DNA from: Atriophallophorus winterbourni
Lineage: Eukaryota; Platyhelminthes; Trematoda; Plagiorchiida; Microphallidae
Assembly (NCBI GenBank): GCA_013407085.1
Contig: JACCGJ010015157.1
Location: 1 to 64,000 of the forward strand
DNA length: 64,000 bases
Direction of reading: 5' to 3'
A model generated the notes under the pieces. That model was given only the letters and a program-made list of their open reading frames with translations. It was not told the DNA's origin and did no database searches. Numbering within the stretch: the stretch's first letter is position 1; every line of letters begins with the position of its first letter. A program made the translations under genes and the position numbers. This document shows, one piece after another, positions 1-64,000 of this stretch.

Positions 1-289
1 GGGGTTGGACCGCAACTGGGGTAAGTTGTTTCCTGAATACTCGCCTTAATTGCTTTACAAGCTTAGGTTTTTCATTTTTTAGCGTTATCCCGTAAATATA
101 CTGGGGGCTAGAGTTCTGTGTTTTTTAATTTTTATTATACACAATGCTACTTCAGCTAACCTCTCACCGTGCTGGTGAAGAGAAACTGCTTTTTCTTTTT
201 CCAGCATCGGCTAAAACGCGGTGCTTCCTAAGTTCAACCCGGATAATCTCTTGGCTTCGCGATCGGCGAAGATTTCAAACAGACAAAAA

Positions 290-410
290 GAATATACGTT
301 TTGGCAGTGGTGGGTGCTTCTCTGCAGTTTCCACCGAAAGAAATTCTGGACGCTCGATTGGCTTGTCAGCCACATACTGTCCTGTGCAAACTGAACTGAA
401 CTGAACTTGA
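290..410 (-). repeat. Dispersed repeat, copy A of an inverted pair
   Basis: Read on the minus strand, this segment starts with repeated TTCAG units, followed by a stretch reading roughly as ADKPIERPEFLSVET and then PPLPK. The same text, diverged, occurs on the plus strand at about 790-900, so the two are inverted copies of one dispersed repeat about 380 bp apart. The partly open reading suggests a degraded transposon coding or leader piece, but I do not recognise the family. Confidence 0.55.
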
Positions 411-746
411 ACTTGAATATTAACTCCCCGCGCTGAAATCAATTTTGTAGGTAGTGTTAAGCAGTTGACGCCTTTGGAATTCATTTTTAAGTTGTTAAGC
501 TATATGAATGAACAGATAGATTTTATTGTGGTAGCTTCTTATTAAAGTTACTTTAGATGTGTGTCGTTTTTTCTGTAACCTGCCACGATGTTTGGGCTTT
601 TTAATATTTCAGCGAAATACATATGAAAATCTACGAAAGAAAATATTAGTAGTAAGACTGAATTTACGAAGAATAGAATTGTATTGTATTAAATCAAACT
701 AAAAATACTATGGCCCGAAATGAATTTAGAGCCAGGAATTGTGACT

Positions 747-768
747 GGAATTATTATTATTATTATTA
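747..768. repeat. (ATT)n microsatellite
   Basis: Short run of TTA/ATT triplets just upstream of the second copy of the inverted repeat. Confidence 0.8.
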
Positions 769-789
769 ATCAATACTACAACGTATTTT

Positions 790-900
790 CTTCAGTTCAG
801 TTGGCACAGAACTGTAATGGCTGATAAGCCAATCTACCGTCCAGAATTTATGTAGGTTGAAAGTTTCAAAGGATCGCCGACCACTGCCAAATTTAATTTT
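790..900 (+). repeat. Dispersed repeat, copy B of an inverted pair
   Basis: It matches the reverse complement of 290-410: CAGTTCAGTT start, then GGCTGATAAGCCAAT, CGTCCAGAATTT and CCACTGCCAAA. It is more diverged than copy A and has no open frame. Confidence 0.55.
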
Positions 901-2094
901 TTTGATATCCTCGTCGTATGCGATGATTCGTCATTTAGGTAGGCTCACTAATGTTAGTAGACAATCGAGCTTCCATAATTTCTGTTTGCAAAATGCTCCT
1001 TGTGAGCGTCCGTCATTTTTGTCTTTCGATATCCTATGCCTAAGCGATAGGCGATAACACGTCGAGTTATCCAGGCACTCCTTTGTCTACATTGGTTTTT
1101 GTAGCTGAGACAATGATAAGTTTTCTATAGAGGAATTTATATAGAGTGAAAAGTTGATATTATGTAATTGCAGTTTTTCGATTTTTTCATTTTTGGTCAG
1201 ACTATCAAAGGCTATGTATTAAAATCAAGAAACTTTATCATGCTGAATTAATCTATAGGCGATTTATGGAGTATAACCAACTTCATCTGTCTTTATGAGT
1301 AAATTATCGATATGTTCCGACTGGTACTTATCAGTCGCAATCAAATGATCAATGTGGTTCATTTGGTCATCGAACTTGATTAGCGTTAATCGATTTGTCA
1401 CAATGTTCTCTTCAAGCATTTCTGTACCGTTTGTATTAAGTATTAATATGAAGCTGGAATTTTGAAAATTATCGAATAAAGCTGCTGTCTTATTAAAAAA
1501 AGTACTTATTGAAATTATATGTGTGGTTTCTGGGTACAATGGTTTGATAGAAGCTTGAAGAACACGGCGCGGAAAGTTTTGGCCACCGCGGTGTGTGTGT
1601 GGAATAATGGACTGGATTTATCAAATAATTTATCACGCTCTGTGCTAATTGCGAAAATTCTTCCCTCTGGCACGATCAGAGACCTCATGGTCATTGGGTC
1701 TCTGACTTGTCAAAATGTGGTTACCAGCGCAATCCGCTCGGGTGGTAAACGAATTTTATAAAATGAGGCCGAATGTTATTTGAGTGAGTTTCAAGGAGAA
1801 TTTTAAAGTATGCTTGGAATCTTGCCACGCTTGCGGATATTGGTAAGTCGATTTAGTTGTCGCTTCCACGGTTACTTCTACCAGTGGATTTCATTATTCC
1901 GGATAGGTCATTGACGATCTTAACATCAGTCTAATTCCCTCGGCTTTTGTCAAGAAAAATGTGGTAAATGACGCGATGATATCGTTTTGGTGATAGTCTG
2001 TGTGCCAATCTTTCACCATTTGAGTTGCTCTGCGCCGGGCGCTTTTAATTGTGATTGCTTTTCTTCTACCGCGGATGTGCAATTGTGCAGAACT
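901..2094. other. No gene recognised
   Basis: AT-rich sequence with two short open stretches (1264-1539 minus, 1519-1761 plus) that show no recognisable motif and no splice-site context. I see nothing here that I can support as a gene. Confidence 0.6.
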
Positions 2095-2540
2095 TGTGCT
2101 GTGTATGTATGTATAAAAGCACAAGCCTGATCCAGGCAAAGTGCCGCACAGTCATAGACTGCACGTGGGCTAAGATACTGTCAGGTTGCCCAGGCCTAGA
2201 CAGATATGAGAAACAAAATATAGATTAAAATATGAGTGAGACTACAGCGTATTTCAGTATGCAGCTTACTACCGGTGGCCAATCAATTTAGCACGATGTT
2301 AGCCGCACAGCCAGAAGTGCTGTACGATTGCACATCCGTGTGCTGTGTAGCTAACACCGTTGTAAATTGATTTACCAATGGCACTGAGATGCATACGGAG
2401 ATAAGCTGGTATCTCACTGCCGTTTCCTCATTTATCTGTCCAGGCTTGGGCACCCTGTCAGTGTCCTAGCCCATGCATAGTCTCTGTCGGTGTGATACTT
2501 TGTCTGGTTTTAGGCTTGGGATTTCATACATGCTGCTACA
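2095..2540. repeat. Palindromic SINE-like repeat (two inverted copies)
   Basis: The left arm (about 2111-2320) begins with a TATG-type microsatellite, then AAGCCTGATCCAGGCAAAG, CGTGGGCTAAGATACTG, CAGGTTGCCCAGGCCTAGAC and ends in GCACAGCCAG. The right arm (about 2330-2531) is the diverged reverse complement of the same unit. The unit recurs singly elsewhere in the window (6.8-7.0, 11.7, 15.1, 15.5, 17.7, 18.5, 23.7, 34.7 and 37.9 kb), so this is a dispersed family of about 200 bp. No RNA polymerase III box could be assigned with confidence, so 'SINE-like' rests on size and dispersal only. Confidence 0.75.
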
Positions 2541-2579
2541 TTGACATACTATATTAAAAAGGCTTTATAAGAGACGCAT

Positions 2580-3712
2580 ACCAAGATTGGAAGACTTCTG
2601 GAAACAGAATTATCTCTGCGCTATCCCTATCTATGCATGCCAAGCATTTCGTAGACCAACTATCGTGGTATTCTTTGACATCCGAGTGGCATTCGATTCA
2701 ATCGATCGCAAAAGTCTTTGGAACTGTCTGCTGAGACTTGGAGTGCCCGAGAAGTATGTTTTGATCTTCAAAGCCAAACTTCGGTCAAGGTTCGAGCGTA
2801 CGGGCAATTGTCATCCCCGTTCATTATCCCCAGCAAGGTGCGACAGTGCTGCCCTATCTCACCGTTCCTTTTTAACTTCGAGATCGACGATGTCATAAGG
2901 AAAGCTTTAGCTGGTCTGGTAGTCGCAGGTGTTGAACTTTTGCCGTGCGAGTGAGCTATCGATCTAGAGTATGCGGAGATGACCCTCATAATGCAAAAAG
3001 CCCTGGACCACCTGGAACTTGAAGCTTCGAGGTATGGCATGTGCTTTGCGCCTAACAAGTGTAAAACACTTACCCAGGATAGGAGCGGATCTCTACAAAA
3101 CCTAACTGTGTGCGATGTTAATCTTGAATTGGTCGACAGCTTTGTTTACCTTGGCAATTGTATCTCTGCTGGCGGTTGTGTCGAAGACGAGAACTCACAA
3201 CGTGTTCGCAAAGCGAGTGTAGCGTTTGCTAACTTTCGCCACTTGTGGCGTCGACGCGATGTTTCACTCCATACTAAAGGCCGGGTGTACAACGCAGCGG
3301 TGCGTGTTACACTACTGTATGGCTGCAAAATCTGGTCTATCAGAGCGGAAGGTGTTCGTCGGCTTTCTGTTTTTGACACATGTTGCCTGTGTATGAGTGC
3401 TCGCATTCGGTGGCAGCATCGCGTCACAAATATAGATGTCTGCAAGTAGGTGTGAGGACCGAGTGGCCACGGACTGAGAGGAATGTTGATGCTTGCTCGT
3501 TTGTGATGGTTCGGAAATGTTTTAAAAATGCCTCTTCACCGTTTACCATACCGCGCCTTATTCGCAGAGCCTGGCAAGAGCTGAGAGAAACGATCGGGTG
3601 GCCAGTTAATGGCGTGGCGCGTTTGAATGAAGAAACTCACCGTAGCGCTAGGCTCAGTTGGGCGTATTCGTTTGCCTGGGTGAGGTCCAAAACTTACGAG
3701 ATATAGCTGCAA
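2580..3712 (+). mobile_element. Decayed LINE (non-LTR) reverse transcriptase, copy 1
   Basis: Remnant of ORF2 of a non-LTR retrotransposon that copied its RNA into DNA at the target site. In three broken frames it shows RT motif A (VVFFDIRVAFDSID, about 2660-2710), the SPFLFNFEIDDVI block (about 2860-2900), the region after the active site (FVYLGNCISAGG, about 3140-3180), and the C-terminal blocks TKGRVYNAAVRVTLLYGC and RRLSVFDTCC. The YADD catalytic box is lost (reads YAEM at about 2965). The endonuclease and N-terminal RT are absent, so the copy is 5'-truncated, with frameshifts near 2800, 2950 and 3450. It is the same family as the copies at 7.4-9.5 kb and 13.6-15.1 kb. The clade (RTE/CR1-like) is inferred from the RT blocks only. 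Confidence 0.85.
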
Positions 3713-3959
3713 ACGGAAGTCAGTGGCGGCAGTGTATTTTATTGTGTGTCATAATTTTTAATCCTGTATTATTTGATGGAAAAAACATAATAACAAAACA
3801 CAAAATCGCATGCAGTGAAACTACAAAACAAGCTGCTTTTTGCGCATTTGCTTTTGTATATTCCGCTTGCCTGCTTTGCCTTTTTCGCGCGCTTACTTAT
3901 CTACTTTTCTTGGTTCATAATGCTTGGCACTTTGTCTGCTCCACACTTTTGCCTCATAA
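3713..3959. other. Intervening sequence, LINE 3' flank
   Basis: AT-rich, with ATGATGATGACGAT near 3957-3971. Probably the 3' untranslated tail of the LINE to the left, but no defined end was seen. Confidence 0.35.
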
Positions 3960-4301
3960 TGATGATGACGATTCCTACTGCCGTTCCCGGCCGTCGGCTT
4001 GGTCGGTAAATCACATCATATTGGTACTGTGACTGCTCTAAACACCAACGTCGAATCTTGTCGTTTTTAGTTTCACCACGCTGTTTATTGTCATACATAA
4101 AGGAGGCGGAACGCTGAAAAACGGGGTATCCAATAGGAGTAATAGGCAAACATGCCAACTGCTCGTTGTTGAGATTTAAGATCGACTGTTGGTGGTGATG
4201 CTCTTAGAAGGGCCAGGTGGTCTTGGTCCAGCTTGATAATACTTTTGGGCACTTCGTAACCGAATATTTTGATAGAGCTGACGGCAATTATACTGTTCGT
4301 A

Positions 4302-5003
4302 TCATTGAACATTAGTCCGTACGTTTCTGTACGAACGGCATCGGTGCTTCTTGAATGGGCAATAACGTGCAAAATGCCGTTTGTCACATTGGCAAAACTG
4401 GGATGGAAGCTTGGTGTCTTGATCGACACGGTGATCATTCTGCCGGCTGCTTTGCTGCTTGATTGCTAACACCACCGGCTTATTCTGACAGGGATTTTGT
4501 TCGACCAGCGCAGTGTCACGCTTCAAATTTAGCAGCCTCTGGCATTCGGTTGTTGTTGACGTCATGTTGATTTTCGGATTTTGATCGAGTAGTGACAGTA
4601 GTCTTGTGCGAATCTCTTGAACCTTCTCTGATTGCAGACCACATACTTTTCCTGCATAAGTTACAAAATCATCGCAATCCTGATTGACAAATTTCACGCA
4701 GTTATATCGTCTGTTAAATAAAAAAGACTGTTCGCCAAATATGTCTTTGAAAATTTATTGAAAAATATATTTCAATCTCTTGAACCAAGATTCGAAGGTG
4801 AGACCGCTTTCTGGGTCGTAATTGAATTTGGGGATGCTGTTGATGATTGCATCCACCACTGGGTTTTGTACGTCAGTCTTCTTGTCTTGATAAATAACAC
4901 TTAGATTTTTCGAAAGTGTCTGCATCAAACGGGCTTGAGCTTCTTCGGATTGGCGTTGCTGTTGCTGAAGTATTGATTTTACTTCTTCTGCTGTGATTGC
5001 CAT
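4302..5003 (-). pseudogene. Gag of K02A2.6-like gypsy element (broken)
   Basis: Structural gag polyprotein that would package element RNA. The start MAITAEEVKSILQQQQRQ is followed by a glutamine-rich coiled-coil-like stretch and the block NPVVDAIINSIPKFNYDPE. The frame breaks near 4750 and resumes at about 4697 with FVTYAGKVCGL, then a basic linker and the zinc knuckle. In the knuckle the sequence reads QFCQCDKRHFARYC; against the sister copy (CWQCGEWHFV...) the first cysteine has been replaced, so zinc binding is probably lost. The second knuckle is truncated after HRCRSY. The ATG at 5003 is supported by the parallel leader and gag start in the 60.9-kb copy. Confidence 0.75.
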
Positions 5004-5025
5004 TTCGAATTGCTGGGTTATTTTC

Positions 5026-5037
5026 TCCCCGTCGCCA
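5026..5037 (-). other. Candidate LTR primer-binding site
   Basis: Minus-strand TGGCGACGGGGA lies just upstream of the gag start. Position and TGG start fit a tRNA primer-binding site, and the same TGGCGACGGG is kept at 60897 in the sister element. The tRNA species is not assigned. Confidence 0.5.
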
Positions 5038-5904
5038 AGTTGTTATATATGTACTGCACTACTGTTGGCCCAGCCCGTGTGGTCAGAGAGAACACAACCG
5101 TCACTCAACTCGTGTATTCACCGAATGAAACAGACGTACGTTTCTCTACTGTTTCGAAAAGTTATGTTTCTATCGTGATCGGCTTTATCTCGACCACAGA
5201 TGATGGCATTGCCAATGTATGCGAACGTGCAAGATAGTTTTTTCTTTTATTATTAGTTCGTGATGCGCTGGAAGCACGCGACTCCGGTGGTCACACCGAA
5301 TGCAATTCGACAGAATTGGTAGAGTCTGTCGGCAGCTTTGATGGCTGTGAATGGTTTATCCTCGTCACGGAGGTATATTTTGTGATATGTGCTCCGCAGA
5401 TCTAGAGTACTGAAAACATATTAAATAGCGATATTTTCAACTAGTTGATCGATCTTTGACAAAGGGTAATCATCAAGGTGTGTGAACATGTTAATTATCT
5501 GGCTATAATCCATAACTAACCGCTGTTAGTGACTAAAACCTGAGCCCGCCAGGGAAAGAAGATGGCTCAGTTATACCTTCTTTCAACAATTGTTCAATCC
5601 CCGATCTGATGAAACGCTCATCGACAAAAGAGTGGCATCTGGATTTAGTGACTATAGGCTTGCAATCAGCAAATAAGTTTTTGAAGAGAGTTGGAGGTAT
5701 GACTTTAGCTGGCATAGGTCCACATATAGAGAACGAAAGTTTGAGGCCTCTGAACGGGATCTCGATCATTTCGTACATTGTTCAAGACAAATTAGGTATG
5801 GCTGAACATTTGAATTGTGGATAAACTGACTTTTTATAGCGAATGGGTAGGTAATACAGGCCTTTGGTTTGACTCGTGTGTTCGGTTTTAGCAAGAGTTA
5901 TTTT

Positions 5905-6011
5905 ATAAAAGCTCATTTGCATGCATCTCCATCACACACACCCCACGACCGGTTTCGTGCTGTTTGCACTCATCAGGTAGGGACAGTAGGATCAAGATCA
6001 GCATGCGCTTG
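5905..6011 (-). mobile_element. Short hammerhead-bearing insert with 12-bp target-site duplication
   Basis: The plus-strand 12-mer AAGAGTTATTTT occurs at 5893-5904 and again at 6012-6023, exactly flanking 107 bp that interrupt the gypsy reading frame. On the minus strand the host frame reads ...NKITL before the insert and ITLAKTEHTSQTKG after it, so removing the insert and one 12-mer restores a continuous protease/RT linker. The insert has no coding capacity and carries a hammerhead ribozyme (5941-5982) and a GCATGC near each end. This fits a tiny non-autonomous element mobilised in trans. The family is not one I can name. Confidence 0.75.
5941..5982 (-). ncRNA. Hammerhead ribozyme
   Basis: Minus-strand hammerhead with all core elements. 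Stem I is CCCTAC pairing with GTGGGG (six pairs, one G-U). The core box CTGATGA is at 5970-5976. Stem II is GTGC / GCAC with loop AAACA, and the GAAA box is at 5953-5956. The stem III sequence is the self-complementary CCGG, followed by UC at the cleavage position (cut expected between 5947 and 5946). Such a short palindromic stem III is typical of hammerheads of Penelope-like elements and fluke/schistosome satellite elements, which work best as dimers or co-transcriptionally. Self-cleavage is inferred from the fold, not shown. Confidence 0.85.
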
Positions 6012-6809
6012 AAGAGTTATTTTGTTTTTGCACGGAACTAGTTCCCAAGGGTTCTCACGAACAACTGACGGATTTATGTAGCTCTCAGAGCTCTCAGTAT
6101 CTATGAGAGCTGGCAGTCGGATACCTTTGACGTAAACAACAATGGTTGAATTAGATAGGGATACTGGAGCCACGGAACAGAACAAAGGGGAAACAACTGA
6201 ACTGATCGATGGACGGACAAACAAACTCGTTGAAAATCATCTTTTTCCCACATCCTTTGCAAACAGCTTCTCTGGCAGGACACTTTGATCTTGGTTACCT
6301 AGTTAACCCATAAAAATAACATTTTGCATAGCGGCAGTCACCTCTACGGGCGTATCTGGATGTATTTGTGTCTGATTAAGAGGAATATCATTGCTTGTGC
6401 ATGGCAACCTGTTAGTTTGTGATTCAGATTGTTTGAAAGCTAGTTCGAGTGACCTTGCTGTATCGACTGCTTTCTGGAGGTTGAGTGTTGAATGCTCCAA
6501 CAATCTCTGTCGGGTTACAGTGGACTGAATTCCGCTGATGAAAGCGTCATGAATTGAATCATCTTTATACTGCTCAATACTGACAGCTCTGAAGTTACAA
6601 TCTCTGGCAAGGTTTCGTAATTTATGAGTGACTTGGTCGAGTGATTGACCGTCTTCTTGCTTGCATGTCGCCAGTAAATGTCGAGCTAAGATTTCATTTT
6701 TGGGTTTAACATATTATGCTTCCAAGGTGGAAATGGCTTTTTCGTATGTAGTACAGTTCACAAGTAAATTACAAACATCAGAGGAAACGTAGTTAAACAA
6801 TATTACACG

Positions 6810-7030
6810 TGTGTGCAATCATGCAGTACTTCTGCGCTGTGTGGCTGACACCGTGTTCAATTGATTGGCCATCAGTAGTTTGCTGCATGCTGAAACATGC
6901 TGGAGTCTCACTTCCATTTCTATTTTATTTCTGGTTTCTGAGCAACCGGATAGTATCTTAGCTTACGTGCAGTCTCTGACTGTACGGCACTTTGCCTGGA
7001 TCATGCTTGTGCTTTCATACATACATACAT
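6810..7030 (-). repeat. SINE-like repeat, single copy
   Basis: Minus-strand copy of the unit that forms the palindrome at 2.1-2.5 kb. It starts at a (TATG)n run (about 7017-7030), then GCACAAGCATGATCCAGGC, the AAAGTGCCG block, and CAATCAATTG near the far end. It is about 200 bp long and one of the better preserved copies. Confidence 0.7.
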
Positions 7031-7039
7031 ACCATTTCT

Positions 7040-7135
7040 AGTATCTTAGAATTTTTAATTCGTCATGGTTGTATGGCAGTTAAGCACTTGGTACTTGTTA
7101 CCGCTGTAATACTGTCAATGATGACCATGATGATG
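7040..7135 (-). repeat. Fragment of the 410-bp repeat family
   Basis: The reverse complement reads CAGTATTACAGCGGTAAC, then CCAAGTGCTTAACTGCCAT and ACAACCATGACG, matching 13050-13130. It joins directly to the microsatellite start of the SINE-like repeat to its left, so the two repeats form a composite here. Confidence 0.6.
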
Positions 7136-7399
7136 GCATTCGTCCTTCATGTGTTTGGACCAAGCTGGAGTCTGACTGCCCTTACAGCTATACCATTACT
7201 CCGTATGAAAGCGATGGTTCAATTAACGGAGACTTTAACACGCCGTAATTCTTTTTTCACACCCGGCTTTACATCCTTACAACAAAGTTAGTCGAGTGGT
7301 TGCGATATCGACTTTTTGTGCGACTATCTCCTCCTGGAGGATGAGTCGGCTTCAATTAAGATTCTTGGGAATTTGGGGTACAACGCGGCGTTTTTAGCA

Positions 7400-9480
7400 C
7401 CACTCAGCGTTTGTTCGAGCCAGCTTCTCTAGCCCCACCCTATCTATTTCCCTTTCAAAATATCGGCGGTTCGAGCTGGATCGTCATTCGCACTACTTTA
7501 AGCAAGCACTCTATGACTCTGCTACGGAATGCTGCAAAGTCACTCGTCAACCGTCACACCGCTGGGTCTCTGCTGAGTCCCTCACGTTACTCGAACAGCG
7601 CCATGCCATACTGAGTGGTTTAGAGTATGAGGACGATCGGAAGTGTCTTAGACTCCTAATCAAAGATAGTCTGAGGCGTGACCGTGAGTCTTGGTGGAAA
7701 GAACGCGCCTCGGAGATGGAAAGAGCGTCAGCCATGAACAACATGAGGAGACTTTACCAATTGATTCGTGTCTGTGGCCCTAAGCCGCAAGGTCTGAGTG
7801 AATCCATCCTCGAGGATGACGGCTCGCGCACAACGAGCCTTCACAGACGTTTAGAAAGATGGAGAGAATATTTCTCTCAGCAGTTTAATCAGCACCGTCC
7901 CTCAGACCGCCGACATCACTCAATCCACTTTGCACTGGACCGTGTCGCTAGCCCCGCCCAGTGTCGAAGAAATACGAAGTGAGATCCAATTACTAAAGCG
8001 ACACAAGGCGCCGGGCCCCGACGAGCTCCACCCGGTATTCTTCAAGGAAGGAGGCGAGGCAGTCGTAGTAGAATTGCGCGAGCTGTTCTCAAAGTTTTGG
8101 GTGGATAAGAGGGTAACTGCCTCCTGGGGTGAATCGCTAGTAATACCAGTCCATAAAAAAGGAGCACGGAACGAATGCTGCAACTATCGCGGAATTTCGC
8201 TCATTCCGGTGGTAGCTAAGATATTGGTCGCCATCCTCCTTCACAGACTTACCCCGATTCGTGAGGGCACTTCTCGCGAACAGCAAGCTGGTTTTCGACC
8301 AGGGCGCGGATGTGTAGACCAGATCTTCGCTCTGCGACAGCTGCTAGAACATCGTCACCTGTATCGGCGACCTACCATTGTGGTGTTTCTGGATATCAGA
8401 GCCGCCTTTGACTCAGTTGACAGATCCGCCCTATGAACTGCTTATTTCGCAATGGAATCTCATTGAAGTACGTCGCTATCCTAAAGGACCTATACGCACA
8501 CTCGATAGGGAGGATAAGGGCGTACGATAGCCTTTCCATGCCATTCAGCACCACTACGGGTGTAAGGCAAGGCTGTCCAGTCTCCCCGTTCTTGTTCAAT
8601 TTCGCCATCGAGGACGTCCTCCAGAGTGCTCTCAGTAGTTTCTCCACGGGTGGCGTTGAGCTCCTACCAGGTGAGCGGGTTATGGACCTGTACTATGCTG
8701 ATGATATTGCCTTATTTTTGCCCAACATTTATCCAGCAAGCATTGGATATAATGGCAATTGAGGCATCTGAGTATGGGCTGTTCTTCTCGCCAAGCAAGA
8801 GTAAAGTGCTCCTTCAGGACTGGTCTGGTGAACTGCCAAAGTTTGGTATAAATGATCTGATTCTCGAGCATGTCGAGCAGTTTAAGTACCTAGGAAGTCT
8901 GGTGATTGCTGGGGGTCGGCTAGAGCTTGGAATTAAAGGAAGGATATTTTCCACCTCGGTAAGGACAGTATTGCTATACGGGAGTGAATGTTGGACAGTT
9001 CGCTCAGAAGATGTTAGGAGGCTTGAGGTCTTCGACCAACGTTGTCTGCGAAGGATTGCTCACGTACGGTGGCAGCACCACGTTTGCAACTCTGAGGTCA
9101 GGCGCCGCGTCTTAGGAAGCAACGGCACTAGCCTTCAGACAGCCATTAACCGACGTCGTCTCTGCTGGTTGGGGCACGTCGTGTGCATGAAACCCGAACG
9201 GTTACCACGCCGAGCGCTTTATGCGTCAGCTGGTACAGACTGGAAATAAGTGGCTGTCGGTCAGCCACTAACATGGAAGAGTGGCTTGAAAAGGCTCACT
9301 TCTGGTTTAGCTAGGGTTGGACGAGCGCGCTTGCCTGGATTGTGTGCAAGAGAAGGTGAGAGTGTATGGCTCGACACATTGGCAACGATGACAATGAACC
9401 GACATCAATGGAAAGAGTGCATCATCTCTATTACTCCATGACATTTTCCTGTCTTTCAAATACTTTACAAATAAAAAAAT
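7400..9480 (+). mobile_element. LINE (non-LTR retrotransposon) ORF2, copy 2, best preserved
   Basis: Region between endonuclease and RT (WWKERASEMERASAMNNMRR, about 7690-7750), then RT blocks: KAPGPDELHPVFFKEG (about 8005-8050), NYRGISLIPVVAKI (about 8180-8225), QAGFRPGRGCVDQIFALR (about 8283-8337), motif A FLDIRAAFDSVD (about 8386-8421), GVRQGCPVSPFLFNFAIEDV (about 8558-8618), an intact YADD box (about 8692-8703), FKYLGSLV, and the C-terminal RRLCWLGHVVCM block (about 9155-9190). Frameshifts lie near 7960, 8430 and 8740, and a stop follows DWK at 9247. Compared with copy 1, about 25 residues are missing after GGRLE. The endonuclease is missing, so the copy is 5'-truncated and dead, but it is the youngest-looking of the three. 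Confidence 0.88.
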
Positions 9481-9641
9481 TCAAAAAAATGACGTTTGTT
9501 AATGGACAAAAAACCCACTGTTTCCACTCTCACTGTTTCCTACCGATGTGTTTTGTTTTTTTTTTTTAAAAGCCCCCCTAACTCGCTTGTACACTTCATT
9601 GAGGCTGTTAAACGGCACCATATTCTGCTAGCACATGATGC

Positions 9642-9661
9642 ATATATTATATATATATATA
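9642..9661. repeat. (TA)n microsatellite
   Basis: A run of TA dinucleotides shortly after the end of LINE copy 2. Confidence 0.8.
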
Positions 9662-12600
9662 TACTTCTCTAGCCTTTGCACAACCAAGTGCAACCTGCAA
9701 GGCAGCAGGGAGTTACCAGAAAGAGGTGGTGTGTACCAACTAACCGTCTGCCAGACTCTGTTTCAGATTTTTCCTCAGGGTTTTCTCCCGAAGCCGTTCC
9801 CGCGATCGGGTATTCCGCAAGGCAGTGGAGGTTTAAAATCAGGGTTTTCCTTCCCTTAGATGAAATGCCATCCCAGGCTAACGAGCTCCATCTGCCCGAA
9901 GCAAACTGGAGCTGTATTCACAAGTTTCTCTAACCCCAGTCACACAATGATACCATTGCTTCCCAAATTTGAGCAGAAATCTCCTTTTATACCCACATGA
10001 CTAGTGCACCCTGCCATGTTCTCGTTGTAAATCTCTCTTTGCCGATCTGTAGTACAGTTTTTGCCGTATCTATGTCCTGTGATAGATCTCTGCGACTGAA
10101 AATTGCAAAGCGCATTTCAAAATGAAGTTTAATGTTGTAAAGCCTTCCAATCATTATCGAGTATTTGCATACAAATCAAAAAGGCAAACTCTGTCATCTG
10201 CGTAATCAAAATAAAAAGCTGCTTACATCCCATCTGGTGTTGATGTTGCTATACTCGTCCACAAAACTGCATTGAATACCTATTTCATTCGATGCTTTGG
10301 CTGCTCATCTGACTGTATGTGCTTATTCTTTTACGTAATCCGTAGCTTTTCGAGTCATACCCGTCTTAATTGAATGGCATGGAAGCATTCGGTATTTGCT
10401 ATCAATATAATGTTGTTTCTAATGGTGATATCCAATCCTTAGCTTTTCGTTAAATCCCTGAATTTGTGGTAAATTACAGTATTATGCAAAATTAAGAAAT
10501 CGTTCACCCTTTTGTACACAATGACCGATAAACTATCATATATTATGCTGAGATGAGAACGATGACTGTAAAATTATCATTATCATTATCCGAACGCTGT
10601 GGCCATAAGGTCTTTGCGTATCTCCGGTGCGATTAATTTTCCGCTATTTTCGTTACTCATTTTACACCTGGGCATGGCAGGGAATCGGTATTACGCGAGT
10701 TTTCCGATGGACACAAGATTCGAACTATGAAAGTTTAGTAAAAATATGCCAGTCGTATAGAACTAAACCACCTCGACATATTAGCGATTATGCTGTCACG
10801 AACTTTCAGGTGAAACTTTTTTGTCGTTATTGCTCAATCTTCTATCATTGTTACCTTGGCAGGTCAGAAACGTAGCGCATCAAAGTAAATTGTGATAGAG
10901 ACCTTAGATGCTTAGCAGTACGTGACTCGTTCCTTCATCTGTAGATTAAGTTCAGGCCGTTCCAAGTATCTTGTCCGTCGCAGCGTTTGATATTTGTAAG
11001 TTTGCTACCAAAATCGAGTCTTGTCATGACCCTTGCCCGGCTTTGGCTTTATTTTATTGAATTGCTTATTCGTCGTTACGTTCAAATGCATGAGTTCGTG
11101 ATCAACTTTGTTATTATTTCGCACCTATCCATTAATCGATAATATTGCCCGACTGTTCCATTTGTCTGTGCTAAATTGATTACTTTCAACCAGGTCGTTA
11201 TGCGTTGAAACGGAAAATGAAGAATGCAATGCTTTAGGGAATCTGAATGCTGTTAATTTTAGCAGGTATTTGCCGCAATACCCTCAGCACAGGCTACGTT
11301 GCATATTTATGGCCAAAAAATCGATTGCACGTTATACATAGTTTATATTTCTCGTACTAGTAGTAATGACATTACCAAGTTCTCGGTTGTTATCAAGGTC
11401 GGGTTATCTCCTTACCGTCCCTCCCGATCGCCTGCTAGTAGCTACAGAGCATTCCGAATTATTTGCATACTTTTATTATTGCTTCGTTTGCTGTGAGACA
11501 TGTGGCTTAAGTGGGCGCGGATCTTAGCAAATCGGTTGGCTGTGACTAGACTAGCGTCTTATGCATTGGAGTCGACGTGATACCATTTTACAGTGATCAC
11601 ATACCTTGATGGGCGTAATCCAGAATCCCTTCATTGTTTGTATCCTTATGGACATCCTTTACATGCTTTACAATGTGAGGCAGCAGGAATCTTGTTATGC
11701 TTGACGTATTGGTTCATGTTATGTGATGTATGAAACCAGAAGTCTGGGTCATTGCAAAGTGCCGCACAGTCATAGGCTGCACCTCCAAATAGCTATATAA
11801 ATGGAACGGTCAATTAGACTCCGATACACAGCTCAGCAATAGCGGCAAGTCATTTCTGTACGTTTACCCGGACGTTATAGAATTACTAGGTCATTGTGAA
11901 TCCGTGCACACTTGTTTAAGGAACCCTTGTTGAACGAATGTTTCATACGAAACTACTACTGTGTGATAAACCTATCTAGGTTTCACGTAGTTAGGCTGCT
12001 AGCGATCTAGCTCTGAGACGCTAGTAATGATCACCGTGTCGCGACTTCCTCTTCTCTTTTAACCCCATCTTTAGTCAGCATCCAATTGTTATCAATCTCA
12101 TGTACAGTTCTTTATTGTGCTCACGTAAGTACCATATTCGTGTTTTCCTTGCCACAAGTTCTGAATAAGCATTCACAATTAATTGACCAAACTTCCGTCT
12201 GATTATTCGATTTTGTTCGTCGTTCTTCCCTCTTCATCTTGAGATATCTTATCCTAGCTTTCACGCATCCATGCCTTCTCGTAATTCTCTCTGAGAACCA
12301 TCTTTTGAGTACGTTATTTAGTTAGCTCCGATGTAACGTCATGATATTTTCATAAACTCATTTCATTTCAATATGTATTGGCATATCAATTATCAACCCA
12401 CTATATTTTTTATTTACGCGATTTTCCATCATACACGCCCTCAAGAAAAGTTACAATTTAAGTTACTCCCATTTTGCCCATTAATTTTTTCATAAAACGT
12501 CGTTTCATCTCTTTTTTTAAACTCGTCTATCGGCGGCATGTGATGCGCTTCCCCTAACGGGCCCACGATCGCAAATATTATCGACCCTGATGTAAAATGG

Positions 12601-13042
12601 GTAATCGCAAGTAACCTTAATATATCTTACCTATTCTAATAACTGTGACACCCGGTCACATTCACCACTTTTTGGTTTCTAAATCCGAGATAAACAGCAC
12701 TGGGTATTTAGTTATGGGAGACATTCGCAGCAACCAATGCCCGTTTGGGCAAGGGGAAATATATCCTATCCATCCCACTACTTATGAGTAACCGATTTAT
12801 CAGTAACTCTTTCGTTCACATATTTCCCAGATCTCACAGAAGTAATGGGGGTTAACTCACATATGTTGATTCGAATCTCGCGTCTGGAATTGTGGTAACT
12901 TACTACCAAGACATTTGCTGCATCGATCCCATTTATCAAAGGGAATTTTCATGAAAATGATAATGTGCTGAAAACAGTGTATGTTGTTGCTTTAACGTTG
13001 CATCCGTGCTGGCTTATCTGCAACAATCAAATCTGTTCGATA
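9662..13042. other. No gene recognised; one SINE-like fragment
   Basis: The first 300 bases (GC-richer, containing GGTTTAAAATCAGGGTTTTC) look like a dispersed repeat but have no second copy in the window. The remainder is AT-rich with no convincing open frame. A short piece of the SINE-like family lies at 11735-11790. Confidence 0.5.
11735..11790 (+). repeat. SINE-like repeat fragment
   Basis: Contains TGCAAAGTGCCGCACAGTCA and GGCTGCAC of the family unit; flanks are not conserved. Confidence 0.6.
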
Positions 13043-13445
13043 TTCATCATTGACAACATTACACCGGTACCAAGTGCTTAACTGCCATACAACCATTACA
13101 TAATAAAATATTCTGAAAGATATTGGGAAGGGTGGGACCCAAAAAATTACTGAACCTATAAAAGATTAGGTACAGACACAATGGGATGATGTGTATACAA
13201 CTCGAATCAAACATGCATTCAAGCAAGTGTTGTGAATGAGTATAACGGCATCAGCATGACAGCTCCCTTGCGGCTTTCACTGTCACACATCATAACAAGC
13301 TTTTATGCCACTTCACTTAACAACAGACAATATCAATCAAACACTCCAAGATGTCTACAACAAGACCGCCACGGAACATGATTTTGAGCTATATCACTAA
13401 GGATAAGAAGCCATTGCGAATTCTCATCTTTTGGACCCCAATCAG
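13043..13445 (+). repeat. 410-bp dispersed repeat, copy 1
   Basis: This stretch aligns along its whole length with about 26935-27345. Shared landmarks in order are TAACTGCCATACAACCAT, GGGTGGGA, ACTGAACCTATAAAAGATTA, CAGACACAATGGGATGA, GACAGCTCCCTTGCGGCTTT, AATCAAACAC and GAAGCCATTGCGAATTC. No open frame is kept. The CCTATAAAAG block is TATA-like. Nature of the element unknown. Confidence 0.7.
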
Positions 13446-13559
13446 GGAGACGGGTCGCACCAACCGCAGCTAGTTTAGCAGTCAAAGCCTTTATCTGGAT
13501 TGGGGCAAGTCAGTGTCTGGACACCGTTACAACGACGCCATTCCGAGTTGAGTGGTAAG

Positions 13560-15122
13560 CAAGCCCGCGTTAGGAATACGATGATTTCCCATTCGCAATA
13601 CGTGGATTAACCAGCGACGTCTGTGTATGTTAACTTGTTTTTCGATGTCTTCATCGTACGGATAGTTGCGTTACGTATCCGTTGGTGCAGGGACAACGAT
13701 TGTTGAATACCTGCAGACGTCTTATTTCTTCCTATCTTATTGTCCAAGTTTCTTATCCGTACAATAAAACCGCTCCTACTGTAGCTTTATAGACTCTACC
13801 CTTGAGCTTTAGAGACAAACCTGTTTGACCCGAGTTACGAAAAGCTACCGTAACTCTGGAAATGCGAACTAGTAATGCAACTACCCAAATAGGTAATACA
13901 GTCGCAAGTTCCTCATTATTGAGGCTTAGCGCTCTTTCGACCGAATCAATATCCTGTAACAAAACATTGCACTTGGAAGGTGCAAAGCGCATACCGAAAG
14001 ACATGATACTCCATAGTCTGTCTAAAGTAGACTGAGCATCTGTATAAGAATAGAAGAGTAGAAATACATTGTCTGCATAATCTAAATCACAAAGTCTCTT
14101 ATTGCGACCTATCTGAATGCCCGGTATCGGTACGCATGCATTACATGCATCCATTACAAAATTGAACACTCTTGTCGGACACCACTAATCGCAGAAAAGG
14201 TGGCTAACAGGGTATTGTACGCCATAACGCGCCCGAAATATGTTAACGTACTTTTGGTGGACATCTATGAGTAATAAGGTATTAAATAATGAATTCCTAT
14301 CGACCGAATCGAAAGCACTCTTAAAATCAAGAAAGTTCGCGACAGTGGGCTGCTCATAGGCATGACGATGTTCTAGGGCTGGCCGAAGATTGAATATGTC
14401 GTCGACACATCCTCTACCGGGACGAAATCTTGCTTGCTATTCACGAATCTGTGATGCGCCAAAGACATACTGAGACAAGAAGCCGGGTAATACGGACGTG
14501 AGGCTTATTCCTCTGTGATTAACGCATGAAGTACACACACATTTGTTGAAAATAGGTATGATTATAAATTCTCCCAAACACTGGGGAATAGTTTCCGTGT
14601 CCCATACCTGACGGAAAAGATCAACTAGAGTGCTTAATAGAATTTCACAACCCTCCTTGAACAGAACAGGGGTCAGTCCATCAGTACCAGTGCCTTAGAT
14701 CTTTTCATTGACTCAATACCGAACTTGATTTCTTCTTCGCTCGGAGGCGTTAAATAAACTGACCAGGGTTCAAAACCAGAAATGAAAGGACATTGAACCA
14801 TCTGCTGCTGGTCAGCAAAATTGCTCATGAAAATGCTCCGTCCAACGAGACATGCGGTGCTCTTTTTTAGTGATTAAGGCATCATCGTTCTTTGTGGTTG
14901 TCTCGCTTACTTCAATGGTTTTATAACATGTAGATTGAATTAGCTGAAACAGTTTTCAGAATCGCTGGCTACCTCCATTTCCTGAACATTTTGCAGCCAC
15001 CACGCTTCTGTATCTGATCGAATGCTATGCGTGAGATTATTTCTGACGCGTCTTCGTTGCGCATTATATTGCGAACCAAAAGGAATCCTTCGCCTTTCTA
15101 TGGAAGTGGATTTATTTGTGAT
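13560..15122 (-). mobile_element. LINE ORF2, copy 3 (decayed)
   Basis: Minus-strand copy of the family at 2.6 and 7.4 kb. Right to left it has the linker (RRRVRNNLTHSIRSDTEAWW, about 14990-15060), PSEEEIKFGIESMKRSKA (about 14710-14760), GLTPVLFKEGCEILL (about 14640-14680), NHRGISLTSVLPGFL (about 14480-14520), FRPGRGCVDDIFNLR (about 14385-14430), motif A NFLDFKSAFDSVDR (about 14300-14340), and the active-site region with DYADN (about 14085-14100, second catalytic Asp replaced by Asn). The C-terminal block VGAVLLYG is at about 13755-13780, then degraded text to about 13560. Stops break it between blocks. No endonuclease was found. Confidence 0.85.
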
Positions 15123-15124
15123 TG

Positions 15125-15180
15125 TCATGGTGGTATGTAGACTGGGATACTGCCAGGTCGCCCATGCCTAGACAGGAGAA
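15125..15180 (+). repeat. SINE-like repeat fragment
   Basis: Carries GGGATACTGCCAGGTCGCCC and ATGCCTAGACAGG of the family unit and abuts the 5' edge of LINE copy 3. Confidence 0.65.
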
Positions 15181-15529
15181 CAATTATGGTTCTCGTCCTA
15201 AGCCTTTGGCTGAAGAGCTTTACCCATGAAACAATGGGCTGAGACCGAGTTCGTCTGACTTCTATCCATCGACCTTCCTGGAAAGAGTAACTCTGCTTGT
15301 GCCCAAAGGACACAACCCAGTATAGCTCGATATGTCATGGATGTACACAAACCATCGCACCACGTTAAGGTCCTGTCTCCGCGCGACAGTACATGAATTT
15401 TCAGCAAATCGGGATGAGGTGTCTCACAAAGAATTAATTTCCTAATTCGTTGGTTCAGCGTACCCGAAATCATTACGAACCAATTTGCTTCATTTTTTAC
15501 GGAAACCGCATTTGTCGAATTTGGCTTAT
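15181..15529. other. Unclassified, CG-containing stretch
   Basis: On the minus strand this is partly open (15198-15473) but shows no protein motif. It includes GACAGGACCTTAACGTGGTG. Probably a non-coding part of an older repeat; no second copy was seen in the window. Confidence 0.3.
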
Positions 15530-15605
15530 GTATAAGCTCACAAGCCGCGCAACCTTAGTCGATGATCTGTACGTGGGCTGAGAAAATGCTGGGCTGTCCA
15601 CGACA
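15530..15605 (+). repeat. SINE-like repeat fragment, diverged
   Basis: Order of landmarks kept: ATAAGCTCACAAGCC, GTACGTGGGCTGAGAAAATG, CTGGGCTGTCCA. Confidence 0.5.
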
Positions 15606-18479
15606 ACTAACAAAAATCGATAATGCCCTTCACGAGTTTTCTACTCGTGACACTCCATCTAGTATGATTCAAGAAGGAAGAATGCATTGATTAACTTGGA
15701 ATTTGAGCTTATTTCTCACTTCATTTTTGCGTGATACAAAATGGCCTCGCTATGATGTACATAACTTGCTTCTGTCTGCATCCATTCTCACAGTAAACCA
15801 GATATTTTTATTCAGGAATGGTGACTTCAGCTTTTAAATGCTTCTGATTCATTATTGATCGAAATCTGTATTCGGTGTCGATTCGTTCATTTGATAGCTA
15901 AATTTGAGTAAATAAAATTTACGCAATCTTCCCCACTCATTAAGCTTTTGCAAATATGCCCTCTAACGTTTCACAGCTGCTGTCTTTGTTGCCCATGAAT
16001 TATCGATCGTCTGGCCTGTTTGCTTGTCCTTAGCCATGGGTTGTCTTTGTCTTGGGCGTGGTTCAGGGCCGCGTTTATGTTTGACCTGAGACACGGTGTG
16101 TTGCATTGTTCAGGCTATGATCCAAAGGCTCGTCCCTTGCGGCTTTTCTTTGTGTCGATTCCTCAACGTTTATGTCTCAATTTGTTCGCCCAAAAGCCAA
16201 TTTGCTTAAGCTTTTAGTTTTAATTTGACTGTTGCCAAAATAGTGATAGAAATAAATCCCCGTTGCCGGGAATCCTGTCAAATCATAAAACGTTTTTATT
16301 GTTTGTGACAGCGAAATCACGCGCATGATTTTCACTAGTAGACTTCAGTTAGATACATTTCAGGTATGTAGTCTATTTAAGGTGAGCAGTCTACAACTTC
16401 TGCTCTCACTGGTTTTGTTGTGTTATTTGTATCAATCCTGGTAAGGATGTTATTAGAACGATCCCAGATGAACACGGTTTTTACCTACTGTGTTGCGTGT
16501 TCATGTCATTTAGTTAAAATTCCTTGCTGCTATTCTAATCATGGTTCTGTTTAGGACTAAGGACCGGGCAATATCATAGCCCTCACCTTAGTAAATATTT
16601 ACTGCGATTGTCTTCGGGTGAAAACCTCCAGGTTTTCAAGCGATATCCACTCCTTTTTTGTCAACATCCTGCGTTCATAAAAGTTATACCGTATGGAAAG
16701 GGCATAGAGGTGAGGATGGGGAAATAACAGATGATTTGTATAAAGGATTACTAATACGATGTTCTCGTAAATCTTCAAGTGTCTTGCAAGACCTTAATAT
16801 GGTTAGCTAATTAACTCAACGGTAGAGAAGTAAGAAACTACATGAGTTCGCATGGTGGGTTTCAGGTGATGTTAGAACAGGTGGCGGTCGGTAGTGCTTA
16901 GTTAATTAGACTAGAATTTGATCAGCTATTTCCCAGAAATCACCAGACGTAGCTATGTTGCCCTCGTGTTCCTTTACCTATCATGGTAACCCAATGGTGT
17001 TTTTTTCTAAAATCTTATGATTTATATCGATAGCCATACCGTCGAGAACATGGGTGCATATTCTTTTTAGAAATAAGACTGAATGTATCGGCGCATGATA
17101 CCCGAAAAATTATTCACTTAGCTTTATTAAAAGATCTGGTTTGGATAACGCAGCAGACCGGATATGAGTTTGCCCTCAGTGTTTCACTTTCAGCTATGGA
17201 ACCATGTAAAGTGTCACAAAAGTCCTGAAAATGTTTGCGTGCCAAGACCATGGCGGATATTGAATAGTAACGTTTGCAGTAAGGCTGCGGTGTGCTGTCG
17301 GTTGAAGCTCATCACTGGTAGTAAACACTTAAGCGTATGAGTTACATGCGCAATACAGAAATACTGCCTCGGGTTATTGCTTGTTCAACCACCTTCATGT
17401 TCTTTTACGTAGGTTTTCTTTTTCTTTATATGCCCAAGGTTATTTAAGACTTGCAGATCGATGCCAACTTGTTGCCTTATATAATTTCCGTGCACTAATA
17501 ACTGCAGTTTTTCTGGTTGTAACATTGACTATTAGTGCTTCTGTTTCGCAAGTGTCTTCGTACCGCATTTCCTATTGCCTCAATGTTTTTTCTGACTGTA
17601 AATCCAAGAGACAACCATTACGTGCATTGGAGTACTCCACACATCGCAAACGATATCATCGTTAGCGTGCGTTATAGGCCAACTTAAGGGAGCACTGGCA
17701 TCCCATACTTTCTACATGCATGCGGCAAAGTGCCGCATAGTCTCAGACTGCATGTGAGTTGAACGATTCTCCTGTATTTTTGGCCCTTGTTACAAAAAAG
17801 ATTATGACAGTTAGATTGTAGCATGTTGTTGCATACAAGTTTTTTATCATTATGTTCTATACGGGTTGGTTATCCATGTTTCACTGCCGTGCGGCAAGAC
17901 ATGAGATACATGCGTACACACTAAGTACCTACATTACAGTGTCCACATTCGGTTTTATCCCGAGAGGACAGTTCGGATTAGACAAAAGACCTTTTACTTA
18001 AAGTTAGGCCATCCAAATTACTTGAACTAGTTAGACGATGCGATGTATTGATTTCCACTGCTAGTCAATAACACTTTCCCGATTTTCCATCCAGACCGAA
18101 TACCGCAATATCGTTTGCCCTCATTTGGTCAGTTTATGATGGTCAGACAAATTATCGGTTGTAATTGAGGCTTGTTCGTAAGTCTAACTCGGTCGTCAGC
18201 ATATCGCTGCGGGGCGGTCTCGTTATCTGAAATGTGCTATTAATCAAAAGCTAGTTTTACTGCTTGATACTGATACCTCAAAAAGTCTCCTCGTACTCAA
18301 TTCGATGAGCTAATGTTTCCACACCTCAATCCAATGGTTTACGCTCAATTCTCTATATTTCTCTGCTTTTCAAAACTTGTACACGACTTTTGAACATAGT
18401 TTTGATTATATCGGAATATATGGACGGTACGGTGTTAATATCGCGGTGTGCAGTGATGTTCGACTACGAGGCAATTCTG
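15606..18479. other. No gene recognised; one SINE-like fragment
   Basis: Several short open stretches (for example 16020-16217 and 17381-17665) have no recognisable motifs, repeat context or splice logic. A fragment of the SINE-like family (GGCAAAGTGCCGCATAGTC) lies at 17715-17765. Otherwise nothing that I can support. Confidence 0.5.
17715..17765 (+). repeat. SINE-like repeat fragment
   Basis: GCGGCAAAGTGCCGCATAGT followed by AGACTGCATGTGAG, as in the family unit. Confidence 0.6.
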
Positions 18480-18665
18480 TACGGTGCAGGTAACGCCTTA
18501 CTAAATTGATTGTCACTGATGATTAGCTGCATGCGAGAACACGCTTCATTCTCTGTCATGATGAATTTCTCATATATCTATCTAGAGTAAGACGACCTCG
18601 CTTACACGCAGTCTATCACCATGTGTCACTTTACCGGTATCCAGGTTTATCATTTCATACATTGA
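18480..18665 (-). repeat. SINE-like repeat, diverged copy
   Basis: The minus-strand order of landmarks matches the family: a CAATGTATGAAATG start near 18665, an AAGTGACACATGGTG block, GACTGCGTGTAAGC and CAATCAATTTAG near 18500. Heavily mutated. Confidence 0.5.
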
Positions 18666-18726
18666 TTGCACCGTTTCCGATGATTTTACATTACCGTTTG
18701 CATGATACTTAGAACATGGTAATGCG

Positions 18727-19185
18727 AATTTGTGTCGTATATCGAGCCCTGCGATGCCCAGTCAAAAATTGAAAATATGTATCAATACTTGTTTGCGACC
18801 GAGAGAATGATTCCACGTCAATGGATATTTGGCGGCGTTAGCAGAGAGACGAAGAAATTTTTGTATGTTGTTTTGCCAAACCGATCGAAGAAAACCTCAA
18901 GCGATGCGAGATCCATTAGCACCATGTTCTGTCGTTCTCTGCGGAATACGATTACCTTACCACGGAATGGAGAACATCGCTTGAGATTGCATTTTACCCA
19001 CGGAATATTTAATCACATCGAGAGCTTTATTCATCCGTGTCAAATGCAAAAATAGATTTTAGGAGGTGTTCGCAACCCATTCCCAAGTGTTAAACGGGGA
19101 CCAACAATAGTTTGGAAAATGACTGCGGCAACTTAGTAACCTGTTTAGTTGGTGAATTCATGTTAAAGCAACCAGAGATAATCTC
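18727..19185 (+). pseudogene. Merlin-type (IS1016/ISXO2-like) DNA transposase remnant
   Basis: Open for 107 codons, then a stop near 19055, with similar text continuing in the same frame. Order of blocks as in ISXO2-like/Merlin transposases: a KIEN stretch where the family has EIDE, then PRQWIFGGVSRETKKFLYVV, LPNRS, HFTHGIFNHIESFIHP (family: hLxVNHSxxFVxP), RNPFPS and TIVWKM. The first catalytic Asp sits in EIDE in the family; here the position reads IENM, so the copy is dead, and the segment between NRS and HFTHG lacks the SDxWxAY block. Merlin elements were first described partly from schistosomes, which fits a fluke. Terminal inverted repeats were not found. Confidence 0.6.
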
Positions 19186-19429
19186 CGTCCCTATGGGTTA
19201 AAACGACTGTTGAGAAATAAAAAAACACATATCTTCGAAAGCCGTGTTACTCTATCGGATACTAGTGGTCTTTCAGATTTCTATATCTTCTACCCATTTC
19301 TTTTCACTAGCCCTTACACTCTTCCGTTTACCTTTGTTCCCATGGCCAGTCAACTTGTCTGCGTGTCGTAAACAGACCTTCGATCGTTTCGCTAGGGCGT
19401 CAACCTATTTCCCGAACCACCAATAGACA

Positions 19430-19880
19430 CAGGGTTAGGCACAGACACGTCTGCTCCCACCAGTCACGTTTTCCCGTCTGTCAAAATTCACCTCGGGCCC
19501 GCGAGCCACACACACTAGCAAGTCGACCGAATGAGCGTATGCAATGTGAACGTGTTAGATAGACAGACAGACAGACCGAAACGCGCTGTATGGGGTTTGA
19601 CCACATGGGAAACAGAACTGTCTGTGCCCATTGTTAGTGCCGTGATTGGTTAGTTTATTTTTCGCCCATGGCTCGCGAGCCTGTGGGTTTCTCTGTATGT
19701 CGTGTGCGTGCGTGTGTGTGTGTGTGTGTGTGCGGTCACGTGCGTGCCTGATTGAACAAACGCACTAACGCATCACGCGCGCACTTTGCGCTCTGCCCGC
19801 ATCTGCGCGACAGTTCGATTGTCCGCCTCGGCGATCATTCGCTCGTTTGCAACAGTCAATGCTGTGAAGCTTCGTGCGCC
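19430..19880 (+). promoter_or_regulatory. CpG-rich 5' flank / likely promoter and 5' UTR of the zinc-finger gene
   Basis: Clearly richer in G+C and CpG than the surrounding DNA. It contains GACA repeats (about 19559-19576) and a GT-rich run (about 19698-19733), then the CG-rich run into the gene's first ATG. No TATA box is evident. The position directly before a coding first exon makes promoter/5' UTR the simplest reading, but the transcription start cannot be placed. Confidence 0.5.
19698..19733. repeat. (GT)n microsatellite
   Basis: GTGTGCGTGCGTGT followed by an uninterrupted run of GT dinucleotides, in the 5' flank of the zinc-finger gene. Confidence 0.85.
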
Positions 19881-20384
19881 ATGTCCTCTTCTCCAAGCAG
19901 TTTGGAAAAGCGTCGATTGAAAGATCGTAGACGAAATTTTAACCCACGCTGGGAGCAGGATTTTGCTTTCATTAACTTCGAAGGCCGGCCACTGTGTCTG
20001 ATTTGCAACATTTCGTTGACACATTTCAAATCTTGCAATTTGAAACGTCATTACGAAACGCACCACAAAAAATTCGCTGCTGAGTTTCCCCCGTGGTCGG
20101 AATTGAGACGGAATAAACTGCTAGCTTTGAAAATGAGTCGGACAAATCAACACATTGAAGAATCGCTTCCCGATCGAGATACCGAGTTAGTCCGCGAGGC
20201 TGCTCGTATAATTGTCCGTTCGGTGAAACAATCCGAGCGTTCTTTGTCTAGTGTGGATTTTTGCCGTCAGCTAATCGCTCGTGTTGTCAACTTGTTGGAT
20301 CCGGGTAACGCTCGTCTACAACACCTAGTTACCACGATCCCGTTGCTTGACCCTGATTCAACATCTACGTGGAATCTCAATCAG
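19881..20384 (+). CDS. Zinc-finger gene, exon 1 (SPIN-DOC/BED-like finger)
   Basis: Encodes residues 1-168. RWEQDFAFINFEGRPLCLIC followed by KRHYETHH forms a C-x2-C-x14-H-x4-H finger (C39, C42, H57, H62; H61 is an alternative last ligand) of the kind found in SPINDOC, GTF2IRD2 and hAT-derived proteins. The rest is helical and charged. The donor GTAATG at 20385 leaves phase 0 after ...NLNQ. Confidence 0.85.
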
Positions 20385-23300
20385 GTAATGTCGATTTACA
20401 GTTTCTACGAAATATGTACGACAATGCTAGTGTGTTTGTTTCATACGTATTTATCTCATCGATACCCATTTTGATACCATTTATTTTTCTTACAGTTTCC
20501 GTTTTTCACTGAATCCGGTCAGCCTGTCGATGATTCAGTTGACGGGTCTGCTATTATTGCTCCTGTGAAGGCTGATGCGGTTGTTCCGCCAAACAAGATG
20601 ACATTATTCGTGGAAGGTTTAAAACGAATTGAGGCTGCCAATGGATGTTTCATTTGTCCTATCTGTCCACTTGCTTTCGATTCGTCTACGTTCACTAACC
20701 CGGATGCATCTACTTCCGACCCGAAAGTCTTTCATGCACACTTGATCTCACATCATCCTCATTTGAAAGTTATTCGTTGCGTCTACTGTGGCGATCGTGT
20801 TCAAGGCCTCCGTTTCACCGAGCATGTGTCTCGGCACATATTGGCGAAAGAATCAGAACACGCTTTAAAGGCTTTTCAATGTCCCGCGGAGCCGGTTTGT
20901 GCTCAAAAATTCCAATGTGATCAACTACGGGCCTTTGAACTTCATTGGCATTACCAACACGCCGATAGCGCACAAACACGATTCAAATGCCCTCATTGCC
21001 CCAAAACCTTTGCTACGCTGTCATTGTGGGGTGCTCACATTGCGCGCTATTTACGCTCGCTTATACACTGCTCTTCTCCTGGTTGTTTGGCCAAATCTTC
21101 GGATAGAGATTTGATTTTGAATCATGCTCGAATCAAACACATCAACGCGGCCGATGAAACGGATGAAACCAGACGAGATCTTATACACGAAACGTTGGAA
21201 GTAAGTTCTTTCCACACACACACATTCCGTTTTCCGATTGTGACAAGGGTCATCGTTGCACCCTGGTCACCTGATTACATTAACACTCGCATTATGATCG
21301 TCATCGTGAATTTCGTATGGCTCTCGATCATGTATCCATCAGTACCTGGTGCAAATCCAGGGTCTAAATCCAGGCAATAGCTCAGTCGTATGCTTCACAC
21401 GCCATTCCAACTATGCGTTTTCCTGCGTTGTATGGCATGATTTAAAAGGGAACAGCAAATTGGATGGTCTTACATGATGCTGAATTCTAGAATGCTGTCG
21501 TGTTTCGTTATTGCCAAAGCTGAGTGCTTCAATAAGTTGCATTAAGGAGTATACAAGACATGCAATTTTGGCCCTACTGGGAGTGGGTACTTCACTTGTT
21601 ACGCTTGAGCACGGTCATACACCAACAACTTAAGCAGATTAACTAATATCATGTGACATTCATTTCCCGTCTCACTTTTAATTTCTTTCATGTATGCATT
21701 TTATTGTCTATAGCGAAATACCCAATATAGCTCTTTTTCTTTAATTATGTTTAGCTTGCAAATTAATTGATTTCATATATTGATATCAGGTTATATGCGT
21801 AAACTAGCTATCCTAGTATGGTTCTACACATGTTTACGAGCACTTATGTGATGTAAAAAAATTTCTGTGAATCTATGGCCATCCAGGTGACCGAATCGAT
21901 ACTCCCGCCATGGTGAGCTGAGTGTTCACCTTGGCACCTTGGTTAAGATAGACACCGTCTACTTCCCTAGTGATTTGATATCGCAGCAGTTATTTACAAA
22001 GGGATGTCACAAGACTGTCTTAAGTGTGTGCTCCTTATCACTGTGTTTGAATCGGGTTGAATGTTTGTCAATGCTGTCGTGGTGATAGCTCATCGTGACA
22101 TTGCAAGCCGTCAAAACTCTGACATGCTTATCACTCCAGGTATCCACGATAATGGATCCTTGTGTAAATGTTGGCTTCATTCAATTTCGCTTTATCCGTA
22201 TCAACACACAGCTTTTTAGCCAGGTTTCGTTGTTTAATTTCGGTATGAATATGTATCAGTGATTTTAATGCAATACCGTTTCTAACGTTAACATGTCTTT
22301 AGACTGTTATCCATTGCTCAGTTGTGCGCCTAGCTTCCACTTGCCTTTGTCGGCGTGGAATTCGTGCTATTCATGTCTTTACTTGATAACTACCAATAGT
22401 TCCTAACTGAATGCAGTGAGCTGAGCACACCAGACTCTGGTTATACTCTGCACTCGATGGGTTTGACAGTGAGCGATCCTTTCGGATCAAAATCGATAAA
22501 AGTATCGATTACGCTAACTGACACTCAAGCATTCGCTTTAGATATCTGTTCACGCTTATCACAGATCGCTCGTATTTTTAGACTCAGCGTTCATTGTTTG
22601 GGGAGCTGTTGTGCGTCTTAATGTGCTGCGCTTATTGAATTTGAACCGCATATTAACTCCGGCGTTTCTATATGTGGTTTTATTTCTGCCCTCGTTACCA
22701 GCGGTTCATTGAGTGCATGCAATGAAACAGAAGCACGTAGAATGATGTCGAAATAACAACAAGGTAAATGAACAAAGGTTCAGAGGGCTATGAAATCTAA
22801 AGTTAAAGTTAAACGCTGATATAATATGCTGAACTGAATGCAAAGAATGTTTATCAAGGACTCGGAAGCTGTGCATGTCCACATCTTTTTTGCGTTTGCT
22901 GCTTCCCGTACTTCATCTTCATGTCAAAAACGCCTCGTCATCATGGATCACATTTTTGCCAACGACAAGATTGTTTTAAGGCTCTTCGGATCCACATCTC
23001 TTACAATAGGTATCTCGATGTGGTAGCCGAATCGCATTTCCATGGTCGACGTTTTTTGCCACTCAGACGGCGATTATGTGGGACCTAAAAGCTTCTGATT
23101 GTTGTTTGTTTTCCGGACCTTTCTGGTTTTGCACCCATATTGCAACATCGTGCGATGATGCTTGCTTTTATGATCGTCACTTCAGTGTTTTAAAAATAAA
23201 TAAATGGATAAAAAAACCAGCATTGAGTTATAGTCTGCACTTTGAAGCACCAAATGGTCTTACACGTTTATTTTACTGCTGCCCCATTACTGTCAAAATC

Positions 23301-26300
23301 TTAGGATAAGACAGTAGTGAGTTTTTTATTCCAATTATTCCGTTAGTACCATGTATGTAATCGGATGTTTCCCTAAAATTATTCCAACATTCAAACCGGG
23401 ACCTAGATATACTGTGCGGGACTATTCTCCAAAGTTTGACGGTGAATCTGGTTTAACGATGGCTTTAACATATACCGAGGTTCTCGCTACTTAATGAGGG
23501 CAATCTGCCTAAAACTAAGCGCGGAGTTTGGGTAATAGCGCTCTAAAACGGATGATATTAGCAGTTGTTCCGCAGACCTCAACTTGGTTAACAGATCCTC
23601 TGTCAATGTATAAACTCTCGCGATTTGGACGATTAGGCTGCATTATCCCTGCGAACCACACAGGCGTTTGCGCTACTCCTTATGGGCATCAATACTAAAC
23701 CCCGCAATTTTTAATTAATATCTGCCTATGACTGTGCTGCACTTTGCCTGGATCCGGGCTTGCGATTTCACACATACATTTCCACCAATAAATTGACGAG
23801 TTCCACATCGATTGACTGGTTCTTCGGCTAACGCCAGTACTCAGCGCAGCGACTGTTCGATCTCGCGAGCGAGCGCGCACGCACGCACTGTTTTGCATCT
23901 CTTTTTCTGGCCACTGTCGCATTAGCATGCACCATGCACGTGCAATCGCTTTCTAGCGCGCGAACTTCTTCGCTTGCACTCGGTCGTCCGATGCATATGC
24001 ACCGCGTTTGTGCGGAACCGCGCACCATCAATCTGGGTTTCGACGACATTCGTACTGTGCCTTGTCACGTGATGGGCAATAGTTATTTTGGCTGTCTGGG
24101 TGATGTCCATTCCGCTCGTAATCAACGCAGTGTTCCTAGTATTTTAGTTCGCGATATTAAGTCGTGACTAGGTTCCAAAATTGTTTAATAATTGTTGTTA
24201 TCGAGCGCGTTCTTTTCGGGTCTTGATGACTAGCATAAACCGACCTTGCTCTATTTCAAACAATGAGTCCTTATCGCTACTCAACCGGGTTGACCCTTCA
24301 TATCTGACCTGCGTAGACTCAATAATTACGAATGAAACCTAACGGTCAAGAGGTTCGTTCGTCGTGCATGTTTGTTTCACTTACGGAGTTGAAGAGCATA
24401 GAATTAAGGTCAGTGACCTTGTTGCACTTTCGGGGATTGAAAGATGAGCCACGTTAAGTTTACAATTGACCGATCTTTGTAATTATTAATTTTGACAAAA
24501 GACGGTTGACCTGAATACCGTGGTCGAATTCAACGACAACATATTCGGCGTTTTTAATAGTAATTGCAGAAGGGTAACAATGAAGGTAAAAAGTGTAAAC
24601 AAGATAAAAATTGAAAAATTATTGCAATGGTATCAGAATGGAGGCTTTGCCATTCACAATAGTATATTAAAGACGAAGTAGAAATCGCTCATATGCATAG
24701 TAAGAGGATGGATATCGCTTTATTTGTTTTCGTGAATTTTCAGCGATCAGACTCATTTAACCACAACATTGAGAAAAATGATGTTGACATAGCAGAGTTG
24801 ATGATAGCATGCTAGGTAAGGAATAAAAAATTCCCATTTTTTTCTGTTCTGGAATAAAGAAGACTTGGTTTGGGGAGAATGATCTACAGGGGTATGTGTG
24901 AATCGTTGGGCGAAATGACTGGTCAATCTGTCACATTCACGCAATTGTGATAGACGAGTGTATCTCGTATTAAATTCGCGGTGCGATAGCTCGATTCGCG
25001 ATCCGCACGATCTTCTTCGAAATTCGATTTTTCATCCGTTTGAACCGACGAAAAAATGATTCGGTTACCACATTTGTGATGATTGTAGTGAAGAGGCAAC
25101 GGCAAGAACGGTGCATCCGTTTGGCTTTCCCCGGAACCCTGTTTATGTAAATGACGATTTTACAAAATAAAAATCACGGAGAGATTTCAGTCTATTCTTG
25201 AATTGTACTTTACCAATATCTGTGAGACTAGACCGCACTACCCGGCTTGATGCTTTGGATTTCGTGCAACCTCTGCATGCCTACCGTTTTTATTTCGTTA
25301 CCTTGGTTTTTCGGACAGTTGATGTTCATCTTGCCCGGTGGCTTTGTGTGCTTGCGTGCATGTTGATGATGTCTGCTTGCTACCACCTTTCGCTTGACCT
25401 GAGCGTCGTATGAATACAGAAGTTGTCCAACCGTTAGGTCAACATAGGCCATGCCCTCCCATAGATTTGTGTGCAGTCGGGTGAACTGACTGCTCTTTCA
25501 TCTGTCGTTGTTTTAACCAAGCGTTAGGGGATTTACCAATAAACCAAATAACTCTTGGGCTTCTGCTTTTGTTCTTATTTTTTCCTCTTTCCCACATTGC
25601 AATTGTCTTAACATGTTCAGCTCCAAAGCCTTTCGATGATTTAATCCCTTTGTGTTTCAATTAATGAGTATTTTATACTTTTACCTTCACTTTGGAATTT
25701 CTTTCGTGTCTTTTCAAGGTCGTTTGTGGACATTCAGAGCTCATTGTTGCTGCAAACGACACACCTGATTTTGAACCATCTTGCAAACCTACAAATTGCT
25801 CGTTTGTCTCTGACGCTGGTGAACCGAAATTTATCTTCTTACTCCGTTGTCAATATTGTGGTTTCAATACGGTACGCTGGCAGAATTTCCTGATGCATGC
25901 TTCCAAATGCTCCGGGGTTACACCACTTTCATGTACCACAGTTGCATCTTCGACCTCGGGGACACCGATGTATCGCTGCCGTGTGTTCTGGTGTTCCGAA
26001 TGTCAAGCCGTCTCCACCGAGAAAAATTTGGTCGCAGAGCATGTGGAGTTTGCACATGATAGTCGAGTAAGTTTTTCCTGTTGGAAATGGCTTTGGCTTC
26101 CTGCTCATTCAGTCGATATGAAAACTCCACCAACTTAACCGACTGTAATTGGGGTACACGATTTTCTAGCTCTCATAATTGTAACTTTATCCGTCTCGAA
26201 ATCGCATTCGATACCTGGTTTTTGAAACATTCGCTTCAAAAACTCTCTTGTTGTGTTAAGTGTAGTGGCGAGGAAAGCTTGTGAGTGAAGGTGGCACAAA

Positions 26301-29300
26301 AAGCATATTGTTGTTGTTGTTATTCTACTCGTTCACGATGCTTGCTTGATTGCGGGTTTCAGCCAATGTGTAGGTACGTCATCACATTATGTCAGTAGTT
26401 ATGCTTGACATTCTAAACGTTTTCATTCCCATCCATCCGTTTCGGAATTCCATTGTGTCATGGTTGAACAATCGTTTAGTACCCATATTTTCAGCCAAAC
26501 ATTGGATGAAAGCGAAGGAATTCCTGTTCGGTATTTCCCATCAACCTTGACATGCTACCGATAAAATTATGTCATCGTTGACTCGTGAGAACTATGGTCA
26601 TTCCGCCTCCACTATATTACCGATTAAACGAAGTTTTGCTGTTTGGTCATACTGTGCGACCGTGCTTGTTTCTTTTGTGTTTCACGCTTATTAGATCCTT
26701 GCAATAAATCAGTTTAATGGCAGTCATTTGCATATACTAGACTGCCTGTTGTTCTGTCAGATATATATCAAGTTACCCTTGCTGCTCCACGGTGTTTTCG
26801 AACGATATTTCTTAAAAAGTGTGAATCGTACCAATGCTGCGGCACAGCCCGGATACGCGTTGCTTCAGCCTGTTTCCTTGCCACCTCAAGACGAAAAGAC
26901 GACATGCTCCTACTCCTAAGTGCCATCGCGCATCATCATCATCATCATGGGCAGTATTAGTTTGGTAGCGATTACAGTGTGTTTAAATGTCATACAGCCA
27001 TGGTACGATATAAACAGAGATATAGAGATGGGTGGGAACTGAGAACTTACTGAACCCATAAAAGATTAGACAAAGACACACTGGGATGAGTTGCCTACAC
27101 CTCAAACAACCATTGCATAGAACGACATCAGCAAGACAGCTGTTGTGAACGAGTAGACCAAGCATCAACATGACAGCTTCCTTGCGGCTTTCACTGGCAC
27201 GCATCATACAAGCTATTCTCGCCGCTCAACTTGACAAGATTAATCAAACACGTCAAGAAGTCTACAATACGACTGCCACTGAATACGATTTTGAACTACA
27301 TTACTGAGAGTGAGAAGCCACTGCGAATTCAGATTCCCTTACCCCAACCTGGAGTCCATCACTCAATATTATTTAGATGGCATTGCGCTTTACATGGTCG
27401 TATTTCCCGTGATTTCCCATTTCAAATGCGTTTCGTACTCAACGACTGATGAGGAAACTATGTGAAGACTCAGGCAAAGTTTGTATCACTGCTACATCGG
27501 ATTCAAGCCACGTTATTTGATCGCTCGTCATACGAGTATCGTTATTTTTTGTTATCTTGCTAATCGGAATCGTTGCTATCACCCGAACGCACGTTGTCAC
27601 GACAACCGATACAAGTTTTTCGTTTGTGGAGCTTGGCGACTCGCTTGAACTCTTTTGACCCGAAGATACTTAAGCTTTTTTACGCAATCGCGTCATCCAG
27701 TGAATTGGTGCTCTCTTTCCCCCCAGTTCGTGTACCTTTGTTTGGTAACTTCTTGTCTCCTTGTTGCGCAATCAGTCAAAAGTTCAAGTGTTCATGAGTC
27801 CGGTCACTCACTACACATTTTAAGCTATAATACTGAATTCGAAATTGTTGAAGGCTTACCGAGACCAATTTTACTGTCTTCAGCTGGTGTAAGCGGACAT
27901 TCCGAAATAGATGTTTGAATGCAACTGGGGCGAATTTAAGCGAATAGAAGGTAGTAATGAACACTAATATGATGGATATCTGATGGAATTATCGGTCTAT
28001 TGTGTGATGGAATGAAGGAAAGTTATTTAAAACTTCTATCAAAATTATGCGTAACGAAGCTTCCTTACAAACTAATCGCTACTTTTGGCATTCATTATAC
28101 GTGACTAGGATGTCAAGCTAGCTCGTGAACCACCACTAATGGCTAAACAGCGATGCTGCTCTCTGTGTATGATTATTGACGATGCGGTTTATGGGCATGA
28201 ATGGAAGCGAACTTTCCTCATTACGCTCCTCTGGTGTGTTTCTCGTTCCATGACTTCGATTCCCAAGGTTTCAGTTGAAGCAAACGTGTTACTGTCAGCG
28301 ATTACATTATTCCAGCAATCTTACGTACACATGACTGATTTTCACATAATCACGACTAATTTATTCGCGGCATCATTTCCTAATTACAATCCCGGTGTTG
28401 CCAGATTGCGCGTGTTTTTTTAGCCTGTCAGCGCTGCTAAACCTACTAACGCAAAGCCTTGTTACGTGTACCCTAATTTCCACAATTTTTTTCAAAAAAA
28501 TTACGCGGACCTTAGTAGGGTAAAATTTTATGGAGGAATTCAAATCCCTGGTCGCGTCTTCATATTAAAAATATCCATCGTTTTGTCAACAAGATAGACT
28601 AGGTAAGTTCCGAAGGCTTTTCCGAGATTTTTATTCCTTGAATTAGACTTCACGTGAGCGTTATGCAATACATAAGGACCGCAGGTCATGGGTGGCATTA
28701 TTATATCTCGAATTAAATTGGCAAAGACGCAACTCAATCGGGTAATGACCTTTCCTCTTTTCGATAAAGTCCGATAAAATTGTTTTTGGGAATGCTCGGA
28801 GAAATTGAGGACCACCGATACAGGTAAAAACAAAGAGTCTATTTACTTGGCTCTAATGCAACAGCCGTTTTTCCTTACTCATTGGAGATACCCGCGTGAG
28901 TATGTGCATACTGTCTACAATCGAATTGCATGGTGAAGCACTCTCATCATAATCATCATTACCACTAGCAGTAGTGCATCGATGCCAGGTATAAATGCTG
29001 TTTACAATAAACCGCCACTGAGCACGGTTCTCGGTTACAGTTCAGATTAGGTAACTGCTACTTTATCGGCTCGCTTTAACCGGTGTAGGACGAAATACAA
29101 CTTACAAGCATCAATCATGCAATGATGTTGAGTTTTCTGTTGCAGCAATAGCGATCTATCTATCGTAGTGTCAACTATGATGAACAACCTTATTATACAC
29201 ATCAAGTGTCAAGTGCTCTACCTTTCGGATCGTTTCCGACTCCGTCTCTTGTAACGAATCTTTTAATTTAACGCTTTGGCTATTCACAGCTTGATCTTCA

Positions 29301-32300
29301 TAAATGCGTGATTGTCAAATTTGAGGTTCCAGTACTACACATCAACTAAGGCAGCCTACGAAACATTCTATTCTTGTTTATTTGGACTGTTTGCTCTGAT
29401 ATAGTTTTCGACTCGTTTGCTCCTTCCATTTTCTATTGACTTTATCCCCATTGTCCGGGTTTCGCCCTCGTCTGGACCTGGTCTTTGTGGTTTCAAGGCC
29501 GAGCGTGCATGCGCATCTTCCAGGCTGGGCACGTTGCCCATTCACACCTACCTTCCGTGTTTGTGTGTACGCGTGTTCTAGTGAGAGGGCGAGCGAGCAA
29601 GCGAGCGAAAGAAAGGGATCGGATGCGCCGTATTTGCTTCCGTGTATGTGGGCGAACAGCTGCTATTCCGAAAGCGCTGTGGACGAGACATTCAATCACA
29701 TACATGGAGGCCACCACCTCTTGACTAGGTAATCGATCGTGGCGGTCTCGGACCGGTACTGCCGCTATTTATGCGCACACCCGCGCGCGCTTGTGTGTGT
29801 GTGCACATCTGCGTTCACCAGAGAATTAGTGGTGAAAGACAAAGCGTCCTGATTTCGTGGCTCTGTGCGTTTTGGCTAGCGCACGCGCGCGCACTACGAC
29901 ATCGGTTCTCGTTCTTGCATGTACTGCCTGCGACCGTTCTGTCTATCGACCCATCGTGCTTGTACTGTCTTGTCCTCAGCTCGTAAGCGCGTGTCGTGTT
30001 CTATGTGGGTCGGTTGCATGTGCGATGCAAGAAAACATCGTTGCGCGTTTCTGCTTCTAGCTGGCGCGTTGTCCAGTCTAGGTCCGCGTTAGATTGAGTT
30101 TCGTATCATTCACATGATTTCCACGTTTCAGCTTTTTGTTAACATCGATGCCATGTTTCACTTTGGTTAAGACTCCAGCCTAAGATTCTACATTAATCCT
30201 ACCGAATTCACCCCTCTTCAATTCATATTAGATTACACAACTCAAAGACTGTTGAGTTTCTCCTAGTTTGTTATCGTGCAATCGCTTGCTCCTTAGGACT
30301 GATCTGATCAACAACGTTGTATACAACAACCATTCTCTGCTTTATTAATTGCTCCCCATCTAGGTACTTGTCTATAGCTCAGATAGTAACGGTAGGTTAC
30401 CATCTGTTTCACGTGGAGATCCATTTGAGGTCACTAATTGTTAAACGCCCACGATTTGTACCAGCCCTACCATTTTACACTGTCCTTTCATTAAGACTAA
30501 TCGTGTTGTCAATCATCATTTCTATACTATCACTTTTGTTACTTTTCTACAGGCCACACTACTACGTGAAACACTCAGTGTCAAACTACTAGACGCCAAT
30601 GGTCAAAATGCACCGGTTACCGTGAATACAAACCAAGTTTTCTTCAATCCTACGGCCGTTCCAAACCTATTGAGTTCGAGCACACCTCTCTCGGCTCCGT
30701 TTCCTCTAGCACCTATCTCGTTCACTGTCCCGCATCTTAATTTTTCCGACGGCATCGCCGAACCAGACCCGTCACCGCTGAATTTAGCCGCATTAGCCAG
30801 GCCTTCGGCATCGCGTTTCGCATCGTTGGCCAGTCAACCCACTCTGTCGTTAACAACAACAAATCCCACTGTGGCTTTTGCATCATCCCAGGCACCCATT
30901 ATCAACGACCCTTTTTCGTTACTCCAAAGTGCTGCAGCGTTAAAAACACTACAAGGTCTTGCATCAGGGGGCTCGGTCACTGACGTGTCGGCCATGTCTG
31001 CTTCGGATACCGCTTCGGCTGTTTCCCTGATGGCTGCTTTGTCTAGCTTCACGGGTTTCAACGTGGGTACCCCTCCAATCTCTTCCGTGAATCCATTGAC
31101 CACCATAGCTTCTCCTGTTACCGCGAGCTGCCCAAAGTCACAAGATAGTGTCGAGGAAAACAACGCTGAAAATACAAATGAAACATCCGAGATACCGGAT
31201 ACGTTTGAATGTGACGACAAGCTGGAAAACGTGCGCTCTGCTGATGATCTCGTGTCCTTTCCGTTTGACGAGAGTAAATTCCGCAGGGAGCTCAGTTCAC
31301 ACATCCCACCGAATGTTTTGGATTCGTTGGTGCGAAAAATGCATCAATTTGCCTCGTATTTTGTCCGAATTCTCGGCAAAGAGAATCATAGACGCATTCC
31401 TGTGTGTCCAGAATGTGATAAAGTTTTCCCCTACGGTCTGGGTGACTTCAAACGTCATATATTAACCGTTCACCTTGAGGTACCACGAGAATACTTGAAG
31501 GATTGCTTACGTTTCACGTACCTTCCGAAAAGCGAAGAAAAATTCCAAGAAGTTCAAGAGCAACTCGCGATGCGTCAAATGAAACCTCGTTTACTTGATG
31601 CCGGGCGGCGCCGGGTACCGCTCCCATATTCGATAATCATCCTGCGCAGATTGACTCGACACCTACCAGTGGCAACCAGAGAGTTTTTGGAACAAAAAAT
31701 GCAAGTTTACAGTCGCCTGTCCGTTTTGGTGGACTCACGCAGTGGTTTTAGACGGTATCGTTGTAACCACTGCAACTATTCCTCGCCACATGCGTTGGCT
31801 GATGTTCGGAAACATATTTTAGGTTCCCACTGCGGAATATCGACCAAACACTTCCGTCATTGCTTACAAGCATCTCGCTTGGACCCTGTAGAATTCACTC
31901 TTTTTTCTGACGATAAATTAGCCCGCTTGGCGAAAGATTATATGCACAGACAGCATGGATCTGAAGCATTCCGTTCTGCTGGTAGTCGATGTTCTTCCCC
32001 GGATGAAAATGCTAGTCAAAATGGGTTCACCGAAGTTGACTCTGTTTTGTCCAGTGCGTCAGCCTCTGAATCGGAATCCAAGAACGATGGTTATGTTTCT
32101 CGAGTCACTGCGATGGTCCCTGGATCGAAGAACCCTGTTACCATTCGAATTCGTCCTCCAGTGCCCCCTGACGGATCCCACGTAAATATTTCATCTCCGC
32201 AAAGAAAACTTGTTACTCCCACGAATGGTATGAATTGTCTACGAGAAAGTCCACCACACTCCCCTGACTCTGCTGACTCTAACAACGATTTGATTCCCTC

Positions 32301-35300
32301 AACGACTTTGGAAAATCTGGACATCAACACACTCCCCTCAACGCCCGGGTTTGAAGAGGCTGATCAAATTTTGGATCTTCCTCTCCCCTTTTCCGAAAAT
32401 GTGTTGCGTCGCCTCTTAGAGCAAGCATCCGCCAGTGCTGATCAAATCGATGACGTTGTGAGCAAGATGAACGTCTATTCTTCGTATGTGCTCAGCAGAA
32501 TTTGCCGTCGAGATCGCGTGATTGCATTCCGTTGCCCATGTGGACGGGTCTTCTCGACTACTCGTCAGCCTGACAGTAATATTCGTGCCGCTACGTTGGC
32601 CGACGCTCGTAGACACGTGATGGGTGTACACGCTCGTATTGCACATGACTTCATGACAATATGTTGCCAAGCCTCTCGTCTTCGCCGTGAGCATAACTTC
32701 CAGCTTTATCCTGACAACATGCTTATCGAATTGGCTACAGATAGGTCATCCAAAGTCGTTCACTCAGTCTCCACGCCTTCAACACACCGCACATCTGCTT
32801 CCCTTACACCCTTGAAAACATGTCGTGAACTTACTACTGGTGGTTCATCGGCCGCGAAACGAATCAAACTGGATGATGCCGCTGAACAGGACACCGTAGA
32901 TACCGTCGATGGTTCAGAGCCACAATCAACGACCAGTTCGGTAGATGGCTACGCTGGAACTCGTGAACTTGCCGATGACTCCACTGAAAGGGATTCGGTG
33001 GACATGAAGCGTGATCCGAAACCTCTCGAGGATCCGCTAGCTCAACTGCAATCGATCCAAAATTCCGGCACCGAAGAAGTCGAACGAATAATTGATTTGC
33101 CGTATTCTGCGGAAGCTTTGCATAGTCTAGTCATGGGTTATTGCCCGCCGTCCTACTTTCCTATTCTACAGGTGAGACAGTTTACTTTTGATACCATTAT
33201 TCCTACCATCACATTTTAAGCAGCAGGTTTACTTATCTAGAATATCATAATGCTTTTGTGAATGATACGCGTTCAATTTCTTGTTACCTTGAGTTGATCC
33301 GTTTCATCAAAGTTTTATCTTGGCTGCCAAGTTTAAGTTTGTTTTTGCGATCTCACTGGAGCACGTTTACCGTGCACTCTGAATGCGCTGGTTAACCATG
33401 AATGTTTGATTCTGCTCGTATCGTACTGTGCTGAACTTTGTGCGTTTGATTCAGCTTTCAATCGATTCGCACTTTGCGTTGTTCTTGGATATTTCAACGG
33501 TTGACCAAGCATAGCTACAATCCAGTGCGTAATTTGCTGTGTGCTGATCGATTGCTTGTTGTTTTCCATTGCAGGAAAAAATGGACGTGTATAGTTCGCT
33601 GAAGGTGTTTATTACGCGACGTCGTGGCAGACGCTACTTCTGCTGTTCCGGTTGCCCGTCCGCGTCACCTCATGGAATGGGCGATATTCGCAAACACATT
33701 TTGGGTGTGCATGCCAAAGTTCCCGAGCGATACAAAGCCGCAGCAATGCATTGCAGTCGTCTGAGCAGAGAAGATAACACCTTGTTGCCCAATCATGTTT
33801 TGTTACATCTAGCCAAGATGAAGTGGAAGGGTACGGTGATCAAACCGCTTTCCGAAATTGATTTGCCTCAGTTTGGAACACGTCGCGCGTCGGCAGTTGG
33901 TCTTATTCGTCAAGGAGGGCAGTTCGCTTCGCAAGTGTACCAGCCCACGACGCAGAATCGAGACACAGAAAGACTTACCGCTCTACCGACAACCAAGACC
34001 GGTAGCAAGCACACACCATCTTCTGTGAATCATTTGGACTATTCATCACGCGACCCGAATGATGAACCACGTCGGGCTAACAAGTCGTCAGATGCGTCGC
34101 CGCCGTACATCATCAAATTTAGTGCCGATTTAATTGATTCGAGTATCGTCGAATGTTCCGTTTTCTACGGTTGTTCCGTGTGCTCCGCGTTTTCAGATAA
34201 TCTTGGAGTTGCTCGTATTCATGTTGTCAACGAGCATATGAATCAACGAGCTTATCAATGTGCCCTGTGTGCGGATCTCAAGGAGTTTTCTACCGCTAGT
34301 TCGGCAATGACTCACCATCGTAAAGCACACCCCGATGTAGATTTTCCTATGGGTGATCCCGGAATCCTGGATTACCGCAAATCGATAACAAATGTAAGTC
34401 GCACTGTTGTCGTTTTTCTAAGTGTTTTTTTTCTGTATCGTCACAATATCGAGCTCATGTGAGCCAAAATCTAACGACTCGATTGGCTGATTTCACATTC
34501 GCTGGGCTTCGCGATGATTATTTAATTAATCAATTATAGCATCAGCCATATCAACACTCCACCTAGCCGTCTGGCATGACTGATCATACATTTTATCGCA
34601 TAATCAAGATGCCACTCGTTCATTGTTGTATATGAAATCATAAGCCTAGATCAATCTAAAGTACCACACTGCTCGTGAGCTATGATAATGTTGAAATTAC
34701 CGAAGAAAGAGAATTTGGTAGTGAGACTCTAGCATGTTTCTGCATGCAGCGCAATATCGTTGACAAATCAATTTAGCACGCTGTTACCTTCGCAGTACAA
34801 AGTGTTGAACACTTGCTTTGTGGAAGATCAGCTTGCCCACCTTCATCGATACAAGCTGATCCACGGGCCCGACCCAAATAACCCAGCCAATTGTGCCAAT
34901 TGATAGCGACAGCATAGACGCGTAATCCGTAGTGCGATTACTCAATCGTCATGTTGATCGTATTATATCGGCAGAGAAGCGGGACTGTGATGTGCAATGC
35001 GTTTGATCGTTTCATGGCTGCTTATGGATCAGATGTTCACCGTTCGCTTGCCACGAACAAAGAAGGTTCCATGCGTCGTAATAAAACTTTCTCATCTCTC
35101 CACTTTTTGAGTTTAAAATCCGAAAATATACTTACGAGAGCTCGGCATGCAGTGTCATGACCTCGGCTAACACGGTCATTCCATCCCAACAAATAATTAA
35201 GCACGTCGTGATGATACGCGTGAGATGCTCGATTTCAGGTTGAGTTACCATGAGTTCTTCATTGTACTGTCTTGTTTATTTTCCCACCTTCGTACTTCAA

Positions 35301-35830
35301 ACTATACTCAGTATCTAGCTTTATGACATCGTTTTGTTTTAATTCTCTCGCATTGCGAACACAACCTAATTTGTTAATAACGAGCATTACCAGCGTTCAT
35401 CGTTTTTATTATCCATTTCATTTCTGTCTCCTAGCTTGTAACAAAAGACATTGAATCCGTGTCGCAAGAAGTGGCGTGTGCTTTCAAGAAATCATTGTCC
35501 ACCACTAATCGTATCGACACCTCTCTGTTGGAAGAACTCGAGTGCATTTCTTCAATCGGGGACATGGACGATTGTCACATCGCTGGTACGCCAACCTTCA
35601 GTTCCCAGGACGTGAATTGCACTCAATCTCTAAATGGTGGCAAGTTGTCCGCGTCGATAGCACGTCTCGGGCCCAGCGGTTCAAGCAGACGCAAACCGAG
35701 CAAGCTCCAATTAGTCCAACTTAAACCTACTTCCAATGACCTCGTACACGCACCCAATGAGCTTTCGCTTCCGACGAATGGAGAGCACCCCGTCACACCT
35801 ATGCTCACAGAAATATCGTCGACGGAATAG
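19881..35830 (+). CDS. Six-exon multi-zinc-finger protein (1,796 aa predicted)
   Basis: Coding parts: 19881-20384, 20496-21200, 25719-26066, 30553-33171, 33575-34393, 35435-35830. All five introns have GT..AG ends and phase 0, and the joined frame has no internal stop. The product is a probable nuclear DNA- or chromatin-binding protein. Domains: a SPIN-DOC/BED-like finger (residues about 24-62), five C2H2-type fingers (about 220-395), two more (about 446-517), a low-complexity S/T/P-rich stretch (about 540-750), four copies of a 90-residue C2H2 module (about 753-844, 874-964, 1125-1231, 1366-1456), an AAKRIKLD nuclear signal (1286-1293) and two C2H2 fingers (about 1590-1645). The ATG at 19881 is chosen because the frame upstream has no ATG before a stop at 19749 and the context has G at -3. 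Orthology is not recognised. Non-coding upstream exons cannot be excluded. Confidence 0.85.
20496..21200 (+). CDS. Zinc-finger gene, exon 2 (five C2H2-type fingers)
   Basis: Residues 169-403. The acceptor is TTTTTCTTACAG after a 111-bp intron, and the donor GTAAGT is at 21201. Finger cores: FICPIC...HLISHH, IRCVYC...HVSRH, FQCPAEPVC...HWHYQH, FKCPHCPKTF...H, and HCSSPGC...HARIKH. The third and fifth have wider Cys spacing (C-x4-C), the TFIIIA-type variant. These probably bind nucleic acid; the linkers are not the TGEKP type. Confidence 0.85.
23700..23790 (-). repeat. SINE-like repeat fragment in intron 2
   Basis: The reverse complement reads AAGCCCGGATCCAGGCAAAG and GTGCAGCACAGTCATAGGC, preceded by a TGTATG-type start. 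Confidence 0.65.
23820..24170 (+). promoter_or_regulatory. CpG-rich stretch in intron 2, possible alternative promoter
   Basis: Contrast with AT-rich flanks is sharp: GCGAGCGAGCGCGCACGCAC, then CG-containing text to about 24130. It includes an ATG frame (23934-24167) whose product has no motif, ending just before TGACTAGG. It could be an alternative first exon or promoter; a degraded exon is the other reading. Confidence 0.3.
25719..26066 (+). CDS. Zinc-finger gene, exon 3 (two C2H2/C2HC fingers)
   Basis: Residues 404-519. LRCQYC...FLMHASKC is a C2HC-type finger and WCSEC...HVEFAH a C2H2 finger. The frame continues exactly from exon 2 and into exon 4 with phase-0 joins; donor GTAAGT at 26067. 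Confidence 0.8.
26931..26948. repeat. (ATC)n microsatellite
   Basis: Six ATC triplets at the left edge of the 410-bp repeat copy 2. Confidence 0.8.
26935..27345 (+). repeat. 410-bp dispersed repeat, copy 2
   Basis: Aligned with 13043-13445. Shared blocks are ACTGAACCCATAAAAGATTA, AGACACACTGGGATGA, GACAGCTTCCTTGCGGCTTT, AATCAAACACGTCAAGAAGT and GAAGCCACTGCGAATTC. Inserted in intron 3 in the same orientation as the gene. Confidence 0.7.
29430..30110 (+). promoter_or_regulatory. CpG-rich stretch in intron 3, possible alternative promoter
   Basis: Long CG-rich run with GCGAGCGAGCAAGCGAGCG and GCGCACGCGCGCGCACTAC, in contrast with AT-rich DNA on both sides. It lies about 450 bp upstream of the largest exon. 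Overlapping short open frames on both strands look like a by-product of base composition. A downstream promoter giving a short isoform starting near exon 4 is possible. Confidence 0.35.
30553..33171 (+). CDS. Zinc-finger gene, exon 4 (three and a half repeat modules)
   Basis: Residues 520-1392, acceptor TTTTCTACAG, donor GTGAGA at 33172. The first 230 residues are S/T/P/A-rich and probably disordered. Modules 1 (nt 31252-31527), 2 (31615-31887) and 3 (32368-32688) and the first part of module 4 (from 33091) follow. Each opens with a P-F/Y-S/D-like start and helix, then a K-M-x-x-[YF]-[SA]-like motif, a C-x2-C-x13-H-x4-H finger, and a conserved late Cys before a basic R/L pair. Module 3 deviates, with C-x-C and an 11-residue longer finger loop. 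The sequence AAKRIKLD (nt 32851-32874) nearly equals the c-Myc nuclear signal. Confidence 0.88.
33172..33574 (+). other. Intron 4 of the zinc-finger gene (403 bp)
   Basis: GTGAGA donor, TTCCATTGCAG acceptor, phase 0. It splits repeat module 4 just before its KM motif. Confidence 0.8.
33575..34393 (+). CDS. Zinc-finger gene, exon 5 (end of module 4, two C2H2 fingers)
   Basis: Residues 1393-1665. It begins EKMDVYSSLKVF, completing module 4 with CSGC...DIRKHILGVH and the late HCSRL. Then a polar linker and two fingers: GCSVC...HVVNEH (about nt 34168-34240) and YQCALC...HHRKAH (about 34252-34330). Donor GTAAGT at 34394. Confidence 0.85.
34394..35434 (+). other. Intron 5 of the zinc-finger gene (1,041 bp)
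   Basis: Phase 0, acceptor TCTCCTAG. It carries one SINE-like copy. The open stretch at 34951-35160 is not supported as coding. Confidence 0.75.
34630..34815 (+). repeat. SINE-like repeat copy in intron 5
   Basis: Landmarks GAAATCATAAGCCTAGATCA, AAAGTACCACACTG, GAGACTCTAGCATG and AAATCAATTTAGCACGCTGT follow the family order. Well diverged. Confidence 0.6.
35435..35830 (+). CDS. Zinc-finger gene, exon 6 (C-terminus)
   Basis: Residues 1666-1796, ending TEISSTE and TAG at 35828-35830. Polar and S/T/P-rich, with a basic patch SSRRKPSKLQ; no finger. The frame joins exon 5 in phase 0. No AATAAA was seen in the first several hundred bases downstream, so the polyadenylation site is not placed. Confidence 0.75.
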   Translation, partial: LVTKDIESVSQEVACAFKKSLSTTNRIDTSLLEELECISSIGDMDDCHIAGTPTFSSQDVNCTQSLNGGKLSASIARLGPSGSSRRKPSKLQLVQLKPTSNDLVHAPNELSLPTNGEHPVTPMLTEISSTE

Positions 35831-36739
35831 CCTGTCCAGTTTTCTCTAGTCCTTTCACAGGGGTTATTTTTACCTCAACATTTACTCTCCCGTCCCTTCA
35901 AGTTCAAATGTATGTATTTGTTCGTTTGTTTAGCCTTCTGACACTATGCTTTTTGTGGCGTTACGTTTTCTATTTTTTCCGAATTCGTTTGTTCTTATTC
36001 TTTATTCTTTAATCCTGCTGTGCGCAAAGGGCAATTTGCATTGATCCGTGTCTGCGCGTGTTTTTTTTTGCATACCCTGTTGCTCAATGTTCTCTTGATC
36101 CGTTTCGCGTAGCGCATTTATACCCACTGTCTCGTTGCTCAGACACCGTTCAATTGCCCCTCGCCCCACTTCCCCGTATTCTATATGTTTGTGTCAGACG
36201 CAGTTCTCTCATTATCATGGCTGTTTTAGGAATGATGCTAATTTGTTTCTTTCTACCACGTTGTTCCGCTGCTTTGTATTTGCTTCCTGAACTCGAATTG
36301 TCTCAATGTTGTTGATATGGTGTGGTAATGCATTCTTTTCTCATTTTATTGCTCGATTTACGCTAATTCGAGCCCATGTTTGGGATATACCAAAGTGATA
36401 TGTAAATGCCTGGTTTATGATAAATTCCTTTTCTATACATCTTGTCGTTGGGTTATTACTGGGATTTTGTTTTGGAAAAATTTGGAAGTGTATTCTCCGT
36501 TGCCGTACTAGTGTGCAAAGCTGAAATCACCAATTCGTTACACTTGAGGTAAACCGAACTTTGCAAACGAGAACGCTGTTATTATTGATTTTAGGCCGTG
36601 ATGAGAGCCAGCTCTCGATCACTCACTTAAGAAATAACGTTTAAGGATTAAGCTTCTAAGTGGAATAGAGCGTGCGTGGTAGCACTCGATTGGAATACGT
36701 TTGGGACCGATCGTTTGTTCATTATGCTAAGAAATTTGA
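35831..36739. other. 3' UTR/intergenic, nothing else recognised
   Basis: T-rich sequence after the zinc-finger gene, probably including its 3' UTR. The open stretch at 36058-36315 has no motif. Confidence 0.5.
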
Positions 36740-37353
36740 GTGCAATCGGTTACAGTAAGTTTTGGGTAACGTTTCCCTTCTGACACAGAAGCTTCGTCAG
36801 ACAAAGGTTGATAGTCAGACCAGGGAACATGACTAAGTAGCAGTCAACCCACCACCTCTGTTTCTACTTCACCGCAAAACAGCCTATTGTAAGCCTAAGG
36901 GTCATCGCGTCTTGTAGATATGACTAGGGTCAATGTTCGATTTGCCTAATTCATGCACATCAATCTAATACAAGTGAACCTGGTCAAGTTCGGTTGACAC
37001 TGGCCCACAAGCGTAAAAGTAGATAATTTATGCGGTTAAGTTCAAACAATTGTAGAAGGAAAAGAAACAAATCTAATTAACTTTTGGGTCCAAGATGAAC
37101 ATGAGCTATTTGCGTTCGCATCAATGCTGAGCGCCAGATTGTGCAGACTTCTGCCCCACCCACCTTCTTGACTGCCAGCCTTTGCTCTGTCGACCGCCTC
37201 CGCTTGCAGGCGTTCGCCATATTGTTTAATACCGCGTCTTAACACCACGCTGTCTAGATCAACGCTGTGGATTGTATCTAAACCGTGCTCCGCCAAAGCG
37301 GAATGATGAATAAGAAATTGATATTCGCTCGCATCTCGGGGATATTTTGGCAC
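36740..37353 (-). mobile_element. Penelope-like retroelement 3' end (GIY-YIG tail plus hammerhead-like terminus)
   Basis: A minus-strand frame (37353 down to 37042) contains HHSALAEHGLDTIHSVDLDS, then VLRRGIKQYGERLQAEAVD, which resembles the end of the GIY-YIG endonuclease domain of Penelope-like elements (SAVAEH..., basic R, ...EA). It is followed, at about 36840-36750, by a tail also found twice at 55.3-55.6 kb that folds like the hammerheads reported in Penelope-like element termini. RT is absent, so this is a heavily 5'-truncated copy. The assignment is by motif order and is moderately secure. Confidence 0.55.
36762..36806 (-). ncRNA. Hammerhead-like motif (degraded)
   Basis: Minus strand: CTGACGA (36794-36800), stem II CTTCTG/CAGAAG with a short loop, GAAA (36772-36775), then CGTTAC. 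Stem I is weak (TTTGT against ACCCAA), so activity is doubtful. Confidence 0.5.
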
Positions 37354-37590
37354 GCTTACTTGGAACAGTTTACCTTCAGCTGTTGCTCACGCCACTAGCT
37401 TGCATGACTTTAAAACGAAATTAGACGAATTTTTATTGTATTATTCGTTTCCAGAACACTTATATACTGTTTAATCTATGTTCTTATATTGTTTATACAC
37501 TTAAATTTCAATTTTTACCATCCTATGGTTGTTGTTAAGCTTGTTGCTTTTTAGCCCATTAAAAACCTTGAATTACCTTGATTCTATTCT
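37354..37590 (+). mobile_element. LINE 3'-end fragment (CR1/jockey-like)
   Basis: Starts with WNSLPSAVAHATSLHDFKTK then LDEFLLYYS, the usual last block of CR1/jockey-like ORF2 (WNxLP...SFKxxLD). It ends with an AT-rich UTR and CTTGAATTACCTTGATTC repeats. Only the last 40 or so codons remain. Its left edge abuts the Penelope-like remnant. Confidence 0.65.
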
Positions 37591-37924
37591 GAAGTTCCCT
37601 GGAAATCTGCTCCATGTAAACACCAGGGCATTTGATTTTGTAAATGCTGTTCGTAACGCTGGATAAAGGTGTCTTATCCTTGAGGTTCATCAGATCCGAA
37701 CGGATAGTTTTCCCTTATATGTTACATGTACGGACGCCTGGTTCAAGATTCTACTTATCGCTTTAGATGTGCCTTTGATATAAGGTATACAAACTCTCAT
37801 AAATTTTTCTCTGATGGTACTTTTAGCTTTTAAACGCAGTGGAATTAGGCGCCAGACAAATGATATTAAGCAACGTCGTATTGAGTAGTGTCGCTAACGT
37901 GAGGTAGATGATTACTTCCGATTT

Positions 37925-38030
37925 GGAACATATGTATGCCTGAAGCCAGAGAAAAATAAATATGTCTCCTTAAAATGCACGTTAGCTGATATATTTTCAG
38001 GTTGCCCGGGCCTAGCTGTATCTTAGGGAC
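37925..38030 (+). repeat. SINE-like repeat fragment
   Basis: GTATGCCTGAAGCCAG, GCACGTTAGCTGATAT and TTCAGGTTGCCCGGGCCTAG in family order. Confidence 0.6.
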
Positions 38031-41000
38031 AATGGGATGAGAATTTTCTCACATGTATCAATGAGTCATGTTCATTAGTTGAGACTTCGTGTTTGATGTA
38101 AACTTGCATGTTCCAAAGTGTATTCTGATTTTATCGTCACAAGCTTGAGGGAATATTTTATCGAAGTAATTTTTCTGAACATGACCGCGTCCATATTAGT
38201 TTTGTGTCCACTTACACGGGATCTGCTTATTCTATCTTGGTGCATATCAAAAGCAGCAATGTAGCCTCAACGAGATTTCGAGCCAGTAATATTAAACTAT
38301 TTGTCTCTGTCTAACAAAATACGACGAACGACCCTAACTGCCGGGACAAAGCATCGCTTGTTTGTACAGCCGTGCTTAGCCATACAAAGTGTGGACAATA
38401 AAATCGGCATCTCATCACGATGTGCATCCATCGTCGAAATTGACCTGAAGAGGTCAACAAAATCAAATGGAAAGTTTAGTCGAACATGCCATATTGTTGG
38501 TCTAATTGACGAAGCGTAAATGCCTTTTTCCCTCATGATACACTGCTTTTCTATGAAATAATTTTCCGAAAGCTTCGACAGTGAATTTTCAGTAAATTTT
38601 GAGATTACCCGCCTTTCGGAATGCTTTATCCGACTGGTTGCTGAACCGTTGATATCCGTCTTCGCTTTTGCAATTACAAAATGTTACAATTGAGTATTCG
38701 GATCAAGTTTGCCTAAGATCAAAAATCGCTCATTGGGATACAACATCAGCATACTTCCGAACTGTTCGTGTGTGTTTACAAACTGACGTGCTTCGTCTTA
38801 AAGTTGAGATCTGTTTTGAATGGCTAGCAATCATTGATCAATGCTATGCTGAAGACTCACTGCAGATCCTGGAACGTAAACGAGGATTCACTTGATGCCG
38901 GGAAAAATTCCATTTCGATTAGCTTCCCTCAAAAAGCCATGTTGGTCATAATGTAAATAGAGGATGGAAGAGCCAATGCACTATCAAACTATTTACAATC
39001 GAGTGTCGCTCACCAGTTACGATAAGCAAAACAATGTTTGCTAATACCTTCGGCATAAGGTTCATTTCTATACACGTAGCTCAGCCAGTATATGCGGTAC
39101 TGCCGAGAGAGCACTTTTGTATTTATTGCTCTGTCCATCCACGATATGTTTACGATGCGATGGATGCTTCGTTCATATCTCCGTTTCCATTGATGATTGG
39201 TCGATGCTAGCAGGATGTGGTACTGATACTGCTTATTGATTGATCACCTGAATAATCGATGAATGGCTAGTTGAACTGGTTCTTTGTGCTCTAAATCACC
39301 ATCCCTCATCGTGGTGTGTCGTGTACACAAGATACTGCGACTGAACTGTACTTACGATGCCTTCGATTCTTTATAAGCATAGCAGTAGCAGACGTAGACG
39401 TAGTTTGCTAATATGCACGCGCTAAATTTTTTTGCCAAAGGTTATTCAATACCAATCGATAAGCAACTATTTTCGACCGAAATGCGTAAGTTGAAGCAAT
39501 AGATGCTGTTAAAGTTTTGGCAAGGGCTGATTAACCAAGTAACAACAAACGACCGTCATTACATTAGTCAGCAGGCATACACCAGGATAGGTTCCATTCC
39601 ATTCATAATACATTCATGTACTCCATAATGGTTTTTAGTTAGGGGCAGTATGCTAAGGTTCGGAGTGCATTGAACTATCCAAATAATGACAAACGAATTT
39701 AATTTTAAAAAGACTATGGGGAGCGCGGCACACACAATTTAACTTTTATTTAATGATATGCATATTTTAAATATGTGCATACTTTATAGCACACTTTTCG
39801 GGTTCTTGTTTTGCACCCTCATCAAGTAGCGATTGTATGAACAGGATTCGCTTTTCAGGAACCTTTGAAAGATGGATAGACTAGGATCTGAAAAAGGCTG
39901 AAACGGATTCGTTGGGAGTGTTACTGGCAAATGATACATTATGCGATGTTCTTTACTGAACATCGGTGTTAGATCAGTAATCATACGATCGCGGTTTGTA
40001 GCAGAACGAAGCCACGTTTTGTTTTTTAGCATGTCCTCTCGCGTGTTTCAATTTTCAACATGAATAGTCTGAAACGTGGAAAGTAACATCTTCATTCGCA
40101 TTTCGATCAGTTGGTTACGATCACCGCCGATGTTGCTCCTTTGGGAATTAGGTTTATGCCTGATAATAATATACACAAGTACAAAGTGGGTACCGTCTAT
40201 ATTCGACAATATCCCGCCCTCTATCGAATAGGCGAAAGAATATCAAATGTAAGCAATGACACTAGAGTGTTCAATAGTTTAATGAAGGAAAAGACATTCC
40301 TTCCGAAAAAAATATCAGGTATATAATGATGTACACATGGAAGCAATTGTTAAGCAGTTTTGGACAGCCAACTTCTGGATAACTGATCCGCACACTGGAT
40401 CTACACCAACTGACCAAATTCATGATAATCACCAGTTGCGTGAGTACCCACACACTGTGTTACAAGAATAACTTTGTTTACGACTTTACCATTGTTTTAG
40501 GGCTCAAATTAACCTAATCTCACCGTTTCTAAATTATGATGACAAACTTTCAGAGACCGGTTGGGGCGCGTAAGTTCAGGGATTGTGAGCACTGCTTCAG
40601 GTAGCCAAAACAAGTATATTTCATTTCAGCATGGGTCCCTGTTTTAACCGTTAATCTCTAATTGCAAACTAGTTAACATCAAGAATTGCTTGAAGAACGG
40701 ACCAGAATCTTTTTATTTTTAAACGGATTGCTTGATGTCGTGATTGTTTGACTACCGGTAACCGAGCGGAAACGGAGGCTGCCTTCTCTGTCATTTACAT
40801 GGTTCTCCGCAACGTGTCACGAAGCTTTGGCTGAAGCATTATGAGGATAGTTGAGGTGATAGTATTCGAAATCTTTAGACGATCATTTCATAACTTATCA
40901 TCGATATCGAAAGAACCAGCTTCGCACTAAGATTTCATGTTGAACAGATTCACTTTTCCAATTTTACTCATGTATGTATTGTAGGGCTCCATGTGTTTTG

Positions 41001-42079
41001 CTCACAGAAATGAGAACTTTTAGTCATTTTTTAATTGTCTACCTACTATGAATGACGAAATCCCATTACACAATTTGAAACGCGTACAGTTTTTACTGCT
41101 CACAGTTGTCGAATTCGAGACACCTATTGAGTCAGGGTGTGCATCATAACTTCGGACTAAATCAAGATACGTTAAAGAGGGTTTAAAACACGTTAAAATT
41201 ACACAGCATCTGACCCATTTACGCCACCCGATGAGCTACAATACAGCAGGAAAACCCTTGTAAGATAGGACTTTGATAGTGGTATTAAAATATGAAAAAT
41301 ATATCAAATAGAACCTATTCACTTAGCTCAAATCCGTCTTGGTTTACAGCATGTAATTGAAAATATGTTAACATATTAAGATTGTATGCTCCAATGAAAA
41401 AACATTTGAGTGGAGAAACTTTCAGTTTACACAAGCCTCGAAACTGCAGCATTTGCGAAAAGTTCGCAATATTTTCTCAACGGCACATACAGTTTCTTGG
41501 TGCTACTGAATGCTGGAACTCCTAGGAAGTGTCGCACATTATATACTTGTTTTCACCGATTGTCTGATGTTACACATCACTTTCGTCAAGGTGTACTGCA
41601 CGAATGATTCCAGGACGAGCCTCACTTATTGATAATTATATCCAAGCACGACCGAAGCACAGTCCCTCGGTTTGGATATTGTCGCATTGTTCCCACTTCA
41701 ATCAAAATGTCTCGTCTTCCCTCTACCCAGAATACCATCCTCCCGTCCACGTCGTTCGAAGTCTTGTCTGAGTTTCCCTCTCCGTGTGAATGTTTGTTTG
41801 ATGGTGATGACAGATGGTGGTTCGCTGTTCCACCAGGTGACTAGACATCGAGGTCGTCTTGGCTCCGTGTTAGGCCAGACGGTGACATGCCCTTTGTTTG
41901 CGATAGGTTTTGTCTGAACAAAGGACATGTTAACCCCAACGATAATACGACAGTCCCTGTTCGTCATCTGAAGTGTGCTTAACTGGTAAATCCGGGGGAT
42001 GTGAACAACACATTACTTTTTGCTTCACTATGTTACTTAAAGAAATGTTGGAGTAAACCATTTTGGGTGCAAAATTGAG
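38031..42079. other. No gene recognised
   Basis: AT-rich. Open stretches at 38301-38519, 38668-38895, 39784-40032 (minus), 41410-41607 and 41672-41967 show no motif I can name and no splice logic linking them. The piece at 41690-41970 is GC-richer and directly precedes the LINE at 42.1 kb, so it may be part of its 5' region. Confidence 0.5.
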
Positions 42080-44110
42080 TGAAGCATGATAGATGTGTTG
42101 AAACGACCCGAGTATGTGATCGGTGCTTGTACATCACAACTTATAGCCGCTCTACGACACACAAAGAAAACTCTTGAAAGCAATGCACTACGATGGGAAA
42201 CAGCGCAATTCGCAAGTATTGATTATGGGAGACTTCAATCTGCCTCAATTATATTACTGTTCGAATACATTCCATTGAATAATCATGTTTTCGAAAATAC
42301 TCGACAACGAAATTTGCAACAGACATCTGTTCGAGACCTAGGCTTAACCTCGTTCTGCTCTTTCAATACGTGTGCAACGCCAGTAGAATGGTAAAATAAA
42401 CAAAACTAAATCGAAAAGTTAATTAACTTGGCTTTATGGAAGCAACGGGGGCTCTCGATGAACATAATATAAATTTGAATATCAACAAATCCCCAGGAGC
42501 TGTTGGAATCACACCTGCAATCCTAAATTTATGCGGCAGTCAATTGTGTGAACCACTTTGTGATTTATTTCATAACTGTTTGAGGGAGGGTGTTGTACCA
42601 AATAACTGGAAGAGAGGAATCATAACACCCATCAACAAAGGCGAACTCGTGCTGATCCAGCAAATTACCTCCCTTTTACACTCCTTCCAGTGCTCTCAAG
42701 TGCTATGGAGTGAATTGTGTGCGAAAGAATTGTGAGACATCTCGAAACCCAAAACCTGTTGTCCTGAGAACAACATGGATTTCAGAAGTCTCGTTCATTC
42801 TCCACTAACCTACTGGAGATAATGAATGACTTGACGGTGTCAGTGGATGAAGGTGGTTGCGTGCATATGATTTACTTGGACATATCAAAGGGGTTTCATC
42901 CTGTGAACCATTCTATAATCCTAAGCAAGCTGCAGGAGGTTGGTATTAATGGATGCCTTCTTACCTGGCTAAAAATCTACCTTTTTGATCGCAAGGCAAC
43001 TATACGTATCGATAATATGAAGTCTAGGGACATCGAAGTCATTAGCGGTGTCCCACAATGTTCGGTAATTCTACAGTCTGGTTTTCTTTTTGTTCTATAT
43101 CAACGACCTCCCGAAACGTTCACTGCCAAAATGGTTCTCTTTGCGGATGCTGCCAAACATTGAATACGAATCACGTCAAGCGTGGACTGTTTGCGCTTAC
43201 AAAGCGATATGGATATATTAAACAGCTGGTCAGAGCGAAACAAGCTTCCAGATTCTCCTCAAACTTGGATCGCAACAACTGGAATCGATAACAAAAGAAA
43301 AGGAACTCGGCGTATGGATTAGTGGAAGTCTTAAGAATAGTATGCTATGCGAAGCAGTGTACAACCGAGCTAGCCGCATCCTAGGTATGCTTCGGTGTAT
43401 TTTCGGACGTTTTTTCCCGTGAAACATTCCCCATGCTCATAAATACGTATATTAAACCAGTTATTAATTACTCAGTGCAAGCTTGGGCACCATGGCTACA
43501 AAAGGTCCTCGTTCTGCTCGAGAGGATTTATCGCAGAACAACTAAAATGGTTGGCTGTCTCCGCAACCTACCACACGAGAATCGATTCGTGAATTTTAAT
43601 TTGGGTACACTGCCTCACTGACGGGTTCGATTAGATCCAATCCACACTTATAAAATAATGAACTCAAAGATGCATCCTCTGAGGAATTTCTTTCGCCTCC
43701 GGTCACACGTACTCATCCACTGGCATTTGATATTCCACATTATCACCGGAACTGCCGTCGGTTCTTCTATTCGGTGCGCGTTAGTTGCTTGTGGAACGCC
43801 CTACCGTCAAATATTTTACAATCATCTAGTGGATGGATTTTCAGGAGCGAACAGGATAAATTTATGCGTCGTAATTCCGCCCTACATCCGGTTTATATAA
43901 CTTAATTGAACAACTTCACACGACATTTATCCCAACGAATATTTTTCCTTCATTCCGAGAAAATACATGACATTTTTTCTAACAACAAAACCGTCGATAT
44001 TCCTAGTGCCTCAATTTTTTGTATATTTTTTCCTTATACAAATATCCTATGTTGTTGTACAGCTACAAGCTTTATGTTCCATAAATTCTTGAATCTTGAA
44101 TCTTGAATCA
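42080..44110 (+). mobile_element. CR1/jockey-like LINE, nearly complete 3' half, inactive
   Basis: Blocks in order: endonuclease box IMGDFNLPQLYYCSN (about 42222-42264, third frame); RT start INKSPGAVGITPAILNLCG (about 42484-42540); VPNNWKRGIITPINKG; motif A YLDISKGFHPVNH (about 42873-42910, catalytic Asp of AFD replaced by His); ISGVPQCSV (about 43045-43070); active-site box LFADAAK (about 43140, usual FADD); then YIKPVINYSVQAWAPWLQK (about 43445-43500), RRTTKMVGCLRNLPHENR (about 43533-43585) and a final WN-LP-like block. The 3' end carries three ATTCTTGA/TCTTGAA repeats (44084-44110), the short tandem tail expected of this group. Multiple frameshifts. Confidence 0.85.
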
Positions 44111-45999
44111 TTTATGTCTGCAAGGTCATAACGGAAACGTGAATGTTCCATTGACAATCAAAAATTATGTTAATGTTATTCTCAATGTTTAATTCATGTA
44201 TAATATCATACCGCGTAATTCGATTATTGCGTATGGTTGATTCTTACTTCTACTCCTCGGCTGGTATTTTCATTCATTTCACTGTCATACAAAATGTTGA
44301 TGGAACGATTCGTCAACTAAATTTCTGGAAGTTTCAACTTTTCTCTTGCTTCATACTGACATCCTGTGGCACGTTTAAAGTTTCTCACTTTTTGAAGTTT
44401 TGAGGTTGATTTATCATACTGAATAAAGTCCTGAATTTTCTATGAGAATAGCACATCTAGATCATTATTAGCCTTCTTCAGTGGCAATGAGTGCAAACAT
44501 ATAATGACTTTGAAAACGGAGCATATACATCCGTGCAGAACGGTGAGTACCTGATTACAGAGACACTGGTCCTTCGTTGTGCCCCTGATATATTCTGATC
44601 AAGTTGTATAACGAAGAACTCGATTCATCCAGTTTATCACTTAATTTTCTTTCGTAAAGGAACCGCTCTTTGTTTTATATGCGCTGCGTTCCACTAGTAC
44701 ATCAACGTGTACGTGATATCGCTGTCTAATCCTCAGTCGTCAATGTGTTGCCAATACCAACAAAAGCTTACACAGGAGTTTGATGCATATATGTGCCACT
44801 GATTGAAGCGATCAATCTGTTAGGTTTATTCGTGTCAGCGCAACTCGAGTGCGATAAATCAATTAGTCGTAAATCCGGGTCGAGGTCCATGCCAACGTCC
44901 TCAGTTAGAGCGCTGCAGATGCGGGTTAAGGCATTGTGCGTCAGCTGAATTTGACGAGAGCGGACTAAGATGTGATATCACAAATGACAATGGTTACCCT
45001 AGCTGAAGTAATCAAAGTAATGGTAAACTAAAAATACCTCCGTTAAACTAGTTCACCTAGAGCAGATTACTGATACGATAATCGATGCAACATAAATAAG
45101 CACGGAGCATAATTCAAAAGTACACTGCTAAGATTAAAGCGAATCAGACAGACCAAATTTGGTTTTGAAATCAATTTTTACGAGTTCTTTATGCACAAAA
45201 GACTATTGTTCACAAGTTTAACTTGCCGACACTTGGTGCGATGTCATTATTTACCTGCTGCATAATTCAAGTTGTATTCAATAAACAATTTTAATTATAT
45301 GCGCAACCTTATTGCTCTGCGGGGTAGGATCGTTTGAACATCATTTTGTGTAAAAACTATTCTCGAGCAGAAAGAAAAGCATCGATATTTTAATCGAATC
45401 ATAAAAGTGTTTTATCTTTAAAACAGAGTTGTGCTTTTTATAACCAGAATGAAACTGCAATTACGTCAACGACGTGATGGTACATGCAGAATTTTACGAA
45501 AGCTGAAAGAGAACAGATGAACAAATAGCAATCAAGCGTGTATTAATCGTAACAAAGAAAGACATGAAGGAGGTTCTCCTAGTTTATCCTACACACATTA
45601 TTGCATCCGGTATATAGTTGCTATTATAAGTAAGTTTGTGAGTATTCCATCAAAATTCACCAAGACATGTGATCGCAAATTCGCTCAGTCGACATCGGCC
45701 GACATTTGGGTTACCCAATTGCTTGAAGCACTATCGGTTATATGGTTTCGTTGAGTCTTGTTTCGTCTGTTTCCAACATACAACGATATTCACATATAGG
45801 ATTTCGGGTTAATTATTGAAGTGGATTAACCCAGTGTCGACCGAATTCACCTAGTTAGCGGTTCGACGTATACATCCCGCTGTTTTTCCTTTATACTTTC
45901 AAATTTTCCTCAGTCATGCTTCACCACACACGGAGGTAGATCGCAACCATCCATTTCCATTTTGCATGTGATTAGAGCGTACTAGAATGTTTGACCGAC
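44111..45999. other. No gene recognised
   Basis: AT-rich intergenic sequence. The open stretch 44167-44403 is not supported by any motif. Confidence 0.5.
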
Positions 46000-46200
46000 T
46001 TCGTAAAAGAACAATTTTAGCAGCGTGCACATCAGTGCAGAGTAGATATTGCTCTCGGCTGCTGAATGTAAGTCACACGCCAACAGCATGTAAGTGCCAT
46101 TGATCGTTTGAGTACTACTAATTGTCGTGAGTGCGGCGGAAGAGATGGTCCCTTCTGAATTGGAATATGTAGTCTTTTGAAACGCTGCGGAAAATAAACA
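46000..46200 (+). mobile_element. LINE 3' UTR-proximal fragment
   Basis: Matches the region after the ORF2 end at 58650-58840. Shared order: a CTCTTAGCTGCTGAA-like block, ACGCCAA...ATCG, GAGTACT, a GCGGAAGAGATGGTCCC / GGGAGAGATTGTTCC block, CGAATCGGAATGT-like text, and CGAAACACTG/GAAACGCTG. Only this tail is left. The minisatellite follows directly. Confidence 0.55.
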
Positions 46201-46232
46201 CTTCATACGCTTGTGATGTACATACGTGGTTG

Positions 46233-46541
46233 AAATGGATGGATGGATGAATGGATGGATGGATGGATGGATGAATGGATGGATGGCTGGATGGATGGAT
46301 GGATGAATGGATGGATGGATGGATGGATGAATGGATGGATGGATGAATGGATGGATGAATGGATGGTTGGATGGATGGATGGATGGATGGATGGATGAAT
46401 GAATGGATGGATGGATGAATGGATGGATGAATGGATGGTTGGATGGATGGATGGATGATTGGATGGATGGATGGATGGATGGATGGATGGATTGATTGAT
46501 TGATTTGGGCGGGTGGATGGATGAATGAATGGATAAATAAG
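46233..46541. repeat. (TGGA)n minisatellite
   Basis: About 300 bp of TGGA units interspersed with TGAA and occasional TGGC/TGGT/TGAT variants, breaking into ATTG repeats near 46490. The open reading on the minus strand (repeated IHPS) is a product of the repeat, not a gene. Confidence 0.95.
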
Positions 46542-47269
46542 CTGTTGATTCAATGAATAATCAGATAGATGCACATAGATTTAGAATTTAAAGTTATTTT
46601 TATGCTTGCAGTTGCATGAATGCTTGACTGATTAATCGCTATAGGGTAGATAACAACTTGCAATTGAAAACCCAGGCTTTGTAGCTAAAAGAATGTCTGT
46701 ATTTTAGCTTATTTGCTACTAGTACTGTTTCAAAGCCTTAGAGACTCATGTCTTATTTGGCAAAATTGTTATTTACAAATACAGATTCGAATATAAAAGA
46801 GAATAATTTGTCTTTGTGTTTAGACGATTTTCTGACGATTTTCACCAAGCTCGCATTATATGCATAGGAAGTTTCGTCCTCAAGCTAATAGACGTCATCA
46901 GCTGAATCTCTCTCAAAGTGACTTGTGAGTGCAGTTCATGGGATGTTTATGCGTTTCTTATTTGAAATTATCACCCGACGTGAGCCATTGTGCGAATTCG
47001 CTTTTTCTGTAAATAGAACATTTTGAAGGAAAATAGATCAGAAGCAACGAAATTAACACAAATATAAAAATACTTCGAAACAATTTAGTGCCTCTAACAC
47101 TCCAACACACCAAATTCCTTTTCTGCTTTTCCAAAGCTATTGTTCCAGATCGTGTGCATCATTTACCTATCCATTGAAACACGCATCAATACTTTCAGTT
47201 CACCTAGCACGGGCTTTTTCTATCTAGCGCGTATTTTTTAACAGCCTGCGTTGAGATATTTCTGTTCCT
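46542..47269. other. No gene recognised; weak hammerhead-like motif at 46871-46902
   Basis: AT-rich. The minus strand at 46871-46902 has CTGATGA, a 3-bp GTC/GAC stem and GAAAC, but stems I and III are not supported. Confidence 0.4.
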
Positions 47270-47865
47270 TTGACTAGTGGTGCATACCAACGTGCGTTGC
47301 GTTGCGCTGGACCGCTGTTTTATGAAAGACCCGACTTAGCCGACAGTCCACGCACACACACCACCACACACCTACCCGCACGAACACGCAAACGACCCAT
47401 CGCACGTGCTTGGCTGAATGGCCTGAACACAAGTGGTGGTTACTGCTGCGCCTAGTAGCAGTAGCAGCATCAGTATTGCTGCTTTCTTTCAGTCTAACCA
47501 GTGATTGGGTCCGCCAATCGATAGGTCTTTGCTTTGCATAGACCATATTCACGTTGGTGTGTGAGCCTGCGAGCGGAGCGTTAGAACGACGCACAATCAT
47601 GGGACATTCACGAGGAAAGGTAGACTGGCTTGTTTGCCAGATGTGGCAAACCGCGCGACCGCACGTTTGCGCGATAGCAGAACTGTCTGCAAACTCCCAC
47701 TGGGTGGACGAAAACAGTTTCTCCAAAGGCTGTCCTTGCCCGTGTCTGCCTGGCCTGAAAACAAAGATTCTTTAAAAGCTTCTAGTTTTAAGGTCAACAA
47801 GCCAAAGCAACCGTTTTCATGCGTGCATGATTCAGGTCACAAAGGCGAGAATGGCGAGAATTGAA
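47270..47865 (+). promoter_or_regulatory. CpG-rich stretch with possible first exon
   Basis: A GC- and CpG-rich island in AT-rich DNA, resembling in texture the 5' flank of the zinc-finger gene. On the plus strand an ATG at 47599 opens MGHSRGK, followed at once by a possible splice donor (AAAG|GTAGAC). Read through without splicing, the frame runs to 47775. No downstream exon was recognised in the next kilobases, so a gene with a long first intron, or a minus-strand gene, is possible but unproven. Confidence 0.35.
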
Positions 47866-50800
47866 AACGAAACACATGAGGTCAAAGGACCTCTTCAAGT
47901 TGCGATGTATGTCTGCAGTGTCGAGCGGGTTTCTTACAAACCCAACATGCCAGGTTCATTCTAGTTTAAGGTGTGCTCATATCCCTTTCACGTACAAACC
48001 TCAACTGGTTACCGTCTGTTTGCTGTCGTCAGGTGAACACAGTGAGATTAGGTTCATTAAACCTCATTGAACCCCGGTTTCAATTTTAATGCCATCGAAA
48101 GTTTAGGATAGGACCAACGAAGCAAACAATATTTTTTCATTATAGCTTTATATTGTGTCGCATTACCAATCACAACTAATTTTAGCTCCTTGAATTTTCA
48201 CCTTTAGATGAAGTAAATGTAAGCAATAGTAAAAAACCGGCAGAGTTACCAGATCAAATTACGAATCGATAAATCTTAAGGCCCATTTTCACAATCACTG
48301 CTTTATCGCAATCTGATTAGGAAACCAATTACTAAATTTTGAACGGAGATAAATCATGAATACCTCAGTTTTAAGTAGGAGAAGAATTTGATTGGAACAG
48401 TTGAACAGTAAATAGATAATAGAATAACGCTATTGGCGTGTTTAGGTATAGTGGTAAATGAAAAACTATTTGCTCGTTAATACTACGTCATTAGTTTTCG
48501 CGACTAGATTACTACTCTACAATAACTTCATTTGTGTCAACTTTGAAGTAGCGGAGGAACTCCTAGAACATTGATCTGTATAAATAGCACAAAAAATCCC
48601 TCACTATAGTAAGCTCACTTGACAAATCCTTATAGATGATAATACACACAGCAAGAACAAACATGCTTATTTATCCATACCATATATACAACTTTAATAC
48701 GCACTTTGTTTCGTTCGCACGATCATAGAGAAATATTTGATCAACTAGCGTCAAAGTTGAAAAATAAGACAAATGGTAGGGGGCGTGAAAAGAATATCAG
48801 AGGAGTTAAGATTGGCTGGAGCGAATTTTAACCACATTTATTTTGCTGCAATCCCAAACATTATCACACGCGTATGCCTTGCGTTGGTTGTCTACTAAAA
48901 GTAAAATCGAAAAGCCGAAAGGACATGATTTCACCAGTGACAGAGTAAGTGTCGATGGACTTGATTACGTAGAAACAAATCTGTCACGTATGCCTCGGGA
49001 TCAGTTTTCCGTGATGCATGTAAGATGCCAGAGCACAAATCTAGACAGATAAATTTTCGTCTATCATCTCCTGGTTGCTAAATGGAAGTACAAGTTAAGG
49101 CGTAACAGTCAAAATAATGTTTATTTAATGAACAGAGCACCAGAAATCAATCCCTCCGGTATCTAACATACCAACATCCCAATAGGTACTGCTTAAAATG
49201 CTACGGCGTCATTCGATTTTCCATTCCAAGTAAGCTATTTTCTCGTGTTATGTTGAAAACGTTTAACCTCAATGAGAAACGAATATCCCATTCTATCCTG
49301 AGTCAACGCGAAATTTGTTCACAATGGCTTATCATGGTTGTATTTATCAGTTAGACTGGCTTTCCTGTAAAGTTTATTGCTTTTAGACATAACAAAAATA
49401 AGCCCACTAGTACTTGAATATACAGGCTCTTCAATTCATCTCCGAGTAAAGATTATCGGTTCGCAAATTTCGCATATAATAGATGGCAAATCTTCGATTA
49501 CAGCTTGGCTTGTGATTGTATGACAATAAAGCATCACTAGGTGTTATCGGCATAATACTTACATTGATGGTGTGTTTGTCTATATTCACCAGAGATTCCT
49601 GCTAAACAATATTTCAGTTGAAATCGCGATTGCCCCAGTCAGTAGCATACCTTCCCGCGAATGTTTTGAAACCCATTTTATTTTTAACAGTCTAAATCGC
49701 TCACCACAAGTAAACGACAAGTGATTGCTCGATTTTGAATCCATTGTCAGAAAAGGTTGGTACATCGAATATAGAATCACAAAGTGACTCCGAGTCAACA
49801 GCCCAGCCGCACTGAAATGCCACTTACAATCTAACGGCAAGGTTACAGAGCTATTTGAACCGAAGTAGTGAGTGAGTTCAAGAGATAATTCGTGTTCAAG
49901 ATTTATGGCTGTGTGACACAACCAGAGGAATGCACGATGTAGTAAATACATAAATCGAATCTTCGATCGGAATTCGATAGGAAAGTTTCAGTAGTATGAG
50001 CTGTTTTCTTGTATATCAGCGATATTAATTTTAATTTACTAATGAAATATACCTATGTGTGATACAATAATATTCGATTAATGAACCACTCAGAGCAAAC
50101 AGCATTGGACAGTGGGGCTTTGACATTATTAACTATTGGGTGTAGATATTAATTATTTTTGTATGGCTAGATCGCATGCGCAACAGATGTGCGTGATGAG
50201 ACATTGTTGTATTCAACATTTTATATTGTCTGCAAGTTCGTGTAACAAAATTAAACATTTGAGAGTCGCTCATAATAGAAAAAGTGGAGGAAGTCAATCC
50301 TAATTCGGACTTGGACCCACTCTATTGTATTTCGGAGATCGTGGCAAACGAAGAGTATCGACCGAAACTTCCTCGGAAATGTTCATAATTTCTGCCTGGA
50401 ATCTTCACTGGCTACGGTCGTGGCTAGCGCGTTCGCGAGTGGAAGAAACACCAATGATTACTGGAATCCCAGGTAAGACAAGACTACGGGAGAAATGGTT
50501 TCCACGATCAGCGGTTGTGTCGTTTCTCTCGCACAATGAAATAGCGAGATAGACACGGCAGGGTGTTTCTGAGCTACTTGGTAGCATGTACACGTTTAGC
50601 AATATTTCTTCTAGATCTCTTTCATTGTGTACGGATAATTTAAACAATCATGGTTTGTCAAGGTGTGGCGAATCACGAATCACGGCTTGTATGAAAATCG
50701 ATGCCATATAAAAATCTGTATGTATGTCGTAAAATTAATGAGGTGAACTGTTTGTTTCAGCAATCTTAGCGTTTATTAGATTGAAACTACATACTTTTCG

Positions 50801-52559
50801 TACCTGTTTCAAAGATTCTACACTCTACCATCCCTAAATGATGAGAGTAAAACGGCACAAAAACTGCTTTTATATGTACGCGCATGTGGAGGAATCACAC
50901 TAATGAATGTAAGATTTTTGGAACAGTATCACCATGATTATTAGCATTAGATCCAAATCTAGCGTCAAGTCATGTGACCAAATTCAAGAGTTAAACAGCG
51001 ACGCCTACCATACGATCTAGATCATTTTACAAACAGGTTGAAGCAATGCAACAATTATTGATTAACAGACGCTGTCGAAGATACTTCATGCTGCTCCCTG
51101 ATCGTGTTCACGTGATGTTACCGCAGCTCACGCAAGAACCAGAACACATGTATTTGAAGCCGATATGTTTGATGCATCAATCCTATTGAATGCACTAAGA
51201 GGGCGCAGCAGACTGGAATGTGATGGAACCTCAAATTTTGAAATCTCTATGCATTATGGGCTTCACGAAGTTTGGTTCCACACTTTTACATTCCACAATA
51301 GGATAGAAATGTAAAGTAATTGACATTCCGTATTTGAGTATTTACCAAAATACAAGAGAACATGGTTTATTCAATACTATGTTGATTGATTAACTGCGTT
51401 GGAAAGTTCATACGAGCGTATGAAACTCAATATATTTACACTAATCTTTCTACAATTGCTCTTGGTTAATAATTTCAAATGCTTTCGAAAGTATAGTATG
51501 AAATTTGCCTTCCGAATTGATTGAAACAGGGCAGGATATAAAATTTACAATTTCTCTGCAGCCATATGCACCATATGCATCTGTATAAGCCAAGCTAGCA
51601 TAAATACTGATCAATAACTGTAATCAGTGATTCGAATTCCAAATGGTTGACATTACCATTAAATCCAAATTCAACGGCAACATCGTCGGGGTATTGAATA
51701 TTAGTAACAGAAGTAAACCGGAAAGATTCAATCACGAGAACAGAACAGTATAACAGTGAAAGTATTTCACCCAACAGGTTACCAAGATCAGGATCAATCC
51801 AAAGGGTTTAACATTTGTGAAAGTGTATTAACGACCGTCTGCGAAGTAGGCAGCAATTCAATTACGCAGATGATGCGGAACGACACAAATGGAACATCGT
51901 TAGGTTGACTGTGGCAACATCAAAGGCTCGGATGTATAGTTGCTCAGCGTTCATCATCTATTTGATGGTGCGCACAGATTCAAGATTCAAATAGCGGAAC
52001 ATTACCATAGGATATACGTATAAGAGCTAAACAAATCGTTACTTTATGGTTTGCGTCTATGTGCTTCAAAGAAGGAAAACAGGTAATACCAATTGTGACA
52101 CAAACGATTACATTTCTACGGGAAATATGTTTGGTTAATATGTTTTTCCAATTATGTGGTGTAAGAAGGAATCACGGAGGGATTTCGGTAAACCGGGGCC
52201 AACACAGTATTATTCAACATAAAAGAATGTAACATTTGTTTGAAGATCATTTCGTTTGATGAGGAAACGATTTCTGGCGGTAAGCTGTTCCGCAAGAAGC
52301 ATACACGGAGTGCGTAATATTTGTGGCAACAGTTTAACCAGGAATGTGGTATTTGAAGGGTTAGGTTGTGACAGCCGGTCGGGAGATTTTAACCAATATT
52401 AAAGAGGTGTCTAAGTGGGTGGGACCCCAAATGGACGATTAAATTTTAGTTGCCTTATGATAAATCCTATCGAGAAGCCACAGTGTTTCTAATCGGAGTC
52501 TCGTCTGATTGTAGAAGCAGTGGTTCATTAGGCGGTTTCGGTGTAGATAGTCTGTGGTT
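47866..52559. other. No gene recognised
   Basis: AT-rich throughout. The longest open stretch is 121 codons on the minus strand (49586-49951); its product shows no motif, domain order or repeat context. 50290-50650 is somewhat GC-richer with short open stretches on both strands, not interpretable. Confidence 0.5.
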
Positions 52560-54300
52560 ACTCATTCTGAATTCCTTCGGGAGATTCCAATGATTTACTT
52601 TCCATTGCTAGCGTCCAGTCGTTTAAAGTTATGAGCAAGTTAGACAAGCATGAGTGAGTTTTTTCTAAATCCATGTTGTGTCTGAGATAGAATTTTATAG
52701 CTTTCAAGGTGCCTGATACGACTTTCACAAACCAAGCATTCCAATACCTTAGAAACCACTGAAAGGAGCGTCAAAGGGCGATACTTGGCCTGGATCCGAA
52801 CGACCGCGACCGTTCTAGATTAGTGTAATAACTCTGGTTTTTTAGTCAGCTAGCACGGTTCCCGTATTTAGCATGTGCTTAAATAATTCACATATTGGGG
52901 CGCAAAGCTCCAGCTCACAGGACTTCAGAATAGCAAGCGTTATTCGTCTTTCCCCGGGGATTTTGTAGCGATTAGCCTGCGTAGATGCTTTCGCACAACC
53001 GTAGGATACACATCAGAATCACTTAAGCCTTCCACCTCTATTAAACGTGGAAAAGGTGTTTGCAGGGACACATCCTTTGGACAAGAGACTTGTGCATAAA
53101 ATGTTGCTAGGGCATCAGCTGTATCCCTGATATTATTTGTCAATCCATCTGCTATATAAATAGGAAAATCTCCCGGTTTAACCTTAGTCGCTTTGTTTAC
53201 GACCGTGTAGAGTATCCTCAGATTTCGTTCCATCTGGTCTATCAGCATCCAATGGTGATATTAAAGACACCACCTTGTTTCGGACATTTCGAAAATGTTC
53301 CCAGTGCCAATGCCGAATTTCGCATAGCTATCCACTTTCTAGTGCGGTGGCGTAGTTTGAGACAAAATGTTATAGCTTTTGTTTTCGGAGTATAGGCTGA
53401 GCTTTCGTCTATTTTGATACCGATGCAGCTTAAACGGCTGGAACAGTGAGTTTCTGCATTCGTAAGATCGAGACGCCTCTCTTCTAGCATCTTACAAGCT
53501 TCGTGAAGGCCAACGTAATAGACTCTTCTGATGAGTTTGGCGTCATTAGATGTCCTCCTGGCGCTGCACACGAATTCGAAGAACAACACGAGGTCGTCAC
53601 TTAGCCCTAGAGGACTATGGCACTGCACTGTCTCAAATGCTGTTGCTTCGGATGTGAGAATCAAATGTATGATTGAAGATTCGCCGAGGCCTCTCTGTCG
53701 AGTGAATGAATTTACTGGGCTGTAAAGGGAATGAGATTAATCATCTCGCGGAATTTGTACTCAAGTGATTACGGCTGGTGCAATTTTTTGTTGTAAAGCT
53801 GTGGAAAGTTGAAATCACCCAATAAGAGTAGTTGTGTTCCTCTCAGATTTCCGGCGTTATGCGTTATTTCTAGCAACATTTCGTTGTATGCGTCAGATGA
53901 GGTTGTTGAGAGGTAAATTACGCTAATGATGCAGTTCTCTTCCAATTACGGCGCAATCTACACCACATGGTATCCACCAGCTCAAATCATGTATCAAAAA
54001 CCATAGTGCAGTGAAAATGCACATGGAAATACACAGCTACTCCACCACCTGTTTTGAGCGGTCCCGCCGAAGCAGGATCAGGTCGTGAATTACAATTCAT
54101 TGAAATCATTAACCTGATCATGAAACTACGTCTCGGTTACAGCGATAATGTCAGCAGAAAACTGATTGCTGAAATGAGTTTATTCGGCTATTATGTTCCG
54201 AAAACATTGCGTATTTGTGTATAAACAGATAATACCGGCTTTGGTATGTAGCAATGATATGGGGATGGTGTTTATTAGTCCAACCCCTGAGAGCCGGACC
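52560..54300 (-). mobile_element. CR1/jockey-like LINE, endonuclease plus RT N-terminus (decayed)
   Basis: Minus strand. The endonuclease part has FSADIIAVTET (about 54120-54155), IYLSTTSSDAYNEMLLEITH (about 53870-53930) and LLLLGDFNFPQLYNKKLHQP (about 53780-53840). The linker frame 53664-53242 (LGLSDDLVLFFEFVCSARRT) and the RT lead-in (HLRRLIATKSPGKDE at about 52940-52985) follow, then SDPGQ-like and NLIVH-like broken text to about 52570. The RT active-site core is missing. GDFNxPQLY matches the copy at 42.1 kb, so both belong to one clade. Several stops in every block. Confidence 0.8.
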
Positions 54301-55342
54301 TTTGTGGTTTTCTGAAATGTCTTCTGAGTTTTAGTTTTCAGTGTAATTGCACGACAATGCTTCAGTTTGGGTTTCTGAGACTGCCTTAAATGTGCTTAGT
54401 CTGATGTCACTAGGGATATTTTTCCTGTGAAGTCCTCAAGTATGTTTGACGAAGTCTGTCATTGTACTAGTTAGAAAAGTGAGTTTCAAGGGAGGTGGTC
54501 CATCACCTTTGTTGATGACCCGAGTATCTTGAAGGTACACAGAACAACACACTCCCTCGCTCCTATCATTTCTGCGATGTAGAGCCACTGTTTTTAGTCA
54601 TGTTGTTTAACAGCCTCCGTCGTATTAGCAACTTCTGGAACGCCTCGAAGGATAAAACTACGCTCGTTGCTTTTCTTACGAAAATTGAGACGTTCGTTTT
54701 ATTCCCACCAGGGTATGTCGGCGTAGACTCGAGTATTGCACTCGGGAAACTCATTACTGCGAAGCAGCGAGGGTGCGTCGCATCGTATGCGACACATTGA
54801 TAATTAATCTTGCATCGATTATTCATCAATCAATATTGATTGTGAACGCATAATGTTAATATCGTTTACTGTATAGACATTTTGATATTCATTCGTTCAT
54901 TCGGGCCGTAGACGAGTTCAAGTACGGTTGTGCTTTTCTCTTAGTTACGGCTGAGCTAGCAGCATACACAAGCATAACACTCACGTAACAAGTAAGAATT
55001 TAAAAGAACAGTTTCCATATCCTTCTAATTGCTTTGTGTTATTTTCAGTAGACGTGGTTCACCGAAATGCGGGGAGTTTGGGTGACGAACCAGTAGGTAT
55101 CATGGTTTCCGAACCCAACATCGTACAGAGGTGGGACCATTGTTCTAGGTTGTGTCTCTGTCTATTCGTAAAAAATGTCTCGCTGGATTCCTGTATGTTG
55201 GTACAGATCACACTGAGATTTTTGAGGTCTTTTGCTGTGTGACCTTTGGATTTGAATCAGATGGATTCTGCCGAACCTTCAGCCAGCGATTTTATCGTGG
55301 ACTTCAGTGAAAACAGAACGAAGCTATAATCATGAAAATAAG
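54301..55342. other. No gene recognised
   Basis: Includes a 66-codon plus-strand open stretch (54600-54800) and a 68-codon one (55036-55242), neither with a motif. Confidence 0.5.
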
Positions 55343-55359
55343 TCGGTTATAGCAAGTTT

Positions 55360-55403
55360 TTGGTAACGTTTCGCTTCTGAACACAAAAGCTTCGTCAGAC
55401 CAA
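55360..55403 (-). ncRNA. Hammerhead-like motif, left arm
   Basis: Minus strand: stem I TTGGT/ACCAA (5 bp), CTGACGA core (position 7 tolerates C), one extra A, stem II GCTTTTG/CAGAAGC (7 bp) with loop TGTT, GAAA box (55369-55372), then CGUU, which is palindromic with the preceding A and gives a UU cleavage position. A good fit to a hammerhead with minimal stem III; the extra A before stem II is a weakness. Confidence 0.6.
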
Positions 55404-55511
55404 GGGTGTTGGTACGAACAGTGTTCAGGTTTAAATGGCGTCTATCTTAGCAAACTCAGGATTGGTCAAGAAAATTCCATTTAAACCTGAACACTGTTCG
55501 TACCGACACCC

Positions 55512-55555
55512 TTGGTCTGACGAATTATCTGTGTTCAGAAGCGAAACGTTACCAA
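55512..55555 (+). ncRNA. Hammerhead-like motif, right arm
   Basis: Plus strand: TTGGT, CTGACGA (55517-55523), GAAA (55543-55546), CGTT, ACCAA. The 5' strand of stem II has mutated to ATTATCTG, leaving about 4 pairs, so it is weaker than the left arm. Confidence 0.5.
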
Positions 55556-55572
55556 AACCTTGCTATAACCGA

Positions 55573-58379
55573 TTCATTGCAAACTTTATTTTCATGATTA
55601 TTGACTCCCGATCGGCCTCGAATATTTTCAAGAACGAAGCTAGCCATAAGATCCAAGCACAAAGAATATGAGCGTTGCGATCTCTAAATAATCTAGATCA
55701 GTTAGTTAATGCCACTGCCAAAGTTTAAGAATGCTAAAATGTTAAAATTGTTGTGATGACAAATTAAAAAGCAGCGGCATTAACATTATCGTACGAGAAT
55801 GTTGTACGTTGAAATGTAAAAATTCCACAAAATCATAGCTCCATGATGCTGTATAATAATTTGAGAAATATTCAATCTGGAAGAAGAGGCTCTGGAAATA
55901 AATTGCACAAGAGCTCAAGCGTACTAACAACTCACGTGGAATGCGTCATATAACTAACACTAGCAAGACATAATTCAGAATAAATGATTTCACATTTGTT
56001 CAATCTTGTTCCAGCGATAATATATCGTGGCCAAGTAGCAGATCTTGATGACAGTTCAGTCCGTGTTGTGATCATTAAGGTGTCAGTGATTCACTATTCG
56101 TGATGAGATTCGGCTTCATTGTGTGAGTAACAAGTGAAGTGATATCGTCTACACAAGGTGGAGATTATCAGAAGTCTGACTGTTGATCTCTTTGGGCGAT
56201 GTCGACCAAAGTCTAGACAGTTGAATCTCGTGTTAATTATTCTCGAAACGGAACTCAACTTGTGGCGGCTTTTTCCTTAAAAGGTTTGCCCATAAAGATA
56301 TTCTATTTAATGCACATTCAGGGTACTATCCTTCATGAAGAATTGGAAAAATAAACGTGAAACTAAGTACAGTTTAGCATTGTAAATATTAGTGTTAACT
56401 CATTTATGTTCGAACACCACTAGCTTCGTAGTAAGAACAATAAAGATGTGATTTTTTATGGAACAACCGCAAATTCATCGTTACAGCTTTGCTATTTTCT
56501 TACTGCGTGTTCCTCGATTCTACGTGCAAGTACCTTCTGCTTTTTCGAACGTGCAGTAAAAACTCAAAAAAGTTTTCAAACTTTTCCAGTTTCGCACTTT
56601 TTATGAATTTAGTATGCCACTCATTTATTATGAATTCTCGCATCTCTCCTTTTGTTGCGACGTAATGTTCACAGATATATGAGCACCAGAATTCAACTTG
56701 TTATATTCGCTTAGATACCTCAACCAGACACACAATATTGAAATAATATTTTACTTCGCTTGTTACGACAAGTGCCTTTCTGCAACTGTAAACAAACCTC
56801 AAAAACAGATTGCTCGCCTTAGTGTACTGCGTTGTACGTCGAATCCCAAATCTCCTATTGCTTCTGACATGTGTTTTTAATGTTTCCTGTTTTATAGATC
56901 GAAGGATTGTTCACCAAATCTGATGAACATTAACCACCCTAGACTGCAAACCCTGCTATAATTGAGGGTGAAATTTCAGTCGTTCAAAAATTGCACACCC
57001 ACCAACCACTAATAAACTAATCCTTATTTCAGAACACAACTTTCAAGAATATTGACTACGATCATCAAACAGCCTGGACGATTTAGCTGTTCTTGAATTT
57101 CAATACATTTTCGGCACGAATCATGGAATCAAATAAACAGAACTTTGTGAAAAGCTTTAATCGTATTATTTCTAATGCGCGTGATGTATTTATTATTAAC
57201 ATTTGAATTACGCCGCGGCGTTGAATGTTATAAGCATATCTAATGCGGTAGATAAGTCACAGATCTCAAGGATTCGAGGAAGCACCGAAAAATATAAAAA
57301 ATAAAAGCAAAAGCGGATGAAACTAAACAAGTTGAGCGTTTAAACCACATATATGTAGATGGGGTAAATCCACGTGTGAGATGGAGAAAATGTATGTAAA
57401 TCAGAATTTTTTGGATTAAAATATCAAGAATTTCACCAGGCTCAATAAATGTCTGCTTCGTGGTTAACCTATTAGCGACTGAGAACATAACTCATCAAAC
57501 ATAATCAAAATTATCAGCTTCACGTTAATACTAAATTTCTTTTCGATTGAAGTTAACCGGAAAATAATTTGACAATCCATCAACAATGGGTTTTAATTTG
57601 AGCCCTGTTCTAACCCTCTGTAAATCTTTCATCCTTTAACATAATTAGGTTACGACTGTTCTCCTGTTAGCGTAATTATACGCTGGGATATTAACCTCTG
57701 GAAATATGGAATGGGTACAAGAATCGAATATTCAGCCAGAACAGTTGCAGGTACTGGTGGTGGCGTGGTGCATATGGGAAGTGAATATGAATACGTTGCT
57801 GAACGCAGATGAAACGATTCCGTACGTAGCAGCCTAAACCATTAGCTATAAATTAACAAGAATATGTCTTAGTAACAGTCAACTGCCTAGCGAAACGGAT
57901 ACAGCTATTTTCATTTTCAGCGGTTCTGGAGCGTATAATAAGCGTAGAAATCATTAAAAATTTCTAGCAGATTGCGTTATATGGAATTCAGGCGGATTTT
58001 TAAACTACTAAGTTGCAAATGTTTAGAGTCATTAGCGACCTGGAGTTCTAATTGGTATAGCGGACCTTGTTGTCTTGAGTTGCGTCTGCATGAATAATAG
58101 TTTAAATTATCAACAAAATCTGTTGAGTTAAAACGCCACCCCTTCCGGTTTAATTATTCAATCTCATTTAATTTATTTGTAAAGATAAAAATGTGCACAC
58201 ACGAAGCTCTGACTCAAATGGCTGAAGTTGTGTCACTCTATTTCTAAAAGAATATACAGATTCTTCTTGCACTTAATCGCAAGAAATAACATAACACAAA
58301 AGTATTTGACCCCGATAAAATCATAATAAATACCGCCCATTTGCTTGAATATATATACCGTTGCTGAGCAAGCTGCAAG
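55573..58379. other. No gene recognised
   Basis: AT-rich. Short open stretches (55742-55930 minus, 56698-56880 plus, 57240-57488 minus) carry no recognisable motifs. Confidence 0.5.
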
Positions 58380-58920
58380 ACGAGAGTTCACTTATATGTT
58401 TTGTTCATCTTGAACATATCGTGGGTGGACAAAGTATGGAATGCTGAAGTGCTTTCTAAAGCTGGTCTAAAGAGTGTGTTTATTCTGCTAAGGCAGCGCC
58501 GTCCACGTTGGCCTGGTCACGTCTACAGTGAGTTAAATTCAAGATGTCGACCGGACTTGCGGTACAAAGACGTTTGAAAAAACAAATGAAAGCTCTTGGC
58601 GTTGACCCCACGAGTTTGAAAAAACTTGCTCTGGACCACTCACTCTGGAAAGCGTCGTCTGCAAGATGAGGAGAAGCAGATACAGCTCTTAGCTGCTGAA
58701 GGCGAATAACGCTACCGGCGTGCAACTGACGCCAATCGAACGAGTACTGCCTATGGTTGCGAGCGCTACGGGAGAGATTGTTCCTCCCGAATCGGAATGT
58801 TTAGTCATTCGAAACACTGTGCAGCATGAAACCATAATGCGCTTATCATGTACATCCATGGTCGATATCGTACGAAGGAGGCCGACAACAACAAAAACAT
58901 TCTACTTCTAAATTAATCTA
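58380..58920 (+). mobile_element. LINE ORF2 C-terminal fragment
   Basis: Broken frame reading SWVDKVWNAEVLSKAGLKSV, LLRQRRPRWPGHVYS, RCRPDLRYKDVLKKQMKALG and VDPTSLKKLALDHSLWKAS, the usual end of fluke LINE ORF2 (RRLRWLGHV... LRYKDVxKRDMKALGI...W). Everything upstream is missing. The following 200 bp match 46000-46200, so they are part of the element's 3' region. Confidence 0.75.
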
Positions 58921-60480
58921 TTGTTAATATTTTTCATGAATTTGACTTTTTGCGATAGAATTCGTCATATGAATGCAAAATTTAAGGAAGTATTTAAACA
59001 AAAATTTGACACCTATTTATCCAAAACTATTTTCTATACTTGTTGTGGCTAATGTCCCTTTTTAGCTTGTTACAACCTTAATCACCGATTGTATAAAGTC
59101 AAACAATGCCTAAAATTTATCTAGGCTTGTCATGTTCGCTCAAACTGAACCCACACGTCGTATATTAACCTGAATTTATTATCATGCAAGCTTCCTTGAT
59201 GTCGGCTTTACTTAAACAAAATGAGCGTGGTCACCTATATACAGCAATCCAACGTGTATATGGTTCCAGTTTGGCCTGATCTGTTTGGCAGAATTGTTTA
59301 TTTGAATTATATTCAGAACATATCTCCCCGTGATTGGGCAAAGTAACGTTCATTATAAGTAATCGGGGGAACTTTAATTTTCTTAGTCGCAAGTGAACGC
59401 TTCAGCAGCAACTGCGACTACCCAAAATAAAAGAAGATATGGTTATCTTCACGGATCCAGAAATGCTGCATCAACCTATGCAAAAAGGTTTTAGTGATTT
59501 GCCATGTAAGCTTCTTTTCCATGCTCGCTTGCCAAGAAATTTTCAAAAAAGATTTGCATGCAATAAACTCAAATCATTGTATTTCGTTAAATTAAACCTT
59601 ATTCCTCATATTTCATGTCATGGAATCGAGAATCTTGGTTAGATATACATTGGAAAGTATTGCATTATCCAACTGTAGAATCGCCCAGACATTCTAGATT
59701 ACCGTTGCGATCAAATATTGCTGGGTAATTTTGACGATATTACTACTTATGTTTGACTAGTAGGCAACTTCTTCGAATTGAAACAGAATGGGTACGGGTT
59801 TGTCTTGATCAGAGGGGATTTGGGGATAAGCTTCCATTTAAAAAAGTCTCTAATGGCGACAGTTTCAACTGGAATGCGTTACTTGGAGTGTAAGATCATG
59901 ACTGTATCTCGGGAGACTAGAACCATTTTTGAATAGGTGCAAAATGGGGTGGTAAACCCTATGGATCCTTTGGTGTGTCCAAATAAGGTCACCTCTTATG
60001 CACATGTGCTCGAGAGTACTCAATCCGAGTATATAAAACCGCTGCTCAAAGGTTAGGTTATACAATCCGGTAACCACTTTTGTTGCCTTACAATCAATTC
60101 TCTAGAGCAGCGAGATGTCTTTTTCCAACTAAATTGACCAATCTTGTGCTGCTTATTCCACGACGAGGTGTATATGTATGTGAAAACGTTTACCAAATAG
60201 GGCGACGAGAAATGTCCTAAAATTCGTCTGACTAAGACGAGTATGATGCATACACGCATATAGACGGTCTCGCACTGCAGACTGTTTTTCAAAACTCCGC
60301 ATACGCAGATACGAAGATATTTCTTTGATGTACTCCACCCAAGTATTTGACTGCCAAGTGCGTATGGGAAGGGGAAAGGATTTTGAAACTGTAATATTTT
60401 GCACATGTGGTAATTGAAAGACTGCATGTTTTGAAATGACCACGGGTGCAGCTAATTAGGTTTGCTCGTAAAACTAGTGC
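58921..60480. other. No gene recognised
   Basis: AT-rich. The minus-strand open stretch 60053-60427 (124 codons, overlapped by another minus frame) is unrecognised. Confidence 0.5.
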
Positions 60481-60707
60481 TAGGAGGGCACCCTCCTAAC
60501 GAATACAACAAGCTGGATTACCTGATCGACCAAAGTTCGCAACGAAGAGAGATTGCAGTTGGGTAAGCCATGTTGCACCTTGACAACAAATCTCATCTTC
60601 ACTAAATTCAGATTGTCTGACTCGGCCATGACAACCAACTTCCGCCGTTCCCATTATGCACTTTCCCACGATTATGGTGTACCATCAAACGTTCACTCTG
60701 TTGTTGC

Positions 60708-60717
60708 TATATAAATA
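60708..60717 (+). promoter_or_regulatory. TATA-like box in the candidate 5' LTR
   Basis: TATATAAATA about 190 bp upstream of the primer-binding-like site, where an LTR promoter would be expected. Confidence 0.35.
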
Positions 60718-60896
60718 CAAACCGTGTCCACGGTCAAAACGCACACACTGGGCATTTGGAACTTGGACTCCCGATCAACGTTCCATTTCAGCCTTGTTCT
60801 GTTTTCCTGAATTTTAGGTTATGAACAACGCATAGATTGATAGAACGCAACGACCGTCTCTGCTGCAACATCGACGATAAAACCATCATAACAATT

Positions 60897-60908
60897 TGGC
60901 GACGGGAA
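60897..60908 (+). other. Candidate LTR primer-binding site
   Basis: TGGCGACGGGAA, identical in its first ten bases to the site at 5037-5026 on the minus strand, and like it close to the gag start. Confidence 0.5.
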
Positions 60909-60942
60909 TAAAAGAACCCAGCAAAACGAACTGGCAATCACA

Positions 60943-61870
60943 GCAGAAGAATTGAACTCAATACTTTAGCAACAGCAACGCTAATTTGAAGAAACTCAAG
61001 CCCGTTTGATGCAGACTCTTTTGAAAAATCTGAGTGTCAAATCCGAAGACATGAAGACGGATGTACAAAACCCAGCGGTGGATGCAATCATCAACAGTAT
61101 CCCAAAATTAAATTACGCCCGATAAAGCGGTTTTACCGTCGAATCTTAATTCACGCGTTTCAAGGATATTTTCCAATCCGAATTCAACAACACTGATGAT
61201 GGCGGAAAAACGAGACTGCTGCTGAGAAACCTGGGCATCTTGGAACATGAGAAGTCTATCAAGTTCATTTTGCCGAAATCCTCAAGTTCATTTACTTTTG
61301 ATCAGATTGTACAATTTTTAGAGGAAATTTTTTGTGAACTGTCTTCTTTGTTTAATAGGCAATATAATTGCATGAAATTGGTCAAGGAGTATTGAGACGT
61401 TTTTGTGACGTATGCAGGGAAAGTTAATAGAGCATGTGAACGGTTCAAGTTCAAAGATATGACTGAAGACCAATTTCGCTTGTGGTTTGCATTAGAAAAA
61501 GACCAATACATTCGCATGAAACTGTCGAGGCTTGATCACGACCTGAACATCAACATGATGTGAATCACAACGGAATGCCAGAGACCGCTAAATTTGAAGC
61601 GCGGTACTGCATTGGTCGAATAAAAACCCTGCCAGAACGAGCCGGTGGTTTTAGCCGTCAAGCACCGAAGCAGCAGCCAGATTGGTCAACGACGCGATCA
61701 AGACGCCAAGCCCCCACCCAAGTGTTGGCAATGTGGCGAATGGCATTTTGTGTGTCATTGCCCATTCAAGAAACACCGATGCCGTAGGTGCAACAGAAAG
61801 GGGCATAAATAAAATTACTGCCAAGCGAACTATTTTAATCAGAAATCTGTGTTCGATCATTTCTATAACA
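60943..61870 (+). pseudogene. Gag of K02A2.6-like gypsy element (broken)
   Basis: Same gag as 4302-5003, but here the start ATG has become CTG (60943) and stops occur early (an in-frame TAG at about 60968) and at 61394 and 61560. The C-terminal double zinc knuckle (61730-61825) is better kept than in the other copy: CWQCGEWHFVCHC (C-x2-C-x3-H-x4-C), then CRRCNRKGHK and a stop before NYC. A zinc-binding RNA-packaging role is known for the family. Confidence 0.75.
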
Positions 61871-61904
61871 ATAATTATCAGTCATATCCCGCCTTCACAA
61901 CCTT

Positions 61905-62105
61905 CCACGGGGATGTCAGAAATCGATGGATTTATCTTACTGTAACTCAAAATGGCACACCAAACAGTTTTCAAGTTGACACGGCCTCCGACATCACTAT
62001 GATATCGGAAAACACTTAGAGATCGGTTGGCAAACCAGCAGCAATCCCGTCAGTCATGTTGCTCGCAGCGCATCTGTAGGAAGGTTAAATATCTTGGGCC
62101 AGATA
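61905..62105 (+). pseudogene. Gypsy aspartic protease remnant
   Basis: WIYLTVTQNGTPNSFQVDTA followed by SDITMIS gives the D-T-A-S/D active-site loop of retroelement proteases. Stops follow shortly (near 62018). Confidence 0.65.
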
Positions 62106-62269
62106 GCCTGCTGTTTTGCCTTTAAAGACACAAATTCAAGGTGTTTGTAACGTGTCAAAACATCCAAACTTGAATCTCTTTGGTCGGGATTGGCCTGAAA
62201 ATTTGTGGTTGCTTGATTTTCCACTGAACAGTGTGTGCAATGCTGTGAAACAATCGACAGATGACTGGG

Positions 62270-62545
62270 TAAAGCAGATTCAGCTCAAATTTCCGAAAGT
62301 CTTCCAAGATGGCCTTGGATATTGTTGGAAAACTTCAGCAAAGCTGACTTTGAGGAAGTCCTCAAACGCGTAAACGAATATGGCTTTCGTTTACGGGCCG
62401 AAAAATGTGAATTTTTCATTGAATCTATATGATATGTTGAATTTATCATTGATCGTTATGGTCGACGGCCGGACCCATCAAACATTGATGCAATTCAGAA
62501 GACGCCACCACCACATGATATCCTATCAATGACATAATGAAGAAG
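62270..62545 (+). pseudogene. Gypsy reverse transcriptase with deleted core
   Basis: The N-terminal lead-in (QIQLKFPKVFQDGLGYCWKT then AKLTL, to about 62355) is joined directly to the end of the palm/thumb (EVLKRVNEYGFRLRAEKCEF, about 62358-62415) and GRRPDPSNIDAIQKTPPPHD. Motifs A to C, including the YxDD box, are absent, so a precise deletion, with a frame change at the junction, removed the catalytic core. Confidence 0.75.
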
Positions 62546-62549
62546 GATA

Positions 62550-62973
62550 TCCCTTGGATATTGTCTGAAGAGACCCAAAATGCTTTCGAGAAGGTAAAAC
62601 CGATGCTGACCTCAGAACTTTTACTGACATATTACGACCCAAAGCTGCAATCGTTCTAGCCTTGGGCACTTTTAGATACGGAATCGGTGCAGTTATCTCG
62701 CATGTCTTCAAGGATGGAACCGAAAAAGCCATTGATCACATAGCACGGTCACTCACAACAGCTGAACGGAGTTACAGTCAAATCGAGAAAGAGGCGCTTA
62801 CCATCATCTTCGCGGTCGAGAAATTTCATAAGTTGCTATATGGCCGGAAATTCACACTTCTGACGGATCATATACCGTTACTTTCCATTTTTGCATCAAG
62901 AAAGGCATTCCTATCTACACAGCAAACAGGATACAATGACGGTCAACCATCCTGTTGGGCAATAAATTCATAA
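62550..62973 (+). pseudogene. Gypsy RNase H domain (inactive)
   Basis: The stretch YGIGAVISHVFKDGTEKAID then HIARSLTTAERSYSQIEKEA and LLTDHIPLL matches the RT-linked RNase H. The first catalytic Asp (family ADAS) has become LGTF, while the Glu of IEKEA and the Asp of LTDH are kept. A stop lies just upstream near 62659. Confidence 0.75.
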
Positions 62974-63089
62974 TAAAGTACATCTCCAGCGGGAAAGTCG
63001 GACAAGCCAATGCACCCTCAAGACTGATAACAGAAAACATTATAGAAAAAGACACGGTGGCCTAAACAACTCTGAATGCTGAGGTCAGC

Positions 63090-64000
63090 TGTTTGCTCTC
63101 CACCACGACGAAGCTAACGATAACATTTGACCAAATTCGAGAGGCAACATTAGAAGACCCCGTACTCCAAAAGGTATTTGAATCTCATAAATCCAGATGG
63201 CCGGAAGCTGTGCAAGACTTGAAAGTACAACAATTCCGAAAGTGTCAGCATTCCCTTTTAATCATGGATGAGTGTCTCATGTTTACGGATAGAGTGGTAA
63301 TTCCAAAAGAATTCTGTTCGGCCGTTCTCAAACAATTCCACGCAAGTCATCTCGGAATGCCCTGTATGAAGGCGCTAGCCCGCAGCTTCGTGTACTGGCC
63401 TCTTATGGATTCTTACAGTAAAAACCTGGTTCTCTCGTGTTCTAAATGTCCATCAGCTTTGAAAACACCGACAAATTGTGAACTGCACTCATGACATACT
63501 CCCACTGAAACCTGGTCAAGAATTCACTTGGATTTCACGGGCCCAGTGAACGGAACATCTTATTTCCTACTGGTGGACTCACATAGCAGATGGCCATAGA
63601 TCTTCCCCTCACCTGAACACAACAACTCGGACAACAATTAGGAAGCCGCAAGAAACGTTCTCCCAATTTGGTTATCCAAAGGCATTGGTGACCGATAATG
63701 GAAGACAATTCACGTCCATTAAGTTCGACTCATTTTGCCGACAGCATGGAATGAAGCACATTCGCACACCTCCATACCATCCACAATTAAAAGGACAGGT
63801 GAAGAGGTTTGTGGACACCTTCAAGCGATGAATGCTCAAAGCAGCAGGGGAATGGAATACGGAAGAATTTCTGCAGAATTTCTTGATGTTCCACCGTATC
63901 ACACCAAACTCTAACGTACCTGGAGCCATATAACCTGCGGAAGTCATGCTTAGGCAAATACGAAGAACAATCTTCGATGTCATGCGACCAAACAAAGTGG
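63090..64000 (+). pseudogene. Gypsy integrase (partial, inactive)
   Basis: The zinc-binding HHCC domain is seen in FHASHLGMPCMKALARSFVY then SCSKC (about 63335-63455). A stop at 63492 precedes the catalytic core: IHLDFTGP keeps Asp 1 (about 63522-63545) and VTDNGRQF keeps Asp 2 (about 63690-63713), but the Glu of the family's GQxERFV motif reads Lys (GQVKRFV, about 63797-63817). A further stop at about 63829 and frame changes follow. It continues past the window. Confidence 0.8.

What the first reader, a model, noticed from the sequence alone, without database searches (positions are those of the whole stretch)
5893..6023. A ~107-bp hammerhead-ribozyme element inserted in a gypsy pol, with a perfect 12-bp target-site duplication
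Seen: a complete hammerhead core on the minus strand (CTGATGA, 4-bp stem II with 5-nt loop, GAAA, self-complementary CCGG stem III, UC cleavage position, 6-bp stem I) inside a 107-bp block bounded by AAGAGTTATTTT on both sides. The block splits the protease/RT linker of a CsRn1-like element, and the reading frame joins across it if it is removed. Known: hammerheads occur in schistosome satellite elements, Penelope-like elements and retrozymes, usually in longer units. Inference: this is an unusually small mobile RNA, possibly copied from a self-cleaved monomer and integrated by a helper retroelement.
Basis: partly seen in the sequence, partly recalled or inferred. Interest (0 to 1): 0.88.

Follow-up and report, generated by a model that had tools for sequence, protein, structure and literature searches.

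The report
Truncated retrozyme insert with hammerhead ribozyme
A 107-base self-cutting-RNA sequence that jumped into an old retrotransposon is a shortened copy of a common 235-base repeat in this genome, and the way its copies are inserted points to a Penelope-type reverse transcriptase as the machine that moves it.

Summary
Window 5905-6011 is a 107-bp insert with a type I hammerhead on the minus strand, flanked by a perfect 12-bp duplication, splitting a gypsy-like pol; 20 of 20 sister pol copies fetched (of 38 listed) have an empty site.
It belongs to a mobile family: 1,386 and 4,040 first-look candidates in the 537-Mb genome for block and full unit (40 scored each).
But 107 bp is not the unit. 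The block is positions 1-107 of a 235-bp repeat that also forms head-to-tail arrays (26 near-full units listed on C4286): the build of a metazoan non-LTR retrozyme. Solo 107-bp copies recur without forming one lineage. The block spans the cleavage site, so its template was uncut or religated.
Insertion resembles Penelope-like elements (PLEs): 10-15-bp duplications (12 of 48 distinct loci; control 1 of 600), preferred 3' ends, many head-to-head double inserts. PLEs with long open frames abound; one has the same build with a 13-bp duplication.
Two end patterns seen first held only weakly in a second sample. Cleavage, circles and helper are untested.

The parts
5905..6011 (-). 107-bp insert = positions 1-107 of a 235-bp retrozyme-like repeat unit, RNA sense on the minus strand
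   Evidence: search of own genome and unit mapping; 95.4% to a real genomic unit over 108 bp
5941..5982 (-). type I hammerhead ribozyme core (stem I 6 bp, stem II 4 bp, stem III only as ACCGGU palindrome)
   Evidence: Rfam RF00163, 1.1 bits under the gathering score; cofold of two copies gives the double-hammerhead pairing
5946..5947 (-). expected self-cleavage site (between 5947 and 5946)
   Evidence: position of UC before stem I, read from the sequence; not tested at the bench
5893..5904 (.). target-site duplication, copy 1
   Evidence: single copy in 20 of 20 empty sites (one of them with a mismatch)
6012..6023 (.). target-site duplication, copy 2
6024..6304 (-). gypsy-like pol, protease side of the interrupted target (decayed; stops present)
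   Evidence: 149 first-look candidates in own genome for 6024-6236, 40 scored; no Pfam match of its own
5256..5892 (-). gypsy-like pol, linker and reverse transcriptase side of the interrupted target (decayed)
   Evidence: RVT_1 at 5256-5420, E 4.4e-6, under gathering score

Best explanation
The block is a 5'-truncated genomic copy of a metazoan-type non-LTR retrozyme: a non-coding repeat of about 235 bp with a type I hammerhead that needs a partner (ACCGGU stem III) and so would cut efficiently only as a dimer, for example in multimeric transcripts. Proposed cycle (inferred): read-through transcription of arrays, dimeric self-cleavage, possibly ligation to circles; a PLE protein (GIY-YIG endonuclease plus reverse transcriptase) nicks AT-rich DNA, starts cDNA inside the repeat at preferred sites (near unit position 107, less often near 205-224), copies towards the RNA 5' end and stops at variable points, some of them at the 3' foot of a predicted hairpin. 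When only one strand is used, a simple truncated insert results; when both are used, a head-to-head pair. A start near 107 and a stop near position 1 give the 107-bp form. Shown here: insertion, duplications, empty sites, many copies, arrays, end positions, head-to-head inserts, presence of PLEs with long open frames. Inferred: cleavage, circle, identity of the helper, cause of the stops.
For: Family in own genome; unit and arrays. Duplications: 12 of 43 distinct loci against 1 of 600 pairs of flanks from different loci; five loci first left out by hand give none, so 12 of 48; five of the twelve surround head-to-head inserts (L044, L057, L061; L148, L161); seven from the first sample are 76% A+T (63 of 83 bases; window 58%). 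3' ends: 32 of 51 segments in unit 97-124 and 10 of 51 in 205-220 (L058 a near-duplicate included); in a second sample fetched after these windows were set, 14 and 1 of 27, 13 and 1 of 25 without a duplicate locus, P 3.5e-5. Head-to-head: 10 of 31 distinct loci and 6 of 19 distinct loci of the second sample, plus L152 with such a join and a third piece. PLE in the same genome: 150 scored of 9,753 candidates, open frames up to 825 aa (the query piece matches Pfam GIY-YIG at E 0.0024, under its cut-off); L107 has a head-to-head piece, a 13-bp duplication and an extra tail of about 40 bp on one side only. Literature: a purified PLE cuts and extends both strands at AT-rich DNA and starts internally at two sites (PMC11167929, parts 1-2 of 4 read); rotifer PLEs have head-to-head pseudo-LTRs, 8-10-bp duplications and an optional tail (PMC3846280, passages read). 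Empty sites: 20 of 20. Dimer: cofold -32.3 against 2 x -14.1 kcal/mol.
Against: No compensatory changes: 0 of 31 pairs with a change on both sides in 37 copies; pairs decay as in shuffles, so the fold is not supported by covariation (block copies of the first sample are mostly about 95% like the window's). The best single-molecule fold of the block is not the hammerhead core itself but has three extra pairs in it. One short and one long end in head-to-head inserts: 6 of 10 in the first sample, only 1 of 6 in the second. 5' ends at hairpin feet: 13 of 17 simple ends of the first sample, P 1.2e-6 (post hoc, list picked by hand, ends inside the block and head-to-head loci left out, L045 overlooked and would make 14 of 18), but 5 of 15 in the second, 4 of 13 without the duplicate, P 0.05. 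36 of 48 loci show no duplication. The PLEs examined do not carry the 235-bp unit in their own terminal repeats, so the link to PLEs rests on likeness of insertion, not on shared sequence. The unit's G+C of 46% is over one published bound (<45%, PMC7229834) and under another (<50%, PMC7761336).
Confidence: 0.7

Rival explanations
1. The 107-bp form is an element of its own: a closed hammerhead rod (stem I extended to the ends) that moves as a 107-nt RNA.
For: Nine distinct solo copies in the first sample have nearly the same two ends (unit 231-3 and 104-112); the RNA folds as a closed rod, -37.3 kcal/mol, z -2.9, 2 of 200 shuffles as good.
Against: The nine do not group: 8 label changes against a shuffled mean of 8.2, one-clade test p 0.024 (tree poorly resolved, starred branches force only 1 change); the same letters occur inside full 235-bp units; no tandem 107-bp array was seen in the loci read.
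Confidence: 0.1
2. The repeat is moved by a LINE (non-LTR) reverse transcriptase, not by a PLE.
For: LINE-like coding pieces seem to exist in the window (mutually similar open frames at 2545-3706, 7398-9438 and 13321-15098; weak DUF6451, E 0.0077; the label LINE is my recall); target-primed insertion with 5' truncation and duplications of this length is known from LINEs (recalled).
Against: Head-to-head inserts in 16 of 50 distinct loci of both samples are the usual PLE build (PMC3846280); no A-tail or simple repeat at the 3' ends by eye; a PLE insert in the same genome has the same build.
Confidence: 0.18
3. The block is a MITE: a short DNA element with terminal inverted repeats (AAGC-GCATGC / GCATGC-GCTT) moved by a transposase.
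For: The ends of the block pair with each other.
Against: Duplication length varies from 10 to 15 bp; 5' ends of the family vary widely while 3' ends cluster; head-to-head and chained units.
Confidence: 0.03
4. The block is simply a fragment of a PLE (a solo pseudo-LTR).
For: PLEs carry type I hammerheads with a palindromic stem III; a hammerhead-like motif is seen in the PLEs of this genome too.
Against: That PLE motif is a different sequence (ACGU at stem III, my reading). The 235-bp unit has no BLAST match in L107-L111. Of 30 PLE loci, two hold the already known copy L039/L040 and one a 29-bp match; of 10 further loci two have a unit beside the PLE (L112, L116), as a junction and not as part of it.
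Confidence: 0.08

Closest known systems
Metazoan non-LTR retrozymes (Cervera and de la Pena 2020, PMC7229834; review PMC7761336)
   Same: Type I hammerhead, non-coding tandem units in the published 170-400 nt range, arrays plus dispersed copies, weak stem III
   Different: Stem III here is only the ACCGGU palindrome; the family shows dispersed truncated and head-to-head inserts with duplications, which the passages that I read do not describe; circular RNA not tested here
Penelope-like elements with minimal hammerheads (Cervera and de la Pena 2014; Lunse et al. 2017; seen only as citations in PMC7761336, texts not held)
   Same: Dimer-type hammerhead, head-to-head inserts, duplications of similar length, preferred internal start of reverse transcription
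   Different: No ORF; unit sequence not shared with the PLEs of this genome that were examined
Schistosome W elements and the SmAlpha family (PMC8490949, abstract and passages read)
   Same: Flatworm satellite-like repeats with hammerheads, putative mobility, one possible target duplication reported
   Different: No sequence comparison was made here; W-chromosome arrays of schistosomes (recalled)

Membership tests
Metazoan non-LTR retrozyme | Type I hammerhead motif | tested here: met
   Rfam RF00163 end to end, E 2.5e-4 over the window, but 1.1 bits under the gathering score; strict core pattern kept in 28 of 38 distinct copies
Metazoan non-LTR retrozyme | Short non-coding units (about 170-400 nt) in tandem, from dimers to long arrays | tested here: met
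   period 231 in L056; on C4286 26 near-full and one partial match head to tail, starts 233-240 bp apart, list cut short
Metazoan non-LTR retrozyme | No LTR, primer-binding site or ORF | tested here: inconclusive
   unit too short for a sizeable ORF and 235 is not a multiple of 3; LTR, PBS and PPT not searched for
Metazoan non-LTR retrozyme | G+C under 45% (PMC7229834) or under 50% (PMC7761336) | tested here: inconclusive
   46% in one real unit: over the first bound, under the second
Metazoan non-LTR retrozyme | Self-cleavage and circular RNA in tissue | not testable with these tools
   no RNA data; cofold of two copies predicts the double hammerhead
Penelope-like element | ORF with reverse transcriptase and GIY-YIG endonuclease | tested here: not met
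   no ORF in the unit; PLE ORFs lie elsewhere
Penelope-like element | Head-to-head terminal repeats within one target duplication | tested here: met
   five head-to-head inserts with duplications: it inserts like a PLE without being one

The most novel reading that the evidence does not exclude
PLE reverse transcriptases are the helper of animal retrozymes: in this genome they copy the hammerhead RNA from internal start sites on one or on both nicked strands, and the end positions of possibly thousands of dispersed copies record start sites, stops and head-to-head joining.
Probability: 0.52. Interest if true: 0.72.

Novelty: new member of a known kind. Interest (0 to 1): 0.55.

Why it matters
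Animal retrozymes are known as arrays and circular RNAs, but which enzyme puts them into new places is open: the 2020 review (PMC7761336, passages read) names PLEs and Terminons as likely candidates from co-occurrence and says that the repeats show no conserved motif that would reveal the helper. Here dispersed inserts with duplications, preferred ends and head-to-head joins, in a genome rich in PLEs with long open frames, give a readable record of the insertion reaction and a concrete prediction for an in-vitro assay.

Tried and rejected
Search for relatives outside the genome: core pattern in GTDB genomes and IMG/VR gave 29 places without the stems; a stricter pattern in IMG/VR gave none; the RT-side peptide gave no relative in IMG/VR and the protease-side peptide no homologue (3 candidates, none at E 0.01). 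Weak second copy in the window at about 47980-48070 minus: alignment score 26.5 against a maximum of 23 in 12 simulated windows, but no match to the 235-bp unit at E 0.01 and no direct repeat beside it; dropped. Covariation: none. L116, where a unit lies before a 5'-truncated PLE, looked like a template switch; about 37 bp of filler lie between and no duplication was sought, so it is not used. Ends near the cleavage site (unit 62-65 in L043, L044, L048/L049, L051) looked like cut RNA ends, but the letters run 1-4 bases past the cut and the second sample shows none there; not claimed. A 5' end at exactly position 153 (L041, L072, L074) returned in L142 and L145. One row (L052:927-1029) was left out of the alignment A1 by hand.

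Full report
Observation. Window 5905-6011 (107 bp) lies between two perfect copies of AAGAGTTATTTT. On the minus strand it holds a type I hammerhead: Rfam Hammerhead_1 fits end to end with 32.9 bits (gathering score 34; E 1.2e-6 in 301 bp, 2.5e-4 in the window). Stem I has 6 bp, stem II 4 bp with a 5-nt loop, and stem III exists only as the palindrome ACCGGU, which cannot fold on itself. The same core pattern in public bacterial and viral contigs gave 29 places, none with both stems of 4 bp or more. Two copies folded together give the double-hammerhead pairing at -32.3 kcal/mol, against 2 x -14.1 alone. Folded alone, the whole block is a closed rod, z -2.9, with three extra pairs in place of the open core.

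Insertion. The flanks are a decayed gypsy-like pol on the minus strand. The frame before the block ends in KITL, the frame after it begins in KITL, and 119 bp (block plus one repeat) explains the shift. RVT_1 is found downstream, under its gathering score. In the own genome (537,331,230 bp, 15,840 contigs) the protease-side flank has 149 first-look candidates, 40 scored. One of the 40 (C1544) carries the same insert and is 99.4% identical to the window over 3,449 bp, so I take it as the same event. Of the other 38 I fetched 20, chosen across the list before seeing their target sites: all 20 have one copy of the 12-mer (one with a mismatch) and no insert. These copies are nearly identical to each other, so they are not 20 old independent witnesses.

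Family. The block with its repeats (131 bp) finds 1,386 first-look candidates, 40 scored, 43 matches: two at 100% (window and C1544), 38 over about the block at 93-98%, three partial. With flanks, 22 of 31 distinct loci continue beyond the block on at least one side into one and the same further sequence: the block is positions 1-107 of a unit of about 235 bp. The full unit (a real copy, L063:525-759) finds 4,040 first-look candidates, 40 scored, 167 matches (list cut short), among them long head-to-tail arrays: 26 near-full units and one partial on C4286:1-6278, 84-91% to the query, and a similar array on C12235 that may be the same array again. Of 38 distinct block-length copies, 28 keep the strict core pattern. 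There is no covariation (0 of 31 pairs with a change on both sides in 37 copies): dispersed copies decay without visible constraint on the fold.

Anatomy of dispersed copies. First sample: the 40 scored places for the block, 39 fetched loci, 32 after removal of duplicates, 31 counting L056/L058 as one. The query covers the block, so copies that start or end inside it are under-represented. 3' ends: 32 of 51 segments end at unit 97-124, 10 of 51 at 205-220. Nine distinct copies (window/L038, L040, L046, L060, L062, L064, L069, L071, L076) start at unit 231-3 and end at 104-112: the 107-bp form recurs. They do not form a clade (8 label changes, shuffled mean 8.2; one-clade test p 0.024; the tree is poorly resolved and its well-supported branches force only one change). 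Ten of 31 loci hold two segments joined head to head, with gaps of up to 35 bp. Second sample: 20 loci from the unit search, 19 distinct, fetched after the windows for the ends had been set. 14 of 27 outer 3' ends fall in 97-124 and 1 in 205-220; 13 and 1 of 25 without the duplicate locus, P 3.5e-5. Three end at 224, just outside (one of them uncounted, near an edge). Six of 19 loci are head to head, and L152 has such a join too. Results that did not carry over well: one short and one long end in head-to-head inserts, 6 of 10 at first and 1 of 6 later; 5' ends at the 3' feet of predicted hairpins (153, 183, 234, each +-4; hairpins), 13 of 17 simple ends at first (hand-picked list, see evidence against) and 5 of 15 later, 4 of 13 without the duplicate, P 0.05. 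Position 153 itself recurred (three loci, then two).

Target duplications. With one rule for all (exact 10 bp or more, or 13 bp or more with one mismatch, up to 14 bp outside or 10 bp inside the mapped ends), 12 of 43 distinct loci show one, against 1 of 600 pairs of left and right flanks from different loci. I had left out nine of the 52 loci: two duplicates, two that run to an edge, and five with many pieces; these five show none, so 12 of 48. Lengths are 10-15 bp; seven from the first sample are 76% A+T. L157 lies 12 bp off the mapped end and is the least sure. Five surround head-to-head inserts (L044, L057, L061, L148, L161), so such a pair is one insertion, not two. Divergence of about 5% should have blurred many duplications; target deletions may account for others (inference).

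Template. The block crosses the cut site (unit 65/66), so this copy cannot come from a cut linear monomer; an uncut multimer or a religated circle can give it. Many copies run across the unit border, which fits either.

Helper. The own genome holds many PLEs: 150 scored matches of 9,753 candidates to a piece near one of the copies that resembles GIY-YIG (Pfam E 0.0024, under the cut-off), with open frames up to 825 aa. Their terminal repeat has another hammerhead-like motif, with ACGU at stem III by my reading, and lacks the 235-bp unit. PLE L107 has an inverted head-to-head piece, a 13-bp duplication (TAGGTCTAACATT) and an extra tail of about 40 bp at one side only; in L108 and L111 the same look found no duplication. 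This is the build described for rotifer PLEs (PMC3846280, passages read: inverted pseudo-LTR, 8-10-bp duplications, optional 31-bp tail, head-to-head most frequent) and fits the purified PLE protein (PMC11167929, parts 1 and 2 of 4 read: cuts and extends both strands, AT-rich targets, two internal start sites). The retrozyme copies share head-to-head joins, duplication length and a preferred internal start. Hence my best reading: PLE enzymes insert this repeat in trans. LINEs remain possible; I did not search their 3' ends.

Known or new. Metazoan non-LTR retrozymes are defined by type I hammerheads in 170-400-nt tandem non-coding units (PMC7229834: first of six parts and passages read). This family meets the hammerhead and tandem-unit tests; G+C and absence of LTR are inconclusive; RNA features are untested. 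PMC7761336 (passages read) suggests PLEs or Terminons as helpers from co-occurrence. I found no paper on this family in the listings of searches (PMC open library only); the two key PLE-hammerhead papers are not held, so prior sight of these motifs is possible. After the recount I lowered the main confidence from 0.72 to 0.70 and the novel case from 0.55 to 0.52, because the second-sample counts shrink without the duplicate and the duplication share falls to 12 of 48.

Noticed in passing
window 55343-55434 (-) and 55507-55574 (+): A small head-to-head pair of PLE terminal-repeat pieces (79-84% to PLE L107). The Rfam hit MIR6425 at 55396-55519 (40.9 bits, gathering 142) lies on it and is probably just this palindrome.
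   Followed up: partly
window 36681-37815 (-): Decayed PLE fragment, about 80% to PLE L107.
   Followed up: no
L112 (C258) position about 134; L116 (C12785) 2005-2224: Retrozyme copies directly beside PLE ends: one abuts what looks like the PLE 3' tail, one lies upstream of a 5'-truncated PLE with about 37 bp of filler. Possible template switching.
   Followed up: partly
G000 C4286:1-6278 and C12235:55-6687: Long head-to-tail arrays of the 235-bp hammerhead unit; each begins at or near the start of its contig and fills about 6.3-6.6 kb.
   Followed up: no
window 60882-61840 (+) and 4305-5058 (-): Two related gag-like pieces of gypsy-type elements, 77-84% alike in DNA; the piece 4758-5042 matches DUF7083.
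   Followed up: no
window about 47980-48070 (-): Weak likeness to the hammerhead block (score 26.5, maximum 23 in 12 simulated windows), perhaps a decayed hammerhead of another family.
   Followed up: partly
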